64,000 nucleotides of DNA from Halorhabdus rudnickae (lineage in GTDB: Archaea; Halobacteriota; Halobacteria; Halobacteriales; Haloarculaceae). Position 1 is the first letter of the stretch; each line of letters opens with the position of its first letter. The notes under the pieces are model-generated. The model was not told the DNA's origin and ran no database searches. It was given only the letters and a program-made list of their open reading frames with translations. Both the position numbers and the translations under genes were made by a program. Of this stretch, positions 1-64,000 are shown in pieces. The stretch is taken from assembly GCF_900880625.1 (NCBI RefSeq), contig NZ_CAAHFB010000001.1, positions 806,001 to 870,000 of the forward strand, read 5' to 3'.

Positions 1-126
1 TTCGTCGAGGGGATCCCCCTGTACGGGGAGATGGAGTTCGCCAGCGCACTTGCGTTCGACCTGGGCGTGTACCTGGTCGTCGTCGGTGGACTGCTGACGA
101 TCCTCGCGGTGGTGGGTGCCGAATGA
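1..126 (+). CDS. mnhB: Mrp antiporter subunit B (C-terminal fragment)
   Basis: The first 41 codons read through the left edge of the window and stop at TGA 124-126. The piece ends in a hydrophobic segment (DLGVYLVVVGGLLTILAVV), typical of the last helix of MnhB/MrpB, a small membrane subunit of the multi-subunit Na+/H+ antiporter. The assignment rests mainly on position: the stop overlaps the mnhC start by 4 nt (ATGA), and subunits C to G follow in canonical order. The rest of B, and presumably A, lie outside the window. Confidence 0.8.
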   Translation, partial: FVEGIPLYGEMEFASALAFDLGVYLVVVGGLLTILAVVGAE

Positions 127-527
127 TTGCCACTGTCGTCGGGACGGTAGCGGGCGTGCTCGCCAGCACGTCCGCGGGCTCCGAGACAGGCGGCCAGCCA
201 CAGGTCGTGCTGGCGGTCGTCCTCGGGCTCCTGTTCGCCCTGGGAACCTTCCTCGTCCTCCGGCGGGACGTGGTCCGAGTCGTCTGGGGCGTGACGATCA
301 TCAGCCAGGCGGCAAACGTCTACCTCGTGACGATGGGTGGGCTCCGTGGCGCGGTGCCGATCATCTCTCACGGCGGGGCCCACGGCGAAGTCACCGATCC
401 GCTGGTGCAGGCGCTGGTCCTGACGGCCATCGTCATCGGCTTCGGGACGACCGCCTTCTCCCTCGTGCTCACCTATCGCGTCTACGAGGAGCACGGGACG
501 ATCGACCTCACGGAGGTGAGCGGATAA
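123..527 (+). CDS. mnhC: Mrp-type Na+/H+ antiporter subunit C
   Basis: 134 aa, the normal length for MnhC/MrpC, a NuoK-like membrane subunit of the cation/proton antiporter complex in the cytoplasmic membrane. Three hydrophobic helices are visible (about residues 28-46, 52-72 and 94-117). The conserved stretch WGVTIISQAANVYLV contains the NuoK-type middle helix. The gene overlaps mnhB by 4 nt at its start, and its TAA shares one base with the mnhD ATG, so the subunits are translationally coupled. In haloarchaea this complex is expected to expel Na+ using the proton gradient. Confidence 0.93.
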   Translation: MIATVVGTVAGVLASTSAGSETGGQPQVVLAVVLGLLFALGTFLVLRRDVVRVVWGVTIISQAANVYLVTMGGLRGAVPIISHGGAHGEVTDPLVQALVLTAIVIGFGTTAFSLVLTYRVYEEHGTIDLTEVSG

Positions 528-2140
528 TGAGCGGACACGTCGTCGCACCATTGGTCGTCGCGCTGGTGACGGCGATTCTGACGCTCGGGACGCGCCGGTA
601 CCCCCGCGGCCAGCGTGCAATCAGCCTCATCGGGATCGGGGCGTACGCTGTCGCGGTGCTTGCCCTGGTGAGCCGGGTGTACTCGGTCGGGATCCTGACT
701 GGAGCCGGTGGGACGACCGAGACACTCACCTATCAGGTGTCGAACTGGCCGGCACCCTTCGGGATCTCGCTGGTGGCGGACGCACTCTCGGCGTTCATGC
801 TCGTCCTCACCGTCGCAGTGGTCGTCCCGGCGCTCGTCTTCTCGGCACTGTACGTCGATGAGTTCGCCCAGCGCGTCTCCTATCACTCGCTGTTTCACTT
901 CATGCTCGCGGGCGTCACCGGGGCATTCCTGACGGGGGATATCTTCAACCTCTTCGTGTGGTTCGAGGTAATGCTCATGCCCAGCTACGTGTTGGTTGTC
1001 TTCTACGGGCGGGCCGAACACACGCGTGCTGCGCTGCAGTACACTGTCCTGAACCTGCTTGGCAGTGCAGTCATGCTGCTCTCGATCGGTGGCATCTACG
1101 CGACGGTGGGGACCCTCAACATGGCTGACATCGCCCGTCGACTCGCTCACGCGGGCGAGTTCGGGATAGACCCGGCGCCCGTCCTCGGGCTCGGGGCGAT
1201 GCTCTTTGCGGTCTTCGCGCTGAAAGCGGGGATCGTCCCGTTCCAGTTCTGGGTGCCTGCCGCGTATCGGGCCGCCCCGGCACCGGTCGCGGCGGTGATG
1301 GCCGGCGTCACGAAGAAAGTCGGCATCTACGCGATCATCCGGCTACTCTTTACAGTCTTTGGGGCGGCAACCGTCGGTAGCGAACTCGGGTTCGGCATGG
1401 CCGGGGAGTCGTTCCTCGGGCTGTTCGGCCCGGTCCTGTTCCTGATGGCGATCGGGAGCATCCTGCTTGGCGGACTCGGAGCTGTTTCGCGCAACGACTT
1501 AGACGACGTGCTCGCGTATTCCTCGATCGGGCAGATCGGGTTCATCGTGCTGGCGCTTTCACTCGCCGCCACGGGTACGGGTCCGGTCCGGGTCGCGGGG
1601 CTGATCGCCGCGCTGGTGTACTCACTGAACCACGCGATCGCCAAGTCGGCGCTGTTCCTGATCAGTGGAACCGTCTACGAGGCCGTCGGCTCGATCCGCT
1701 TCGACGCTCTCGGCGGACTCTCGACGCGACGGCCGGTCATCGCCGGCTCGTTTTTCCTGACAGGACTCGCCCTCGTCGGCATTCCGCCGCTGACCGGTTT
1801 CTTCGGCAAGTTACTGGTGTTCGAGACGGCCGGGAAAGCGATCGTTGCGGGCGAGCCATTCGCCGGCGTAGCGCTGGTCGTCGCGCTCGTCGGGGCCGTG
1901 CTGACGATCGCGTACATCACCAGGGCGTGGAACCGCGCGTTCTGGGGCTCGCCGAGCGATCCAGTGAAGCGGTCCTATCGCCCCACGGCGATGGTCTCCG
2001 TTGTGGCCGTGTTCGCGCTTGCGGTAGTCGTCCTCGGGATCGGTTTCGATCCCGTCTATCGGGCCGCCGAGGCCGCCGCCCACGCGGCGACGGATCAGGC
2101 AACCTACGTCAAGGCTGTCGCCCCGGAGGTGGTCGGATGA
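527..2140 (+). CDS. mnhD: Mrp-type Na+/H+ antiporter subunit D (NuoL/M/N family)
   Basis: 537 aa, many-helix membrane protein homologous to the proton-pumping subunits of complex I. The block NLFVWFEVMLMPSYV carries the conserved Glu (E147) used in ion translocation, and FALKAGIVPFQFWVP carries the conserved Lys. SLNHAIAKSALFLISG is a second family hallmark. An open frame continues upstream to 116, but those residues are arginine-rich and lie over mnhC in another frame. The start is therefore the ATG at 527, which overlaps the mnhC TAA. The last bases overlap the mnhE ATG. D is one of the two large ion-translocating subunits of the complex. Confidence 0.94.
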   Translation: MSGHVVAPLVVALVTAILTLGTRRYPRGQRAISLIGIGAYAVAVLALVSRVYSVGILTGAGGTTETLTYQVSNWPAPFGISLVADALSAFMLVLTVAVVVPALVFSALYVDEFAQRVSYHSLFHFMLAGVTGAFLTGDIFNLFVWFEVMLMPSYVLVVFYGRAEHTRAALQYTVLNLLGSAVMLLSIGGIYATVGTLNMADIARRLAHAGEFGIDPAPVLGLGAMLFAVFALKAGIVPFQFWVPAAYRAAPAPVAAVMAGVTKKVGIYAIIRLLFTVFGAATVGSELGFGMAGESFLGLFGPVLFLMAIGSILLGGLGAVSRNDLDDVLAYSSIGQIGFIVLALSLAATGTGPVRVAGLIAALVYSLNHAIAKSALFLISGTVYEAVGSIRFDALGGLSTRRPVIAGSFFLTGLALVGIPPLTGFFGKLLVFETAGKAIVAGEPFAGVALVVALVGAVLTIAYITRAWNRAFWGSPSDPVKRSYRPTAMVSVVAVFALAVVVLGIGFDPVYRAAEAAAHAATDQATYVKAVAPEVVG

Positions 2141-2766
2141 GACGTTGGCCGGTCATCGGGGCCGCGCTGGCCATCCTCTGGCTGTTCGTCCAGGGCGTCG
2201 AACCCGCACCGGTACCGGTCGCGGGTGCGCTGGTCACGGGACTGGCACTCGGACTGCCGATCGCCTTCCTCTTTAGACGGTTCTACGTCCCGAAGGCGGC
2301 TCTCGGGGACATCGTCCGTGGGCTGCCGTTCGTCGTGATCTACCTCGCGGTCTTCCTGAAGGAACTGATCACAGCCAACGTCGACGTTGCCTATCGCGTA
2401 CTCGCGCCGTCGATGCCGATCAAGCCCGCGGTGATCGAAGTACCGTTGCGGGTCGAATCCGATGCCGCGATCACGACGATCGCTAACAGCATTACACTTA
2501 CGCCGGGAACACTCACGATGGATTACAACGAGGACCGCAACTCGCTGTACGTTCACGCGATCGCCGCGTTCGACAGAGAAGCAATCGTCGCGCCGATCCG
2601 CACCTGGGAGGATTACGCGCTGCGGATCTTCGACGAGGAACGGACACCGTCTGACCCCGTGCCGGACCCCGACGCGGAGGCGGACGCCGATCTCGACGGG
2701 GACGACGGTCCAGGTGATCCGGACACGACTTCCCGACGGCAGGAGGGTGATGCCGATGGCGAGTGA
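2137..2766 (+). CDS. mnhE: Mrp-type Na+/H+ antiporter subunit E
   Basis: 209 aa. MnhE/MrpE proteins have two or three N-terminal helices (here about residues 5-45 and 60-85) and a cytosolic domain. The pattern VIYLAVFLKELITANVDVAYRVL followed by NSITLTPGTLTMD is diagnostic. The start is the ATG at 2137, overlapping the mnhD stop by 4 nt; an upstream extension of the same frame lies over mnhD. The protein ends in an acidic tail of about 45 residues rich in Asp and Glu, longer than in bacterial MrpE, probably a halophilic adaptation. The gene overlaps mnhF by 11 nt. Confidence 0.92.
   Translation: MRRWPVIGAALAILWLFVQGVEPAPVPVAGALVTGLALGLPIAFLFRRFYVPKAALGDIVRGLPFVVIYLAVFLKELITANVDVAYRVLAPSMPIKPAVIEVPLRVESDAAITTIANSITLTPGTLTMDYNEDRNSLYVHAIAAFDREAIVAPIRTWEDYALRIFDEERTPSDPVPDPDAEADADLDGDDGPGDPDTTSRRQEGDADGE
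2741..2746 (+). promoter_or_regulatory. Shine-Dalgarno motif deciding the mnhF start
   Basis: AGGAGG lies inside the end of mnhE. It is 3 nt from an ATG at 2750 and 9 nt from an in-frame ATG at 2756. The normal spacing favours 2756 as the mnhF start. Confidence 0.6.
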
Positions 2767-3046
2767 GTTCCCGGCGATCCTCGGCTCTGTGATCGACGTG
2801 GCACTGGTGATCGCCAGTGCGGTCACGCTACTGGCGGCCTACCGGGTGATTCGGGGGCCGACAGTGCCGGATCGAGTAGTGGCGCTGGACACGATCGGGA
2901 CGAACGTCGTCGCGATCGCGATCCTGTTCGCGCTCCGGACCGGCCAGGGTCTGTTCGTCACCGTCAGCCTCGTGCTCGCGATCATCGGTTTCATCAGCAC
3001 CATCGCCGTCGCGCAGTTCGTCACCGAGGGGGACATCATCGAATGA
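2756..3046 (+). CDS. mnhF: Mrp-type Na+/H+ antiporter subunit F
   Basis: 96 aa with three hydrophobic segments. The family signature YRVIRGPTVPDRVVALDT lies between helices 1 and 2, as in MnhF/MrpF and related cation:proton antiporter subunits. The start is set by the ribosome-binding site at 2741-2746; the ATG at 2750 would add two residues. The gene begins inside the end of mnhE, and its TGA overlaps the mnhG ATG by 4 nt. Confidence 0.92.
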   Translation: MASEFPAILGSVIDVALVIASAVTLLAAYRVIRGPTVPDRVVALDTIGTNVVAIAILFALRTGQGLFVTVSLVLAIIGFISTIAVAQFVTEGDIIE

Positions 3047-3411
3047 CCATGCTTGAAGCGCTACACGCAGGTGTCGTCGGTGGATTGATCGTCCTGGGAG
3101 TGTTTTTCCTCCTGATCGGGACGTTCGGCCTGATCCGTCTGCCGGACGTCTACAACCGGATGCACGCCACGAGTAAGGCAACGACGCTGGGGGCAGCTTC
3201 GCTGTTTCTCGCGAGTTTCGCCTACTTCGGGCCGCAAGGAGCCGGCCTCACGTCGCTGGTCGGTATCCTCTTTCTCTTTTTGACCGCGCCGACGGGAGCA
3301 CACATGATCTCCCGGGCGGCTCAGAAGATGGGCGTGCCCTTCTTCGGCGACGCTTCCTGGCCCAAGACAGCCGAGTTTGTTGATAGTGAGGACGAACGTC
3401 GGAACAGCTAA
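3043..3411 (+). CDS. mnhG: Mrp-type Na+/H+ antiporter subunit G
   Basis: 122 aa with three helices (about residues 8-28, 42-60 and 66-85). The motif GLIRLPDVYNRMHATSKATT is the MnhG/MrpG signature, and LTAPTGAHMISRAA follows the third helix. It is the last gene of the antiporter operon and is coupled to mnhF by a 4-nt overlap. Its last 4 nt overlap the 3' end of the convergent coaBC gene, leaving no room for a dedicated terminator between them. Confidence 0.93.
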   Translation: MTMLEALHAGVVGGLIVLGVFFLLIGTFGLIRLPDVYNRMHATSKATTLGAASLFLASFAYFGPQGAGLTSLVGILFLFLTAPTGAHMISRAAQKMGVPFFGDASWPKTAEFVDSEDERRNS

Positions 3412-4577
3412 TCACCACTTGCGCGGAGTATCGAAACGAGATCCTCGGCCAGCCGCGCTCCGAGTTCGGCCTTCGAACCGACAAACGAGTCGACACCGTC
3501 CGGACCGACCAACCGGGTGTCGGTGGCGTCGTCGCCGACCACTCCGGCCTCGTTCGCGACGACCAGCGAGAGGTCTGCCCGATCGAGCAGATCACGGGCG
3601 GCTCCGATCAGGTCTGGTTCCTCGACGCCAGTTTCGAGTTTGAACCCGACCATCGGCAGCTCGGGGTCCGCCTCCCGGACGCGATCGAGCAGCTTCGGCG
3701 TCGGTTCGAGTTCCAGTGTCAGGCCGTCTTGACCGGACCTGATCTTCGACGGACGTTTCTCGACGGTATAATCGCTTATCGCCGCCGCAGAGACGAGAGC
3801 GTCGGCGCCGGGTCCAATCCGCTGGGCTGCAGAGACCATTTCGGCAGCGCTCTCGACATGTTCGACCGTGGCGTAAGGTACGTCGTCCCCGTTGTGGAGT
3901 AGCCTCACGTCAGCACCGCGGACGTAGCAGGCTTTCGCGATCGCCCGTCCGGTCTTGCCCGAAGCGCGGTTCGACAACGTCCGGATCGGGTCGACCGACT
4001 CCGTAGTCGCGCCGCTGGTGACGACTATCTCCTCGCCGGCAAGCGGTCGCTCCCCCGCAGCGCGGGCCGTCTCGAGAACGATTGACTCCTCGCTGGCGAT
4101 CTTGGCCTTCGACTCCTCGATGCGCGGATCGGCAAAGGAGATACCCCACGATTCCAGGCGGTCGATCGCTTCGAGAACGCCGGGGTGATCGTACATCGGT
4201 TCGTGCATTGCCGGGGCGATCACGACTGGAATGCCCGCGCCAAGCGCCGTCGTCGCGCAGGTCGTCACCGGTGAGTCGTCGATCGCGGCCGCGACCTTTC
4301 CGACCGTGTTGGCCGTCGAGGGCGCGATCAACAGGACATCGCCCCACGGGTCCTCACCGAAGAACGTGACGTGTTCGACGCTCCCCCCGATCTCCGTGAC
4401 GACGTCGCCGTCCGTTGCCAGTTCGACTGCCCAGGGATGAACGATGTTCGTCGCCGACTCAGTCATGACCGCCTTGACCGTCGCCCCTCGGCGGCGGAGC
4501 TCGTGAGCGAGTTCGACAGTCTTGACCGTCGCGATAGACCCCGTCACCCCGAGGACGACGTTCGTGTCTTCGAGCAT
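3408..4577 (-). CDS. coaBC: Bifunctional phosphopantothenoylcysteine decarboxylase / phosphopantothenate-cysteine ligase
   Basis: 389 aa. Makes 4'-phosphopantetheine for coenzyme A from phosphopantothenate and cysteine. The N-terminal half is an FMN flavoprotein (CoaC) with VVLGVTGSIATVKTVELAHELRRRGA, the decarboxylase motif APAMHEPMYDHP and the nearby active-site region. The C-terminal half is the CoaB ligase, seen in VTSGATTESVDPIRTLSNRASGKTG and the lysine-bearing AISDYTVEKRPSKIRSG. The start is taken at the ATG giving MLEDTNVV; an upstream ATG at 4610 would add 11 poorly conserved residues. Convergent with mnhG. Confidence 0.93.
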   Translation of the reverse strand: MLEDTNVVLGVTGSIATVKTVELAHELRRRGATVKAVMTESATNIVHPWAVELATDGDVVTEIGGSVEHVTFFGEDPWGDVLLIAPSTANTVGKVAAAIDDSPVTTCATTALGAGIPVVIAPAMHEPMYDHPGVLEAIDRLESWGISFADPRIEESKAKIASEESIVLETARAAGERPLAGEEIVVTSGATTESVDPIRTLSNRASGKTGRAIAKACYVRGADVRLLHNGDDVPYATVEHVESAAEMVSAAQRIGPGADALVSAAAISDYTVEKRPSKIRSGQDGLTLELEPTPKLLDRVREADPELPMVGFKLETGVEEPDLIGAARDLLDRADLSLVVANEAGVVGDDATDTRLVGPDGVDSFVGSKAELGARLAEDLVSILRASGD

Positions 4578-4652
4578 ACCTTGGATTCGGTCACCCGACC
4601 CAAAAGTCATTCCACCGGCCGACGCTGTCGGTTCGATCCGCGAGCTGCCGGT

Positions 4653-5807
4653 CTATGACAGATCGAACTGCTCGGCTGCGGTCTCCATGTCTTTGTCACC
4701 GCGGCCGCTCAGGTTGATCAAGATCGTGTCGTGCTCGTCGGCAATCTGCTTTGCCAGTGCGATCGCGTGGCTCGTCTCCAGAGCGGGGATGATCCCTTCG
4801 AGCGTGCTCAACTCCCGGAAGGCCTCTAAGGCTTCGTCGTCGGTAATACCCTGATACTCACACCGACCCACCGCCCGGAACATCGCGTGTTCCGGGCCGA
4901 CACCGGGATAATCCAGCCCCGCCGAGACCGAGTGGACTTCGGTGTCGTCGTCGATGACACGCGTTTTCATGCCGTGGAGGACATCGTCTTCGCCGTCGGC
5001 CAGTGGCGCAGCGTGGCGGTTCGAGTCAGCCCCTTTCCCGCCGCCTTCCGCACCGTAGAAGGCCACGTCATCGTCCCGGAACGCATCGAACAGTCCCATA
5101 GCGTTCGATCCGCCGCCGACGCAGGCGACCGCGGCATCGGGCAGCCCGCCGATCCGGTCGCGGATCTGCTCGCGGGCCTCTTCGCCGATGACCGACTGGA
5201 ACTCTCGGACCATTCGAGGGAATGGATCGGGGCCGACGACCGAACCCACGAGGTAGTGCGTGTCCCCGACATTGTGTGCGAAGTCCTCCAAAGCGGCGTC
5301 GACGGCGTCGGCCAGTCCCTTCCCGCCGCGGGTGACTTCGTTGACTTCGGCACCCATCAGGCGCATCCGGAAGACGTTCATCCGCTGGCGGGCGACGTCC
5401 TTCTCGCCCATGTAGATCTCGGTGTCGAGGTCGAGCATCGCACCGACCATCGCCGTCGCGGTACCGTGTTGGCCCGCCCCCGTCTCGGCGATCAGCCGCT
5501 CTCGGCCGGCTTTCTTCGCCAGCAACCCTTGCCCGAGCGTGTTGTTCAGTTTGTGTGCGCCGCCGTGCAGCAGGTCCTCACGTTTGAGATAGATGTCGGC
5601 ACCGTAGGCGTCCGAGAGTCGTTTCGCGTGATATACCGGCGTCGGTCGGCCGGCGTACTCCTCGAGCAACGAGCGAAACTCCGCCTGGAACTCCTCGCTC
5701 AGTGCGATGTCTTCGAACGCCGTTGCTAATTGTTCGAGTGCCTCTTCGAGCGGTTCAGGAACGTGACGACCGCCATATTCGCCGAACGTGCCGCTATCCT
5801 CGGACAT
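4653..5807 (-). CDS. trpB: Tryptophan synthase beta chain
   Basis: 384 aa, full length. A PLP enzyme that condenses indole with L-serine to give tryptophan, normally as a TrpA2-TrpB2 complex. The PLP lysine is K86 in LLHGGAHKLNNTLGQ, the catalytic Glu is in AETGAGQHGTATAMV, and the phosphate loop is CVGGGSNAMG. These are TrpB1-type features, the form that partners TrpA. No trpA, trpC or other trp gene adjoins: coaBC lies downstream and the pilin upstream. It may be the sole TrpB, separated from the operon, or a second copy. Confidence 0.95.
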   Translation of the reverse strand: MSEDSGTFGEYGGRHVPEPLEEALEQLATAFEDIALSEEFQAEFRSLLEEYAGRPTPVYHAKRLSDAYGADIYLKREDLLHGGAHKLNNTLGQGLLAKKAGRERLIAETGAGQHGTATAMVGAMLDLDTEIYMGEKDVARQRMNVFRMRLMGAEVNEVTRGGKGLADAVDAALEDFAHNVGDTHYLVGSVVGPDPFPRMVREFQSVIGEEAREQIRDRIGGLPDAAVACVGGGSNAMGLFDAFRDDDVAFYGAEGGGKGADSNRHAAPLADGEDDVLHGMKTRVIDDDTEVHSVSAGLDYPGVGPEHAMFRAVGRCEYQGITDDEALEAFRELSTLEGIIPALETSHAIALAKQIADEHDTILINLSGRGDKDMETAAEQFDLS

Positions 5808-5895
5808 GTCTGTCCGGAACGCGGTGACGACTATAGGTGTATCGGGATCCTGTCGAAAAAGTCGAAGCGTCGAGCCACAAGACGTGAGTCGTCGT

Positions 5896-6306
5896 TTACC
5901 ACTCGCTCAGAACGGCCGTCCGATCGCCACCGTCGCCTTCCCAGATAATCTGGACGGTGTCGCCCTGGTAGATCTTGTCGATAGTTACGCTATCACCGGC
6001 CCCAATCGAGTCTGTGCCCCACTGACTTACGATGGTTGGATCAACAGAATCATTGCCATAATTGAAACTCACCGTACCGTTATCGAGAGTATCTCCACCC
6101 GTGTGTGTCACCGTTAGGTTGTGACTGGTACTGTTCAGGTCGTAATTGAAACTCGCCTGTGGCGCTGTACTGCTGATCTGCTCGCCGAGTCCGAGGACGA
6201 ACGTGGCGATGACGGCCGCCAGGATGACCGTGATGGCGACCATCAGGATCACGCCGATGACTGGACTCACCGCGCTGTCGTCCGCGAATAGCTTTTTCGG
6301 ATTCAT
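5896..6306 (-). CDS. Archaeal type IV pilin-like protein
   Basis: 136 aa. The N-terminus [33 protein letters not shown] is a short charged leader followed by the hydrophobic pilin helix (residues 14-38), the class III signal peptide of haloarchaeal PilA/adhesion pilins processed by PibD. The remainder is a Ser/Thr/Asn-rich beta domain of about 95 residues with several N-X-S/T sites, expected to be exposed on an adhesion pilus. The ATG at 6306 is chosen because the upstream 42 in-frame codons are Arg-rich and precede the leader. A TATA-like TTTATG sits about 80 bp upstream, suggesting a 5' leader. It is a lone gene, not next to pilus assembly genes. Confidence 0.85.
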
Positions 6307-7178
6307 AGTTGTTCGGTACCGCCGAGATCGCGACCCACTCGGTCGTATCTCTTGGCGTGTACGAGTAGGTCGGTTGTTCTGAGACATAAATGTACGTGAT
6401 GAGTTATCCTGAATGATAATAGTTGAACGCATGGAATCAAATAGTAGATCTCCAGAATACCCCCGCCAGTGATCTGTTTCAGTACTCGAAGCAGTCGAGT
6501 TTCACACTCCAAATTTGGATACGACGAATCCGCACGCGAAATCCGACAGTACGTCCATGAGGGTACGTCTCAGCAGGGCGAGGCGTCCGAGACGATAGCC
6601 CGCGACTGGGCACAGTCGAAACCCTCTTCGAGTTCTTATAGTCCGTGTGATTCGAGTGGACGCTTAGGACACTATCGGACAGGTTTCTACTCGTAGGCGT
6701 GACGAGAGGATCACGCTGGAACGCTCGACGACCGAGGAACTCGAAGAGCCCGGCAGGTCGCCCGGTTCTCGCGCGGACGGACGGAACGCAGGACCAAGGG
6801 AGGGGGCGAAGCCCCTGACGCAGGCTTTTGGTCGACCTTTTGCAAGTGAGCACCGTGGGACACCTGGGTCCAGCGGGTCTACAGGCGACTCGCCGGTGGT
6901 CCGTACAACGAAGCGAGCGCTGCAGAAGGTCATAGTGTACGCCCGGAACACTAACGACCGACCTCATCCCAGGCGGCGTGCCAGGTTGGCCGGGAAACCC
7001 TCGTGCCGGGCGGGTGGCGTACCAGCGCCACCGAATGCCGAGACGGTGAAAACCGCCTCGCGATGTCGCGTGCCCGGGTTCGCCGCGCTGTCATCGCACC
7101 GCTACGGGTACACTCGGGCGGGGACTGAGGCACGCAAGAACGACTTCTCGCCGGGGACAGTAAAGCGCTTCGCGGTGT
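6307..7178. other. 870-bp gene-free region with multiple hairpins
   Basis: No convincing gene is seen on either strand. Frames covering it have unlikely composition, although one plus frame at about 6500-6640 reads plausibly (EIRQYVHEGTSQQGEASE) and could be a gene remnant. From 6640 on there are many short perfect stems on the plus strand. They include GCGTGA/TCACGC at 6697-6716, GGGGC-GAA-GCCCC within a GACCAA/TTGGTC stem (about 6791-6834), CACCG/CGGTG at about 6851-6898, TAGTGT/ACACTA at about 6933-6953, GGTGGCG/CGCCACC at 7013-7032, and a GAAA-capped stem at about 7038-7060. TTATAG near 6635 could be a TATA box. This may hold a structured RNA of unknown type. Confidence 0.45.
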
Positions 7179-8543
7179 TCAGACTGTGTATTTCGATTCC
7201 CGGAGTTGGACGTACCGATCACCGCGGAACGACCACCGTTTGCGCCGGTATCGCAGGTAAAAAGCGATCCCGTCGAATCCAGCGGCAAGCGCCTGTCGCT
7301 TGCGCGAGCCGTCGGTCTGCAACATTCGATCGACGATCCCGAAGTATCGGTCCCAGTCGCTCGGCTCTACGCTCCGGACCAGATCGGCGAACGTGACGTT
7401 CCGGCGGAGTTCGTCACCGAGTGCGTCCTCCCAGGCGTCGTTGTACCCAGTGAGGTCGCCCTCCGCGGCGAGTCGGCCGGCGATCTTGCCCGTCCGGATG
7501 GCGACGTGATCGCCGCCCTCGTGGAAGGCGGAGGTCGCCCCCATCGCCCCGCCGACGACCGCGACGTTGGCCCCGGTCGGCGACTCGATCGGACGCGTCG
7601 AGGAGATCGGATACGCCTCAGTGCCGGACTGTTTGCCGCGGTCCTCGACGATCGGAAAGTCTTCGAGGTCGTAGTCAGGGAACTCGCGTTCGAGTAAGCG
7701 GCGAATATAGATACGGCCCGGTGGAACAGCGTCGTCCTCTGGATCGAGGAGAGCATACGACTCCCGGTCGGTCACGTCGTCGATGTCCAGCCCGATGGGC
7801 ATCGTCAGCCCGATACGAGCGACGTTGTCGTCGTTGGGGAAGATCCAGGGATAGGCTGTGTGACCGGGCATGACGCCCCACCAGAACTCGATGTGATCGC
7901 GGTCGAACAGTTCCTCGGGCATCCGACGGTGTTCCTGGTAGGCGATGTGATTCGCACGGTCGGGCGAGAGATAGGTCGCAGCACTCTCTCCGTCGGGCAG
8001 GAACTGATCGAGCGTGTCCAAAGTCACCGTCCGCTGTGGACCGTCCGCGAGGATGAGCGCGTCGGCCCGGATCCGTTCCCCGTCGGCGAGCGTGATATTG
8101 TGGACCGGGGCCGTCCCGGAGCAATCTGATTCGATTTCATTCACACTCGTCCCGACGCGATACGTTGCCCCTGCATTCTCGGCCTGTTCGCGGAGCCAAT
8201 CGTCGAAGCGTGCCCGATGGACAGTAAACCCGAAGCCGTCGTAAGCGGCGTCGATCCCGGTGTCGGTGAGCGTGACTGACTCGTTGGGGCTGTGGAAGGT
8301 CGCTCCCTCGAGTTCGCTGAGGATCACGTCATCGGGGATCGCCGACGGATCCTCGTCCATCAGGTCGACCCAGTAGTCGAGGATGCCGGCCGCGTCCGTC
8401 GAGTCAGGGCCGAGTTCGTCCCGGTCGCTCCGGGGAACTCCTTTCTCGACGAGTACGACAGTCGCCCCTGCCTCCGCGGCGGCACGAGCGGCCGAAGAGC
8501 CCGCCGGCCCACCGCCGACGATCACGACGTCTGCTCGCTCCAT
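7179..8543 (-). CDS. FAD-dependent oxidoreductase, geranylgeranyl reductase family
   Basis: 454 aa. N-terminal Rossmann motif DVVIVGGGPAGSSAARAAAEAG with acidic LVEK at the end of the second strand; middle substrate domain with FGFTVHRARFDDWL; second FAD motif VAVVGGAMGATSAFHEGG. This is the layout of the geranylgeranyl reductase/PHBH-like flavoproteins that, in archaea, saturate isoprenoid chains of lipids, menaquinone or dolichol. The substrate cannot be told from sequence, and haloarchaea carry several paralogues. It is followed after 24 bp (minus strand order reversed) by the HalX regulator, which lies upstream in the same direction, so the two may be cotranscribed. Confidence 0.8.
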   Translation of the reverse strand: MERADVVIVGGGPAGSSAARAAAEAGATVVLVEKGVPRSDRDELGPDSTDAAGILDYWVDLMDEDPSAIPDDVILSELEGATFHSPNESVTLTDTGIDAAYDGFGFTVHRARFDDWLREQAENAGATYRVGTSVNEIESDCSGTAPVHNITLADGERIRADALILADGPQRTVTLDTLDQFLPDGESAATYLSPDRANHIAYQEHRRMPEELFDRDHIEFWWGVMPGHTAYPWIFPNDDNVARIGLTMPIGLDIDDVTDRESYALLDPEDDAVPPGRIYIRRLLEREFPDYDLEDFPIVEDRGKQSGTEAYPISSTRPIESPTGANVAVVGGAMGATSAFHEGGDHVAIRTGKIAGRLAAEGDLTGYNDAWEDALGDELRRNVTFADLVRSVEPSDWDRYFGIVDRMLQTDGSRKRQALAAGFDGIAFYLRYRRKRWSFRGDRYVQLRESKYTV

Positions 8544-8567
8544 ACCGCTACCGCGACCTGATGTGCC

Positions 8568-9209
8568 TTAAAGCTCTTGTCCTGGTCCGGGCGTCGCTTC
8601 GACTGTGCCAGGATCACCACGGGAGGATCCTATCTCGTCAGGCAAAACGATGGTCTGCTCCAGCGCATTCCCAGCGAACGCAGCGATCCTCTCGAGTGGG
8701 AATCCATCGACCGTGACTCGGTAGTACTGTCGGTCGATCCGACGGGAGAGGGATCGATACGGATCGGACTCGACCAGGTCTCCACTGTTGGGGGTGTTCT
8801 CAAGCCGATGCCGTCGTGTCTCCATCGCGAACAGGTCGCGGATCGGCTCCGGCGCGTCGAGACGGGTGGTAAGTCGATCGACCAGCGAGAGGAGTTCCTC
8901 AGAATCAAGCGGTTTGGTGACGTATTCGTCGATCGGCAGGGTAGCGACGGCGGGATCCGGTCGCTCGCTGGTCACCATGGCGACCGCACCCCGATAGCCC
9001 CTCGCACGCAACTCACGGGCGATCGAATCACCATCAGTCTCCGGCAAGTTTCGATCCAGCAACAAGACGTCCTCGGCCGCGATCCGACTGAGTGCTTCTG
9101 TCCCGTTGGCGATCGTCACCACGTCGTACTCCGCCTCCAGTCGAAGACGGTGTAGTTCCCGGAGGTCAGGGTCGTCTTCAACGACAGCGACTGTCACTGG
9201 CTCGCCCAT
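8568..9209 (-). CDS. HalX-domain response regulator
   Basis: 213 aa. Residues 5-115 form a CheY-like receiver: acidic pocket VEDDPD, phosphoacceptor D52 in LLLDRNLPETDG, conserved Thr/Ser in AMVTSERP, and Lys in YVTKPLD. The following HalX region (about 120-190) is the haloarchaeal C-terminal domain of unknown role, with the typical YRSLSRRIDRQYYRV stretch. There is no DNA-binding HTH, so output is probably by protein contact. No histidine kinase gene is adjacent. Three direct repeats lie just upstream (9248-9272). Confidence 0.85.
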   Translation of the reverse strand: MGEPVTVAVVEDDPDLRELHRLRLEAEYDVVTIANGTEALSRIAAEDVLLLDRNLPETDGDSIARELRARGYRGAVAMVTSERPDPAVATLPIDEYVTKPLDSEELLSLVDRLTTRLDAPEPIRDLFAMETRRHRLENTPNSGDLVESDPYRSLSRRIDRQYYRVTVDGFPLERIAAFAGNALEQTIVLPDEIGSSRGDPGTVEATPGPGQEL

Positions 9210-9247
9210 AGAGCGTTAGTCGATCCAGACTCCCCTCAACCCCTCCC

Positions 9248-9272
9248 ACCGTTTTAACCGTTCGAAACCGTT
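9248..9272. repeat. Three direct ACCGTT repeats, one helical turn apart
   Basis: ACCGTT occurs at 9248-9253, 9257-9262 and 9267-9272, spaced 9 and 10 bp, in the intergenic region between the divergent HalX regulator and hydroxyacid dehydrogenase genes. On the minus strand they read AACGGT and surround a TTAAAA sequence that could be the TATA box of the regulator gene. Spacing of one helical turn suggests a binding site for a regulator on one DNA face. Confidence 0.4.
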
Positions 9273-9443
9273 CAATTAACTCGCTAACTATTTTTGAGTG
9301 CGTTTTAGATAGTGGAAATCGACCCCTTCTCGGCAGCGTGTCCGCGCCAGTCTTTTTGCCGTCGCCCGCCGCGTCTCCTATCATGTGCAATCGACGTGAA
9401 ACCATGTGTGACGCGACCCACAAAAGTCACTGGAGGGTCGGCC

Positions 9444-10409
9444 GTGTCGAGTGATGCCTCCGATGTGCTCGTCCTGCGAGGCAAGCCCCACGGAATATCG
9501 AGCCGGGAGTACGCGACGGCACTCCGGGACAGGCTTCCGGCCGATATCTCGGTCGTGGCGGCTCGGACCCCGAGCGACGAGCGGGAAGGGATCGGAGAAG
9601 CGCCGATCGTGACCGGCGGGAACATCGGGGAGTCGCTACTCGAGCGTGCCGAGTCACTGGAGCTGTTCGCCTGTACGGCCGCGGGATACGAACATCTGCC
9701 CCTAAAGACGATGGCCGACCGGGGGATCGCCGTGACGAACGCCTCGGGGGTGCACGGTCCCAACATCGCCGAGCACGTCCTCGGGTCCTTCCTGGCGTTC
9801 GCCCGCGGGTTCTTCCGAGCTCGTCGCCGGCAACGGAACCACGAGTGGCGAGCCGTTCAGTCGCGGGAACTCGTCGGGAGCAGCGTCACGATCGTCGGGA
9901 TGGGCGCGATCGGACGGGCGATCGCCGACCGTTTGACGGGATTCGACGTGACGACAGTGGGCGTCCGTCACACGCCAGAGAAAGGCGGACCGACCGACGA
10001 GGTCTACGGGTTCGACGAGATACACGAGGCACTTGCGGGGACAGAGTACGTTGCGATCGCCACGCCGTTGACCGAGGAGACGCGCGGACTGGTCGGGGCT
10101 GAGGAACTGGCGACGCTGCCCCCGTCTGCAGTGCTCGTCAACGTGGCCCGCGGGCCGATCGTCGATACTGACGCGTTAGTCGACGCGCTACGGGCCAACC
10201 ACCTCCGTGGGGCGGCCCTGGACGTAACCGATCCAGAACCACTCCCGAACGACCATCCGCTGTGGGACTTCGAGAACGTCTTGATCACGCCCCACCAGTC
10301 CGGACACACCGCGGAGTACTTCGAGCGGCTGGCGGACATCGTTGCGCCAAACATCGAGACGATTCTGAACGGTGGCGATCCCGAATCCTTGCGGAACCGG
10401 GTCGCGTAA
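9444..10409 (+). CDS. D-2-hydroxyacid dehydrogenase family protein
   Basis: 321 aa from the GTG at 9444. NAD(P)-dependent 2-ketoacid/2-hydroxyacid oxidoreductase fold. The nucleotide-binding motif is VTIVGMGAIGRAIADRL; catalytic Arg in LVNVARGPIVDTDAL, catalytic Glu in ALDVTDPEPLPNDHPLW, and catalytic His in VLITPHQSGHT. All three catalytic residues are therefore present. The frame opens at a GTG 132 nt further upstream, but the additional residues are Cys/Pro-rich and unlike this family. The substrate is unknown. Divergent from the HalX gene. Confidence 0.85.
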   Translation: MSSDASDVLVLRGKPHGISSREYATALRDRLPADISVVAARTPSDEREGIGEAPIVTGGNIGESLLERAESLELFACTAAGYEHLPLKTMADRGIAVTNASGVHGPNIAEHVLGSFLAFARGFFRARRRQRNHEWRAVQSRELVGSSVTIVGMGAIGRAIADRLTGFDVTTVGVRHTPEKGGPTDEVYGFDEIHEALAGTEYVAIATPLTEETRGLVGAEELATLPPSAVLVNVARGPIVDTDALVDALRANHLRGAALDVTDPEPLPNDHPLWDFENVLITPHQSGHTAEYFERLADIVAPNIETILNGGDPESLRNRVA

Positions 10410-10624
10410 CGCCAAGCGGATATTCGATGCCGATCCCCACAGGGAGTCGAGCCGATCGAGAGATCGCTGTCGATCCCCTCTGGTGGCCGCCTCAATATGT
10501 CAGTGACAGATCACGATTCCTCGGGGCCGTCTCTACTGGTGATAGATAGTATCCAACTACCAACTCCAGGTCACTGCTGGGCCGTTGTTGGAAGCGCAAC
10601 GTTCCTTACCATCCAGGGTCGATA

Positions 10625-11641
10625 ATGGGTATGCGAGATTCGAACCGCGAGTGGATACTCGCTCAGCGACCTGATGGAGAGCCGGACATGGAGAACTTCG
10701 AACTACAGGAGAGCGGCGTCCCTGAACCCAGACACGGCGAGCTACTGGTTCGCGTCCGGTATCTCTCCGTCGATCCATACATGCGCGGACGGATGCGCGA
10801 CGCCGAATCGTACGCCGAACCGTGGGACGTCGGCGACCCCATGGAAGGGGCCATCGTCGGAGAGGTTATCGAGAGCAAGAGCGATGCCTACGACGAAGGT
10901 GACATTGTGACGGGCGGAGGCACATGGGCCGACTATACAGTCCTCGACGCCGCCGACGTAGCCCCCGTCGACCCATCGATCGCCGATCTTCCCGCATATC
11001 TCGGCGTGCTCGGGATGCCTGGACGGACGGCGTACTTCGGACTCCTCGAGGTCGGCGACCCCAGTCCGGGCGAGACAGTCGTGGTCTCGGGTGCGGCCGG
11101 TGCGGTCGGGTCCGTGGTCGGCCAGATCGCGAAGCTGAACGGCTGTCGGGTGGTCGGATTCGCGGGATCGGAGCAAAAAGTCGAGTGGCTCACCGAAGAC
11201 CTCGGGTTCGATGCTGCGATCAACTACAAGGATGTCGACGACTATCAGGGGGCACTCGAGGACGCAGCGCCCGACGGCATCGACGTCTACTTCGACAACG
11301 TCGGGGGACCAATCACCGACGCCGTGTTCACGAAACTGAACCTCGACGCGCGGGTTGCGGTCTGCGGACAGATCGCTCATTACAACGACGAGGGCGTCCC
11401 GACCGGCCCCCGGAAACTCCCACAACTCATCGCACCGCGCGCGACAGTCAAAGGGCTTCTCGTCGGTGACTTCGCGACCCGATTCGAAGAGGCCAGCCAG
11501 CAACTGGGTGCGTGGGTCGCCTCCGGAGACATTGCTCACCGGGAGACGGTCGTCTCGGGACTCGAAAACGCCCCGGATGCGTTCCTCGGGCTATTCTCGG
11601 GTGACAACATCGGCAAGCAAGTCGTTGCCGTCTCGGAGTAA
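10625..11641 (+). CDS. NADPH-dependent oxidoreductase, MDR superfamily (CurA / leukotriene B4 dehydrogenase-like)
   Basis: 338 aa, zinc-independent medium-chain reductase. Family markers are YLSVDPYMRGRM near the N-terminus, the NADPH motif VVVSGAAGAVGSVVGQIAK, and YFDNVGGPITDAVF. Relatives reduce the double bond of alpha,beta-unsaturated ketones or aldehydes, often for detoxification. Either ATG at 10625 or 10631 could be the start (MGM...). It stands alone between a dehydrogenase and a convergent membrane protein gene. Confidence 0.85.
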   Translation: MGMRDSNREWILAQRPDGEPDMENFELQESGVPEPRHGELLVRVRYLSVDPYMRGRMRDAESYAEPWDVGDPMEGAIVGEVIESKSDAYDEGDIVTGGGTWADYTVLDAADVAPVDPSIADLPAYLGVLGMPGRTAYFGLLEVGDPSPGETVVVSGAAGAVGSVVGQIAKLNGCRVVGFAGSEQKVEWLTEDLGFDAAINYKDVDDYQGALEDAAPDGIDVYFDNVGGPITDAVFTKLNLDARVAVCGQIAHYNDEGVPTGPRKLPQLIAPRATVKGLLVGDFATRFEEASQQLGAWVASGDIAHRETVVSGLENAPDAFLGLFSGDNIGKQVVAVSE

Positions 11642-11668
11642 CGACGTTTCCGCTTCGGTCCGCCGTCC

Positions 11669-12049
11669 TCACGAGGGGCGATGCGCCAGATACCCGTCAC
11701 GCGCCTCGAGTACCCAGTAGGTGATGAGAACGATAAGACCGGCCACGGTCAGCAATACGTCTGTTTCGAGACCGCGGACTTGCCAATCTGGGCCGAAGAG
11801 GGCGAACGAACCGAGTGTGAGCCAGCATCCCAACGCGGCGAGAAACCGCCAGTGAGAGTCAACTGCGGTGTCACCTGCCTCACCGCGACGAGCCAGATAG
11901 AAATGGCCAGCGCCCACGCCGACCGCGTAAACCCCGAGAAGCCCCACGCCCCTAAGCCAGTCCGGGGGAGAAACGATGGCGATGATGCTGATCAGTGCGA
12001 AGGCCCCGACGACGGCAGTTCCGTAAACAGTGTCTTCACGTGAGCCCAT
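11669..12049 (-). CDS. Small four-helix membrane protein of unknown function
   Basis: 126 aa from the ATG at 12049 (MGSREDTVYG); an in-frame ATG at 12064 would add five residues. Four hydrophobic segments are visible at about residues 10-28, 35-52, 65-84 and 95-113, with few charged residues, so it is an integral membrane protein. I do not recognise a family. It lies just downstream of asd on the same strand with a 44-bp gap, but nothing suggests a functional link with it. Confidence 0.65.
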   Translation of the reverse strand: MGSREDTVYGTAVVGAFALISIIAIVSPPDWLRGVGLLGVYAVGVGAGHFYLARRGEAGDTAVDSHWRFLAALGCWLTLGSFALFGPDWQVRGLETDVLLTVAGLIVLITYWVLEARDGYLAHRPS

Positions 12050-12093
12050 ACCACGCGATTGCATTGGGCCGTGAAAACGGTTGGTTTCTCGTC

Positions 12094-13131
12094 TTAGACG
12101 TAGTCCTTCTTAACCAGCAACTCGCCGTTGAGGATGCTCGCGCCGGCTGCCCCGCGGAGCGTATTGTGCGCGAGGCAGTTGAACTGGACGCCCGTTTCGG
12201 TCGTCTGGACGCCGCCGACGCTGATCTGCATCCCGTCCTTGCGGTTGCGGTCGAGACGCGGCTGGGGTCGGTCAGGTTCCTCGAAGACCTCGATCAGCGG
12301 CTCTGGCGAACTGTGCAGGTCCGCCGAGGGGTACTCGGCCATGGCCTCGGCGGCTTCTTCCGGACTCACATCCTCACTCAGGTCCGCCCAGACGTTCTCG
12401 AGGTGGCCGTCCAGCGTCGGGATCCGGTTACAAGAGGCTGCGACGTCTGCCTCGAGCCAGTGGACCTCCGCGCCGTCGAACTCGCCCAGGAGCTTCCGGG
12501 ACTCGGCTTCCATCTTGTCCTCCTCGCCGCCGATGTGTGGGATGGCGTTGTCGATGATCTCCATCGACGTGACGCCCGAATACCCGGCCCCTGAGACGGC
12601 CTGCAACGTCGAGACGTCGATCCGTTCGACGCCGAAGGCCTCCTCGAGGGCGGCGAGCGGCGGGACCATCGTGATCGTCGAGCAGTTGGGGTTCTTCAGC
12701 AGTGCGCCATCCCAGCCACGCTCCTCACGCTGGACCTCCAGTAAGTCAACGTGGTCGGGATTGACTTCGGGGATAGTAAGCGGAACGTCCGGATCCATCC
12801 GGAAGTTCGAGGAGTTCGAAGAGACGACGTAGCCCGCCTCGGCGAAGCCGGGTTCGACGCGTTCCCCGACCGAGGAAGGTAACGAGGAGAACAAGAGATC
12901 GATGTCGTCCGGGACGGCCGCCGGTTCAGTCGCACCGACGGTCATCTCGGCAACGTGGTCGGGGATCGGGACGTCGATCCGCCACTTGGCTGCTTCGCGG
13001 TAGGACTTCCCTGCGCTGTCCTCGCTGGCGGTCAGTGAATCGATCTCGAACTCTGGATGGGGGTCGAGCAGCTGAACCAATCGTTGGCCGACGGCGCCCG
13101 TCGCCCCCAGAATTCCGACGTTTACTGGCAT
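12094..13131 (-). CDS. asd: Aspartate-semialdehyde dehydrogenase
   Basis: 345 aa. Reduces aspartyl phosphate to aspartate semialdehyde with NADPH, the branch point to threonine, methionine and lysine. NADP motif VGILGATGAVGQRLVQLL; catalytic Cys in LLKNPNCSTITMVPPL; substrate-binding QAVSGAGYSG; His in FNCLAHNTLRGAAGA. The length and the archaeal/fungal-type motif set fit the family. It is the last gene of a coupled run that begins with cofD and is separated from rps17e by 73 bp. Confidence 0.95.
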   Translation of the reverse strand: MPVNVGILGATGAVGQRLVQLLDPHPEFEIDSLTASEDSAGKSYREAAKWRIDVPIPDHVAEMTVGATEPAAVPDDIDLLFSSLPSSVGERVEPGFAEAGYVVSSNSSNFRMDPDVPLTIPEVNPDHVDLLEVQREERGWDGALLKNPNCSTITMVPPLAALEEAFGVERIDVSTLQAVSGAGYSGVTSMEIIDNAIPHIGGEEDKMEAESRKLLGEFDGAEVHWLEADVAASCNRIPTLDGHLENVWADLSEDVSPEEAAEAMAEYPSADLHSSPEPLIEVFEEPDRPQPRLDRNRKDGMQISVGGVQTTETGVQFNCLAHNTLRGAAGASILNGELLVKKDYV

Positions 13132-13204
13132 GACTGGAGCCTTGGGCTAGGACCGGTCAAAACTGTTTGGATCGGCGGCGGATCCGAAGTGGGAGAGACG
13201 GAGA

Positions 13205-13396
13205 TCAGGCTTCGACGGCGCCGGCCTGCTTGCGGGTGACGTACCCCGCGATACGGTTGCGGACGCCCTTCGACTCGACGTTGGTCAGTTCTGTGACGAG
13301 GTCCTTGTTGTGCTCGAAGTCCGTCGAGAACGCTTCCGGATAGCGTTCCAACAGCGTCCTTGCGGTCTTCTTGACGTAGGCGGGTTTGATTGCCAT
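13205..13396 (-). CDS. rps17e: 30S ribosomal protein S17e
   Basis: 63 aa, the usual length of archaeal S17e. The signature is [20 protein letters not shown], with [18 protein letters not shown] further on. It is a component of the small ribosomal subunit shared by archaea and eukaryotes. The gene lies 24 bp after the DUF447 gene and 73 bp before asd, so it probably shares their transcript. Confidence 0.96.
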
Positions 13397-13420
13397 GCTG
13401 AACCGTTACTGACTGGGCCT

Positions 13421-14017
13421 CTAAAAGGATTCGGAACGCAGGTCTTCAGTTGGCAGTTCGACGACCGATCGCAGCCGTTCGAGGGCCGCCCGCTCGCGCT
13501 CGCCCCCACATCGCTCGATCACGTCCATGAAGTACGCGAGTCGTCCCCGGAGGCGGTCGTCGTCGTACGCCTCGACGTCCAACCGTGAGGCCGCCACCGT
13601 CGCTTCGATCACCGCCGCGTGTCCGCGGTTGATCGTCGGGACGACCCGCTGCTCGATGCCCGTCTTGCGCAGTCGCAGTTCCCAGTCGATCCACTCCGTC
13701 CCGCCCTGGGTCCCTTCCTCACGTCGCTCGGCCGCCACACGCGCCCAGGCGTCGGCGGTGTCGAGAACGCCGTCGTCGATCTCCCTGACAGTCAGCGCCG
13801 CCTCGACGAAGTCGACAGGATCGCGGGTGAACTGGACGTATCCCTCGCCTTCGCGTTCGAAGTTCAGCCGCGTCCGGGTCCGCCCCCATGTCCGGGCAGT
13901 CACCGGGTCGCCGGCGTGCAGGCCAAGCGCGGCAACGTTGTACATCCCCTCGGGACCACGCGTTGTCACAATGGATTCGGTGACGCCACGCAGATCGACC
14001 GGCCAGTCGTCGCTCAC
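13421..14017 (-). CDS. DUF447 family protein (flavin-binding-like fold)
   Basis: 198 aa. The N-terminal ITTRGPEGMYNVAALGLHAGD-like stretch, followed by TRTRLNFEREGEGYVQFTRDPVDFVEAAL, is typical of DUF447, which is related to FMN-binding split-barrel proteins. Family members occur in archaea and in bacteria that make tetrahydromethanopterin or methanofuran, near cofactor genes (recalled, not searched). Here the start overlaps the stop of the CitG-like gene by 4 nt, so the two are coupled. The reaction is unknown. Confidence 0.8.
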   Translation of the reverse strand: MSDDWPVDLRGVTESIVTTRGPEGMYNVAALGLHAGDPVTARTWGRTRTRLNFEREGEGYVQFTRDPVDFVEAALTVREIDDGVLDTADAWARVAAERREEGTQGGTEWIDWELRLRKTGIEQRVVPTINRGHAAVIEATVAASRLDVEAYDDDRLRGRLAYFMDVIERCGGERERAALERLRSVVELPTEDLRSESF

Positions 14018-14856
14018 ACATCGACCCCCCGATACAACGCCACGAACAGCCCCCCGGCGAGCAAGTCGGCCGTCGTTCCGGGGTTGATCCCTTCCTCGAC
14101 GAGTTCGTCGGCGAGGTCATCAGCGTCGATGTGTCCGTCACGGGCGGCCGCCGCGCGTTCGCGGACGTCCTCGGCCACTTCTGCACCGTGATTGATCGCG
14201 ACGAAGGTGTCGGGGTCGGCTGCGAGCATGTCGAGAAACACGTCACCGGCGCGATCTGTGACGGGGCCATCCCGCTCCTCGATGGCCGCAGCGGCGTCGA
14301 ACGTCCGCTCGAAACTGCCAGTCCATTCCCTGGCGATCTCATCATGATCAGTCGATCGTTCGAGCACGTCGTACAGCGAGAGGCCACGCTCCCGGACTGC
14401 CGGGACGGCGTCGCTGCCGTGGCGGACATCCAGGGCGTCCATATCCTCGGGCGGATCGGCGACCGCTACGTCGACGTGCTCGAACGCCCGATAGAACCCG
14501 ACGGCATCCTCGACGCCCGTCCCCTCGGCGATCCGTCGCGCCCGCTCTGAGGTCACCTCGCCCAGTGCGCCGGCCCGGACCAGCGGTGCGAGCAACAAAA
14601 GACCGCCGAACTGCGTGTTCCCACCCGACTGGTCGCTCATCCCTTCGACGGCACGCTCGAAGGCCACCCCGATCGGCGGCCCGTCGGGATCGGCCAGCGC
14701 CCGGAGTCCGTCATTCGCGCCGGCGGCACCCGCCAGAAAGTGCTCGAAACGGAGATCCTCGTGATCGTGACGGCGATCTACGTTACCCGGTTTGGGAGTG
14801 GTCGCTACCTCGAGCAGCAGCGCAAGTTGGGCCTGCTGAGCGATTGTCCGGGTCAC
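14014..14856 (-). CDS. CitG/MdcB-like triphosphoribosyl-dephospho-CoA synthase family protein
   Basis: 280 aa from GTG 14856, which overlaps the TGA of the upstream gene (GTGA); the frame extends to 14901 but that would overlap the upstream gene further. Family signature: EVATTPKPGNVDRRHDHEDLRF, then AVEGMSDQSGGNTQFGGLLLLAPL, and EEGINPGTTADLLAGGLF at the C-terminus. Classical CitG makes the prosthetic-group precursor of citrate lyase, but no citrate or malonate lyase gene is here. Archaeal homologues sit with DUF447 and cofactor genes and are thought to act on another nucleotide-like substrate. The exact reaction is unknown. Confidence 0.82.
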   Translation of the reverse strand: MTRTIAQQAQLALLLEVATTPKPGNVDRRHDHEDLRFEHFLAGAAGANDGLRALADPDGPPIGVAFERAVEGMSDQSGGNTQFGGLLLLAPLVRAGALGEVTSERARRIAEGTGVEDAVGFYRAFEHVDVAVADPPEDMDALDVRHGSDAVPAVRERGLSLYDVLERSTDHDEIAREWTGSFERTFDAAAAIEERDGPVTDRAGDVFLDMLAADPDTFVAINHGAEVAEDVRERAAAARDGHIDADDLADELVEEGINPGTTADLLAGGLFVALYRGVDV

Positions 14857-15671
14857 GGCTCGACCTCCCTGGCGGACGAGTTCCGTCCCTGGTCGAACCA
14901 CTCCTCGGTCGCTCGTCGGATCCTATCGAGAACGGCGGGCCTATCGCTGGGTCGGCCGACGCTGACCGCATCAGCGCCGTAGGCGAGATACTCACGTGTC
15001 GTTGCCCGGTCGCGGACGCCGTTGTTGGCGATCACGAACAGATCGGTCGCCGCGACGACCTCGGCGACGCACCCCTCACTGTCCATCGCGTCGACGTGGA
15101 TCGCGTCGGCGCCGGCAGCCTCGATCCGTCGCGCCACGGTTGGCAGGTCGACGCCTGGCACTTCCGTCCTGACTTTGACGCTGACTGTCGCGCCGGCTTC
15201 GGCAGTGGTTGTGACCTGTGCCGCGAGGCGATCCGGGTGGGCCAACAGTGACTGCCCGGCACCGGTCGCACACATCTCGTCCTGGCGACAATGGGCGTTG
15301 ATCTCGCAGACTGCGCCGTGAGAGGCACAGACGCTCGCGACCGCCGCGAGCGGACCGAGCGTACTGGATCGGACGTTCAAACCGATCGTGATCGGGACAT
15401 CCGCGAGCGAAGCCAGCTCCGCCTCGGCGAACGCGACGGGATCGTCCGGCAGAAATTCCTGGCGGTCGCGGTCTTGGACCATCGCGCTAGCGGCCGTCCG
15501 GGTCGGTTCGTCGACCGCTAGCCCGCCAAGAAACGCCGCGCCAGCGTGCGGGGCGGCCGCCCGCGCCCAGTTGGCGTCGGACTCCCCGCTGAGGCTGGCG
15601 GCTGCCACCCGCGGCTCGAAGGGAAACGGGTCGGCGTGATCCACGTCAGAACTCGGACCCGAGTGACTCAC
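14853..15671 (-). CDS. TIM-barrel protein of the dihydrouridine synthase / dihydroorotate dehydrogenase-like group
   Basis: 272 aa. The middle and C-terminal parts look like an FMN TIM barrel: [70 protein letters not shown], and [30 protein letters not shown] with a phosphate-binding glycine. It lacks the C-terminal RNA-binding helical domain of tRNA-dihydrouridine synthases, so it is probably not a tRNA enzyme. Methanogens carry a similar short barrel protein. Coupled by 4-nt overlaps to cofD upstream and the CitG-like gene downstream, so a role in cofactor metabolism is inferred. Confidence 0.72.
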
Positions 15672-16660
15672 GTCACCACCTCCAGCGCCTCTCGGACGGC
15701 GCCGGACACCCGCGCTGCGTCCTCGTCGGTGTCCAGCGCCGTGTCTGTCCGGACGGTCGGTCTGTCGAGATCGGTGCCGTCCGCCGCGTCGAGAACGAAC
15801 GCGTCGACGAAGGGGTACACCTCGGCGACGCCAGCGGTCGAAGGTTCGTACCCTTCGGCTCCCATCAGCTTCGCCGCGGGACCAGAGAAAACGCGATCCC
15901 CGACGAACGGCGAGACGGCGACGACAGGGGTCGCTTCGAGGGCCTCGCTGATCCCGTCGAGTGCGATCATCGGCCCGAGGCTCGTGATCGGGTTCGACGG
16001 GCCGATCACGACCGGATCGGAGAGGGCGTCTAAGACCTCGTCGGTGGCTTTCGCGTTCTCGGCCCCCCGAAACTCGACGGATTCGACGGGTGGGTCGCCG
16101 TTCCTGGCGACCCAGAACTCCTGGAAGTGCATCGGACCGTCGGGCGTGTGGATGATCGACGCCACAGGGTCGTCGCTCATCGGTAGAATCTCCCGGTCCG
16201 CATCCAGCGCATTGCCGAGGATGCGGGTCACTTCCGTCAGGGAGTGGCCCTCGTCGAGCAGACTCGTCCGCGTGACGTGGATCGCCCGGTCGCGGTCGCC
16301 GATGTGCATGAACTCTCCGACGGCGGAGAAACGCCGCCAGCGGGCGATCTCGCGGCCCGCAGTCTGTCGTTCGTCGGGGAGGTATCGCGGCCCGCTCTCG
16401 AGACCTGCTCTGTCAGCGAGAGTTCGGACGTACTCGTGAGTCTCGGCCGTGTCGTCGGCGATCCCCCACCAGGTGTCCGTATCGAGGACGTCCCCGGACT
16501 GAAAGAGACACGTATCGACGTCCGGGCAGACGAACAGGCCGCCAAGCTCCACATCGTCGCCCGTGTTTGCGACGACGGTCGTCTCTACGGGCGGGAACGT
16601 CTCGTCGGCGCCGGCGAGCAGCTTCGGCGTCCCGGTCCCGCCGGCGAGGAAGGTGACCAT
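15668..16660 (-). CDS. cofD: 2-phospho-L-lactate transferase (F420 biosynthesis)
   Basis: 330 aa. Joins the phospholactate or phosphoenolpyruvate unit to the deazaflavin FO, forming F420-0 (dehydro-F420-0 in the PEP variant). Signature: [20 protein letters not shown], then [22 protein letters not shown], and [18 protein letters not shown]. The ATG at 16660 fits the family N-terminus; ATGs at 16687 and 16762 give longer forms. It is the first gene of the coupled operon ending in asd. FbiC/CofG/CofH and CofE are not in the window. Confidence 0.93.
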
Positions 16661-16787
16661 ACCGCCCGTTGGGTGGACGCCACTCATAAGGGTGTCCTCG
16701 CCTGGCGGAGTCGTCAGCCCACGTCCACGTTTCAATCCTGAGAATCGGGCACATAGACTCAAGGGAGTAAGCTACCGTCCGTGGGGT

Positions 16788-17315
16788 ATGGAAGACGCGT
16801 ATCGGTTCGCGCCGGCCGCCCCCGGAGAGGAGTACGTTTATGGGGCGGCTGCGCCGGGCTGGCACACGGCCGCTGACCACGAGACGGCCGTCTCGGCCTG
16901 GATCGAATTTATGCACGAGCGAGGTATCGAGCGTGTCTGCTGTCTGGTACCAGGGGAATGTGACGAGGGCTGTCAATACAATCTCGATCGGTACGCCGCG
17001 TCGTTCGGCGAGGAAGACGTCGTCCACGCACCGCTGCTGGACCGACGGCTCGGCAACCAGGCCGTCCTCGAAGAGTCGATTCTGCCGTTTCTCGAGGAGT
17101 CCGTCCGCCTGGAGTCGCCAGTTGTCGTTCACGGACTCGCGGGACTGGGACGGACGGGACAGGTCCTGGCTGCGTGGCTGGTCGACGCACGGGAAAACGA
17201 CCCCGAATCGGCCATCGAGACCGTCGAGGAGATGGGACGATACCCCGAAGAACCCATAGATGACGGGGACGTCACGGAGGACGAATTGCTCGATCATCTC
17301 GCCGCTGTCGACTGA
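16788..17315 (+). CDS. Protein-tyrosine/dual-specificity phosphatase-like protein lacking the catalytic Cys
   Basis: 175 aa. The C-terminal half has the P-loop of the tyrosine phosphatase superfamily but reads VVVHGLAGLGRTGQVLAAW. The nucleophilic Cys of HCX5R(S/T) is Gly116 (codon GGA, 17133-17135), while His115, Arg122 and Thr123 remain. An Asp that could be the general acid is kept (HAPLLD, D85). The N-terminal part (YRFAPAAPGEEYVYGAAAPGW) and GIERVCCLVPG match the haloarchaeal form of the family as I recall it. It is therefore expected to bind phosphorylated ligands without cleaving them. Divergent from cofD; 184 bp from the transducer gene. The start is the ATG at 16788; upstream codons of the frame overlap cofD. 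Confidence 0.8.
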   Translation: MEDAYRFAPAAPGEEYVYGAAAPGWHTAADHETAVSAWIEFMHERGIERVCCLVPGECDEGCQYNLDRYAASFGEEDVVHAPLLDRRLGNQAVLEESILPFLEESVRLESPVVVHGLAGLGRTGQVLAAWLVDARENDPESAIETVEEMGRYPEEPIDDGDVTEDELLDHLAAVD

Positions 17316-17331
17316 TAGCGCGGCGGCCACT

Positions 17332-17377
17332 CATTGAACGCCGAATAGTCGAGTCACTGAACGCCGAAAAGTCGAGT
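17332..17377. repeat. Two tandem 23-bp units
   Basis: Units 17332-17354 and 17355-17377 both contain TGAACGCCGAAWAGTCGAGT (W = T or A) and differ at two positions. They lie in the 184-bp gap between the phosphatase-like gene and the convergent transducer gene. The function is unknown. Confidence 0.7.
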
Positions 17378-17499
17378 GATCGGACAGCTGCACAGCGAAC
17401 TAGCGTGTCAGTGTGAATATTGTCGGAGAACGGCAGTCACTTTCTCAGCAGAAGCGAACAGAGATCCGCCGGCAGATCGGATGGGTGGCCGGTCGGTCG

Positions 17500-19362
17500 T
17501 TACTCCAGGTCACTCGGCGGTGACCCGGGGCCGGTCGGATAGTAGAACTCGTGTTTGGACTCGGTATCGAAGCTGTCGAGGACGTCCATGAGCGGTTTGG
17601 CGTACCGAGTGAGGTTCTGAGCCTGCTGGGAGACCTCCGTAAGTTCTGCGGCCTGTTCCTCGGCCGCGCCAGCGACGTTCTCGGATTCGGCCATCGTCTC
17701 GTCGATGAACCCGGCAAGGGCCTCGATCATCTCGGTCACCTCACGGAGCTGATCGAGGGGCATCTCGACGTCAGGATCGTCGACTGTTTCGAGCTGGTCG
17801 ATGATCTCGTCGATCGTCGACGCCAGTTCCTCGAGTTGTTCCTGCTGTTCGTGGGCGTCGTCCGAGATGTGCTGGATGGAGTCAGCGACCTGTTCGGCGG
17901 CATCCCGGACATTCGCGGCGGAGACCTCGACGACCTCGCCAGCTTCCTCGACTTCGTCGGCGAAGTGCTTAAGCTGGCCGGTGGTGTTCTCTAACTCCTC
18001 GATCATGCCGTTGAAGTCCGTGGCGATCTCGTCCATGGCCTCGTTCTCGCCGTCGGTTTCCATCCGCCTCGTGAGGTCGCCGGCCGCACATTCTTCCATG
18101 ATTTCGCTGTATTCTCTGGCCTTGGACTGGAGGTACTCGTTCATCTCCATCGCCTCGGCACGGGCGACTTCCGCCTCCTTGCGAGCCTGTTCGGCCTCGT
18201 TGATCTGCTGTCGAAGGGCGTCGCGCATGCTTGCGAACCCGTCGTACAGCCGACCGATCGAGTCGATCCGACCGGAGTGAATGTCCACGTCGAGATTACC
18301 CTGTTCCATCTCCTCGACTTTCCCTCGGAGGCGGTTGAGGTCCCGGGATGTCGTGTATCCGATCACCGCCCCCAGGAGACCGATGAACAGAACGGCTCCG
18401 AACGTCACGATCGTCCCCCACTTCGTGATTGTTCTCACGAACCCGAACGCGCTACTTTGTGGTTCGTGAACGAGAACTGCCCAATCGACAGCGGCCCGAT
18501 CCACTTCCACCGGTGAATGACTCACTACGTAGGGCTGATCGAGGACCGATGGATCCGGTTGCGCGTTCGCATTGACGCCGACTCCGGTACGTGCACGCTC
18601 GATGTACTGGTTCGCGGTCCCGTCACTGTACGAATCGAACACACGGCGGCCGTCCGTGGCTATCTGAACGGTCCCATCGGCGTTGATGACGCGGGTAAAG
18701 CGTTCGGACTCCTCGCTGGGAGCCAGCGCACCAGTCAAGGAATCAGTTGTATACTCCACGACGAGGTACCGGTTTGACGTATCGGGAACGGGACTGATAA
18801 ACGCCGTCAGCTGGGTCCCGTCGACCTCATGCACGTCCGTGACGCGTGCTCTGCCGACCTTGAGATCGCTCAGGTCCTGCGTCGCGATCCACGCCCGTTC
18901 ACCGTCGGCCAGGGATTGCCCGTCGGGAAGTTGTGGACTGGCGACGACGCTGGTCGAGTCTTCGGTCTGTTCGAGAACGTAAATTGACTGCATATCGTAA
19001 AGACTCGCGCTGGTACGTGAGAGGTACCTCGTCATGTCGATAGCCGCTCCCGACCCCGTCTGGGTCAGTATTTCGTTCTCCGCTGAGACTTTGACTGCGA
19101 TCGCGTTCCGCTGGATCCACGTTTCAACGACGCCGGCTTGCTGTTTGGCCAGTTCCTGATACTCCTGCTCGACGTTCTCCTCGACCTGTCCTGACACGCT
19201 CTGGGTCGCCACGACCCCGAGGGCGCCGATGACGAGTCCCATCACGATCAAGATCAATGCGAACTTGAGTGTGAAGCGTCGTCGAACGAAGTCCGGAACG
19301 AGTGCTCGTGAAACGGTCTGTATCAACCCACTACTCGAGGCTGATTCCGGAGAGTCTGCCAT
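17500..19362 (-). CDS. Membrane transducer-like protein with HAMP domains but no MCP signalling tip
   Basis: 620 aa from ATG 19362 (MADSPES); upstream in-frame codons are possible. Layout: TM helix about 33-53, extracellular Cache-like sensor about 54-315 (MQSIYVLEQTEDSTSVVASP is typical), TM helix about 316-337, HAMP about 338-385, second HAMP-like segment about 415-465, then a coiled coil to 597. The coiled coil resembles both ends of a haloarchaeal MCP hairpin (IQHISDDAHEQQEQLEELAS and ESENVAGAAEEQAAELTEVS), yet the CheA-contacting tip ([16 protein letters not shown] type) is absent. Instead a link of about 30 residues (ETVDDPDVEMPLDQLREV) joins them. It probably senses but cannot drive CheA in the usual way. 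Confidence 0.82.
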   Translation of the reverse strand: MADSPESASSSGLIQTVSRALVPDFVRRRFTLKFALILIVMGLVIGALGVVATQSVSGQVEENVEQEYQELAKQQAGVVETWIQRNAIAVKVSAENEILTQTGSGAAIDMTRYLSRTSASLYDMQSIYVLEQTEDSTSVVASPQLPDGQSLADGERAWIATQDLSDLKVGRARVTDVHEVDGTQLTAFISPVPDTSNRYLVVEYTTDSLTGALAPSEESERFTRVINADGTVQIATDGRRVFDSYSDGTANQYIERARTGVGVNANAQPDPSVLDQPYVVSHSPVEVDRAAVDWAVLVHEPQSSAFGFVRTITKWGTIVTFGAVLFIGLLGAVIGYTTSRDLNRLRGKVEEMEQGNLDVDIHSGRIDSIGRLYDGFASMRDALRQQINEAEQARKEAEVARAEAMEMNEYLQSKAREYSEIMEECAAGDLTRRMETDGENEAMDEIATDFNGMIEELENTTGQLKHFADEVEEAGEVVEVSAANVRDAAEQVADSIQHISDDAHEQQEQLEELASTIDEIIDQLETVDDPDVEMPLDQLREVTEMIEALAGFIDETMAESENVAGAAEEQAAELTEVSQQAQNLTRYAKPLMDVLDSFDTESKHEFYYPTGPGSPPSDLE

Positions 19363-19680
19363 ATATTTCCCTCTCATCGCCGATTCACCCTCATCCACAA
19401 TAGATGTATGTGATATTGATCCCGCAAACGATGACCCGACCACGCCGTTCTTGAAAACCAGTAACGTGTAACATACTGTCGGTGACGATCGCGAGATACA
19501 GTTGCTTAAGCGGGGACGAAACGATCGGGCTGAGAAAGTCCTGTGAACGGAAGCACGCGGCTACCGGAAAGTTTCGAAGCGCGAGCGCCCATCGAGACGA
19601 ACTCCCTGGAGCGATCCGGAAAAGGACCCACTTGGTTAGATGGACGACGGTGCGAGCGGACAGCGGAACGGGGCAGGTAG

Positions 19681-19711
19681 TTTAAACCGTCTCCGAGGGT
19701 ACTCGGAGACG
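19681..19711 (+). promoter_or_regulatory. TATA box plus perfect 10-bp palindrome abutting a start codon
   Basis: TTTAAA at 19681-19686 lies 26-31 nt before the ATG at 19712, the normal distance for a leaderless haloarchaeal transcript. The space between holds CGTCTCCGAG-GGTA-CTCGGAGACG (19688-19711), a perfect inverted repeat ending one base before the ATG. It is a candidate operator, or a hairpin affecting initiation. Confidence 0.6.
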
Positions 19712-20935
19712 ATGAAGACGATCAAGGATAGCGTCCACGACTACATCGAAGTCGAGGGCGTGGCGTTGTCACTGCTGGACACGCCGCCCGTCCAGCGGCT
19801 ACGCCATATCAAACAGCTCGGGACCGTCACACTGGTCTATCCCTCCGCCAATCACACCCGCTTCGAACACAGTCTCGGCGTCTACCACCTCGCCGATCAG
19901 GCGCTTGGCCACCTCGGTATCGAGGGCCAGCAGGCCGAACGGGTTCGTGCAGCTGCCCTGTTGCACGACGTGGGCCATGGCCCCTACAGCCACAATGTCG
20001 AAGGGCTGATTCACCGACACACGGGCAAGTACCACGACGAGGTCCACGACTTGATCGGTGACGGGGATGTCGCACGTGTGCTGACCGAGCACGGCCTGAA
20101 TCCCGATTCCGTCGCCGATCTGGTCGCCGGAAACGGTGAACTCGGTCAACTCGTCTCTGGGGAACTGGACGTCGACCGGATGGACTACCTCGTGCGGGAC
20201 GCCCACCACACTGGCGTCCCCTACGGCACGATCGACCACGGTCGGCTGGTCCGGGAGCTACGTTTTCGGGACGGCGAACTCGTTCTCGCAGAGGGAAACG
20301 TCCAGACTGCCGAGAGCCTCCTGTTGGCCCGAGCGCTGATGACGCCGACCGTCTACAGCCATCACGTCGCTCGCATCGCTAAAGCGATGCTCCGGCGTGC
20401 GAGCGCTCGACTGCTCGAGGCAACCGATTGTCGTCCCGAAACGTTCCGACGGATGGACGACGCCGAACTGCTCGTCACTCTCCGCTCGACCGAGACGACC
20501 GCAGAGATCGGGCGACGGTTGACCTATCGAGACCTCTACAAGCGCGCGGTCTGGGCCGAGCGTGAGGCCGTCCCGGATGAACTGCTGGAGCAGTCCCAGG
20601 CGACGATCCGCGACCGCGAGCGGGAGATCGCCGAAGCGGCCGGTGTCGATCCGGCGGCAGTCATCCTCGACGTGCCCGACGAGCCCTCGATGGCCGAGTC
20701 AAGTTCGCGCGTGCTTGTCAATGGAACTGTGCGGCGACTCGACGAACAGTCGACGCTCGTCCGGGCGCTGCAGGCGGCCCAGCGCGACCGCTGGCGGCTT
20801 GGCGTCTACGCCCCGGCGGACGTTCGTGAGCGCGTCGGTGACGCCGCCGTACGGACACTCAGGCTCGACATCGACGGTGCGCGCGTCAGCGATACCCCCC
20901 GTGGCATACACGCGACGCTCGACGAGTTCGATTAG
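19712..20935 (+). CDS. HD-superfamily phosphohydrolase (dNTPase/SAMHD1-like)
   Basis: 407 aa. Metal-binding HD motifs: H53 in NHTRFEHSLGVYHLA, H85-D86 in ALLHDVGHGPYSHN, and a later Asp in ELDVDRMDYLVRD. The start KTIKDSVHDYIEVEGVALSLLDTPPVQRLRHIKQLG is typical of the YdhJ/SAMHD1-type HD proteins, which hydrolyse deoxynucleoside triphosphates or other nucleotides. The substrate here is not known. The ATG at 19712 fits the TATA box and palindrome just upstream; a longer frame from 19640 would read through the promoter. The amidohydrolase follows after 50 bp. Confidence 0.88.
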   Translation: MKTIKDSVHDYIEVEGVALSLLDTPPVQRLRHIKQLGTVTLVYPSANHTRFEHSLGVYHLADQALGHLGIEGQQAERVRAAALLHDVGHGPYSHNVEGLIHRHTGKYHDEVHDLIGDGDVARVLTEHGLNPDSVADLVAGNGELGQLVSGELDVDRMDYLVRDAHHTGVPYGTIDHGRLVRELRFRDGELVLAEGNVQTAESLLLARALMTPTVYSHHVARIAKAMLRRASARLLEATDCRPETFRRMDDAELLVTLRSTETTAEIGRRLTYRDLYKRAVWAEREAVPDELLEQSQATIRDREREIAEAAGVDPAAVILDVPDEPSMAESSSRVLVNGTVRRLDEQSTLVRALQAAQRDRWRLGVYAPADVRERVGDAAVRTLRLDIDGARVSDTPRGIHATLDEFD

Positions 20936-20985
20936 GGCTCTTCGAACGGTGGCGTTCAAGGGGACCGGTGTCCCAGTATCGGTAC

Positions 20986-22005
20986 ATGCAACTCGAAGGG
21001 ACGATTCTACGCGGGCGCGAGTTCGATGTGATCGAGGGGCGGGTCGTCGTCGAAGACGGGGAGATCACGGCTATCGAGGAGACAAGTACCGACAGCGATC
21101 AAGTCGTGCTCCCGGCGTTCGTCAACGCCCACACGCACATCGGTGACTCGATCGCCAAGGAGGCCGGCGGGGGACTCAGCCTCGATGAACTCGTTGCCCC
21201 GCCGGACGGCCTGAAACACCGATTGCTCCGACAGGCGAGTCGGGCGGAACTCGTCGAAGCGATGGGTCGCTCGTTACAGTTCATGGAACGCAGCGGGACC
21301 GGGGCGTTCATGGAGTTCCGGGAGGATGGTCTCGAGGGCGTCGAAGCGATCCGCGAGGCACTGGACGGCCTCGCGATCGAAGACGTGATCCTCGGACGTG
21401 AGACGATCGAAGCGATGGAAGCCGCCGACGGCTTCGGCGCCAGCGGCGCACGTGACGGCGAGTTCGGGGCCGAGCGGACCGCAACAGCCGAGGCCGGGAA
21501 GCTCTTTGGCATCCATGCCGGCGAGCGCGACAGCGCCGACGTCAACCCCGCGCTGGATCTGGATCCCGACTTCCTCGTCCACATGGTCCACCTCGAGGCA
21601 GTCCACCTCGAGCGACTCGCCGACGAGGGCACGCCAGTCGTCGTCTGTCCGCGCTCGAACCTCGTTACCGGCGTCGGAACGGCCCCTGCCGAGAAGTTGC
21701 TCGACCGGACGACCGTCGCGCTCGGCACTGACAACGTGATGCTCAACAGCCCCTCGATGTTCCGGGAGATGGAGTTCGCCGCCAAACTCTACGATGTCTC
21801 GGCACGGGACGTCCTTCGGATGGCGACCGTCGCCGGTGCCGAAATCGCCGACCTGAACGCCGGCGTGATCGAGCAAGGCCGGGACGCCCGCCTGCTTGTC
21901 CTCGACGGTGACTCGGACAACCTTACTGGCGCGGAAGACGTCGTCCGTGCAGTGGTTCGCCGTGCTGGCGTCGCCGACGTCAGTGACGTGATCCTCGGCG
22001 CGTAG
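20986..22005 (+). CDS. Amidohydrolase-family metal-dependent hydrolase
   Basis: 339 aa. First metal motif LPAFVNAHTHIGDS (His49 and His51), a later His in GKLFGIHAGERDSAD, HMVHLEAVHLERLADEGTPVVVCPRSN, and the catalytic Asp in VALGTDNVMLNSP. This arrangement resembles the cytosine deaminase/TRZ-ATZ/chlorohydrolase branch, with a small beta domain at the N-terminus. The substrate is not identifiable. The ATG at 20986 (MQLEGTILRG) is preferred to an upstream start at 20968. It lies 50 bp after the HD hydrolase gene, and together these suggest nucleotide or nucleobase turnover, which is an inference. Confidence 0.82.
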   Translation: MQLEGTILRGREFDVIEGRVVVEDGEITAIEETSTDSDQVVLPAFVNAHTHIGDSIAKEAGGGLSLDELVAPPDGLKHRLLRQASRAELVEAMGRSLQFMERSGTGAFMEFREDGLEGVEAIREALDGLAIEDVILGRETIEAMEAADGFGASGARDGEFGAERTATAEAGKLFGIHAGERDSADVNPALDLDPDFLVHMVHLEAVHLERLADEGTPVVVCPRSNLVTGVGTAPAEKLLDRTTVALGTDNVMLNSPSMFREMEFAAKLYDVSARDVLRMATVAGAEIADLNAGVIEQGRDARLLVLDGDSDNLTGAEDVVRAVVRRAGVADVSDVILGA

Positions 22006-22076
22006 AGCCTTCCTGCCGCATCGCCCCACCGAGGTGAACGCTTAAGCGAGTGGGTGACAAATTATAACATACGACC

Positions 22077-22532
22077 ATGTACGATCAGATCCTGCTCCCG
22101 ACCGACGGTTCAGAGGGGATGGCCGACGTGATCGACCACGCGGTGGGACTGGCCCGGAGCCACGATGCGACGTTACACGCTCTTCACGTCCTCGACACAG
22201 CGACGATGAGCCGGATGCCGATGGAAGCTTCCTGGGAGACGATCACGGGGATGTTACGTGAAGAGGGCGAGCGGGCGCTCGAAGACGTCCGTCAGGCCGC
22301 CGAGGAGGTTCCGGTCGAAGGAGAAATAACTGAGGGGTCGCCGAGCCGTGAGATAGTCGACTACACCGGGTCGAACGACGTTGATCTGATCGTGATGGGG
22401 ACCCATGGCCGTGGCGGAATTGATCGACTCCTGTTGGGAAGCGTGGCCGAGCGTGTCATCCGGACAGCGTCGGTACCGGTGATGACGATTCGAGTCGGCG
22501 ACGCGCCCGAGGTCGAGGAACTCGACGGATGA
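22077..22532 (+). CDS. Universal stress protein (UspA family)
   Basis: 151 aa, single Usp domain. Starts MYDQILLPTDGSEGMADVI and ends with the nucleotide-binding motif VMGTHGRGGIDRLLLGSVAERVIR followed by VPVMTIR, the G-2X-G-9X-G(S/T) pattern of ATP-binding members. It probably acts as a cytoplasmic dimer in stress adaptation; the ligand and partners are unknown. AT-rich ATTATAAC lies about 12 bp upstream and CTTAAG about 31-36 bp upstream; the latter is the better-spaced TATA candidate for a leaderless transcript. Confidence 0.92.
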   Translation: MYDQILLPTDGSEGMADVIDHAVGLARSHDATLHALHVLDTATMSRMPMEASWETITGMLREEGERALEDVRQAAEEVPVEGEITEGSPSREIVDYTGSNDVDLIVMGTHGRGGIDRLLLGSVAERVIRTASVPVMTIRVGDAPEVEELDG

Positions 22533-22619
22533 GGGCTCCGGCCGGGACGATCACAACAGAACAGTAGTTGCGTCGCTAGAGAGGTATGTCAGTGAGAACG
22601 GGTGTGGCGTCCGCGACCG

Positions 22620-23102
22620 TCAGTGGTCGCCGACGTCCTCGTAAACCCAGGGTTCGTCCGCGCGTTCGTACTCGAGGAGTTCGTCCTCGTCGAAGAACAG
22701 CTCGATCTCGCGTTCGTTGGCACCCGGGTCTTCGTGATCCGAACCGTGGATGATATTCTGGCTCAGATCGAGACCGTAGTCGCCCCGGATCGTCCCGGGG
22801 GCGGCCTCGGCGGGATCGGTCGCGCCCATCATCTGGCGGACCTGCCGGGTCGCGTCGGCACCCTCCCAGACCATCGCCATGACGGGTCCGGAGGTGATGA
22901 ATTCGACGAGATCGTCGAAGAAGGGCTTCTCGGCGTGCTCGGCGTAATGCTCGCCGGCGAGTTCCTCGTCGATCTGCATGAACTTCGCGCCGGCAAGTTT
23001 TAGCCCGCGGTCTTCGAGCCGGGTGATGATTTCACCGACGAGTCCCCGCTGGACGGCGTCGGGCTTTGCCATGACGAACGTGCGCTCGTCGTGATGGCTC
23101 AT
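22620..23102 (-). CDS. ndk: Nucleoside diphosphate kinase
   Basis: 160 aa. Transfers the gamma phosphate of ATP to NDPs through a phosphohistidine, His119 in [20 protein letters not shown]-terminal [20 protein letters not shown] and [17 protein letters not shown] are classic. The acidic C-terminus is usual in halophiles. The gene follows L24e directly (the L24e stop and ndk ATG abut with no gap), completing the L7Ae-S28e-L24e-Ndk operon common in haloarchaea. Confidence 0.97.
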
Positions 23103-23474
23103 TCAGGCATCAGCCTCCGTCGGTTCTTCCGTGTCGGCCTCTTCGGCGTCCGCGTCCTCGTCGTCGGATTTGTCGCCTTCAACTGCGTCGTCAGATGCTT
23201 GGTCGGCTGCCTCGTCCGCTTGCACTTCGACCGAATCGTCCTCGACCTGTTCGGCCGCTTCGGCTTCGTCCTCTTCGACTGTTTCCGCTTCGCCGGCGGT
23301 ACCGCGACCGGCTTCCGTCCAGGAGAGGTCCCGGGCTTCGCGGCCGAGGTCGGCGTTCTTCTCGCACTTCGACGAACAGAAGTGGATCGTCGTGCCGTTC
23401 TTTCGGACGAACATCGTCCCCGTACCGGGCTCGATGTCGGCGCCGCAGTAGTCACATTCGCGTGTCTGTGGCAT
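23103..23474 (-). CDS. rpl24e: 50S ribosomal protein L24e with long acidic tail
   Basis: 123 aa, about twice the usual 60-65 aa. Residues 1-60 are the complete L24e zinc-binding domain: C7-x2-C10 in ECDYCGADIEPGTG and C33-x3-C37 in HFCSSKCEKNADLGRE. Residues 61-123 are almost entirely Glu, Asp and Ala. Codon usage is like its neighbours, and the frame runs to a stop exactly adjoining ndk, so the tail is not an obvious artefact. Overlaps the S28e stop by one base. Confidence 0.93.
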   Translation of the reverse strand: MPQTRECDYCGADIEPGTGTMFVRKNGTTIHFCSSKCEKNADLGREARDLSWTEAGRGTAGEAETVEEDEAEAAEQVEDDSVEVQADEAADQASDDAVEGDKSDDEDADAEEADTEEPTEADA

Positions 23475-23701
23475 TATTGCCCTCCAATGGCGTCGGCCTC
23501 ACGGGCGGTCTCCCGAAGCTGGAGGATGTCACCTTCGCGGACCGGCCCGAGGACGTTGCGGGTGATGATACGACCCTTGTTCTCGCCCTCGCGGATGCGG
23601 CACTTGACCTGCATGGCCTCGCCGTGCATCCCCGTCCGGCCCACGACCTCGATGACCTCCGCGGGCGTGGATCCGTCGTCTTCGGACTCTTCAGCGCTCA
23701 T
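23474..23701 (-). CDS. rps28e: 30S ribosomal protein S28e
   Basis: 75 aa. Signature [24 protein letters not shown] followed by [27 protein letters not shown], the conserved C-terminus of S28e. A small acidic N-terminal extension is normal for haloarchaea. It lies 11 bp after L7Ae and overlaps the L24e start by one base. Confidence 0.96.
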
Positions 23702-23712
23702 AACTGATCACC

Positions 23713-24075
23713 TCAGCGAAGGTCCTCGACCTTCTCGGCGATGTCCTCGACCTCAGCCGAAGCATCGCCCGAATCGACGATCGCCGCCGCCGCGGAGCCG
23801 ACCTCGAGGCCGGCGGCGTGTCCCAGATCGTCCTGCTGGCCGACGAAGACGTACGCCACGTTCTTCTCGGCTGCAAGTTCCGGAATATGCATGACGATCT
23901 CCTCGGGCTGGACGTCCTCGGCAACGAGGACGAGCTCGGCATTGCCGCGCTCGATCGCTTTGGTCGTCTCGTTGGTTCCTTTCTTTACTCGGCCTGTGTC
24001 TCGCGCGACCTCGAGCGCCTCGAGGGCGTCATCTTCGAGGTCCGCGGGAACATCGAAATCGACGTATACTGGCAT
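23713..24075 (-). CDS. rpl7ae: 50S ribosomal protein L7Ae
   Basis: 120 aa. Binds kink-turn RNA; in archaea it is part of the large subunit, box C/D and H/ACA RNPs and RNase P. Seen: [21 protein letters not shown], the RNA-binding [25 protein letters not shown], and [25 protein letters not shown]. The ATG at 24075 begins the conserved N-terminus; the frame is open upstream to 24291 but with unrelated sequence. First gene of the L7Ae-S28e-L24e-Ndk operon. Confidence 0.96.
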
Positions 24076-24310
24076 GGATTGGATCACCTCCTGCACGTGG
24101 GCTCGCGCTCCCCCGCCGTGCGGAACCGACCCAGCGAACAGGTCGATCCCGGCGTCGTCCCGGAGATCGGAACGGCTCGAAAGTCCTAGATGGCTAGGAG
24201 CATCATCAACCCCGTGCAGGCTGTACCCGGAAGTGGTCCGGGGGACGTAAAAGCGCTTTCGAAGCCACTTGCCCGTGGGAGCCGAGCACACAGGCCCACA
24301 GGAACGACTA

Positions 24311-25768
24311 CTATGACGAACCGGTCAGCCGGTCCATCGACGACTCGACCTCCTCGATCATCGCCACCTGATCTTCCGTGTTCGCGACGATTTCCTGTAC
24401 TTCGGCAGCGACTGTTTCGGCTTCACCGAGCGCACTATCGATCATCGCTGCGATTTCCTCCGCACTTGCCGCCTGATCGTCGGTTGCATCGGAAACCTGA
24501 CTAATCCCCTCGACCGTCGCAATCACTTTTTCGACGATCGCTTCGAAGCGAGCCATCGCTTGATCGACTTGCTCGATGCTATCGTTTACTTGCGTGGTTG
24601 TTCTCTCTAGGTTTTCGACAGTCGACTCGGTTTCGGCTTGAATGTCTCCGACCATTTCTTCGATGTCGCTGGCGTGGGTCTGGGACTCTTCGGCGAGACT
24701 CTTGACCTCGTCTGCAACCACGGCGAACCCTTCACCGGCCTCACCCGCCCGCGCGGCTTCGATGGATGCATTCAGTGCCAGCATGTTCGTCTGATCGGCG
24801 ATATCATTGATCACCTCGACGATCTCGTCAATCTCGTCGATTCGTCGCTGGAGTGCATGAACGTCACCAGTTACTTCGTCGGCGGAATCGGAAGCCTCCT
24901 CCATGACACTGACAGCCTCTTTGGCGGAGTCACGTCCTTCTTCAGCGAGATGCTGGGCTTCGTTGCTAGTCTCTTCGACTTCGTCGGCCGTCGATGCAAT
25001 TTCTTCGACGGTCGCAGAGAGATCGGAGACTTCGGTCGCGATCTCGCCCATGTCGTTGGCCTGCCCGCTCGCTAGGTCTGAAATCTCCTGGGAGTACTCG
25101 GCGATACCGTCAGCAGACTCCTGTAACTGCTCGATATCGCTATCGATCTCTTCGACGACTTCGTGTATCGTCGACCCCATTTCATCGACGACGTCGATGA
25201 GCGTGAGAAGTTCTTCGTTAAGAATGCTATCCGTGGCCTCGAAGTCGACGTGCGCTTGGAGGTGTCCGCGCTCGTAGGCACTGAGTGTCTGTTCGATCGC
25301 GTCCAACAAGTCAGCGCGTTCCTGCCGGTAGCGTGCCGAGTGCTCGAGGTCTTGAACGATTTCGATGACACCGATCAGTTCGTCGTCTTCGTAGATCGGG
25401 GTTGCAATGAACCAGATATCCCCACTCAGATCCGCCGTATCTTCATAGACTGGCGTCTTATCGCCTTCGAGCATCACGTAGTCTTCGTTAACGAGTCCAA
25501 CACCAGCAAAGTCACTATCTGCGTTCTGTGGTGATGCAAGGACTTTCTCTGCAAGAAGTAACTCCGATGGATCATCGTACAGCACTTGGCCGAGGTTATC
25601 GATTCTCTGAACCTCCTCGCGGGGAACATCGAGGAGAGCTGCGATATGCCTATTCCAGTTAACAACTTCCCCGTCCCTGTTAAGGACTAGCGCCGGGAGG
25701 CTGATAACATCCAGGACAGTCTCACAATCTAATACGTTCGTAGGCTGGAATTGCGTATGCTCTGCCAT
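24311..25768 (-). CDS. Soluble methyl-accepting chemotaxis transducer with PAS domain
   Basis: 485 aa with no membrane segment. A PAS domain occupies about residues 12-140 ([19 protein letters not shown] and [21 protein letters not shown]). After a linker, the MCP signalling hairpin runs from about 190 to 470 and includes the intact CheA/CheW-binding tip [17 protein letters not shown] followed by [16 protein letters not shown]. The sensor is cytoplasmic, so it may detect redox, energy or a small ligand. Monocistronic, divergent from tmcA. It contrasts with the tipless transducer at 17500-19362. Confidence 0.92.
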
Positions 25769-25942
25769 AGTACATCAATTAGAATGGACTTCTCGCTTAG
25801 TAAATAAAACACCCGCCACCCATTATCAACCATGATAAAAGGTAGTGGTCAATAATCCATGATCTCCAAATATAAACCTATTGGAGCGACATAAATGAGA
25901 AATCCGGCACACCCAAGGCATCACCCGGTCTACGCACAGACG

Positions 25943-28204
25943 ATGGCGGATTCGATCGGACGCAGGCTTCGGGCCGAAGCCCGACGAACCAACGAGCGCC
26001 GACTCATCATATTGGCGGGCGAGTCGGATTCTCATGAGCAAGCCTTGCGGAGCATCGTGGAGGAGGCTGCGCTCGATAGTCAAGATATCACGCTGCTTAG
26101 TCAGGACGCGTTGCTTGGATGTGAGCGGATTAAACCCTCCCATAGCGATACCTTGCTGGGCCAGACCCGCGACGGGATCGTCTACGATGCGAGTGAGCGA
26201 TTCGATCCTGATGTACTCGCCCACGTCGTGGGGGCCATTGCAGGTGGCGGATTGGGGATTCTGTTGACGCCGCCCCTCGATGTGTGGCCGGATCGACGCG
26301 ACGGCTTTGACGGGACACTCGCGGTTCCGCCCTTCGAAATCGAGGACGTGACCGGGCACTTCCGACGGCGTGTGGTCGCGACACTCCGGGCGCATCCGGG
26401 CATCGCGATCGTCGACACCGACACAGGGACCGTCGAGAGAGACGGGTTGACCGAGCCGGTTCCCCGACTCACAAAGACGGGACCGTCGACGCCGGACGAT
26501 TGTGTGTTTCCCGCGGCAGCCTATCGACGGTGTCGGACAAGCGACCAGGTCGAGGCGTTATGCGCTTTCGAGTCACTTCGGGAACCGGGGCGGGCGGTCG
26601 TCGTCGAGGCCGACCGTGGCCGGGGCAAATCGAGCGCCGCCGGACTCGCCGCCGGAAGTCTCGCCGCCGCTGGGCGAAACGTGCTCGTGACAGCCCCCGA
26701 GCGTCGAAACGCCGCGGAACTTCTCGAACGGGCCCGTGAGCTTCAGGGTGATCTCGATAGAGAACGGGGAGATGGCGCCGATCGCGATTCGGCCACGGGA
26801 ACGGACGGCGACCTGCCGATCCGGATCGGGGACGGCTCGGTCCGCTTTGCTCGGCCAACCGTGGCAGCCGACCGGGCCGAGAGTGCAGATGTACTGATCG
26901 TCGACGAGGCGGCCGCTCTTCCCGTTGACGTGCTTTTGACGTGTCTGGACGCCCCGGGTGTCGCGTTCACGACGACCGTCCGGGGCTACGAGGGGACTGG
27001 CCGGGCCTTCGAAGTCCGCTTTCGCGACCGCCTAGTCGAGTCCGACTTCGAAGTGACCGAGCGGACGATAGACGAGCCGATCCGCTACGCCGCAGGCGAT
27101 CCGGTCGAAGTCTGGCTGTTTCGGGCGCTGTTACTCGATGCAACGCCCGCGACCGATCAACTGATCGCCGATGCGACACCAGGGTGCGTGACCTATCGAC
27201 GGCTCGACTCAGCGGCCCTGCTTGAGGACGAGCACCTTCTCCGGGAAGTCTTTGGCTTGCTCGTTGTCGCCCACTACCGCACAGAGCCGTCCGACCTCGC
27301 TCGGCTGCTCGACGCGCCGAACGTCACTGTGCGGCTACTCACTTACGAGGGCCACGTTGTCACGGTCGCGTTGCTGGCCCGCGAAGGCGATCTCCCGGCC
27401 GACATCCGCGCCGACGCCTACGAAGGTGGTCGCATCGCAGGCAACATGATCCCCGACGTACTGACGAGCCAGTTGCGCGACGAGGCGGCCGGCATCCCGG
27501 TCGGCGAGCGCGTCATGCGGATTGCCACACACCACGCTGTCAGAGACCGGGGACTGGGATCGCGTCTACTCGCTGAAATTGCCGAAGAATTCGGCGACGA
27601 CGTTGACTGGCTCGGAACCGGCTACGGCGCGACGCCACCACTCGTCGACTTCTGGCGGGAGAACAGCTACCGCTCGGTCCACCTGTCGACCTCACGCAAC
27701 GAGCGGAGCGGCGAACACTCGGCGATCATGCTCAAGGCGACATCGCCGAACGGTCGGACCCTGCTCGATCGTCACACGACATGGTTACTCGATCGGATCG
27801 AGGGCATGCTCTCGGACCCACTCGCGGATCTGGATCCGGACATCGTCCGGGCCGTCCTCCGATCGATCGATGAGCCACCCGAATTCGATCTCAGTGATTT
27901 CGAGTGGCGCGTGCTCGCCGGCTCGCCTCACGGCGCGGGGCTGTACGACACCGCGCCGGACGCGTTCGCTCGCCTGGCGCTCCGGTACCTCGTCGACGCC
28001 GGGGAGCGGTCGCTCCTGTCAGCCCGCCAGGAGCGCTTGCTGGTGAGAAAAACCCTTCAGGGGCAATCCTGCGAAACTATCGCTCGGAAGTTGGGCTTTC
28101 ACTCCAACCGGGAATGTATGCGTGCGCTGGGCGACACAATCGGGACACTCGTCGATGCGTACGGTGAGGAGGTCGCTAGCATCGAACGCGATCGGTTCGA
28201 GTGA
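25943..28204 (+). CDS. tmcA: tRNA(Met) cytidine acetyltransferase
   Basis: 753 aa from ATG 25943 (MADSIGRRLRAEARR); the frame is also open from 25895. Uses acetyl-CoA and ATP to make N4-acetylcytidine in RNA; archaeal homologues can act beyond the elongator tRNA-Met wobble base. N-terminal DUF1726-type domain, then a RecD-like helicase domain with P-loop VEADRGRGKSSAAG (about 221-234) and DEAAALPVDVLL. The GNAT acetyltransferase domain includes GERVMRIATHHAVRDRGLGSRLL, and the C-terminal domain binds tRNA. Full length compared with the family. Confidence 0.94.
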   Translation: MADSIGRRLRAEARRTNERRLIILAGESDSHEQALRSIVEEAALDSQDITLLSQDALLGCERIKPSHSDTLLGQTRDGIVYDASERFDPDVLAHVVGAIAGGGLGILLTPPLDVWPDRRDGFDGTLAVPPFEIEDVTGHFRRRVVATLRAHPGIAIVDTDTGTVERDGLTEPVPRLTKTGPSTPDDCVFPAAAYRRCRTSDQVEALCAFESLREPGRAVVVEADRGRGKSSAAGLAAGSLAAAGRNVLVTAPERRNAAELLERARELQGDLDRERGDGADRDSATGTDGDLPIRIGDGSVRFARPTVAADRAESADVLIVDEAAALPVDVLLTCLDAPGVAFTTTVRGYEGTGRAFEVRFRDRLVESDFEVTERTIDEPIRYAAGDPVEVWLFRALLLDATPATDQLIADATPGCVTYRRLDSAALLEDEHLLREVFGLLVVAHYRTEPSDLARLLDAPNVTVRLLTYEGHVVTVALLAREGDLPADIRADAYEGGRIAGNMIPDVLTSQLRDEAAGIPVGERVMRIATHHAVRDRGLGSRLLAEIAEEFGDDVDWLGTGYGATPPLVDFWRENSYRSVHLSTSRNERSGEHSAIMLKATSPNGRTLLDRHTTWLLDRIEGMLSDPLADLDPDIVRAVLRSIDEPPEFDLSDFEWRVLAGSPHGAGLYDTAPDAFARLALRYLVDAGERSLLSARQERLLVRKTLQGQSCETIARKLGFHSNRECMRALGDTIGTLVDAYGEEVASIERDRFE

Positions 28205-28249
28205 TCGTCACCACTTGATCCAGTTGTACGTGATTGATATCTGACAATA

Positions 28250-28732
28250 TTACCGACTGAATGAATCAGTTTCGAGTGCCTGTTTGATGTTTTGCAGTCC
28301 GTCACGTTGATGCTCCCGAAGACTATCCATCATCGAACCCAGAATGGTAGTGAAAAACCATTCGACGACCGGGCTAACAGCAGGAATCGACCGCCCGAGT
28401 TCGAGACGTTCGGTCAACACGATACCCGTCTCAGTCGGTTCGATCAAAAATCGAAGTCGACCGCCAAGGATTGACCGCGGAAACGCCACCTCGTACACCA
28501 GCTGACGGTTCGGAACGACCGTCTTCACCCGATATTTGCCACCGATGAGCCGGTCACCGAACCACTCGTACTGGCAGAACACTGAGTCCTCGGTGACGGG
28601 ATCGCCGGTTAGCGATTCGAAATGGATGTGATCGTCGGACATGAGCAGGTAATTGTCGTCCAAGTTCGCGGCGAAGGCAAACATGTCCGTCGGCGACGCA
28701 CTGATCTCGATCGAGTCTTCGAGGACGATCAC
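28250..28732 (-). CDS. SRPBCC-fold protein (polyketide cyclase/START-like)
   Basis: 160 aa from the GTG at 28732, overlapping the TetR stop (GTGA). It begins VLEDSIEISASPTDMFAFAANLDDNYLL, the usual first strand and helix of SRPBCC proteins. A strand-rich middle (EYQWFGDRLIGGKYRVKTVV-like) and a long C-terminal amphipathic helix follow (SMMDSLREHQRDGLQNIKQAL). Such proteins bind hydrophobic ligands in a cavity. The frame is open to 28903, but that part overlaps the regulator gene and is Arg-rich. Third gene of the hydrolase-TetR-SRPBCC operon. Confidence 0.8.
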   Translation of the reverse strand: MIVLEDSIEISASPTDMFAFAANLDDNYLLMSDDHIHFESLTGDPVTEDSVFCQYEWFGDRLIGGKYRVKTVVPNRQLVYEVAFPRSILGGRLRFLIEPTETGIVLTERLELGRSIPAVSPVVEWFFTTILGSMMDSLREHQRDGLQNIKQALETDSFSR

Positions 28733-29334
28733 GACTGGTCTCTCCGGGTCAAACCGACGGCGACACTCCGGATCAAGACATCCCGAGCGGCCTCGTAGTT
28801 CTCGCCGATCTCTTCGCGATGGAGTGCCAGGAACGCGATCGATCGAATCGCGTCCGCAATAGCTTCCGGATTCTGCCCCGAGAGTAATCCTTGCTCTTGG
28901 CACTGGTCGATATACGGGAGCAACCGCTCAACGCTGCTCGTTCGGCGATCCTCAATCGCCTCCGGTGGGAGTTTTCGGTGGAGCAGGGCGTATTCGTCTT
29001 GGGCGAGCAGCGAGCGGGCGAGTTCGTTCGTCTCGATCGCTTCGAACATGCCCCGAAGAAACGCTTCGATAGCGCGTTCCGGATCCTCGTGAGCACCAAG
29101 CGTGTCCTCGACAAGTGGGTCGAATACCCGCTCGCCCTCGCGTTCGATGACGGCTAGATAGAGTTCCGCCTTGGAGTCGAAGAATTGATAGAATGTCCCC
29201 TGGGCGATGCCCACGTCGTCGGTGAGTTCCCCGATCGTCGTCTTCTGGAGTCCGTACCGGGTGAAGCGGTCTCGGCCAGCTTCGATCAACCCCTCACGAA
29301 TCCGATCGCGGTCATCCTCGGTAAACGGACTCAT
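28729..29334 (-). CDS. TetR/AcrR-family transcriptional regulator
   Basis: 201 aa. The N-terminal HTH is typical: REGLIEAGRDRFTRYGLQKTTIGELTDDVGIAQGTFYQFFDSKAELYLAVI. The C-terminal helical domain (about 60-195) would bind the inducer, probably a lipid or acyl-like compound given its neighbours (inference). The start ATG 29334 overlaps the hydrolase TGA by 4 nt, and the stop overlaps the SRPBCC GTG by 4 nt. Probably autoregulatory: a palindrome covers the operon promoter at 30326-30352. Confidence 0.9.
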   Translation of the reverse strand: MSPFTEDDRDRIREGLIEAGRDRFTRYGLQKTTIGELTDDVGIAQGTFYQFFDSKAELYLAVIEREGERVFDPLVEDTLGAHEDPERAIEAFLRGMFEAIETNELARSLLAQDEYALLHRKLPPEAIEDRRTSSVERLLPYIDQCQEQGLLSGQNPEAIADAIRSIAFLALHREEIGENYEAARDVLIRSVAVGLTRRDQS

Positions 29335-30308
29335 GATACCCCCAGTAGCCAGCTGGTGGTGGACGTTCGCAGGGTGAGCATGTTCAGGGCGATCGTTCGA
29401 TGCCCGGCGTCGAACGCCTGCGTCTGGAATCCCCACTTCTTCGATAGTCGTCGAACAGGACCCGACGGTGCAATCTCGTCGTACCGCCCATACAGTGCCA
29501 GAACGTCGTCCGGGTCGGTGGCGAGATCATCGAATTCGATCGGTGTGATGACCTCGAACGCCTGTCTGAGACGGTTCTCGGTAAATCCATGCTCGATGGC
29601 CGCGTCGTGAACGAGAGATTTCATCGGAGATTCACACATTGTTTCGAATAAGTCGACACCGGGAATCGTTAGAACGGCTCTATCAACGTCGGCGAGCGCA
29701 AGCGTCTGAGCAGCGATGTTGCCACCAAGGCTGATCCCACTCAATCCAATGTGCTCATATCCCTGCTCGCGGAGCGCGCCGATCAACGCCCGCGTGTCAG
29801 CTGCCGCCTGGAGGACACCCTCGATCATCCGTGGGATGTCTCCCGAAAGCAGGTACTGGCCCGAATAGTCGGATTCCGGGGGAGCGCGTTCCATGTGATA
29901 CGGATGGGCCATCACGAACACGTCTGCGCCGGCATCCAGGAGCGGTCCGGCCAGGACTCGTTCGGCCCAGAATCCACTCGCCAAGGCACCATGGAGCATC
30001 ACGACTGCCATCTTCGAATCGCCAGCAGCCGGTCGCGTCCATCGTTGACCGCTGACTTCTGCATTGCACTGAGTGGTCGTCATCGGCGACGGGAACCGGA
30101 ACGGCGTCCGTCTCGTCCGGAAACGTCCGCTTGACTCCCCGAAGGACAACGTTGCTGGTTCGACTGTCTCGGGATGGATTTCCCGCGGGGATTGGTCCTT
30201 GAACTGTCTGAGATCCTCGTCAGTCGAGTTGATCGGAGCCCCTGGAAAATATCGAGCGATAAGTCCGCCCTGAGCACGGTCGACGGATCGGTGGATTGTT
30301 CCCGCCAT
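29331..30308 (-). CDS. Alpha/beta hydrolase (serine esterase/lipase-like)
   Basis: 325 aa. Catalytic triad visible: nucleophile Ser in GLSGISLGGNIAAQTLA (G-x-S-x-G), Asp in LALYGRYDEIAPSG, and His in AFDAGHRTIALNML. The oxyanion region is AVVMLHGALASGFWAERVL. The first 95 residues are not hydrolase-like and are not recognised. The ATG at 30308 follows in-frame GTG and TTG codons and fits a leaderless start about 23-28 nt from the TATA element. First gene of a three-gene operon with the TetR regulator and SRPBCC protein. The substrate is unknown, perhaps a hydrophobic ester. Confidence 0.8.
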   Translation of the reverse strand: MAGTIHRSVDRAQGGLIARYFPGAPINSTDEDLRQFKDQSPREIHPETVEPATLSFGESSGRFRTRRTPFRFPSPMTTTQCNAEVSGQRWTRPAAGDSKMAVVMLHGALASGFWAERVLAGPLLDAGADVFVMAHPYHMERAPPESDYSGQYLLSGDIPRMIEGVLQAAADTRALIGALREQGYEHIGLSGISLGGNIAAQTLALADVDRAVLTIPGVDLFETMCESPMKSLVHDAAIEHGFTENRLRQAFEVITPIEFDDLATDPDDVLALYGRYDEIAPSGPVRRLSKKWGFQTQAFDAGHRTIALNMLTLRTSTTSWLLGVS

Positions 30309-30325
30309 CAACACGTTTTTGAACC

Positions 30326-30352
30326 TATGAATAAAAGCATTTTTCGTTCATA
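30326..30352 (-). promoter_or_regulatory. 27-bp inverted repeat over the TATA box (candidate TetR operator)
   Basis: The minus strand reads TATGAA...TTCATA at its ends with partial symmetry inside (9 of 12 positions paired). It contains TTTTAT (30336-30331), 23-28 nt upstream of the hydrolase ATG, the expected TATA position. A repressor bound here would block TBP/TFB, consistent with autoregulation by the TetR gene in this operon. Confidence 0.55.
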
Positions 30353-30500
30353 GAGTCTCCTCAGTTCGGGAGAATAACTCCAGCAACCGCCCAGACGAAT
30401 TCAGATGTGAAACCGATCTAAGAACACAGACACCGACGGGACCAGGGGGAGGACTGAACCGAAACCTACACCCGCCGAGGTGACCGATATAGCGGTAGCA

Positions 30501-32243
30501 ATGGCCGATGCACCAAAAGAGGGCCTCCGGAGCGCGGAGGTCACCGAGGGGGCCGACCGCGCGCCCCACCGGTCGCTGTTTCGTGCCGCGGGACTGAGCG
30601 ACGAGGAGATCCACAACCCGCACATCGGGATCGCCAACTCCTGGAACGAGATCGTCCCCGGCCACGTCCACCTTGATGAACTTGCCGAACACGTCAAAGA
30701 GGGGGTCCGCGATGCCGGCGGCACCCCACTGGAGTTCAACACCATCGCCGTCGACGACGGCATCGCGATGGGCCACGAGGGCATGCGCTCCTCGCTGCCC
30801 TCTCGAGAGGTCATCGCCGACTCCGTCGAACTCATGGCCAACGCCCACCAGTTCGACGGGATCGTCGCGCTTGCCTCGTGTGATAAGATCGTCCCCGGAA
30901 TGCTCATGGCGATCGCTCGGCTGGACATCCCGGCGATCGTCGTCACCGGCGGGCACATGGCCGCCGGGGAGTTCGAGGACGAACCCGCCGACCTCGTGAC
31001 GGTCTTCGAGGGCGTCAGCCAGTACGAAGAAGGGGAGATGTCCGACGAGGAACTCTACCAACTCGAATGCTCGGCCTGTCCGGGCGAGGGCTCGTGTGCC
31101 GGGATGTTCACCGCGAACACGATGGCCTGCGTCACGGAAACGCTCGGGCTCTCCTGGACGGAGTGTGCGACCCACGGCGCGACCGACGACCGGAAGTTCG
31201 AGATCGCCCGCGAAAGCGGCCGACAGATCCTCGATCTCGTCCAGAAGGACGTTCGACCCTCCGATTTTCTGACTCGGGAGGCCTTCGAGAACGCTGTCGC
31301 CGTCGACCTGGCTTTGGGGGGCTCGACCAACACCATGCTGCACATCCCCGCCATCGCTCAGGAAGCCGGCCTCGACATCACGCTCACCGACTTCGAGGAG
31401 ATCGCCGAGCGGACGCCCCATCTCGCGCACATGAGTCCCGCCGGCCCCTGGCGGATGGAACACCTCCGGGACGACGGCGGTCTCCCTGCTCTCTATCAGC
31501 GCATCGACGATCTCTTGCATCTCGACCGTCCCACTGTCGACGAGAAAACCATCGGCGAGCGGATGGAAGCGGGCGACGAACCAAGTGAGGTCATCCAGCC
31601 ACGGGACGACCCAGTCCACGAGGAAGGTGGGCTGTCGGTTCTGCGGGGTAATCTCGCGCCAGAGGGTGCGGTCGTCAAATCCGGCGCGATGGACGAAGAC
31701 ATGCACCAGTTCGAAGGCCGGGCGCGCGTCTTCGAGTCCCAGCAGGCCATGCTCGAGGCCTACGACGATGGGGCGATCGAACCCGGCGACTTCGTCGTCA
31801 TTCGCTACGAGGGGCCGAAGGGCGGTCCCGGGATGCCCGAGATGCTCGAACCGACCTCGAAGATCAGCGGCTCGCCGCGTCTCTCGGGCGAAGTCGCACT
31901 GCTGACCGACGGGCGCTTCTCCGGCGGAACCCGCGGGGCGGCGATCGGCCACGCCAGTCCCGAGGCCGCTGCTGGCGGGCCGATCGCACTCGTCGAGGAG
32001 GGCGACACCATCCGGATCGACGTGGACGAGGGCGTGCTGTCCCTAGATGTCTCGGACGACGAACTGCGTGAACGTGCCGCCGAGTGGGAACCGCCGGAAC
32101 TCGACGCGACTGGCAATCTGGAGCGCTTCGCCGCGCTGGCGACCAGTGCAGCGACTGGTGGGGTGCAGGAAGTGCCTGACCTGCCGACGCCGTCGATCCA
32201 GGTTCCCGACGCCGGGGCAGATCCGACCAGCGCCGACGACTAA
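30501..32243 (+). CDS. ilvD: Dihydroxy-acid dehydratase
   Basis: 580 aa from ATG 30501 (MADAPKEGLRSAEVTEG); a GTG at 30480 is an alternative. Dehydrates 2,3-dihydroxy-isovalerate and 2,3-dihydroxy-3-methylvalerate in valine, leucine and isoleucine synthesis. Fe-S and active-site features: ASCDKIVPGM, CSACPGEGSCAGMFTANTM, LGGSTNTMLHIPAIA, MPEMLEPTSKISG and LTDGRFSGGTRG. Length is normal. No other ilv gene is adjacent. The long opposite-strand reading frame here is a shadow of this gene. Confidence 0.95.
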   Translation: MADAPKEGLRSAEVTEGADRAPHRSLFRAAGLSDEEIHNPHIGIANSWNEIVPGHVHLDELAEHVKEGVRDAGGTPLEFNTIAVDDGIAMGHEGMRSSLPSREVIADSVELMANAHQFDGIVALASCDKIVPGMLMAIARLDIPAIVVTGGHMAAGEFEDEPADLVTVFEGVSQYEEGEMSDEELYQLECSACPGEGSCAGMFTANTMACVTETLGLSWTECATHGATDDRKFEIARESGRQILDLVQKDVRPSDFLTREAFENAVAVDLALGGSTNTMLHIPAIAQEAGLDITLTDFEEIAERTPHLAHMSPAGPWRMEHLRDDGGLPALYQRIDDLLHLDRPTVDEKTIGERMEAGDEPSEVIQPRDDPVHEEGGLSVLRGNLAPEGAVVKSGAMDEDMHQFEGRARVFESQQAMLEAYDDGAIEPGDFVVIRYEGPKGGPGMPEMLEPTSKISGSPRLSGEVALLTDGRFSGGTRGAAIGHASPEAAAGGPIALVEEGDTIRIDVDEGVLSLDVSDDELRERAAEWEPPELDATGNLERFAALATSAATGGVQEVPDLPTPSIQVPDAGADPTSADD

Positions 32244-32361
32244 AACCAACCCTTCTCCTCGGAATCGTCGTTTCGCTGGCTGACTTTGCTACTGTTGCTT
32301 TCAGCACCAACTGTCGGCGTGTGCAGAAGACTTGCCATATACCAGCGTAAAGCATATGTAT

Positions 32362-32658
32362 ATGTCTAAAGCAAGCTCCGATGCCGGCGACGACGAACCG
32401 GAGACGGTACAGATCAACCTTCGACTTAGTGAGGCGTTCCTTGCGGACATCGACGCGACCTGGAAGGAGGAAGGGTTCAACTCCCGGAGCGAGTTCCTCC
32501 GGTACGCCACTCGTGACGCGGTGAAACATCCGGCGTTCTCCCGGGAGGGATGGAAACAGATTGCGGCGAGCGAACACGACCTACGATCAGGAGAGGCGGA
32601 ACTCGTCTCGCGAGACGAGGTGCGTGCGATGATGGGGCAGGGAGACGATACCGAGTGA
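32362..32658 (+). CDS. Ribbon-helix-helix (CopG-family) antitoxin
   Basis: 98 aa. The RHH fold is recognised in ETVQINLRLSEAFLADIDATWKEEGFNSRSEFLRYATRDAV, where the first strand contacts DNA. The C-terminal half (REGWKQIAASEHDLRSGEAELVSRDEVRAMMG) is the toxin-neutralising kind of tail found with RelE/ParE partners. The ATG at 32362 is chosen over ones upstream because conserved sequence begins after it. Its stop overlaps a GTG that would start the toxin gene, now disrupted (32655-32932). It may still autoregulate or neutralise a related toxin. Confidence 0.85.
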   Translation: MSKASSDAGDDEPETVQINLRLSEAFLADIDATWKEEGFNSRSEFLRYATRDAVKHPAFSREGWKQIAASEHDLRSGEAELVSRDEVRAMMGQGDDTE

Positions 32659-32932
32659 CGGTGGCTGGAACTGAGCGTTTACACCGCAAGCTGCCGATCA
32701 GTTCGACAACCTCGACTCACACGTTCAGGATCGAATCGTCTCGAAACTCGATGAGGTCGTCGATTCGACGTGGCGTGATCCCGACGACTTCCTCGAACCG
32801 CTGACAGGGGGTCCATTCAGCAAACTTCGCGTCGGACAGTACCGCCTCGCCTGCGTGCTCGACTGCGAGCAATCCGTTCGCGAAGTCCACCGGATCGAAT
32901 ATCGCAGCGGCGCGTACACTGCCGACGATTAA
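32655..32932 (+). pseudogene. RelE/ParE-family toxin, disrupted near its 5' end
   Basis: Reading frame 2 from 32675 to the TAA at 32930-32932 encodes FTPQAADQFDNLDSHVQDRI, then a middle ending LEPLTGGPFSKLRVGQYRLA and a C-terminus HRIEYRSGAYTADD, a nearly complete RelE-type toxin. However the only suitable start, GTG 32655 overlapping the antitoxin stop, is in another frame, and the toxin frame has a TGA at 32672-32674 where a Trp codon (TGG) would fit. No ATG, GTG or TTG follows in frame near the N-terminus. One lost base plus one nonsense change explains both defects. The 3' end overlaps the convergent aminopeptidase gene by 4 nt. Confidence 0.75.
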
Positions 32933-34020
32933 ACCCCGTCTTCCCACCGGAAGACGCCGTCTCGTTGAATGACTTCCCCGTCGACCGACAGTGTCGTGTC
33001 CTCGCTCATGTCCGCGATCAGATCGACGTGGATCGCGCTCTCGTTGCCGGCTTCCCCGTCCGGCAGGCAGGCATCGTAGGCCCGTCCCAGCGCCAGGTGA
33101 ACGGTCTCGGCCATCTTCTCGTCGAAGAGGATGTTGTCGGTGTAGCGGTCGATCCCGCGATTCATCCCGACCCCGAGTTCACCGAGTCGACGAGCACCAT
33201 CATCGGTCGACAGCAACGCTTCGACCGTCTCCTCGCCTGCGGCCGCTTCGTGCTCGACGACCTCGCCGTCCTCGAAGACGAGATGAACGTCTCGCAGCGT
33301 CGTGCCCCGGACCGTCATGGGGACATCGAACGTAACCTCACCCTCGACGCCAGCGGGAGCGGTAAAGACCTCGCCGCTCGGTAAGTTGTGCGAGTCATAG
33401 TCAACCGACGCGGCGCTGTTGACCGCCGTCCGGTTCTCGATCGAGAGCGTGAGATCCGTCCCTGGCGCGTCGATGTGAACCTCGCTTCCGTCGTCGAGAA
33501 TTGTCTTCAGGCGATCCATCTCCGTAGCCAGCGATTCCCAGTCCCGGAGCGTGGCGTCGTAGACGAAGTCGCGGTACTCCTCGAAAGCCATCCCGGCCTG
33601 CTGGGCAAGCGCACGGGTCGGGTGAAGGGTCTTGACCCAGTCGGTCGCCAGCCTGGCTTCGCGGACTCCCTCCCTGGCCCGGGCGAACGTCTGCTGGCGG
33701 TCGTCGGGGACGTCAGCCGTTCCGGCCGTGTTTCGGGTTCCCTTCAGAACGAGAACTGCGTCCGCGTTGTCGTAGAGTGCGCGCTCGAACTCGGGATCGT
33801 CAGCGAAGTCGCTGTCGTGGGCACGGAGATACGCGCGTTGGATCTCGGCGGAGTGGTAGACGCTGACCAGGTTTGCGCCGCGTTCCCCGAGCGCCTCGGC
33901 GACAGCCACGGCCAGTTCGTGTGCACCCTCGTCGACCGACAGCACGACATCGTCCCCCGACTCGACTCGCGCACTCCAGTCGACCAGAACCTCGGCGTGC
34001 TCCCTGATGCGATCGTCCAT
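32929..34020 (-). CDS. M29-family aminopeptidase
   Basis: 363 aa, full length for thermophilic-type aminopeptidases (AmpS/PepS), dinuclear metal enzymes that remove N-terminal residues. Metal-binding segments: LPSGEVFTAPAGVEGEV (Glu), a Glu and His in FDEKMAETVHLALGRAY, and His/Asp in SAIHVDLIADM. The N-terminal domain has YHSAEIQRAYLRA. Haloarchaeal homologues are cytoplasmic. It stands alone upstream of the thiolase pair, convergent with the toxin remnant. Confidence 0.92.
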   Translation of the reverse strand: MDDRIREHAEVLVDWSARVESGDDVVLSVDEGAHELAVAVAEALGERGANLVSVYHSAEIQRAYLRAHDSDFADDPEFERALYDNADAVLVLKGTRNTAGTADVPDDRQQTFARAREGVREARLATDWVKTLHPTRALAQQAGMAFEEYRDFVYDATLRDWESLATEMDRLKTILDDGSEVHIDAPGTDLTLSIENRTAVNSAASVDYDSHNLPSGEVFTAPAGVEGEVTFDVPMTVRGTTLRDVHLVFEDGEVVEHEAAAGEETVEALLSTDDGARRLGELGVGMNRGIDRYTDNILFDEKMAETVHLALGRAYDACLPDGEAGNESAIHVDLIADMSEDTTLSVDGEVIQRDGVFRWEDGV

Positions 34021-34094
34021 GCGACCAGGACGGACGGCGCGAAGAAAACCGCGGCGAAGTATGCACGCGAACGAAAAGGGAACCGTGACCTGCG

Positions 34095-34481
34095 TCAGGC
34101 GAGGTCGAAGGCGATGTATCGCTCGCCGTTGGTCTCGCTGACGTCAGTCCCGATCGAGACGCTCTCGCCGACCTCGACGTCCTCGCTATCGGCCCGGACC
34201 TGTCCGGTTAAGCGCACGTCACCGAACTCGGCGATCCCCAGCACGAAGGGGACGTCGTCCTCGAAGGCTGGCGTCGGGACGTGCGTGACGTTGTACGTCA
34301 GCAGTTCGCCGGTCTCCGGGAGCGATGCCTCATCGAGATCCTCGCTGGCACACTCGGGACAGAGTCGACGCGGTGGTAGCGAGGCGTGCCCGTTCGCACA
34401 CTCGACGTAGTAGGGTTCGCCCTCCGCTAGGGCGTCCATGAAGTCGTCGTACCCGTCGTCTCGAACCTCGTCGTCGCTCAT
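34095..34481 (-). CDS. Zn-ribbon/OB-fold acyl-CoA-associated protein (DUF35 family)
   Basis: 128 aa. One Cys lies in YYVECANGH and the second pair in RLCPECASEDL, forming a rubredoxin-like Zn ribbon in which His may also take part. The OB fold follows (TYNVTHVPTPAFEDDVPFVLGIAEF). In archaea this protein bridges acetoacetyl-CoA thiolase and HMG-CoA synthase, channelling the intermediate (known for the methanogen complex). The start overlaps the thiolase stop by 4 nt, so the two are coupled. HMG-CoA synthase is not in the window. Confidence 0.88.
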   Translation of the reverse strand: MSDDEVRDDGYDDFMDALAEGEPYYVECANGHASLPPRRLCPECASEDLDEASLPETGELLTYNVTHVPTPAFEDDVPFVLGIAEFGDVRLTGQVRADSEDVEVGESVSIGTDVSETNGERYIAFDLA

Positions 34482-35641
34482 TGTTCCACCTCCAGAACGT
34501 GAACGACAGCAGAGGCAACCGTTCCGCCCGCATTGTGCGTCAGTCCAACTTCGGCGTCCGAAACGGCGTCACTGTTGACGTGATCACCACGGAACAGCTT
34601 CGTCATCTCGCTGATCTGGGCGAGTCCCGTCGCACCGACCGGGTGTCCCTTGGCCTTCAGGCCGCCCGAGAGGTTGACCGGCAATTCGCCGTCGGCGGTC
34701 GTCTCGCCCTCGCGGGCGGCAGTGATCGCCTCGCCGCGCTCGTAGAGACCGAGACCCTCAAGCGCGAGGACTTCGGCGATCGTAAAGCAGTCGTGGACTT
34801 CGAGGAAGTCGACATCTTCGGCCGTGATCCCGGCGTCGGCGTAGGCCTCCTCGGCGGCGTCGGCCGTTGCAGGCGTCCAGGTCAGCGACTCGCGATGCTG
34901 TAACGCGAGGTCGTCGGTCCCCTGACCAGTGCCGACGATCGAGACCGGCACGTCCAGTTCGTGCTCGGCGGCGTACTCCTCACTGACGAGGATTGCCGCG
35001 GCCGCACCGTCAGTGATCGGGCTGGCGTCGAACAGACCGAGCGGATCGGCGACCGGGAAAGCGTCCAGTACCTTTTCGATGCTGATCTCCGACTGATACT
35101 GCGCCAGCGGGTTGTTCGCGGCGTTGGCGTGGTTTTTGACCGCGACGTGAGCGAGATCCTCGCGGTCGCCACCGTGAGTAGCGAAGTACCGCTGTGCCAT
35201 CAGGGCGTACGCGCCGGGGAACGTGATCCCCTGCTTGATCTCCCAGAGGTCGTCGGCAGCGACCGAGAGGCCGCCGGTTGCCCCGGTTGTCCCCATGTTG
35301 TGCATCCGCTCGACACCGCCGACAAGGACGACATCGGCCGACCCCGCGCGGATGGCGTGGATTCCTTGTCGGACGGCCATGCCGCCGGATGCACAGGCAC
35401 TCTCAACGCGCGTCGCGGGCACATCGAGCCCCAGCATCTTGGCCATCAGCGGGCCCATGTGACCCTGGCGCTCGGAGAGTTCGCCCATGAAGTTGCCGAG
35501 ATAGAGGGCGTCTATCTCCTCGCGATCGATTCCTGCGTCCTCGATGGCGGTCTCGCCAGCCTCCGAAAAGAGGTCCCGACCCGTCCGGTCGGGCATTTCG
35601 CCGAACTTCGTCATCCCTACCCCTGCGATCGGTGTGGACAT
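34478..35641 (-). CDS. Archaeal thiolase (acetyl-CoA C-acetyltransferase)
   Basis: 387 aa. Catalytic nucleophile Cys in TRVESACASGGMAVRQG, His in LEVHDCFTIAE, and His in KAKGHPVGATGLAQ. The C-terminal GLTHNAGGT replaces the bacterial Cys-containing GGG loop, as in archaeal/SCP-like thiolases. It condenses two acetyl-CoA to acetoacetyl-CoA for the mevalonate pathway, or acts in acyl-CoA metabolism. Coupled to the DUF35 partner gene by a 4-nt overlap. A TATA-like AAAATATAT sequence lies about 45 bp upstream. Confidence 0.9.
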   Translation of the reverse strand: MSTPIAGVGMTKFGEMPDRTGRDLFSEAGETAIEDAGIDREEIDALYLGNFMGELSERQGHMGPLMAKMLGLDVPATRVESACASGGMAVRQGIHAIRAGSADVVLVGGVERMHNMGTTGATGGLSVAADDLWEIKQGITFPGAYALMAQRYFATHGGDREDLAHVAVKNHANAANNPLAQYQSEISIEKVLDAFPVADPLGLFDASPITDGAAAAILVSEEYAAEHELDVPVSIVGTGQGTDDLALQHRESLTWTPATADAAEEAYADAGITAEDVDFLEVHDCFTIAEVLALEGLGLYERGEAITAAREGETTADGELPVNLSGGLKAKGHPVGATGLAQISEMTKLFRGDHVNSDAVSDAEVGLTHNAGGTVASAVVHVLEVEQ

Positions 35642-35944
35642 GTATGATCCTCCGTCTGGTGTCTCGGCCTACTCTGGGATATATTTTGAGTCCGACATTC
35701 GTCGAAATCCTGTCCCCGACAGAGCGACCGAGGGCCGTTTCGACAGCGATCTCGCCGCTGCCAGGGCGCGCCCAGTGGACTGCCACCGCCGAAACTGTAG
35801 AAACGAACTAATCAGTAGCCTTTCGTCATACGTCGAACCCAACGTAGACGATCGTACGATAACGCTCGACGGACGCACCGTCTACCGGGACGAATTGGGA
35901 CAAACAACAGCTAATTAAACCTATGTTCCGTACGCGCCGACAAC

Positions 35945-36523
35945 ATGGTTCAAACACTTGGCGTCGTTCTCGGCGCCGGGTTCACGATCGTGGCCGTCCT
36001 CTTGCACTACGTCAGTGGGACGGGTTGGGAACCCACCGAAGACATCTCCGCGGAGTTGCTCGAACGCCGTGCGACAGCGGTCCCAGAGACGGATTTCCCG
36101 GAGCCGATGAACCGATCGATCGGCGGTGGCGGGGCCGCCCTACCGGCCGAGGGAAGCGAAGGCGAACTCGCTGAAGGCGAGGAGAACGAGGAAACAGCGG
36201 GCTTCGATCCCGAGGCGATCCCTGAAGACGAAGTCGAGCACTACGAGATCGAGTACGCCAAGGAGGGTGAGACAATCGAGGTAGCCAGCAACGAAACGAT
36301 CCTCGAGGCTGGCGAGGACGAAGACTGGGACCTGCCGTATTCCTGCCGGCAGGGGCAGTGTCTCTCCTGTGGCGGCCACGTCGAAGACGGGGACGCAAAC
36401 GAGTTCCTCCGTCACTCCAACAACGACACCCTGAGCGACGAAGAGTTGGAGAAGGGATACTGCCTGACCTGTACGGCCTACCCGACGAGCGACTTCACGA
36501 TCGAGACCAGCGAAACGCCCTGA
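35945..36523 (+). CDS. Membrane-anchored plant-type 2Fe-2S ferredoxin
   Basis: 192 aa. C-terminal ferredoxin domain with cluster ligands C134, C139, C142 (YSCRQGQCLSCGG) and C176 in GYCLTCTAYP, the halobacterial/plant pattern C-x4-C-x2-C...C. Unlike the soluble haloarchaeal ferredoxin it begins with a hydrophobic helix (about 4-22, LGVVLGAGFTIVAVLLHYV) and an acidic spacer of about 60 residues, so it is probably tethered to the membrane. The partner enzyme is unknown. A TATA-like ATTAAAC at about 35913-35919 is 28 nt from the ATG, indicating a leaderless transcript. Confidence 0.88.
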   Translation: MVQTLGVVLGAGFTIVAVLLHYVSGTGWEPTEDISAELLERRATAVPETDFPEPMNRSIGGGGAALPAEGSEGELAEGEENEETAGFDPEAIPEDEVEHYEIEYAKEGETIEVASNETILEAGEDEDWDLPYSCRQGQCLSCGGHVEDGDANEFLRHSNNDTLSDEELEKGYCLTCTAYPTSDFTIETSETP

Positions 36524-36612
36524 TCCGGCTTCGTTCACGATCGAGAGCGTGAACGCTTTGACCCGCCAGAGTTCACAACCGTTTTATCCGTCCCTGGAAA
36601 ACGATCACGTGA

Positions 36613-36685
36613 GGGCGCGTAGCTCAGTGGACAGAGTTCTTGGTTCCGGACCAAGATGTCAGGGGTTCAAATCCCCTCGCGCCCG
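36613..36685 (+). tRNA. tRNA-Arg (anticodon CCG)
   Basis: 73 nt cloverleaf. The acceptor arm GGGCGCG pairs with CGCGCCC (36678-36684) and G36685 is the discriminator. D arm AGCTC...GAGT, anticodon stem CTTGG/CCAAG with loop TTCCGGA giving CCG at 36646-36648, T arm AGGGG-TTCAAAT-CCCCT. No CCA is encoded and no intron is seen. It reads CGG arginine codons. TTTTAT about 30 bp upstream is a likely TATA box. The 3' end is duplicated downstream at 36781-36804. Confidence 0.95.
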
Positions 36686-36780
36686 CTTCTGCGACGAACG
36701 GACGTGAGGAGCGAAGCGGCGCGGGGATTTGAAGTAGAGAACACGCAGCGCCGAGAGAAACGAGGCGACCGTGGTCGCGT

Positions 36781-36804
36781 GGTTCAAATCCCCTCGCGCC
36801 CGCT
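36781..36804 (+). repeat. 24-bp direct repeat of the tRNA-Arg 3' end
   Basis: The bases 36664-36687 (T arm, acceptor strand and two flanking bases of tRNA-Arg) recur identically here, 117 bp downstream. An inverted near-copy (GGCGCGGGGATTTGAA) occurs at 36718-36733. The full tRNA is not repeated, so this is not a second gene. Such duplicated tRNA ends are typical att sites left by integrases, but no integrase or cargo lies between the copies. Confidence 0.7.
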
Positions 36805-36851
36805 GTTCTGTGCGAACGACAGTGAGCACTGTGTGCGTCGACAGGTATCGA

Positions 36852-37580
36852 TCACTCGCCAGTGGTGCTGTCGTCCTCGTACACCTCCTCGTAGCGTTCC
36901 AGCGCCATTTCGAAACTCCGCTCGGCTTGCTCGAAGGTCGCCTGGAGATCCACAATCGGCGCCTCAGTCGCATCCACACGGAGATCGTTGTAGTAGGGAT
37001 CCATCGCGGGATCCTCGGTCGACCGGACGAGCAGCGCTGCACTGTGTACAGGCAGCTCCTCGCGTTTGTCGCCGCCTTCACTGTGCCCGGCCGCCAGCGC
37101 GTCGATCAACCGTTCGGCCAGCGGTCGGTCGACGTCGTCGGCGGGGTCGAGCGACGGCGCACTGTCCTCGTAGGTCTGGGCCGTGGCCTCGATCACCGAC
37201 TCCCCGGTGAGCAGGTTCCCGGCGACGGTGTAGTTCTCCCCGACGATGTCCCCGTACCAGGGCTTGCAGTCCTCGCCGGAGAAGGCGAACTCCCCGTCCG
37301 CGTCGACGCCGTGTAGTTGTCGCTGGGAGCGCTCCTCGTCGGCGTTCAGGAGTGCCTCCAGGGCGTCCTCGACGGCGAGCCCGTCGTCGAGATAGGCGAT
37401 CCCTTTCCGTCCGAGTTCGACGTTGACGACGCTCTGGGTAGCGACGGCGCCGTTCTCGCTGGCGAACGGGCACAGCGTGCCGACGCCGGCAAGTCGGGTC
37501 GTCACCGCCACGCCGAAGCGCGTCTGCTCGTCGCCGTGTTCGTCCAGGTAGCGTTCACGGACGCAGATGCTGAACGTCAT
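36852..37580 (-). CDS. DUF1028 family protein (Ntn-hydrolase-like)
   Basis: 242 aa. DUF1028 features are visible: TFSICVRERY at the N-terminus, GVAVTTRLAGVGTLCPFASENGAVATQS, LGRKGIAYLDDGLAVEDALEALL, QLHGVDADGEFAFSGEDC, and NYTVAGNLLTGESVI. Related proteins have an N-terminal nucleophile hydrolase fold; activity is not established. The C-terminal 40 residues are acidic. No operon partner is evident: the next gene on this strand starts upstream across an 81-bp gap. Confidence 0.85.
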   Translation of the reverse strand: MTFSICVRERYLDEHGDEQTRFGVAVTTRLAGVGTLCPFASENGAVATQSVVNVELGRKGIAYLDDGLAVEDALEALLNADEERSQRQLHGVDADGEFAFSGEDCKPWYGDIVGENYTVAGNLLTGESVIEATAQTYEDSAPSLDPADDVDRPLAERLIDALAAGHSEGGDKREELPVHSAALLVRSTEDPAMDPYYNDLRVDATEAPIVDLQATFEQAERSFEMALERYEEVYEDDSTTGE

Positions 37581-37661
37581 GCCCGACGGCAGGCCCGCCG
37601 GCCACGTCAGTGTTCGGGGAGCGTGCCGACTCCAGTCGGGAATTGGGGTTGCATTCGCGCG

Positions 37662-38909
37662 TCACCGATAGGCAGGGAGTGGCTGTCGCAGTCGCCACTC
37701 GTCGGTCCGGGGATCGAGCCGGGAGGGTTCGGCCCCGCGTTCGGTCAGCACGCCGGCGTGGTAGAGCATCGCCTTGAGCTGGAACACCGTCGGGGCGTGG
37801 TAGGCGGTGCCGTCCTCGAGCGCGTCCGTCCTGAGATCTCCGTCGGCGGTGAGGACGCGACTTCGAACGTCATCGTCGCCGCGAACGAACAGCTCAACGG
37901 TAAACGTCGGGTGCTGTGCGTGGAGCCACTCGACGAGTTCGACCAGCGAGGGCGAGGAGATCCCGTCGTCGTGCATCGTCTGGAGTTCCTCGACGAGCAG
38001 TTGCGTGGCAGGATAGTCGAACACGACCCGGCGGGTGAGTGCGCCCCACTTCGGGGCGACGTCGACGAACCGTCTCCGGGAACCCTGCCAGCCCTCGAAG
38101 GTGGTGATCGCGGCATCGAGCGTCCGGTACTCCCGGAGCGCGAACCGGACGACTTCCGAGCCGAGGGGCGTCAGACGGTGGGACGTCCCGCGTTCCTCGA
38201 TCAGGCCCAGAAAGACCGCGCCACGGAGCGCGTCGTCGACGGCACCGACGACGTGGGACTCGATCAGTCCTCGCGTGTCCCCTTCATGAGTTACGGCCAG
38301 CGGGACGGCGAGGTAGTTCTTCGGGTGGTTGAGGCCAAAGCTCTTCTCGGCGACTCCCCGTGCGCTGGCCTGGAAGCGAATGGCCGTTGCCTCTGGGGCC
38401 GTGCGGTTCCCGACGACGCGAGGGCGCTCGAGAGTGGTGATTTCACCACCATCGTCGACGCCGAGAACGCCGACGTTGAGTTCACTCGCCAGCGTCCGGG
38501 CCGATTGTCCGATCGCGTCGGCGGGCGCAGTCACGAACGCAACGTTGGCCTCGTGTAGCCGGTCGTAGGCCTGAATCACGCCTCGCTCGACGTCGACGCC
38601 ACCGTCGGCGATCTGGCCCTTCGCCTCGATGGCCACCAGCGGCGCTCGCTCGCCCAGGCGGTCGACAGCCAGGACGTCTTCACCGAGGTGACTCACGCCG
38701 ACCAGATCGGGATATCCCGATCCCACGGCGACGTGGTTGAACGGCGCGAGCGTCGACTTGACCGCCGGATCGATCGGCCGGTCGTCCAGCCAGCGGTCCT
38801 GAGCGAACTGCGTGTCGGCGACGACGTAGGTGTCCTCGTCCTCAGCCGGGAAGAGCCCGTCCTTCGTTCGCGCGAGAACCTGGGGCTCGGTCAGCGCCGC
38901 ACTTGCCAT
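37662..38909 (-). CDS. Putative PD-(D/E)XK nuclease-fold protein with C-terminal winged-helix-like part
   Basis: 415 aa from ATG 38909 (MASAALTEPQ). The N-terminal third has a restriction-endonuclease-like pattern: VGSGYPDLVGVS (Pro67-Asp68), then about 25 residues later PLVAIEAKGQI (Glu95-Ala-Lys97). A helix with QAYDRLHEANVAFVTAPAD follows, the usual order of PD-(D/E)XK catalytic residues plus the Q/Y helix. The rest contains HTH-like segments (DALRGAVFLGLIEERGTSHRLTPLGSEVVRFAL). I do not recognise a named family. It could act in DNA repair or defence; no methylase or helicase is adjacent. Confidence 0.65.
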   Translation of the reverse strand: MASAALTEPQVLARTKDGLFPAEDEDTYVVADTQFAQDRWLDDRPIDPAVKSTLAPFNHVAVGSGYPDLVGVSHLGEDVLAVDRLGERAPLVAIEAKGQIADGGVDVERGVIQAYDRLHEANVAFVTAPADAIGQSARTLASELNVGVLGVDDGGEITTLERPRVVGNRTAPEATAIRFQASARGVAEKSFGLNHPKNYLAVPLAVTHEGDTRGLIESHVVGAVDDALRGAVFLGLIEERGTSHRLTPLGSEVVRFALREYRTLDAAITTFEGWQGSRRRFVDVAPKWGALTRRVVFDYPATQLLVEELQTMHDDGISSPSLVELVEWLHAQHPTFTVELFVRGDDDVRSRVLTADGDLRTDALEDGTAYHAPTVFQLKAMLYHAGVLTERGAEPSRLDPRTDEWRLRQPLPAYR

Positions 38910-39061
38910 ACTGGCACGTGAACGTCGACCGACAATGAGTGTTGTCACGGACGGGGCGGGCCGTCACAGATCGATCAGCCTGACCGATCCGTCGGGCGAT
39001 CGCTGTCTCGAAGCATATAGGGAGCCGTGTCGTCGAAATTCCCGACTAGCACGCCCATTCA

Positions 39062-39271
39062 ATGGACTTCACTCGATCGAGCCTCACGCTGTTCGTCGGT
39101 AACGTCGTCCGGACGATGATCCGCTTTCTGGGTATCGCCGTCTTCGCCCGGTTGCTCGGCGCGCTCGTTCTCGGCGCGGCCCTCTACAGTCTTGCTGTCC
39201 TGGGACACGGCGATTTAGGCCGGAAACTCCTTGGCGAGTTCCGATCGCTGGCTCGTTCCGTAAACAGGTGA
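39062..39271 (+). CDS. Small membrane ORF resembling the N-terminus of an oligosaccharide flippase
   Basis: 69 aa. The first 40 residues (SSLTLFVGNVVRTMIRFLGIAVFARLLGA) look like the start of haloarchaeal Wzx-type polysaccharide flippases, which are about 450-500 aa. After residue 45 the similarity ends and the frame closes at 39271. The following DNA encodes an unrelated small protein. It is either a truncated flippase remnant or a small membrane protein. Composition is like the neighbours. Confidence 0.5.
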   Translation: MDFTRSSLTLFVGNVVRTMIRFLGIAVFARLLGALVLGAALYSLAVLGHGDLGRKLLGEFRSLARSVNR

Positions 39272-39340
39272 CCGTCCCCCAAGAACAGGCCACGTACCCG
39301 GACCATAAGACCGATAGGGAGACCCCGTAAACCGCAGGCT

Positions 39341-39607
39341 ATGGCGACAGACCGCCCGACAGATGGTCCCCCTCCAACCTCGGAGATCGCAGCGGCGGCC
39401 GTCCCGTACGCGATCCCGGTCGGCATCGGTATCCCGCTGGTAGTCTCCGGTGTGTCGGTGATCCGCACGGTCGTCTCGAACCCGGGCGATGGACTGACGC
39501 CACTCCTCGGTGGGGTCGTCTTCGCGACGCTTGGAGTGATGGCCGCGTTCTTCGGTGTCTTCGGCGCCCTCGCCACAGTGCTGATGGCGATCGAGGGCCG
39601 AGAGTGA
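39341..39607 (+). CDS. Small two-helix membrane protein, unknown
   Basis: 88 aa. A short polar N-terminus (PTDGPPPTSE) is followed by hydrophobic segments at about residues 19-42 and 55-82, so it is probably an integral membrane protein with both ends on the same side. I recognise no family. It precedes the IMPase gene by 56 bp in the same direction and may be cotranscribed with it. Confidence 0.55.
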   Translation: MATDRPTDGPPPTSEIAAAAVPYAIPVGIGIPLVVSGVSVIRTVVSNPGDGLTPLLGGVVFATLGVMAAFFGVFGALATVLMAIEGRE

Positions 39608-39663
39608 CGAGCCGAGGACGGTCGAACCGCCAGTGCTAACCCCGCCCGGAGGAACACGCGGGT

Positions 39664-40488
39664 ATGGACTTCGACGCGGAACTCGCCGTGGCCCGGCGTG
39701 CGGCGAGAGCGGCAGGTGAACTGATCGACAGTGAGGCCGGCACGGAGTTCCGTGCCGCAACGGCGACCGACGAGAAGAGCGCCGTCAACGATATCGTTAC
39801 GGCGGTCGACCGGGAGTGTCAAGAGCGGATCGTGACGGCGATCTCCGAACAGTTCCCCGACGACCGGATCGTCGGCGAGGAGACGGGGACGGCCGACCGG
39901 CAGGACGCCGGCCGGGAGTGGATCGTCGATCCGATCGACGGAACGGCCAACTTCGCCACCGGCTTCCCGTACTTCTGTGTCTCGATCGCGTTCCGGGTCG
40001 ACGGGAAAAGTCACGTCGGAGTCGTCCACTCGCCCGAGGCTGCCCTGGGTCGCACCTGGTACGCCGTGGCAGGCGAGGGGGCGTACTGTGCCACGGACGA
40101 CGGCGAGGGGGAGCCGATCGGGGTGAGCGAGTACGGCGACCTCGCCGGCGCGCTGGTCCACTGCCGCGTGAGCGAACGCGACGGGGCCCGGCGAGCCCGG
40201 GATCTCGCGGTCGCGACGACGCTGCTCGAGCGGGGCGTGAAACTGCGTCGAACCGCGAGCACAGCCCTGAACCTCTGTCAGGTCGCCAGCGGTACCGCCG
40301 ACGGGTACGTCGTGCTCTCGAGCAACGAGTGGGACTACGCGGCCGGCGAGTTGCTCGTCACGGAGGCCGGCGGGACGGTGCGACGGCGGTCGGCCCCAGC
40401 GATGGACGACGAAGTCGTCGCCACGAACGGACACCTGCAGGGGACACTGGAGCGACTGGTCGATACCGCGACCGGGCGGAGAACGTGA
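39664..40488 (+). CDS. Inositol monophosphatase-family phosphatase
   Basis: 274 aa. Mg2+-dependent sugar phosphatase fold. Metal and active-site motifs: NDIVTAVDRECQERI (Asp), IVGEETGTA (Glu), WIVDPIDGTANFATGFPYF (the DPIDGT signature), and SNEWDYAAGELLVTEAGG (WD-x-AAG). Archaeal members hydrolyse inositol-1-phosphate and/or fructose-1,6-bisphosphate; sequence does not decide which. It lies 56 bp after a small membrane protein and 60 bp before the DUF5784 gene. Confidence 0.92.
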   Translation: MDFDAELAVARRAARAAGELIDSEAGTEFRAATATDEKSAVNDIVTAVDRECQERIVTAISEQFPDDRIVGEETGTADRQDAGREWIVDPIDGTANFATGFPYFCVSIAFRVDGKSHVGVVHSPEAALGRTWYAVAGEGAYCATDDGEGEPIGVSEYGDLAGALVHCRVSERDGARRARDLAVATTLLERGVKLRRTASTALNLCQVASGTADGYVVLSSNEWDYAAGELLVTEAGGTVRRRSAPAMDDEVVATNGHLQGTLERLVDTATGRRT

Positions 40489-40548
40489 TCGACGGCCCGG
40501 ACTCGCCGACGCGAAACACGTAACACCCAGCCGTCCGTTCCTGTCGGT

Positions 40549-41550
40549 GTGGCGAAACCACTCCGGTTCCGGCGCTCGACGGAACGCTGGACCGCCGGTC
40601 GCGTTCGTTCGGACCTCCACGCCGCACTCGACGCGAACCTCGGTGCGTCGATGTCCAGTCCGTGGTATCGCCAGCCGGAGGGGTACGACGCTCGGCGCTT
40701 CGAGATGGACAACGGGGACGTCGCGCTGTTCGCCTGGAACGACGACGGCGGATTCTGGATCGGGAACACAGAGACACCGCGGGCGCTCTGGGGGACCGAG
40801 AAGTACACGTTCAGGGAGGTGCCGACGCCGGTCGCCCAGTGGGCCGAGCAGGAACTGCTTGCCCAGTTGCACGAGGAGGCACCCTGGCTGGCCAAGTACC
40901 CTGCCATCTCGCGGTTCTTTCTCCCGGTGTTGCTCTCGAAGGACGGGAGACACACTTCCAGGGAGTTCTTCCGAGAGTATGCGGCCGGGTTCCCGGACGC
41001 GTCCAGGGAAGCGGGCCTGTCCTTCTACGAGGAGTTTCTGGCGACTGAACCGTTCGAGGAACGCCACGTCATGGCGGCGAAACTGGGGACGGCCGAACAT
41101 CTCGATCTGACGCGGATGAGTGCGACGATGAGTGAGTTTACCGTGGCGAAGCTACTGGTCGACGCCGGGTACGAGGTAACCCCCGAGATCGAGGTCACGA
41201 CGGGCCACGCTATCGACTTCCGGGCCGACCGGGACGGGACCGGCAACCTAGTGGAGGTAACCCGGCCGATGGCACCCAGAGACCGGAGTGCGGGGTCGGC
41301 CGTTCGGTCGATCCGCGAAACCGTCGAGACCAAGACGACCGGGCAACTCGAAGCTCACGGCGGTGGCGTGACACTGTTCGTCGACTGTTCCTCGTTCGAC
41401 GACGGCGAGTGGGGGCGACTGCTCTCCGAGCGCCCCTCGGTCGGCCACCGACCGGCGGTGGTTTTCAGAGTGCAGCCAGGCAATTCGACACAGGCATACA
41501 CGAACGGCACAGTCCCAGTCGATCTGCCGGGATACGTGGACGTGCGGTGA
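40549..41550 (+). CDS. DUF5784-like haloarchaeal protein
   Basis: 333 aa from the GTG at 40549. It begins AKPLRFRRSTERWTAGRVR and contains SSPWYRQPEGYDARRFEMDNGD, ETPRALWGTEKYTFREVP and a conserved tail QLEAHGGGVTLFVDCSSF, matching the haloarchaeal family I recall as DUF5784 (not searched). The stretch YEVTPEIEVTTGHAIDFRAD followed by NLVEVTRP has a nuclease-fold-like strand order, but Thr stands where PD-(D/E)XK enzymes have Lys. Function unknown. A uracil-DNA glycosylase-like gene follows after 71 bp. Confidence 0.75.
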   Translation: MAKPLRFRRSTERWTAGRVRSDLHAALDANLGASMSSPWYRQPEGYDARRFEMDNGDVALFAWNDDGGFWIGNTETPRALWGTEKYTFREVPTPVAQWAEQELLAQLHEEAPWLAKYPAISRFFLPVLLSKDGRHTSREFFREYAAGFPDASREAGLSFYEEFLATEPFEERHVMAAKLGTAEHLDLTRMSATMSEFTVAKLLVDAGYEVTPEIEVTTGHAIDFRADRDGTGNLVEVTRPMAPRDRSAGSAVRSIRETVETKTTGQLEAHGGGVTLFVDCSSFDDGEWGRLLSERPSVGHRPAVVFRVQPGNSTQAYTNGTVPVDLPGYVDVR

Positions 41551-41621
41551 GCGCTGGAGGACGGAACGCGTCGCCGATCAGAACCGAGACGTTCTTGCAG
41601 TCGAGCGGCCGAGCCAATACT

Positions 41622-42248
41622 GTGACCTACGTCGCAGATGTCGAATCCAACCCGTTCGGGTACCGACCGGATTGTGAACGGTTCGTGCCAGGCTTCGGCG
41701 ACGTCGAGGCTGACTTCCACGTGATCGGGAACCATCCAGGCGTCCACGGCGGCACCACGTCGGGAACCCCGTTCACAGAGACACCGAGTGCCGAGGTACT
41801 CCAGGGAGCACTGCTCCGGGGAGACCTACTCCGGAAGGCGGGGACCCCGCCGACGGTCGCCTCGACGTACCTCTCGTATCTGCACCTCTGTGTCCCGGAC
41901 AGTGCGCCGACAGAAGCCGATTACACCCGCTATGAGTCCTTCGCTGAGGCGGAGGTGCGGGCGATTGCAGCGCATGTGCTGTTGCCTGTGGGCGAGCGAG
42001 CGACCCGGTGGGTATTCGAGAACATGACCACCAGGTCGACGACGGATATTGACATGGAGAAACTGCACGCGACGGAGGTGATCGGCAGCGGGTGGCTGGT
42101 AATGCCGATCGCCGATCCGGACACGTGGAGCGAGGATGAAAGCCGGAAGCTCAGTGACGCGCTGACGGAACTGCAAGAACAGGATTATCGCCGCGAGGCG
42201 GATCTCGGACGCCTCGTCGGTGGCGACGAACCCTATTACGTGCGGTAG
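41622..42248 (+). CDS. Uracil-DNA glycosylase superfamily protein (haloarchaeal type)
   Basis: 208 aa from GTG 41622 (VTYVADVESNPFGYRPDCERFVPGFGD); the frame is open upstream but overlaps DUF5784. The active-site loop VIGNHPGVHGGTTSGTPF corresponds to the uracil-binding GxxPG motif. YLHLCVPDSAPTEADY and AAHVLLPVGERATRWV provide the central sheet, and EVIGSGWLVMPIADP the second motif region. Members remove deaminated or damaged bases; which base is not shown. The protein lacks the four Fe-S cysteines of family 4. Probably cotranscribed with DUF5784. Confidence 0.75.
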   Translation: MTYVADVESNPFGYRPDCERFVPGFGDVEADFHVIGNHPGVHGGTTSGTPFTETPSAEVLQGALLRGDLLRKAGTPPTVASTYLSYLHLCVPDSAPTEADYTRYESFAEAEVRAIAAHVLLPVGERATRWVFENMTTRSTTDIDMEKLHATEVIGSGWLVMPIADPDTWSEDESRKLSDALTELQEQDYRREADLGRLVGGDEPYYVR

Positions 42249-42315
42249 TGCCTCGAAAAACCGGTTGACACGTAACTTTTCGGCGGCGAAAGCGGGGAAC
42301 GAACAGGGACACCGA

Positions 42316-43698
42316 TTAGAGGGAGTTGAGGAAGTCAGCGAAGGGGCCGGTCAAGAATTCCATATATTCGAGAACGCCGAGGACAAGCGAGACGATCAAG
42401 ACAATCAAGACTGGCACCCGCACAATCCACAACCAGACCTGTCCGTTGGATCCGAGTCTACCGACACCTTTGCTGAGTTCCTCGAGGGCTTCATCGGCGT
42501 GGATCCACGTGACGAGAACGAGCAACAGAATACCACCGCTGAGGAGCAGGATTTTCGCTGCCAGGATGTCATAGAGGTCGACCATGACGGTGTCGTAGGT
42601 GACCGGAGCCCCGAGGAAGAAGATCGCACCACCCACGACAGCCGTCGCAGTCATTCGAGTGACACCGAGTTCGTCGATGGCGTAGGAGACGACGACCTCG
42701 ATCAGGCTGATCGCCGAGGAGAGCGCGGCGATCGCGACCGTCCCGAAGAACAGAACACCGACGACCGCTCCGAATGGAATACTACCGAGCGCCTCGGCAA
42801 CGCTGACGAAGATTGCGCCCGCGCCGGGAGAACCCGGATCAACGTCGGCCGAGAACAGGATTGGGAACACGATTAGCCCCGTCAGAATCGAGATCCCGGT
42901 GTTGAACACGACGATGCTTCCCCCGTCGACCGCCAGGTTCTCGTCCTCCGAGAGGTACGACGCGTAGGTAATCATCACGCCCATCCCGAGTGAGAGTGTG
43001 AAAAAGCCCTGTCCCGCCGCGGCGGGAACGATACTTTGCCAGTTAGCCAGTAGGTACCCCAGATCCGGGGTGAGGTAGTAGCTGTAGGCTTCGGCCGCAC
43101 CAGAGAGTGTAAACGTGTATATCGCGAGTACGGCGAAAATCGCGATGATCCCTGGGACCATGACTTTCACACCCAGTTCGATGCCGCGTTGGACGCCCAG
43201 TGCGACGATGGCGATCACGACCAGCATGAACAGCGCGTGGAAGAGTAGCGCGTCCCATCCGACCGCGATCTTACCGAAGTACTGGGCGGCCTGTGGCGTT
43301 CCGTCGGCCGCGGGGGGGCCGACGTACCCGCCAGTGACACTCCCGACAATGTACCGCATTACCCACCCGCCGACAACGCTGTAGTACGACAGGATCACGA
43401 AGCCGATGAACACGAACAGTCCCCCGAGGTACTTCCAGGCACCCCCGGCGAACTCCCGGATCGCTCCGACCGTGTTCAGCCCCGTCTTGCGCCCGACGAC
43501 GAACTCGACGAGCATCGCCGGAAACCCGATCAGCAACACGAACGCCAGGTACATCACGAGGAACGCTGCGCCACCCTCCTGACCCACCTGGAAGGGGAAC
43601 CGCCAGATGTTACCTAGTCCGACGGCACTGCCGACCGCCGCGAGGATGAATCCGATTCGTGTCGACCACGATTCACGAACGCCTTCACCAGTGCTCAT
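42316..43698 (-). CDS. Neurotransmitter:sodium symporter (SNF) family transporter
   Basis: 460 aa from ATG 43698 (MSTGEGVRESW); a start at 43716 adds six residues. About 12 transmembrane helices. The LeuT-family hallmark in helix 1 is FILAAVGSAVGLGNIWRFPF, which forms Na+ and substrate sites; TLSLGMGVMITYASYL marks helix 6. Bacterial and archaeal relatives take up amino acids with Na+, fitting a Na+-rich habitat and the Mrp antiporter upstream. The substrate is unknown. Confidence 0.93.
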   Translation of the reverse strand: MSTGEGVRESWSTRIGFILAAVGSAVGLGNIWRFPFQVGQEGGAAFLVMYLAFVLLIGFPAMLVEFVVGRKTGLNTVGAIREFAGGAWKYLGGLFVFIGFVILSYYSVVGGWVMRYIVGSVTGGYVGPPAADGTPQAAQYFGKIAVGWDALLFHALFMLVVIAIVALGVQRGIELGVKVMVPGIIAIFAVLAIYTFTLSGAAEAYSYYLTPDLGYLLANWQSIVPAAAGQGFFTLSLGMGVMITYASYLSEDENLAVDGGSIVVFNTGISILTGLIVFPILFSADVDPGSPGAGAIFVSVAEALGSIPFGAVVGVLFFGTVAIAALSSAISLIEVVVSYAIDELGVTRMTATAVVGGAIFFLGAPVTYDTVMVDLYDILAAKILLLSGGILLLVLVTWIHADEALEELSKGVGRLGSNGQVWLWIVRVPVLIVLIVSLVLGVLEYMEFLTGPFADFLNSL

Positions 43699-43872
43699 GC
43701 GATGATATCGTTTCACACCCCTCGCAATTAAAACATCGATATTTACCGGGATGTGTCAACCGTTATCCGGTAAGTTCTCCTATGATTCGAGGCCTGAAAG
43801 TGTATATCCGTGAAGGACCCATCATCTCGTTTGACATACGTATTATCTATCGTAGTATGTCGAATTTCTTTT

Positions 43873-43976
43873 AATATTTGTTGTCAGTCTCGAAATAGAC
43901 ACAGGACCTCCCCTCGCCTTCGAAGTTCGCGCAATATTCGTCGTCGATCTCGAAATCAGCTCAGGACTCGCCGCCG
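43873..43976. repeat. Imperfect 60-bp-period direct repeat at the SDR 3' end
   Basis: A 44-bp unit starting AATATTTGTTGTC at 43873 recurs at 43933 as AATATTCGTCGTC with roughly three quarters identity. The second unit covers the stop and last codons of the SDR gene, so the first looks like a diverged copy of that gene end. The surrounding 43740-43930 is AT-rich and gene-free. Confidence 0.45.
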
Positions 43977-44674
43977 ATCGGGATCGACCCGCCGGTGATC
44001 GGCCCAGCGGCGTCAGTACAGAGAAACCGGATAACGTCGGCGATGTCGGCGGGAGCGGCCCACTCCGCGAAGTCAGCATCGGGCATCATCTCGCGGTTGG
44101 CCGGCGTATCGATCACGTCCGGATGGATCGCGTTCGCCCGGACGACACCCGCGTTTTCGGCGGCGATGGATTCGGTGAGCAATCGCACGGCAGCTTTGCT
44201 AGCCCGGTAGGGACCGTCGCCCGCACCACCGGAAAGCGACGACTGGGAGGCGACGGCCACGATCGAGCCTTCCGACTCCTGGAGGTGCGGGAGGGAGTAC
44301 TTCGCGGCGAGGAACGCCGTGTACACGTTCACGTCGAACAGGAGAGAGACCGTACTCGGATCGGTTTCCTCGATAGGATCGCCGCCCCGCCAGGTTCCCG
44401 CAATCGACGCTACGGCATCGAGACGGCCGTCGGCCTCGATCACGTCGGCGACGGTCATCCGAACAGCTTCCGGGTCGGTGAAGTCAGCCACGTGGGTCTC
44501 GATCCCGTCCGAGCCTGGATCGAGGCGGTACGCGTCGTCGCTGGGCGCGATCACGTCGGCGGCGTGGACAGTCGCCCCGGCCGCGTGAAACGCCTCGACT
44601 GTCTCGCTACCGAGTGCGCCGCCGGCCCCGGTGACGAGCACCGTTTGCCCCTCGAAATCGAAACTGACAGACAT
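43961..44674 (-). CDS. Short-chain dehydrogenase/reductase
   Basis: 237 aa from ATG 44674 (MSVSFDFEGQ). NAD(P)-binding TGAGGALGSE (residues 16-24) and active-site Tyr156-x3-Lys160 in GPYRASKAAVRLL, with Ser in VAVASQSSLSG, make a complete classical SDR. The C-terminal PDVIDTPANREMMPDADF and GGSIPIGG are usual. The acidic residue at the end of strand 2 (HAADV) suggests NAD preference. The substrate is unknown. Divergent from the ABC operon across a 99-bp gap. Confidence 0.88.
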   Translation of the reverse strand: MSVSFDFEGQTVLVTGAGGALGSETVEAFHAAGATVHAADVIAPSDDAYRLDPGSDGIETHVADFTDPEAVRMTVADVIEADGRLDAVASIAGTWRGGDPIEETDPSTVSLLFDVNVYTAFLAAKYSLPHLQESEGSIVAVASQSSLSGGAGDGPYRASKAAVRLLTESIAAENAGVVRANAIHPDVIDTPANREMMPDADFAEWAAPADIADVIRFLCTDAAGPITGGSIPIGGES

Positions 44675-44773
44675 TATCACTCAAACAAGGGCCGGGATCA
44701 AAAAAGTATGCCGCCGGGAGCAGATCGCCCGAGAGCCAAAGTATACGTTCCTTGCCCCGTTAGCTCGGCCAGC

Positions 44774-45688
44774 ATGATCGAGGTCCGGGATCTGCGCAAA
44801 GAGTACGGCGACTTCGCGGCCGTCGAGGGCAGTACTTTCTCGGTGGACCAGGGCGAAGTGTTCGGGATCATTGGCCCCAATGGGGCCGGGAAGACGACCA
44901 CCCTGAAGATGCTTGCTGGGCTGGTCGAACCGACATCTGGCGACGTACAGATCGCCGGCCTCGAAACCGACGACACGGCGATGCGTCGTCGGCTCGGGTT
45001 CCTTCCCGAGGAGTCACCTCTCTACGAGGAGATGACGCCGATTTCGTATCTTTCCTTCTTTGCAGACCTCTATGACGTCCCGGAAAACCAAGCGACCAGG
45101 CGAATGCACGACACGCTCGATCGACTCGACCTCGAACACCGCGAGCGGCCCCTGGGCGACATGTCGAAGGGGATGAAACGGAAAGTGGCTATCGCGCGGT
45201 CGTTGATCAACGATCCGGACGTGTTGATCTACGACGAACCGGCCAGCGGGCTGGACCCGCTGACGACGAACTTCATCATCGACTTTACGACCGAACTCGC
45301 CGCGGAGGGCAAGACGATCGTCTTCAGCGCCCACAACCTCTATCACGTCGAGTCGATCTGCGATCGCGTTGCCATCATGAACGAAGGGACGATCGTGGCG
45401 AAAGGTCCTCTCGACGCGCTGCAAGACGAACACGGCGAGACGACCTATCACGTCTACACGACTGTCGAGGTGCCCGACAGCGTCCGGGAGAACGGCCGGT
45501 TCAAACGCAGCGTCACCTCGATGGCCGCCGTCGAAGAGACCCGGACAGTCGCCGCCGAGAAGGGGGGAGAGGTCGTCGACATCCGCACGGAGGAGTCGAG
45601 TCTCGAGGAGGTGTTCCTCAACGTGGCCGAACCGGGCAGCGGTGAGGAGCAGACGGTCGATGCAGAGAGTGCCAGTTCGGGGGCCTAA
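44774..45688 (+). CDS. ABC transporter ATP-binding protein (NatA-like)
   Basis: 304 aa. Walker A GPNGAGKTT (34-42), Q-loop region FLPEESPLYEEMT, signature LGDMSKGMKRKVAIARSL, Walker B VLIYDEPASGLDP, and His switch FSAHNLYHVES. It powers the two permeases that follow, probably as an exporter since no binding protein is present. The C-terminal 75 residues (after AKGPLDALQDEHG) form the extra domain seen in NatA/DrrA-type ATPases. The ATG at 44774 is used; the frame runs upstream over the divergent SDR gene. Confidence 0.93.
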   Translation: MIEVRDLRKEYGDFAAVEGSTFSVDQGEVFGIIGPNGAGKTTTLKMLAGLVEPTSGDVQIAGLETDDTAMRRRLGFLPEESPLYEEMTPISYLSFFADLYDVPENQATRRMHDTLDRLDLEHRERPLGDMSKGMKRKVAIARSLINDPDVLIYDEPASGLDPLTTNFIIDFTTELAAEGKTIVFSAHNLYHVESICDRVAIMNEGTIVAKGPLDALQDEHGETTYHVYTTVEVPDSVRENGRFKRSVTSMAAVEETRTVAAEKGGEVVDIRTEESSLEEVFLNVAEPGSGEEQTVDAESASSGA

Positions 45689-45690
45689 AC

Positions 45691-47526
45691 GTGCGGGCGA
45701 GGAAGGTCCTCCGCATCGCCCGCTGGGAGGTCACCAAGAATGCGGGCGGGATCGACCGCCGGACGGTCGCCATCGCAGCCGCGGCAATCGTGCTGGTCGG
45801 GGCGCTTGCACCACTCATCGCCAGCCAGGGGATCGCACTAGATCAAGGCATCTATCGGGTAGGCGTCGACGAAGCCAGCCCATATCACGACGTCGTGACC
45901 AACGAGTCGACGTTCGCCGTCCGCCCGCCGGACCCGGACGGCGTCGAGGACGGACGGCTCGACCTACAGATCGACGGTGAACGTATCGTCGAGACGGCAG
46001 ACTCATCGAAGGGTCGAGCCGCACGATCAGAGCTGCGGAGTGCGACCCAGCGCTACAACGACGAGGTCATGGGTCGACAAGACAACCGGACAGCGGCCTT
46101 CCCCGTCTCAGTGTCGCTGCGCTACGTCGACCGGTCGGTGTCGACTGGCCCAACGGGCGGAGCTGACGGGACTGGTAGTGGTAGTGAGGACGGCACGGAC
46201 GGAGACACGGGGAGTTCGGGATCCGGTAGGAGTAGCGGCGAGACGGGTTCCAGTGACAGCGGCAGTTCGGTCTCCGAAGGCGAGGGGGGCGGATCGCTGG
46301 GTGGCCTCGGCGGGCTGTTTGGTGGCCTCGGCGGCGGTGGAACGACCGGGTCGCCGTCGGACATCTCGCCGCCGTTCCCCTTCGGGTCGCTCGTGTTGGC
46401 GTTCGTGTTCGTCCTGCCGCTGAACTTCGTCATCCAGGCCTACGGGAGCACGATCCTCAGCGAGCGTATCAACCGACGGGGGGAACTGATGCTCGTCTCG
46501 CCGGTCTCGCGGGGGGACATCATCGCCGGAAAGACGCTGCCGTACTTCCTCGGTGCGATGGCCTTCGAGGTGCTGATCACGCTGGGATTGCTGGCGGTCG
46601 GGCCGTCGGCGGCGACAGGCTGGATCTCGCTGCTGGCGGTGATACCGCTGGTCCTGCTGTTCCTGGGGGCGACGTTCACCGGGGCGATGTTCGCCCGGTC
46701 GTTCAAGGAACTGACCTTCGTGACGGTGACGATCACGGTCGCGCTGACGAGTTACGCCTTCGTACCGGCGATTTTCACCGACGTGACACCGATCGCGCTC
46801 ATCTCGCCGCTGACGCTGGTCGTCCGTGACCTCCAGGGTCAGGCAATCAGTCTCGTCGAGTTTACCTTCTCGACGTTGCCGCCGTTCCTGACGGCCGTCG
46901 TCACCTTCGGACTGGGTGCCGGACTCTACCGCGAGGAAGACATGTTCACCCAGCGGCCGATCCCGCTGAAGATACTCGATTCGCTCTCCGGGCGGATCAA
47001 ACGTCGGACGAGCGCGGCGAAGCTCTCGATCATCCTGCTGCCCTTTGTGCTGGTCACGGAACTGGTTGCGGTCGCGATGCTGTTTGCCGTCCCGCAGTCG
47101 TTCTCGATCCCGGCGATCCTGATCGCAGTCGCTGTCATCGAGGAACTCGCAAAGAGTCTCCACCTTTATGCCGGGTTCGTCCACAAAAAGTACGCCCGGA
47201 CGGTTCGGAACGCGATCATCGTCGGATCGCTGTCGGGACTCGGATTCTTCATCGCGGAGAAACTCGGTCTCATCGTCCAACTGCTCGGGACCGACCTCCC
47301 GGAAGTTCAACAGGCGGCCTTCGCCACGAGTGGGGCGCCCGGTGAGGTGTCGCCGTTGCTCGCCATCGCGCTATTGCTGGCACCGCTCGCGTTACACGCC
47401 GTGACGGCGAGTGCCTCGGCGCTCGGCGCGGTCTATAGCCGTCGAGGATACGTCGTCGGATTGACAGCGGCAATCGTGATTCATCTCGCGTACAACCTAA
47501 CGGTGGTGACCGTCCTTGTCGGGTGA
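45691..47526 (+). CDS. ABC-2 permease fused to a PrsW-like intramembrane protease domain
   Basis: 611 aa from the GTG at 45691, 2 nt after the ATPase gene. Residues 1-410 are an ABC-2 permease: TM1 about 27-48, an extracellular domain with a Gly/Ser-rich linker (150-225), then a block of TM helices (EARINRRGELMLVSPVSR-like motif near 259-275). Residues about 445-611 carry PrsW glutamic-protease motifs in order: E484-E485-x2-K488, F519-x3-E523, His569 and His598. PrsW-type enzymes cut membrane proteins. The fusion implies proteolysis linked to export. Confidence 0.82.
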   Translation: MRARKVLRIARWEVTKNAGGIDRRTVAIAAAAIVLVGALAPLIASQGIALDQGIYRVGVDEASPYHDVVTNESTFAVRPPDPDGVEDGRLDLQIDGERIVETADSSKGRAARSELRSATQRYNDEVMGRQDNRTAAFPVSVSLRYVDRSVSTGPTGGADGTGSGSEDGTDGDTGSSGSGRSSGETGSSDSGSSVSEGEGGGSLGGLGGLFGGLGGGGTTGSPSDISPPFPFGSLVLAFVFVLPLNFVIQAYGSTILSERINRRGELMLVSPVSRGDIIAGKTLPYFLGAMAFEVLITLGLLAVGPSAATGWISLLAVIPLVLLFLGATFTGAMFARSFKELTFVTVTITVALTSYAFVPAIFTDVTPIALISPLTLVVRDLQGQAISLVEFTFSTLPPFLTAVVTFGLGAGLYREEDMFTQRPIPLKILDSLSGRIKRRTSAAKLSIILLPFVLVTELVAVAMLFAVPQSFSIPAILIAVAVIEELAKSLHLYAGFVHKKYARTVRNAIIVGSLSGLGFFIAEKLGLIVQLLGTDLPEVQQAAFATSGAPGEVSPLLAIALLLAPLALHAVTASASALGAVYSRRGYVVGLTAAIVIHLAYNLTVVTVLVG

Positions 47527-48622
47527 TCGTTCCATCGACGAGCAGCGTGGACAGTCCGGCACCGACGGCTGGCTGACCGACGTTCGATTGCGGATCGCCC
47601 GCCGGGACGTCGCCTCCCTGTCCCGGGAGAAGACGATCGTCCTCGCACTGTTGATCCAGTTGTTCATCGCGGCGTTCTCGTCGTTCCTCGTCGTCGGGCT
47701 GACCTCGCTGTACGATCCCGGCTCGGTCGAAGCCGGGGGCCTCGAAGTCGGTGTGTCGGGCGACGCCGCCGCGGAACTCCAAGAGGCAGCGGCCGAGGTC
47801 GATGGCGTGCGACCGGTCCAGTTCGGAAGTTACGCCGACGCGCAGGCCGGCTTCCAGCGTGGCCGGGTGGATGCACTGCTCGACGGAAACACGGTCAACG
47901 GGACGATACAGGTGACGGCGTCGATCCCGGAAGGCAGTATCCGCTCGACGCTGGCGGTGGTTCAGATCCGCTCCGTCCTGGAGAGCCTGGAGCGAACCGA
48001 GCGGAGCGAGCGAGCCGAGTGGCTGACGCGCCAGCCGGTCGACCTGCCGCCCGAAGAAAATGCCAGTCCGTACTTCGCGTTCACCTACACGGTGCTCGTC
48101 CCGCTGCTGTTGTTCCTGCCGCCCTTTATCAGCGGGTCCATCGCGGTCGACGCCATCACCGAAGAGATCGAACGTGGGACGCTGGAACTCCTGCGCGTCG
48201 CGCCCGTCTCGCTCACGGACATCGTCGACGGGAAGGCCCTCGGGATGGCGGTGCTAGCGCCGTTGCAGGCGATCCTCTGGATCGTGCTGCTCACGCTCAA
48301 CGGGATCACGATCCGGAACGTCCTCCCCCTGATCGCTCTCGTCTCGGCGGCGGCAGTGCTGGTCGTCGTGATCGGCGTCGTGTTGGGGCTGGTGACGGCA
48401 AAGCGCCGCGAGGCCCAGTTGCTGTACTCGATCGTAGTGCTTGGCGGGTTCGCCGCGATGGCGTTGCTGCCCGAACATCCCGCGACCGTGGCGGCGAAAC
48501 TCGCCGTCGGAAGTGCGACGACGGTGACGACCGCGACGGTCGTCGGTCTGGTCGTCGCGGCGGTCGCCCTCTACGCGGCGATGCGACGCTACGCCGGGAC
48601 CATCGACCCCGAGCGATACTGA
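47516..48622 (+). CDS. ABC-2 type permease
   Basis: 368 aa, starting probably at the TTG at 47516 (no ATG or GTG is in frame before the first helix), overlapping the previous gene by 11 nt. N-terminal cytosolic segment, TM1 about 42-64, a large extracellular part (65-180), then five or six helices from about 183. The segment IAVDAITEEIERGTLELLRVAPVSLTDIVDGKALG is the usual ABC-2/NatB coupling motif. It is the second membrane half of the exporter encoded by the preceding genes. Confidence 0.85.
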   Translation: MSGDRSIDEQRGQSGTDGWLTDVRLRIARRDVASLSREKTIVLALLIQLFIAAFSSFLVVGLTSLYDPGSVEAGGLEVGVSGDAAAELQEAAAEVDGVRPVQFGSYADAQAGFQRGRVDALLDGNTVNGTIQVTASIPEGSIRSTLAVVQIRSVLESLERTERSERAEWLTRQPVDLPPEENASPYFAFTYTVLVPLLLFLPPFISGSIAVDAITEEIERGTLELLRVAPVSLTDIVDGKALGMAVLAPLQAILWIVLLTLNGITIRNVLPLIALVSAAAVLVVVIGVVLGLVTAKRREAQLLYSIVVLGGFAAMALLPEHPATVAAKLAVGSATTVTTATVVGLVVAAVALYAAMRRYAGTIDPERY

Positions 48623-48678
48623 GTCCCGGGAATCGACCGTGGACTTTAGGCCGTCGGGCACCCACCTCCAGCGGACTG

Positions 48679-49854
48679 ATGTCAGGGGATCACCCGTACG
48701 GCGAGCGATCGCAAGCAGGCTCGAACGGTCACCCAGAGTCCTCAATCGAAGGCCATCCCGGTGGTCAGCCCGGCTCGTCGGACAGCGGCCATCCGGGTGG
48801 CCATCCCGGAACCCGGAACTACGACGAGCGGCCACTGATCGTCACCTGGGAGGTGACCCAGGCCTGTGAACTCGAGTGTGACCACTGCCGGGCTGAGGCT
48901 CAGCCCGACCGCGATCCGGCCGAACTCTCGACGGCGGAGGGACAGGCGTTCATCGACTCGATCGCGGACTTCGGCCACCCCCAGCCCATCCTGGTGTTTT
49001 CCGGCGGCGACCCGCTAGAGCGGCCGGATCTCTTGGAGTTGCTCGATCACGCCGACGATCGGGACGTGACGACGGCCGTCACGCCGGCACCGACGGAAAA
49101 TCTGACCGGGGACGTAATCGGACAATTGGCCGACACCGGCGTCGAGCGGATCGCGCTCTCGCTGGACGGCGCGACACCCCAGACCCACGACGAGTTCCGT
49201 GGCGAGGAGGGATCGTTCACCCGCGTCGAGCAGGCCGCCCGGCAGGCCCGCGAGGCGGGCATGGAGATCCAGATCAACACGACCGTCACCGCGAACACCG
49301 TCGAGGACCTGCCCGAGATCGCCGACATGGTCGAGGAATTCGACGCCGCGATGTGGGAGGTGTTTTTCCTCGTGCCGATCGGCCGCGGCGAGGAGCTGGC
49401 CCAACTCGATCCCGAACGAACAGTCGAGGTGATGGAGTGGCTCTACCGCCGCGGCCGTGAGGCTTCCTATCGAGTGATTACCGTCGAATCGCCACATTAT
49501 CGACGTGTCGCGGACGAACTCGAACGGCGGGAGTCCGGCGAGGGCGTTCGCGTCGGCTCGACGCGGGCCGGCAAAGGCTTCGTGTTCGTCAGCTACGAGG
49601 GAGAGGTCTATCCGTCGGGCTTTCTCCCCGAAAGCGCCGGGAACGTCACCGAACGGAGTCTGGTGGACATCTACCGGAACGCCGATCTCTTCGAGCGACT
49701 CCGCGATACGGACCAGTTCGTCGGCTCCTGCGGGACGTGTGAGTATCTGGACATCTGTGGCGGGTCACGTTCGCGGGCACATGCGGTGACGGGAAATCCG
49801 CTTGCGAGCGATCCGCTGTGTCCGTGGGTCGAACAGGTTCGAGACGTCGTCTGA
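48679..49854 (+). CDS. Radical SAM/SPASM protein (AhbC/AhbD/NirJ-like or peptide-modifying)
   Basis: 391 aa from ATG 48679. Radical SAM cluster C63-x3-C67-x2-C70 (TQACELECDHCRAEA), then SAM-binding FSGGDPLERPDLLEL. The C-terminal SPASM/twitch cysteines are in CGTCEYLDICGGSRSRA and DPLCPWV, as in heme-related AhbC/AhbD/NirJ and the TIGR04053-type family. Residues 17-44 are a low-complexity GHPGG/GHPG repeat, unusual ahead of the barrel. It starts 56 bp after the ABC permease in the same direction and may belong to that operon. Heme maturation or peptide modification are both possible. Confidence 0.82.
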   Translation: MSGDHPYGERSQAGSNGHPESSIEGHPGGQPGSSDSGHPGGHPGTRNYDERPLIVTWEVTQACELECDHCRAEAQPDRDPAELSTAEGQAFIDSIADFGHPQPILVFSGGDPLERPDLLELLDHADDRDVTTAVTPAPTENLTGDVIGQLADTGVERIALSLDGATPQTHDEFRGEEGSFTRVEQAARQAREAGMEIQINTTVTANTVEDLPEIADMVEEFDAAMWEVFFLVPIGRGEELAQLDPERTVEVMEWLYRRGREASYRVITVESPHYRRVADELERRESGEGVRVGSTRAGKGFVFVSYEGEVYPSGFLPESAGNVTERSLVDIYRNADLFERLRDTDQFVGSCGTCEYLDICGGSRSRAHAVTGNPLASDPLCPWVEQVRDVV

Positions 49855-49901
49855 CTCTCTTTGGTGGGTCACCCGGTCGTTCTCGGCTAGTAACGTCACG
49901 A

Positions 49902-50114
49902 TCAGGTGTCCCAGCGGACGTCCTCGATCGTCTGGCGATCGTCACTCGCCACCACGGTTCCGACTGCTTCGCCGTCGGATCGCTCCTCGATGTCGATCCG
50001 ATTGTAGCCTTCGGTGACCACCTCGCGGACGTCCGCCGCGAGGTCGTCGGCCTCCTCGACACCCAGCCGGTTCTGGCCGCCGATCTCGCGGACGACGATC
50101 GGATACTCTGGCAT
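49902..50114 (-). CDS. Small conserved-looking protein, unknown
   Basis: 70 aa, acidic, with alternating strands and one helix (VVREIGGQNRLGVEEADDLAADVREVV, then YNRIDIEE). No Cys, signal or membrane segment. I do not recognise a family. The ATG at 50114 gives MPEYPIVV, and the gene is convergent with the radical SAM gene and divergent from mqo. Reasonable codon usage argues that it is real. Confidence 0.65.
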   Translation of the reverse strand: MPEYPIVVREIGGQNRLGVEEADDLAADVREVVTEGYNRIDIEERSDGEAVGTVVASDDRQTIEDVRWDT

Positions 50115-50232
50115 ACCGACAACTAGGCAAGTCCCTCAAAAGAGTCTGTCGTGGTCGCGACGAGTAGGGGGTATCAAGGCATCCCGTTCCGCCGGCGCGT
50201 CACTCAAGTATCCGACCGACCTCGATCAGGCT

Positions 50233-51576
50233 ATGCAAGGTGAATACGATCTCGTCATCGTCGGGGGCGGCATCAGCGGGGCCTCGTTGCTGTATACGGT
50301 CGAGAAGTTCACCGATGTCGAGTCCGTGGCGCTCTTCGAGAAGGAACCCGAGATCGCGGCGATCAACTCCCACCACACGAACAACTCCCAGACGCTGCAC
50401 TTCGGGGACATCGAGACCAACTACTCCCTGGAGAAGGCCGAGGAGGTAAAAGAGGGTGCGGAGATGGTCGCCGGCTACCTCGAAGACAACGACCCCGACC
50501 GCGAGATGCACGCAAAGCGCAGCAAGATGGCGCTGGCGGTCGGCGACGAGGAAGTCGATCGGCTCGAACGCCGCTACGACGAGAAAGGGTTTGGCGACCT
50601 CTTCCCGAAACTCGACGCGATCGATCGCGAGGAGATCGCGGAGATCGAGCCGAAGGTCGTCGAAGGTCGGGACCCGAACACCGAGATGCTCGCGCTGCAG
50701 ACGCCCGACGGCTACACGGTCGATTACGGCGAGCTTGCGATCGACTTCGTCCGGGCGGTCGAAGGCGAGGACGGGGTAGACGTCTTTACGGGGACGGAAG
50801 TACAGAGCGTCAACGAAACCGACGACGAATTCCTCATCGAGACTGAACGTGGCTGGTACCAAAGCGACGCGACAGTCGTCGCCGCCGGGTCTCACAGCCT
50901 CCAGATCGCCAAAGAAATGGGCTACGGCGAGGACCTGTCCTTGCTGCCGGTCGCCGGCAGTTTCTTCGTCGCCGATGACGGCCTCCTGAACGGCAAGGTC
51001 TACACGCTCCAGATGGCGAAACTCCCCTTCGCGGCGGTCCACGGCGACGCCGAAGTCCACGATCAGGGACTAACACGGTTCGGGCCGACGGCGAAGGTCG
51101 TGCCCGCCTTAGAGCGCGGTCGACTCTCGACGGTCGCCGACTTCTTCGACGTGTTCGAACTCACCCCGGACTCCGTGTTGAGTTACGCGAACATCCTCGC
51201 CGATCGGACGCTGCTGCCGTACGTGCTGGAGAACCTGCTCTATGATCTGCCCGCCGTCGGCAAACGGGCCTTCCTCCCGCACGTCCAGAAAGTCGTCCCG
51301 ACGATGGAGGCCGACGACATCGGGCGCGCGAAGGGATACGGCGGCGTCCGTCCACAGATCGTCAACACGGAGACGAAGTCCCTGGACATGGGTGAAGCCA
51401 AGCTCACCGGGAACGCCGTCATTTTCAACATCACGCCCTCGCCCGGTGCCTCGACGTGTCTGAAAAACGCGATGCGGGACGCCGCACAACTGACCGAGTG
51501 GCTCGACGCAGACTTCGACGAGGATGCCTTCCGCGAGGCGACGATCGGGAACTTCCCGCGTGGCTCGGCGGAATAA
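50233..51576 (+). CDS. mqo: Malate:quinone oxidoreductase-like FAD enzyme
   Basis: 447 aa from ATG 50233 (MQGEYDLVIVGGGISGASLLYTVEKFTD). Oxidises L-malate to oxaloacetate and reduces the quinone pool at the membrane. Markers: N-terminal FAD motif, NSHHTNNSQTLHFGDIETNY, the LLPVAGSFFVADDG segment, GLTRFGPTAKVVPALERG, and NITPSPGASTCLKNAMRDA near the C-terminus, which is strongly Mqo-like. No transmembrane helix is present, as expected for a peripheral enzyme. The frame extends upstream, but that sequence is not Mqo-like. Confidence 0.88.
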   Translation: MQGEYDLVIVGGGISGASLLYTVEKFTDVESVALFEKEPEIAAINSHHTNNSQTLHFGDIETNYSLEKAEEVKEGAEMVAGYLEDNDPDREMHAKRSKMALAVGDEEVDRLERRYDEKGFGDLFPKLDAIDREEIAEIEPKVVEGRDPNTEMLALQTPDGYTVDYGELAIDFVRAVEGEDGVDVFTGTEVQSVNETDDEFLIETERGWYQSDATVVAAGSHSLQIAKEMGYGEDLSLLPVAGSFFVADDGLLNGKVYTLQMAKLPFAAVHGDAEVHDQGLTRFGPTAKVVPALERGRLSTVADFFDVFELTPDSVLSYANILADRTLLPYVLENLLYDLPAVGKRAFLPHVQKVVPTMEADDIGRAKGYGGVRPQIVNTETKSLDMGEAKLTGNAVIFNITPSPGASTCLKNAMRDAAQLTEWLDADFDEDAFREATIGNFPRGSAE

Positions 51577-51635
51577 TCAACTACTGGACACCCGCCGGCC
51601 GAACCCTTTTCTCCGCGCCAAACCTGGCCGTCGGC

Positions 51636-52613
51636 ATGGAGTATACGACCCTCGGCTCCACAGGCATGGAGGTCAGCCGGATCTGTCTGGGCTGTATGAG
51701 CTTCGGATCGAGTGACTGGCGTGAGTGGGTCCTCGAGGAAGACGAATCCCGTGAGATCATCGAGCGCGCGATCGACCTGGGGATCAACTTCTTTGATACA
51801 GCCAACATGTATTCGCTGGGCGAGTCCGAGCGCGTCCTCGGGAACGTCCTGGCTGACTACGACCGCGACGAGCAGGTCGTCGCCACGAAAGGGTTCTTCC
51901 AGATGGACGACGAGAATCCGAACTCGGGTGGCCTCTCCCGGAAGGCCATCGAGCAGGAGTTGCAGAACAGCCTCGACCGGCTGGGTATGGAGACGGTCGA
52001 TCTCTACCAGACCCACCGCTGGGATTACGACACGCCGATCGCAGAGACGCTCGCTGCGCTGGACGACGCCGTCCGTCGTGGACAGACGCGATACGTCGGC
52101 ACGTCCTCGATGTGGGCCTACCAGTTCGCCGACGCCTTAGCGACCAGCGATCGCGAGAATCTCGAACGTTTCCAGACGATGCAGAACCACTACAATCTGC
52201 TGTATCGCGAGGAAGAACGCGAGATGCTCCCGCTCTGTGAGCGAGAAGGGGTGGGCGTCATCCCATGGAGTCCGCTCGCGCGTGGCTATCTCACCCGACC
52301 GCACGAGGATTTCGACACCACGACGCGTGGACAGACCGACGACTACGCCCGCGAACACCCCTACTTCGAGGGCGGTGGCCGGGAGATAAACGAGCGCGTC
52401 GCGCAGCTGGCAGCCGATCACGGCGTGACGATGGCCCAGATCGCGCTGGCGTGGTTGCTCGAACAGGATGCCGTCGATGCACCCATTGTCGGCACGACGA
52501 GTGTCGAGCATCTTGAGGACGCCGTCGAAGCGTTGGAGATTGACCTTAGCGAGTCAGATCAAGCGTATCTGGAGGAACCGTACGAGCCGGTTGCGGTCTC
52601 CGGACACGAGTGA
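51636..52613 (+). CDS. Aldo/keto reductase
   Basis: 325 aa from ATG 51636 (MEYTTLGSTGMEVSRICLGCMSFG). NADPH-dependent (alpha/beta)8 reductase. Catalytic Asp and Tyr in INFFDTANMYSLGESERVLG, catalytic Lys in VVATKGFF, catalytic-region His in DLYQTHRWDYDTPI. The cofactor-binding end is GVIPWSPLARGYLTRP and APIVGTTSVEHLEDAVEAL. Members of this branch (YakC/Tas-like) reduce aldehydes or ketosteroids; the substrate is unknown. It starts 59 bp after mqo. Confidence 0.9.
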   Translation: MEYTTLGSTGMEVSRICLGCMSFGSSDWREWVLEEDESREIIERAIDLGINFFDTANMYSLGESERVLGNVLADYDRDEQVVATKGFFQMDDENPNSGGLSRKAIEQELQNSLDRLGMETVDLYQTHRWDYDTPIAETLAALDDAVRRGQTRYVGTSSMWAYQFADALATSDRENLERFQTMQNHYNLLYREEEREMLPLCEREGVGVIPWSPLARGYLTRPHEDFDTTTRGQTDDYAREHPYFEGGGREINERVAQLAADHGVTMAQIALAWLLEQDAVDAPIVGTTSVEHLEDAVEALEIDLSESDQAYLEEPYEPVAVSGHE

Positions 52614-52691
52614 CACCCCCGAGTGACATAGGGATACACTGTTGGAGACGAGTCACCAACATTTTTGCGGGCGCCGTCTCTCGGCTGAGGC

Positions 52692-52853
52692 ATGGTCCTC
52701 CAGTTCGTCTTGCCAGCCATCGTCGTCTTCGCGTTCATTATGATCTCTGCGTACGCTGGCGCGCTCCGCGCGCTGGAAGTGTACTTCGACCCCGACCTCG
52801 ATAGCATCTTTCTCTCGGACGACGCCGAACCACCCAAGTTTCGACGAGACTGA
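52692..52853 (+). CDS. 53-aa small membrane protein
   Basis: 53 codons from ATG 52692 to TGA 52851-52853. It begins MVLQFVLPAIVVFAFIMISA, a clear transmembrane helix (about 3-24), followed by a polar C-terminus (ALEVYFDPDLDSIFLSDDAE) probably in the cytoplasm. It lies 74 bp before the large ectodomain protein in the same direction and could be a partner. Small size means it rests only on start, stop and composition. Confidence 0.55.
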   Translation: MVLQFVLPAIVVFAFIMISAYAGALRALEVYFDPDLDSIFLSDDAEPPKFRRD

Positions 52854-52927
52854 TTGTGATGGCTATCGGTCGGATGATGCCAGCCTGAACCCACAGTATT
52901 TAATCGAACCGGCCGTCCAACCGATAT

Positions 52928-54670
52928 ATGACAGGCATCGACAGTCTCGGTGGCGACGGGTCGGGCTCCATCCCGTCGTCGGGGTCCCGGTTGCCGTACT
53001 TCCTGGGAACGCGCATGCTAATCCTTACGATCGTCGTGGGCATCCTGTATCTGGTTCGGCCACTGGTCCACGGTGTGGTCTACGCCGCGTTGTTTTCGCC
53101 GTCCGGACTCGTTTTGATCGGCGGAGGCACTGTCACGGCATTGGTACTGTGGTTCTATCCGCCCTGGCGTCTCGATGGGGGCCAGCGCGACTCCAACGGC
53201 CCGACGGTGGTGTTCGGCTCTGAAGAAGTCCAAATCAACACCGCCTTTTCGGGGAGCGGGACGGCGATGCGAAAACTCAGCCTACTGGGTGGCGTCCTGG
53301 CCGTCCTCTTTGTCCTCTCGATGCTCGTGAGTCTGCCGGCGGGGGCGCTGGAAAAGCGGACGCTGGCCCAGCAGACCATGGCCGACGCGACCGAACTCGA
53401 AGAGTTTCCGCAGTCCAATCCTGCCAACCCACGCGTTGTGCCGCGTGCGGTCTCGGACGTAACTACCCGTGGGTCAGTCTCCTATCGAACGCACCGTCTG
53501 GGGACGAGCGACATCGCCAGACAGGAGGACGGTTCGCTGGCGTGGTCGTACCCGATCGAACCCGATGGAGCCCGGAACAAGTTGCTGGAGAATCAACGTG
53601 GTGTCCTCGTCGCAAACATGACGTCTATGGATCAACAACAGATCGATGTCTACGAACAAGACTTCGAGCACGGAGAGGGCATGTGGCTCCACCGCTCGGC
53701 CCGGTGGAACGTCAAGCTCGGCGGGTATCTATCGAAGTACAACGACGAAGCCGTCGAGTTTAGCCACGACGGACAGCCCTACCTCTATTACCCAAAGACG
53801 GGCCACGAGTGGCACCTGCTCCCGTTCCCGCACACGACGCCGAAGTGGAACGGAGGTGCCTTGGTCCGTCCCGACGGAACCATTGAGCATCTCTCACCCG
53901 AAGCGGCACAAGCGAACGAAATCCTCGACGGCCAGCGGCTCTATCCGATGACGTTGACCCGAACCGAGATGGGATCGCTCGGGTACCGTGAGGGGATCAT
54001 CAACCAAATGTCGGTGATCGGCACCCACAAGGGAGAGGTCGAGGTCGCGACCCTCCCCAAGAATGCCGATAACGAACAGCCGTTCGTGATCGACCTCGAA
54101 GGCGAGCGGATGTCCTACGTCACGGCGATGGAACCGTACGGCGAGGATACGCGTGGGCTGGACGAAGTGTGGTTCGCCGACGCCGATACTGGCGAGTATA
54201 CCTATTTCGGCACCAATGAAGAGACGCTGACTGGTCCCGAAAAAGCGATGGGGAAGGCCAAATCAAAAGGTCCCCAGACTGGCTGGGGGGACAATTTCGT
54301 CGTCACGGAACCGGTCCCAGTAACCGTCGACGGTGACCTCTGGTGGCACATCAAGGTCGTGCCCACCGACTTTACGGACGTGACGCGGAACGTCTTCGTC
54401 AATGCTGACTCCGGTACAGCAATCGAACTCAGCGACGACACAGCGATCCGAGAGTTCATTCGCGGTGATATCGACCAGGATCAAATCGATACTGATGAAA
54501 ACGGCACCAACGTCCAGCCGGCACCGGACGGCGAAGACGTGCTCTACTACGTCCTGATCACGAACGACAACGGGGAAGTCGTCGATCGGATCCCCGTCAA
54601 AGCAGGCCAGGATACCCAGATTGTCGCGCCGGACGACGAGCGCGCGACCGACAACGAGACGGCAAACTGA
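52928..54670 (+). CDS. Membrane-anchored protein with large unknown extracellular domain
   Basis: 580 aa. Three N-terminal helices (about 29-50, 55-76 and 114-138) are followed by about 440 residues with no hydrophobic segment, probably exposed outside. This part is rich in aromatic and strand-like stretches: NPRVVPRAVSDVTTRGSVSY, EHGEGMWLHRSARWNV, LEGERMSYVTAMEPYGED and DLWWHIKVVPTDFTDV. Related proteins appear to exist in thermophilic archaea and bacteria, but I know no function for them. The TATA-like AGTATTTAATCG about 25-30 bp upstream suggests a leaderless transcript. Confidence 0.85.
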   Translation: MTGIDSLGGDGSGSIPSSGSRLPYFLGTRMLILTIVVGILYLVRPLVHGVVYAALFSPSGLVLIGGGTVTALVLWFYPPWRLDGGQRDSNGPTVVFGSEEVQINTAFSGSGTAMRKLSLLGGVLAVLFVLSMLVSLPAGALEKRTLAQQTMADATELEEFPQSNPANPRVVPRAVSDVTTRGSVSYRTHRLGTSDIARQEDGSLAWSYPIEPDGARNKLLENQRGVLVANMTSMDQQQIDVYEQDFEHGEGMWLHRSARWNVKLGGYLSKYNDEAVEFSHDGQPYLYYPKTGHEWHLLPFPHTTPKWNGGALVRPDGTIEHLSPEAAQANEILDGQRLYPMTLTRTEMGSLGYREGIINQMSVIGTHKGEVEVATLPKNADNEQPFVIDLEGERMSYVTAMEPYGEDTRGLDEVWFADADTGEYTYFGTNEETLTGPEKAMGKAKSKGPQTGWGDNFVVTEPVPVTVDGDLWWHIKVVPTDFTDVTRNVFVNADSGTAIELSDDTAIREFIRGDIDQDQIDTDENGTNVQPAPDGEDVLYYVLITNDNGEVVDRIPVKAGQDTQIVAPDDERATDNETAN

Positions 54671-54719
54671 CGGGGCAGTCGAGACACTGATCGTTCGAAA
54701 AAAAGTCCAGTCGCGTTCC

Positions 54720-55277
54720 CTACTCGGCGTCGGCGGGCATGTCGAAGTCGTGGAAGTGCTCGCCCTTTTCCTTCGAGAGGATATGCAGCGCGGCTGCCGC
54801 GCCGTCACCCGCAGCGATGACGGCCTGCCACTCTTCGGCCCGAACCATCGCACCCGTCGCGTAGACATCCGCGACACTGGTCTCCATGTCGACGTCCACG
54901 TCGACGATGCCGTCCTCGGTGGTCGCACAGCCCAACTCTTCGGCCAGCGAGCGATCCGCGCCAGTCGCCAGCACGACGTACTCGGCCGCATACTCGCCGT
55001 CTTCGGTTTCGACGGTGAATCCGTCGTCCGTCTCCGTGACGGCCGTTACCTCCTCGCTCTGGTTTCGTTCGACACCGAACTCCTGGACTTGCTCGCGTGA
55101 GACATCCATGAACTCGCTGCCGTCCATCGACTCGATCCCGAGATAGTTGAACAGATGGGCCTTGTGCATCCAGGTTTCGTCCGTGTCGAAAACGACCGTC
55201 TCCAGATCGTTCTTCGCAGTGAACAGTGCGGCACTCAGGCCGGCGGGACCGCCGCCGACGACAATTACGTCTGCCAT
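54720..55277 (-). CDS. Single-domain FAD oxidoreductase related to thioredoxin reductase
   Basis: 185 aa from ATG 55277 (MADVIVVGGGPAGLSAALFTAKN). It has the N-terminal FAD dinucleotide motif and the second FAD motif (TSVADVYATGAMVRAEEWQAVIAAGDGAAAAL), but the NADPH-binding domain and the CxxC active site of thioredoxin reductase (about 320 aa) are both missing. It is therefore a flavin-only mini-protein whose electron donor is unclear. Such short forms are common in haloarchaea, as recalled. Convergent with the 580-aa membrane protein. Confidence 0.8.
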   Translation of the reverse strand: MADVIVVGGGPAGLSAALFTAKNDLETVVFDTDETWMHKAHLFNYLGIESMDGSEFMDVSREQVQEFGVERNQSEEVTAVTETDDGFTVETEDGEYAAEYVVLATGADRSLAEELGCATTEDGIVDVDVDMETSVADVYATGAMVRAEEWQAVIAAGDGAAAALHILSKEKGEHFHDFDMPADAE

Positions 55278-55568
55278 GTCCGGACAGTGCATCGCTGACA
55301 CAATAAGGCTTGTTCGGCTGGGTCAGGCTGGACGAAGGTCCTCTCACTTCGAGAACACGACCGCGCAACGAAGACGATTTGAAAACCCGATCGCCGTTCG
55401 CTGTTCATCGCGCGATCCGGGTGCGGTGTTGGCCGCTCCCGGGTTCGTTCGCCAGCCTATTGCCACGGTTGAGAGCACCGTCGGCCGTCCCGACGCAAGC
55501 GAGATAGTGACTTCGTGGTCTGCAGTCCGGCAGCACCATTAAACCCCTCGCTATCGGAACGTCCAAGC

Positions 55569-56210
55569 ATGACCGAAGACGATCGGCCGCCCAGTGAACG
55601 TGCGTCCGAGACCGATAAAACGGGTGAATACGTAGACCAGGGGTCGACGGAGGTCAGAGCGGAAGTCCTGGCGGAGACCGACAATAACGGAGGAGGCGAC
55701 GGGCTATCGGACGGCGAGCGGGAGCCAGCGCAGGAACTGGTGACAGGTTCCCGGAATATCGAGGGGGCGATCCGCTTGAAGTGGGGGATCGGGGCGCTAC
55801 TTACGGCAGCCGTCGTGGGTGCTGTCGTCGGGGCGATCAGCATATTCGCCCTCGAATGGGGGCCACTCCCCGGCGTCGGTGTCGGGGTCCTCGTCGCGAT
55901 AGTGGGCATCGGGCACGTCTTGTGGCTGTATCGCACCTGGCAATACGAGGTACGCGAGGACGCTCTCTACCTCGAGCGTGGGGTGGTCACCCACGTCAAA
56001 ACCGTCGTCCCGTTCGTCCGCGTCCAGCACATCGACACGAGTCGTGGCCCCATCGACCGGGTGATCGGCCTCTCGTCACTGGTCGTCTACACGGCCGGCT
56101 CGCGGGGGGCCGACGTAACGATCCCCGGATTGACCCCCGAGGATGCCGAGGATCTCCAGGATCGCCTGAAGATGCTCGCGAAGGAATCGACTGGTGACGA
56201 CGCCGTCTAA
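55569..56210 (+). CDS. Bacterial-type PH-domain membrane protein (YdbS-like)
   Basis: 213 aa. An acidic N-terminus of about 65 residues precedes two helices (about 75-95 and 98-120). A bPH2 domain then follows: YEVREDALYLERGVVTHVKTVVPFVRVQHIDTSRGPIDRVIGLSSLVVYTAGS, the conserved YdbS-type pattern. It pairs with the next gene (2 bp gap), which has three such domains; bacterial ydbS/ydbT are arranged the same way and have an unclear role in lipid or envelope stress. The ATG at 55569 is used because upstream residues are unlikely. Confidence 0.9.
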   Translation: MTEDDRPPSERASETDKTGEYVDQGSTEVRAEVLAETDNNGGGDGLSDGEREPAQELVTGSRNIEGAIRLKWGIGALLTAAVVGAVVGAISIFALEWGPLPGVGVGVLVAIVGIGHVLWLYRTWQYEVREDALYLERGVVTHVKTVVPFVRVQHIDTSRGPIDRVIGLSSLVVYTAGSRGADVTIPGLTPEDAEDLQDRLKMLAKESTGDDAV

Positions 56211-56212
56211 CC

Positions 56213-57700
56213 ATGCGACTCGATCCACTCTCGATCCCCTACCGAATCGCCGAGAACAGCCTCCAGGTCGGCGGGGCGATCGTCTTCGGTGCGGTCGCCG
56301 GTGCTGGTAGCAGCGACTTCCTCGAAGGTGCGCTCATCTTCGTCGGCATCGCGCTCCTCGGCGTCGGTCTCGTCGCCGGCTGGAACGTTGCCTACCACCG
56401 GCGGTTCCGCTACGAACTCACTGAGGACACGTTCGACATCCAGTCCGGGGTCTTTTCACGTCGTGATCGAGAGATCCCGTACTATCGGGTCCAGAACGTC
56501 GACATCCGACAGAACGTGATCCAGCGGCTACTGGGCATCGCCGAAGTTCGCCTGGAGACCGCTGGCGGCGGCCAGACGGAGGCCACACTCGAGTACGTCT
56601 CCCGTCAGGAGGCCGAGCGCCTCCAGAGTGAAATCAGCCGACGGAAGCGCGCGGAGGAGCCAGAGGGAGACTCGACTGACGAACAGGAATCGACGACACT
56701 CTTCGCCATCACACCCCGCGAGTTGGGCATCCTCGGTTTTGTCTCGATGGATCTGCGACTCGTCCCGCTCGTTCTGGTCGCGCTGTCGGTGTTCGGCCCG
56801 GCGGCCATCGCCAGCGTCCTCCCGGACGTCGATCAACTGTTCCTGATCGGCCCGCTCGTCGGTCTCGGAACGATCGTCGCCCTGGCGATCGTCAGCGGTA
56901 TCGTCTCCATGCTGCAGTACTACGACTTCGAGTTGCACTCGGTCGGGGAAGAGTACCGCTACGAGCGTGGACTCATCCAGCGCTACAGTGGGTCGATCCC
57001 CGTCGAGAAGGTCCAGACTGTCTCGATCCGGGAGAACGTACTGGCCCGCTGGCTGGGATACGCCAGCCTGACGATCGAGACAGCAGGATACGCACCCGGT
57101 CAGGGCTCGGGCGCACGTTCCCAGTCGGCGATCCCGATCGCCGAACGCGACCGGGTGATTTCACTCGCCCAGTCGATCGAACCGTTCGGCGACGTGACGT
57201 TCGAACGGCCGCCCAAGCGAGCGAGAGAACGCTACGCCGTCAGGTATCTGCTGGTCGCACTGGCGGTGATCGCGGGCGCCTACGCAGTGACGCTCGTCCC
57301 GGACATCTCGGGGCCGTGGTACCTGGCAGCGGTCGTGCTGGTGCCGGTACCGATCGCGGCCCACCTCAAATGGCGAAACAGGGGATACGTCCTCGGTGAG
57401 GACTATGTGATCACCCGCAATGGGTTCTGGTCGCGCCGGATCACGGTCGTCCCGAACTACCGCGTCCAGACCGTGATCTCCTCGCGGACGATCTTCCAGC
57501 GACGGCGGCATCTCGCATCGGTCGTCGTCGACACGGCAGGCTCGAGCAGTTTGATGGGTGACGACGCCGTCGCGGCGGACATCGATGCCGACGCGGCCGA
57601 CCGTCTCAGAGAAGGGGTTGCCGACGGCCTCCAGGAGGCGATCCGCCACCGTGGGCTCGGTGACGACACCACCCCAGGAGAAGAGCCGATTCTCGGCTAA
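56213..57700 (+). CDS. Bacterial-type PH-domain membrane protein (YdbT-like)
   Basis: 495 aa with paired helices (about 20-58, 180-240 and 345-385) and three repeats of the PH-like domain. Each repeat has the R-x-x-x-I/V-P-x-x-R-V-Q pattern: REIPYYRVQNVDIRQNVIQ, SIPVEKVQTVSIRENVLA, and TVVPNYRVQTVISSRTIFQ. The partner gene ends 2 bp before. Length and domain count match YdbT-type proteins. Function not established. Confidence 0.9.
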   Translation: MRLDPLSIPYRIAENSLQVGGAIVFGAVAGAGSSDFLEGALIFVGIALLGVGLVAGWNVAYHRRFRYELTEDTFDIQSGVFSRRDREIPYYRVQNVDIRQNVIQRLLGIAEVRLETAGGGQTEATLEYVSRQEAERLQSEISRRKRAEEPEGDSTDEQESTTLFAITPRELGILGFVSMDLRLVPLVLVALSVFGPAAIASVLPDVDQLFLIGPLVGLGTIVALAIVSGIVSMLQYYDFELHSVGEEYRYERGLIQRYSGSIPVEKVQTVSIRENVLARWLGYASLTIETAGYAPGQGSGARSQSAIPIAERDRVISLAQSIEPFGDVTFERPPKRARERYAVRYLLVALAVIAGAYAVTLVPDISGPWYLAAVVLVPVPIAAHLKWRNRGYVLGEDYVITRNGFWSRRITVVPNYRVQTVISSRTIFQRRRHLASVVVDTAGSSSLMGDDAVAADIDADAADRLREGVADGLQEAIRHRGLGDDTTPGEEPILG

Positions 57701-57846
57701 CCAGCCCACGCTCGTCCGTACGGAACGGGACCGACAGCCGTCATGGGGATAAGTTGATAAGGCCGTCAGTTCAGCGTTCGGCCATGCCTCGGACTCGCCG
57801 TAGCGGAGTGACAGGCCGACTGATCGGACACCGGAGGGCGCCCTGA

Positions 57847-58641
57847 ATGGTCGCCATCGAGACGGACAGGCTCACGAAACGATACGGCGACCTCACCGCC
57901 CTCGCGGAGCTGTCGTTGTCGGTCGAGTCGGGTTCGCTGTTCGGTCTGCTCGGGCCGAACGGTTCGGGCAAAACCACGACGATCGAGATCCTGACGGGCC
58001 AGCGCCGCCCCGACGCCGGGACCGCACGCGTCCTGGGCATCGATCCCGTCGCGAACCCGCGAGAGGTACGCGCGGCGGTGGGGATCCTCCCCGAACGCGA
58101 GGACCCGCCGAGTTTCCTCACGCCCCGTGAGTATCTCCGGTTCGTCGGCGACGTCAGAGACCTCGATGACATCGACGATCGGATCGAACGGTGGGCCGGC
58201 CGTCTGGAGTTCGCAGAGACCCTCGATACCGTCGCCGCGGACCTCTCAGAGGGGCAGCGCCAGCGCGTCATGCTCGGGGCCACGTTCGTCCACGATCCCG
58301 ACCTGGTGTTCATCGACGAGCCGCTGGTGAACCTCGATCCGATCCTCCAGGAGCGAGTCAAGCGTGAGTTGCGGGCCTACTGCGACGCCGGGAACACGCT
58401 CTTTCTCTCGACGCACTTCGTCGACGTCGCGGCCGACCTCTGTGATCGGGTCGGGGTCCTGGACGGCGGGCACCTCCGGGGGACCCAGGAGACGGACGCG
58501 TTCGACGACGATGATCTGCTCGCGTACTTCATGGAGACCGTCGATGGCGGCGGCGTGGCGACGACAGGTGACCGCTCGCGCGGGGTCGATGAACGGATGA
58601 CTGCGACGCCGGGAGCCGGCGAGGGGGACCCCGATCCGTGA
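57847..58641 (+). CDS. ABC transporter ATP-binding protein
   Basis: 264 aa. Walker A GPNGSGKTT, Q-loop region ILPEREDPPSFLTPREYL, signature-like DLSEGQRQRVMLGATF, Walker B LVFIDEPLVNLDP, and His switch LSTHFVDVAADL. The C-terminal tail of about 50 residues is acidic and disordered. It powers the downstream permease, whose GTG start overlaps its stop by 4 nt. No substrate-binding protein is present, suggesting export. A self-complementary TCCGTACGGA lies 130 bp upstream, near the end of the PH-domain gene. Confidence 0.93.
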   Translation: MVAIETDRLTKRYGDLTALAELSLSVESGSLFGLLGPNGSGKTTTIEILTGQRRPDAGTARVLGIDPVANPREVRAAVGILPEREDPPSFLTPREYLRFVGDVRDLDDIDDRIERWAGRLEFAETLDTVAADLSEGQRQRVMLGATFVHDPDLVFIDEPLVNLDPILQERVKRELRAYCDAGNTLFLSTHFVDVAADLCDRVGVLDGGHLRGTQETDAFDDDDLLAYFMETVDGGGVATTGDRSRGVDERMTATPGAGEGDPDP

Positions 58642-60011
58642 ATCTGCTCGGCGCGATGCTCCGCGAGGAGTGGCGACTGCACACCCAGTTGTTCGGCGGG
58701 CGGCGGTTCGCAGCTTTCCCGGCGGTCATGTTCGTGATCGGGACCGCTGGCCTGACGCTGCTCGCCGAACTGGGTGTCGCTCGCGGGACTGTCGTCGGTG
58801 GGCTGCACGCGGTCGTCGCGTTTCTGGGCCTGCAGGTCGGAACGATAGGGCTGGTGGGCCGTGACGCAATGCGAAACGTGCTCGGCGACGTGTCGCTACT
58901 CCTCGGGAGTTCCCGATCGTTGCCGATCTCGTGGCGACGCGTGTTCGCGACGTTTCTCCTCAAGGACCTGCTGTACTACGCTGGCCTAATCCTTGGGCCG
59001 CTGGCGCTGGCCGACGCCGCTCGTGCAACGCTGCTGGGCGGGAGCCTTATCGACGTCGGATTGCTGTGGGTGACGCTCGTCTTCGCGTTCGCGATGGGCG
59101 TGACCGTGAGCCTCGCAGTGATCACCGTCGCCACGCGATCCGCGATCGCTCTCCTGGCCATCGTAGCCACGATGGTCGCGCTCGTCGTCGCCGGAAACGT
59201 CGATCCGATCGCGTTCACGCCGGCGGGACTCTACGGAGATCCGACCCTCGGGAGCGTACTGCGAACCCTGGCGCCGATCGTCGTCAGTGGGGCACTCGCG
59301 CTCGCCTTCTTCGAGCCGATCGAGACGAGCGAGCGCGCGTCCCGCGTGCCGCCGCTGCCGGTGGGGTACGGCGTCGCAGGCCGGACGCTCCGTGAGGTAG
59401 CCCGTTCCAGCGGGTCGGTCTGGAAGGTGCTGTTCTCGCTGTCGCTGTTCGGCGCGATCACAGGCTGGCTGCTCGTGGCTGTCGCCGACGCGGCCGGACT
59501 CGAACTCGCGCCCGGCATCGCTTTCGGAACGATACTCGGCCTCGGGACGTTCACAACCTACGCCTGGGTGACCCAGTTCGACGATTCCGCGGAGTTCGAT
59601 CGCTATCCGCTCTCACCCCGTCGATTGTTCCGCGGGAAGTTGCTCGCATTCCTCGCGCTGGCGGTCCCCGGTGGTCTCGCCGTGCTCGCGGTCGCCGCCG
59701 TATGGTTCCCGCCAGCCGACCTGCTGATCGGCGTCGCCGTCCTTCCCGCCGTCGCGATCTACGTCTTCGGCGTCTCGGCGACGGTTGCCGGACTCTCGCC
59801 GACCGCGCTGCTGTTCGACGTGGTCCGCTTTGCCGTCTTCGGCGGGGCGGTCATCCTCGTCGCAGTACCGCTGGTCGTCCTCGCACTTGTGGCATGGCAA
59901 TATTCCACGATCGCTCCGACGCTCGCGCTGGCGATCGCGGCAGTGGCTGGACTTGTCGGCGTCGTACTCGCCGAACGGGCAGGTCCGCGATGGGACCGAA
60001 AGCGACGGTAA
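58638..60011 (+). CDS. ABC transporter permease (about 12 helices)
   Basis: 457 aa from GTG 58638, overlapping the ATPase stop. Hydrophobic throughout, with a first helix around 25-45 and additional helices paired along the length; the second half repeats the pattern, so it may be two fused six-helix halves. A cytoplasmic loop near residues 225-260 (EPIETSERASRVPPLPVGYG) is rich in charged residues. There is no known family motif beyond ABC-2-like topology. Together with the ATPase it forms a two-gene exporter with an unknown cargo. Confidence 0.85.
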   Translation: MNLLGAMLREEWRLHTQLFGGRRFAAFPAVMFVIGTAGLTLLAELGVARGTVVGGLHAVVAFLGLQVGTIGLVGRDAMRNVLGDVSLLLGSSRSLPISWRRVFATFLLKDLLYYAGLILGPLALADAARATLLGGSLIDVGLLWVTLVFAFAMGVTVSLAVITVATRSAIALLAIVATMVALVVAGNVDPIAFTPAGLYGDPTLGSVLRTLAPIVVSGALALAFFEPIETSERASRVPPLPVGYGVAGRTLREVARSSGSVWKVLFSLSLFGAITGWLLVAVADAAGLELAPGIAFGTILGLGTFTTYAWVTQFDDSAEFDRYPLSPRRLFRGKLLAFLALAVPGGLAVLAVAAVWFPPADLLIGVAVLPAVAIYVFGVSATVAGLSPTALLFDVVRFAVFGGAVILVAVPLVVLALVAWQYSTIAPTLALAIAAVAGLVGVVLAERAGPRWDRKRR

Positions 60012-60121
60012 GCTTCCGCCCGAGAACATCCCGTCGCCAGCCACGACCTGCTCACTGTCCACACGAACGTTTATCTAGCAAACAATCGTTATAGAAGTTG
60101 CGCACGAGCGCGTGATTCACA

Positions 60122-60715
60122 ATGGATGGGAAGCAACTCCTGATGATCGTCGGCGACTTCGGGGAAGACTACGAGATCATGGTGCCGTTCCAGGCCTTAC
60201 AGATGGCCGGCCACGAGGTCGACGCGGTCTGCCCGGAGAAAGAGGCGGGCGAGACAATCAAGACCGCGATCCACGACTTCCGTGGCGACCAGACGTATCT
60301 GGAGGAACGGGGCCACAACTTCGAGTTGACGGCGACGATGAGCGAGGTCGATCCGACCGAGTACGACGGCCTGGTGGTCCCCGGCGGGCGAGCACCCGAG
60401 TACCTCCGTGGCTACGACGCGGTCATCGAGGCGGTACAGCACTTCTTCGAGGCCGAAAAGCCGGTGGCGTCGATCTGTCACGGCCCGCAGATCCTCGCCG
60501 CGGCCGGTGTGCTGGACGGCTACGAGATGACGGCCTATCCCGCAGTGCAGGCTGAAGTAGAGGCCGCCGGCTGTTCGTGGGTCGACGGCGTCACCCGCGA
60601 TCGGAATCTCGTGACCGGGCAAGCCTGGCCGGATCACCCCGAGTGGCTCGCGGAATTCCTCGATCTGCTGGGGACGGACATCGAACACGGCGCGGTTGCG
60701 GCGGCTGACGACTGA
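60122..60715 (+). CDS. DJ-1/PfpI family protein
   Basis: 197 aa. Class I glutamine amidotransferase-like fold of the DJ-1/PfpI/YajL type. The nucleophilic Cys is in VASICHGPQILAAAGVL, and the conserved Glu is in the first-strand region FGEDYEIMVP. GLVVPGGRAPEYLRGYDAVIEAV is the oxyanion-loop region. Relatives act as glyoxalase III-like deglycases or as proteases; the exact activity cannot be told here. AT-rich TTATAG about 35 bp upstream may be the promoter. Convergent with the sugar dehydrogenase gene. Confidence 0.92.
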   Translation: MDGKQLLMIVGDFGEDYEIMVPFQALQMAGHEVDAVCPEKEAGETIKTAIHDFRGDQTYLEERGHNFELTATMSEVDPTEYDGLVVPGGRAPEYLRGYDAVIEAVQHFFEAEKPVASICHGPQILAAAGVLDGYEMTAYPAVQAEVEAAGCSWVDGVTRDRNLVTGQAWPDHPEWLAEFLDLLGTDIEHGAVAAADD

Positions 60716-60735
60716 TCGGTGAGCACCGGCCCCGT

Positions 60736-62109
60736 TCAGGCCGGCGTCAACCGATACACCGCGCCCGTCGATCCGGCCACCTGGGGCCGTTCGGTCGTAC
60801 AGACGTAGATCTCGCCCGACGGATCACGGCCGAAGCCGAGCACCATCGACCCGAAGGACCCCTCCACCGAGAGTCGGTCGGTCCGCCAGGGCGTCTCGTC
60901 GGTCGGCGTCCCCACGAAGAGGCTCCCGTCGGCCTGCCAGTCGGCGAAGACGTACCGGCCGGCCAGCCCGGGGATCGCCTCCCCGGCGTAGACGTACCCG
61001 CCGATGACCGCCACCCCGCTGATCGGCTGGCCCCCGTGCGGGTACTCGATCACGGGGTCGATTAGCGACTCGCTGTCCGCCGTCTCGTCCGGGCACGATT
61101 CGGGGGGTGAACTCGGCGCGTCCGTGCTGAAGCAGTGGGCACCTTCCCGGACGTTCCAGCCGTAGTTGCCACCCGCCCGAACGTGATCGATCTCCTCGAA
61201 GCGGTTCTGGCCGACATCCGCCGCGTAGAGTTCGCCCTCGTGGAAGGATATTCCCCAGGGATTGCGAAAGCCCCAGGCGAAGTGTTCGTCCAGCCCGTCA
61301 CGACCGACGAGCGGATTGTCGTCGGGGACGGTGTAGGGTTCGTCGCCGGTGTCCGTGACGTCGATCCGCAGCACGCTCCCCAGGACGTTCTCGGTCACGT
61401 CCTGTCCGTTGCCGCCCGCGTTGTCGCCGTACCAGTCAGTGACGTGTCCGTATCCGGTATCGTTGCTGTCGCCACCGTCGCCGACGCCGACGTACAGGTA
61501 GCCCTCCGGGCCAAAGGCGATCGCTCCCGCGTTATGGTTGTCCTGTGGTTCGGCAAAGTCGAGGATCGTCCGCTCGCTATCCGGATCCGCCAGGAGCGTA
61601 TCCGGATCGACCTCGAAGGAGGCGAGAACGAACCGGTGGGAGAACCGTGCCGGCATCCCCGACCGGGGCCGGGCGCTATATCTGACGAAGATCCGCTGGT
61701 CGTCGGGGTACTCCGGGTGAACGGCGAGTCCCAACAGCCCACGTTCCTCGTAGCCCGATAACGAAACCATGCTGTCGCGGACGTCGACGACGGGGCGATC
61801 GCGGAGAGTCCCGTCGGTGACGACGCGAACGACTCCTGCCTGATCGGCGACCAACAGCGTCGATTCGCCGAAGAATTCGACGGCGAGGGGTGCCGTAAAT
61901 CCCTCGGCAACGAGGTCTCCCCCGACGGCGTCGGGTAGATCCGAATCCCCGTTCGACTGAGTCGACGATGACCGATCGGTCGTGGTCACCCCGGGAACAG
62001 TCGTCGATCGCGTGGTCATCCCCGACCGTTCGGTACATCCGGCGACGCCAGCACCGAGCGCCGTCACTCCGGAAGCGAGGAAGCCCCGTCGCGTCAGGCG
62101 TGAACGCAT
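60736..62109 (-). CDS. Tat-exported PQQ-dependent sugar dehydrogenase-like lipoprotein (glucose/sorbosone dehydrogenase family)
   Basis: 457 aa from ATG 62109. The N-terminus RSRLTRRGFLASGVTALGAGVAGC contains the twin-arginine signal and a lipobox ending in Cys, so it should be exported folded and anchored by lipid. A Thr/Ser-rich spacer follows. The six-bladed propeller shows GSDH motifs: SGYEERGLLGLAVHPEYPDD, NHNAGAIAFGPEGYLYVGVGDGGD, HFAWGFRNPWGISF, and YGWNVREGAHCF. Whether the PQQ site is functional cannot be judged; many archaeal homologues are merely GSDH-like. Upstream frames are discarded because the Tat signal marks the start. Confidence 0.9.
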   Translation of the reverse strand: MRSRLTRRGFLASGVTALGAGVAGCTERSGMTTRSTTVPGVTTTDRSSSTQSNGDSDLPDAVGGDLVAEGFTAPLAVEFFGESTLLVADQAGVVRVVTDGTLRDRPVVDVRDSMVSLSGYEERGLLGLAVHPEYPDDQRIFVRYSARPRSGMPARFSHRFVLASFEVDPDTLLADPDSERTILDFAEPQDNHNAGAIAFGPEGYLYVGVGDGGDSNDTGYGHVTDWYGDNAGGNGQDVTENVLGSVLRIDVTDTGDEPYTVPDDNPLVGRDGLDEHFAWGFRNPWGISFHEGELYAADVGQNRFEEIDHVRAGGNYGWNVREGAHCFSTDAPSSPPESCPDETADSESLIDPVIEYPHGGQPISGVAVIGGYVYAGEAIPGLAGRYVFADWQADGSLFVGTPTDETPWRTDRLSVEGSFGSMVLGFGRDPSGEIYVCTTERPQVAGSTGAVYRLTPA

Positions 62110-62239
62110 GTCAAAGTACTGGGCTGCGTTCGGGGTTAACCTTTGGTCAGTCGGCAGAACGGGGCGATCGTGCCTGAGCGTCGCCGAGCAGGGTGCGAAC
62201 GGCCAAAGAAGTAAACGCCGGGGGAACGAGGCTCGAATC

Positions 62240-62833
62240 ATGCGCGGACTCGACGACACCGATCGGGAGATCCTGCGACTGCTGCTCGAAGACGCCAGAC
62301 GTCCCTACAGCGACATCGCCGACACGGTCGACCTTTCGGCACCGGCCGTCTCGGATCGCGTCGAACGACTCGAAGAGATCGGCTTGATCGAACGGTTCAC
62401 GCTCGAGGTCGATCGCTCGATGCTACGAGACGGCGTCCCGGTGCTGATCGAATTGCAGACGCGACCCGACGCGGGAACAGTCACAGACAGGGTCGAAGAG
62501 GTAGATGCGGTCGAGCACGTCTTCCGGACTGCCGAGGGCCACGTTCTCGTGATTGCCCACATCGATCAGCGAAACGTCAAGGCGTTCCTCGCCGAGCACG
62601 TCGACCTGGCGACGGTCGAAGAGATCGACGTCCGGTTGCTGGCCGACAGCGAGTGGACGCCACGCCTCGGGACGGGCGAACTCGCACCGGAGTGTGCAGA
62701 GTGTGGCAACACCGTGACGACCGAAGGAGAGACCACGACGCTCGACGGCGACGTCTATCACTTCTGCTGTCCCTCCTGTCGGTCGAAGTTCGTCGATCGC
62801 TACGAGGAACTGGCTGCGGGCGTCGACAGCTGA
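62240..62833 (+). CDS. Lrp/AsnC-type regulator with C-terminal TRASH domain
   Basis: 197 aa. Residues 1-60 are an Lrp HTH (DDTDREILRLLLEDARRPYSDIADTVDLSAPAVSDRVERLEEIGLIERF), and 61-140 a RAM-like sensing domain. Residues 148-192 form a TRASH domain with C152-x2-C155 and C176/C177-x2-3-C180 (ECAECGNTV and HFCCPSCRSKFVDRYEEL), which binds soft metals, usually Cu. This fusion is a known haloarchaeal copper regulator normally next to a copper ATPase; here no pump or CopZ-like gene is adjacent. The ATG at 62240 is used. Confidence 0.92.
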   Translation: MRGLDDTDREILRLLLEDARRPYSDIADTVDLSAPAVSDRVERLEEIGLIERFTLEVDRSMLRDGVPVLIELQTRPDAGTVTDRVEEVDAVEHVFRTAEGHVLVIAHIDQRNVKAFLAEHVDLATVEEIDVRLLADSEWTPRLGTGELAPECAECGNTVTTEGETTTLDGDVYHFCCPSCRSKFVDRYEELAAGVDS

Positions 62834-63234
62834 GACCGAACTCACCCACAGGCCGGTACTCTCCCGAGTGGTGTCTAGACCGTATCGGTCCGAAGGCAAC
62901 GGACAATGCCCGGGCCGAATGACCGCCGCCGTCGACGATTCACGTCTATCGAGAACCGGAATCGAAGAGGGAGATGGCAAAAGTCCCACCATGACGATCT
63001 CCTGGAAGACTGTTATTGCATATAACTTGCAAGACTAACTTTCGAACCTGTGTAGTGTGCATCTGGCATCTGCCTAAATATACCCAAATATAGAGGTATT
63101 AGAATATCTTATACGTATCTATCGACGGACTGGCCGGAACGACAACCCATCTAGATTGCGGATAAAATTGTGTGTTTTTTCCAAGACTATGAGAACGCTT
63201 ATATGTAAGCGGGCAGTACGACCGGGTGACATCA
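62834..63234. other. 400-bp intergenic region, partly AT-rich
   Basis: No gene is recognised. 63000-63200 is AT-rich with a direct AAATATA-CCC-AAATATA pair near 63074-63094 and a T-tract (TTTTTT, about 63175-63180) that could end a transcript from the regulator gene. The last 35 bp contain the downstream promoter. Confidence 0.5.
63199..63204 (+). promoter_or_regulatory. TATA box of the rhodanese/MBL gene
   Basis: TTATAT lies 31-36 nt before the ATG at 63235, implying transcription starting a few bases before the ATG, the common haloarchaeal layout. Confidence 0.55.
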
Positions 63235-64000
63235 ATGACTGACGTTGACTTCCCCGAACCGGACGTTTCCGCAGCGACAATCGAACCAACGACGCTTAAA
63301 TCCCGGATCGAGGCCGGGGAGGCGGTCACGATCCTCGACGTTCGCATGAGTGGCGAGTACGAGGAGTGGCACATCGAAGGCGAGTCAGTTGAGACGATCA
63401 ACGTGCCCTACTACGAGTTCCTGGACGACGACATCGGCGAGGGCGTCTTCGAGCAATTCCCCGAGAGCGAGGAGATAACGGTCGTCTGTGCAAAGGGCGA
63501 AGCCAGCGACTACGTCGCGGGTCTGTTGAAAGAGAAGGGCTACGACGCCGTCAACGTCGCCAAGGGGATGAACGGCTGGGCGGAGATCTACGAGGCCGTC
63601 GAAGTCACGAGCTACGAAGGACAGGGAACCGTCTACCAGTACCAGCGACCCTCCAGTGGCTGTTTGGGCTATCTCGTCGTCGACGGTGGCGAGGCCGCAG
63701 TAATCGATCCCCTCCGAGCGTTCACCGACCGCTATCTGGAGGACGCCACGGAACACGACGCGGATCTCGTCTACGCGCTGGACACGCACGTCCACGCCGA
63801 CCACGTCTCCGGGATCCGTGATCTAGCTGAGGAGGGTGTCCAAGCCGTCCTGCCGGCAGCGGCGATCGACCGGGGCGTCGAAGACGCTGGGGACCTGACC
63901 GCCGCCGAAGACGGCGACGTCTTCACCGTCGGCGATGTCGAGATCGAAGCGATCCACACCCCCGGTCACACGACCGGGATGACCTCCTACCTCGTGGGAG
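63235..64000 (+). CDS. Rhodanese plus metallo-beta-lactamase-fold hydrolase (persulfide dioxygenase-like), truncated by window end
   Basis: 255 codons are visible and the frame continues past 64000. Residues about 18-125 are a rhodanese domain: VTILDVRMSGEYEEWHIEG and the active-site Cys85 in ITVVCAKGEASDYVAGLL. From about 130 a metallo-beta-lactamase domain begins (YQYQRPSSGCLGYLVVDGGEAAVID) with the metal motif DTHVHADHVSG (H185-x-H187-x-D189-H190) and IHTPGHTTGMTSYL. This order is typical of sulfur-transfer and persulfide-oxidising enzymes such as ETHE1/BlhA-like proteins. The C-terminal part, which would show a second rhodanese domain, is not visible. Confidence 0.9.
   Translation, partial: MTDVDFPEPDVSAATIEPTTLKSRIEAGEAVTILDVRMSGEYEEWHIEGESVETINVPYYEFLDDDIGEGVFEQFPESEEITVVCAKGEASDYVAGLLKEKGYDAVNVAKGMNGWAEIYEAVEVTSYEGQGTVYQYQRPSSGCLGYLVVDGGEAAVIDPLRAFTDRYLEDATEHDADLVYALDTHVHADHVSGIRDLAEEGVQAVLPAAAIDRGVEDAGDLTAAEDGDVFTVGDVEIEAIHTPGHTTGMTSYLVG

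Follow-up and report, generated by a model that had tools for sequence, protein, structure and literature searches.

A conserved family of haloarchaeal transducers with a short signalling hairpin and no kinase-control tip

The gene at 17500-19362 on the reverse strand of the window (the whole 64,000-nucleotide stretch of Halorhabdus rudnickae DNA analysed here) encodes a chemoreceptor-like membrane transducer in which a short link stands for about 165 lost residues of the signalling hairpin. Comparison of its homologues indicates that such tipless transducers form a conserved family present in multiple copies, and that the gene is not a broken one. They seem to constitute a receptor branch without the usual kinase signalling in these cells.

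Results

Architecture of the window protein

The coding sequence specifies 620 amino acids and a stop codon. Its frame is unbroken throughout 17500-19443 on the reverse strand, and translation probably begins with the ATG at 19362, since a 91%-identical ORF of Halorhabdus amylolytica, equal in length, starts at the same residue. The protein consists of a TM helix, a dCache-type sensor, a second TM helix, two HAMP domains and a shortened signalling hairpin, all coordinates below being on the reverse strand. TM helix 1 (around residues 31-53, 19204-19272) is a hydrophobic run that falls, when aligned, close to the TM1 region of NpHtrII, the transducer of sensory rhodopsin II. It is followed by the extracellular sensor (around residues 54-308, 18439-19203), which is assigned at the level of the family: PF02743 (dCache_1) is matched by 9 of 27 members, at best with 7.4e-10, and Pfam gives no significant PF02743 match for the window copy taken singly. 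A second hydrophobic run, TM helix 2 (around residues 309-333, 18364-18438), precedes HAMP1 and was aligned with the TM2-HAMP part of NpHtrII. Pfam detects HAMP in two stretches (1.8e-10). The first, HAMP1 (residues 334-385, 18208-18363), matches PF00672 with 1.5e-10 and corresponds to the NpHtrII structures PDB 2f95 and 2rm8. The second, HAMP2 (around residues 413-462, 17977-18126, CAAGDLTRRM...), has borders that we infer and completes the TM-sensor-TM-HAMP-HAMP layout of haloarchaeal transducers (Htrs).

The N-terminal arm of the hairpin (residues 463-528, 17779-17976) and the C-terminal arm (residues 556-600, 17563-17697) are both recovered by family profiles and predicted to be helical by AF2. 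They are joined by a short turn or link (residues 529-555, 17698-17778), the start of which is covered by ETVDDPDVEMPL (residues 525-536, 17755-17790). The C-terminal arm carries a degenerate methylation motif, VAGAAEEQAAEL (residues 563-574, 17641-17676), in which Glu replaces the small residue after EEQxx. The protein ends with a tail, ESKHEFYYPTGPG (residues 601-620, 17503-17562), that is conserved among tipless proteins. The MCPsignal domain (PF00015) is not significantly matched by Pfam in the window protein, with 9.1 bits against a cut-off of 34.6. In contrast, the transducer at 24311-25768 (reverse strand), a PAS and MCPsignal protein outside the tipless family, reaches 155 bits. The host genome encodes 13 ordinary MCP-domain proteins.

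A sequence-only reading of this DNA had described a sensor, two TM helices, a HAMP domain and both outer hairpin segments, all of which are confirmed by Pfam, the hydrophobic runs and the arm profiles. Our analysis adds that the sensor is of the dCache type in the family and that the methylation sites are gone along with the tip.

The AF2 model of the full protein, built from three sequences, is poor (pLDDT 44). For the hairpin alone (residues 425-620), AF2 predicts a pair of long helices joined by a turn at DDPD, and a disordered tail, at a mean pLDDT of 82. A fold search with this model returned chemoreceptor cytoplasmic domains as the best matches, none at E 0.001; the predicted hairpin resembles soluble chemoreceptors of Thermotoga with weak significance.

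The lost block contains the tip and the main methylation regions

We built a separate profile for each of the two arms flanking the gap and measured the distance between the profile matches. It is 27-35 residues in the 69 tipless proteins and 194-200 residues in full haloarchaeal receptors, and none of the 93 proteins compared lies between these ranges. In the window protein about 28 residues separate the arms, matched at 345-528 and 556-618, in agreement with the earlier claim that the tip block is replaced by a link of about 30 residues. Full receptors extend 82 residues from the end of the N-arm profile to the tip and 112-118 residues back along the C arm. Set against these lengths, a link of about 30 residues implies that about 80-90 residues, or 11-12 heptads, are missing from each arm. 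Besides the tip, the lost block comprises both main methylation regions, and the kinase-control tip motif is absent from 69 of 69 tipless members.

To score methylation sites we used the exact pattern [ASTG]2-x2-[EQ]2-x2-[ASTG]2, which we take to be the CheR methylation consensus, its use by CheR in these species being assumed from the literature. The pattern occurs in all 24 full receptors (1-8 times each), as opposed to 4 of the 69 tipless proteins. The position of VAGAAEEQAAEL is the sole methylation site left; its Glu is found in 99% of tipless proteins and in 0% of full receptors, which have A, S or T there. The earliest-branching tipless protein on our tree (L033:1459-3318) keeps the ancestral motif AAAAEEQTAT, which suggests that the tip was lost before the methylation motif. 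Consensus pairs of this kind mark the likely methylation sites of NpHtrII (PMC4651059).

Spread, origin and conservation of the family

A search of 59 related genomes returned full-length matches in several genera, about 620 aa long and mostly 37-51% identical. The full collection numbers 69 tipless homologues. They come from several genera that all belong to one family, taken as Haloarculaceae from its named relatives (Halorhabdus). Three copies reside in the host genome, the other two at C1:1076784-1078631 and C6:325879-327639. The window copy shares the features of the family: a link of about 28 residues, no methylation consensus and the tail KHEFYYPTG.

From alignment A1 we made a profile that covers the cytoplasmic part and searched 391 genomes of the order with it. 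Short ORFs matching the full profile occur in 54 genomes from seven genera, all of one family; outside that family, the matches that were read proved to be ordinary receptors, with lengths from about 800 aa upwards. A broader sample of the phylum added no tipless member outside the one family. In a tree of the region from HAMP to the first arm, 60 tipless rows fall on one side of a single branch (SH-aLRT 89), which is consistent, with moderate support, with a single origin. Our search of the open-access literature for an "HTR-like protein" or truncated chemoreceptors returned no relevant description.

Between the window gene and its H. amylolytica counterpart, dN/dS is 0.115 overall. It is 0.185 in the part comprising TM1 and the sensor, 0.052 in TM2 and the HAMPs and 0.062 in the hairpin, values that point to strong purifying selection on the gene, hairpin included. 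At about 20 positions, many of them on the retained arms and the tail, tipless proteins share a fixed residue that full receptors do not have. The tail, EHEF[YV]F..G, is present in most tipless proteins, and its DNA pattern has 11 matches in 7 Halorhabdus genomes, all inside tipless genes; relative to H. amylolytica it shows 0 amino-acid changes and 5 silent ones. Two soluble members and an ABC-transporter-linked sublineage have lost it. Given a turn that varies in sequence and a tail that some members lack, no single surface is universal. In no case did we see a C-terminal output domain fused to the short hairpin; the longer ORFs that were read are over-extended at the N terminus.

The sequence-only reading saw no frameshift or stop that would account for the missing tip. 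The open frame agrees with this, and the homologue search that it proposed returned the short hairpin in 68 further proteins, not a set of full-tip homologues beside one assembly deletion. An assembly or frameshift artefact is ruled out by the same short link in 69 homologues from independently sequenced genomes. That the gene is a degenerating or artefactual receptor without function, as the loss of its core domain might suggest, is scarcely credible given a length and sequence conserved across genera, several copies per genome, purifying selection and family-specific residues. The reading had also offered a lineage-specific deletion product. The origin it implied is upheld by the one branch and one family, while the implied decay is contradicted by duplication, diversification and strong purifying selection.

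Gene neighbourhoods

The window copy is flanked by CofD, phosphatase-like and HD-domain genes, an arrangement shared with H. amylolytica, and none of these neighbours suggests a partner. No SBP, H-NOX or Che gene adjoins it. The phosphatase-like gene (16563-17315, forward strand) is convergent with the tipless gene and encodes a protein related to dual-specificity and tyrosine phosphatases (PF22785, 6e-9) in an archaeal host.

Other copies have more informative surroundings. The first 4 bp of the C6 copy are shared with a Peripla_BP_6 gene, and H. amylolytica has retained this pair. In other genomes SBP_bac_1 or SBP_bac_8 genes lie directly upstream of the tipless gene, and one further tipless lineage is adjoined by ABC sugar-transporter genes. 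Direct SBP-tipless pairs thus occur in several separate lineages. In the host genome an SBP gene lies within 3 kb of two of the three tipless copies, for which the probability by chance is about 0.001, counting the 11 SBP genes found there with two families. The other Peripla_BP_6 gene found in the host genome (G000:C1:1112748-1116112; L005, L064) is next to a full-length Htr, so both Peripla_BP_6 genes found there are linked to transducers. The same genome encodes, near C1:1300109-1301809, a soluble protein of about 930 aa (L013:595-3399) with a full MCP signalling domain (3e-35) and a complete SBP_bac_8 domain (2e-35) in one frame and no evident TM helix between them; from its sequence this is apparently a binding protein fused to a cytoplasmic chemoreceptor.

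Further tipless lineages adjoin genes for an FGGY kinase, a PfkB kinase, pyruvate kinase or KDPG aldolase. Soluble tipless proteins of 272-311 aa, which have neither the membrane part nor HAMP1, are encoded in three genomes of genus g5, and each of their genes directly follows a gene for an H-NOX haem domain (HNOB). At these loci (L113:3248-4574, L114:2409-3798, L115:1863-3619) the order is H-NOX gene, soluble tipless gene and a gene for a halocyanin-like copper protein. At another locus (L056:6687-8711) the tipless gene adjoins a dCTP deaminase gene split by a LAGLIDADG intein. No partner gene common to the tipless genes was found: neighbours vary by lineage, and only SBP/ABC and H-NOX genes recur beyond the loci of close relatives.

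Discussion

A proposed signalling branch beside chemotaxis

In the account that we favour, with confidence that is evenly balanced, ligand or binding-protein sensing is relayed by the two HAMPs to the short bundle, which is read in a way other than direct docking of CheA and CheW. An Htr-type chemoreceptor in an ancestor of the Haloarculaceae would have lost about 165 residues in frame. With these residues the receptor would have given up its CheA/CheW-binding tip, its trimer contacts and its methylation sites; the sensor, the TM helices, HAMP1, HAMP2 and a short antiparallel hairpin would have stayed. The dCache sensor would be acted on by a ligand or, in paralogues encoded beside an SBP, by the ligand-loaded binding protein. 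The signal would then pass through TM2 and the HAMP1-HAMP2 pair and alter the packing of a short four-helix bundle, to be read by way of its conserved arms and of the tail that most members have kept. The architecture, the size of the deletion, the absence of tip and methylation motif, the conservation, the confinement to a single clade and the operon pairs are direct results; both the direction and the target of this output are what we infer.

In the soluble members, H-NOX haem proteins are the likely input, and HAMP2 with the short hairpin would in that case be a portable output module. The combination of one short hairpin with dCache, SBP and H-NOX inputs is what an output module in its own right would look like. 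More tentatively, and with somewhat less than even confidence, we propose that HAMP2 and the short hairpin are such a module, derived once from a chemoreceptor, which couples dCache sensors, SBPs and H-NOX proteins to a non-Che partner in a Haloarculaceae branch parallel to chemotaxis. The earlier suggestion that the protein signals to a different partner is plausible and the one preferred here, although the neighbouring genes yield no such partner.

The main rival, also put forward by the sequence-only reading in the form of a decoy, is that tipless receptors weaken the full-length transducers of the array. They might do so by competing for ligands or SBPs, by forming non-productive HAMP or stalk assemblies, or by titrating CheR, CheB or CheD. 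We consider this rather unlikely, while giving it more weight than the other alternatives. It draws on the tip-lacking transducer HtrM, which attenuates phototaxis (PMC6450946), and on the distribution of CheA. In our sampled, hand-counted set, CheA (PF02895) is encoded in 54 of 54 tipless-bearing genomes and in 23 of 47 others of the family. The Fisher p of this association is 1.5e-10 with kinship ignored, and at the level of genera it is 7 of 7; as the tipless genera are all CheA-bearing genera, it is confounded by kinship. Two genomes of the same genus (G284, G304) keep CheA and have no full-length tipless receptor. The family tracks motile, chemotactic lineages, a distribution that decides neither for nor against a role in the array. 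Several features speak against such a role. The missing methylation consensus makes a CheR/CheB sink unlikely. With about 80 residues absent from each arm (about 12 nm at 1.5 A per residue), the hairpin should fall short of the baseplate. The soluble H-NOX-linked members, moreover, lie outside the membrane array.

It is less probable still that the proteins serve as transport regulators or docks for SBPs, tuning an ABC transporter or uptake genes with a hairpin that only dimerises. Such a role would fit the several lineages whose tipless genes share operons with SBP and ABC genes, and others that have sugar-metabolism neighbours. Many members, including the window copy, are nevertheless without a transporter neighbour, and the soluble H-NOX-linked proteins have no transport context. 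The HAMP pair and the arms are also the most constrained parts of the protein (dN/dS about 0.05-0.06 compared with 0.185 in the sensor), which fits cytoplasmic signalling.

Chemoreceptors are usually treated as inseparable from CheA and CheW. Throughout this clade, receptors with neither the tip nor the adaptation sites have been retained, duplicated and diversified, while the normal array genes are still present. A readout other than CheA/CheW docking would make them a second chemoreceptor output in archaea. If they instead weaken the array, they would be a standing set of ligand-specific taxis attenuators, extending the light effect of HtrM to many nutrients and gases.

Comparison with known systems

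NpHtrII is the best solved relative: the family profile matches its TM2-HAMP1-HAMP2 region (PDB 2f95, 2rm8) with an E-value of 1.5e-26. Unlike the tipless proteins, NpHtrII has a complete adaptation region and tip (PMC4651059). The outer hairpin segments are homologous between tipless proteins and full Htrs, whereas the signal domain that defines PF00015 MCPs is undetected, with no tip and no methylation consensus.

H-NOX proteins are known to pair with kinases, with cyclases or with MCPs that have a full signal domain. In the three genomes described above, the partner gene directly after the HNOB-domain gene encodes a tipless hairpin instead.

The pairing of a binding-protein gene with a transducer is likewise known from BasT and CosT of Hbt. 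salinarum, encoded with BasB and CosB, and binding-protein partners co-purify with the full transducers BasT, CosT, Htr6 and Htr18 (PMC3579733). BasT and CosT act in the CheA pathway, while several tipless paralogues, the window copy not among them, keep the SBP adjacency without the tip.

By analogy, the nearest precedent is HtrM of Haloarcula marismortui, the transducer of SRM, whose authors noted that such a structure was not seen in other haloarchaea (PMC6450946). Like the tipless proteins, HtrM is a haloarchaeal membrane transducer with no methyl-accepting domain and no CheA/CheW tip, in a cell that has CheA. Its authors guess at competition for CheB or CheR (PMC6450946), which for the tipless form is argued against by the missing methylation motifs. 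As described, HtrM is set apart by a rhodopsin sensor and a single HAMP as its sole cytoplasmic domain, with no hairpin; the tipless family has a dCache sensor, two HAMPs, a conserved short hairpin and a family-specific tail. The rhodopsin genes of the host genome lie away from the tipless gene, and no HtrM homologue was found beside the rhodopsin genes read in 20 genomes of genus g5. By the tipless family collected here, this lineage commonly has transducers that lack the tip, in a form unlike HtrM.
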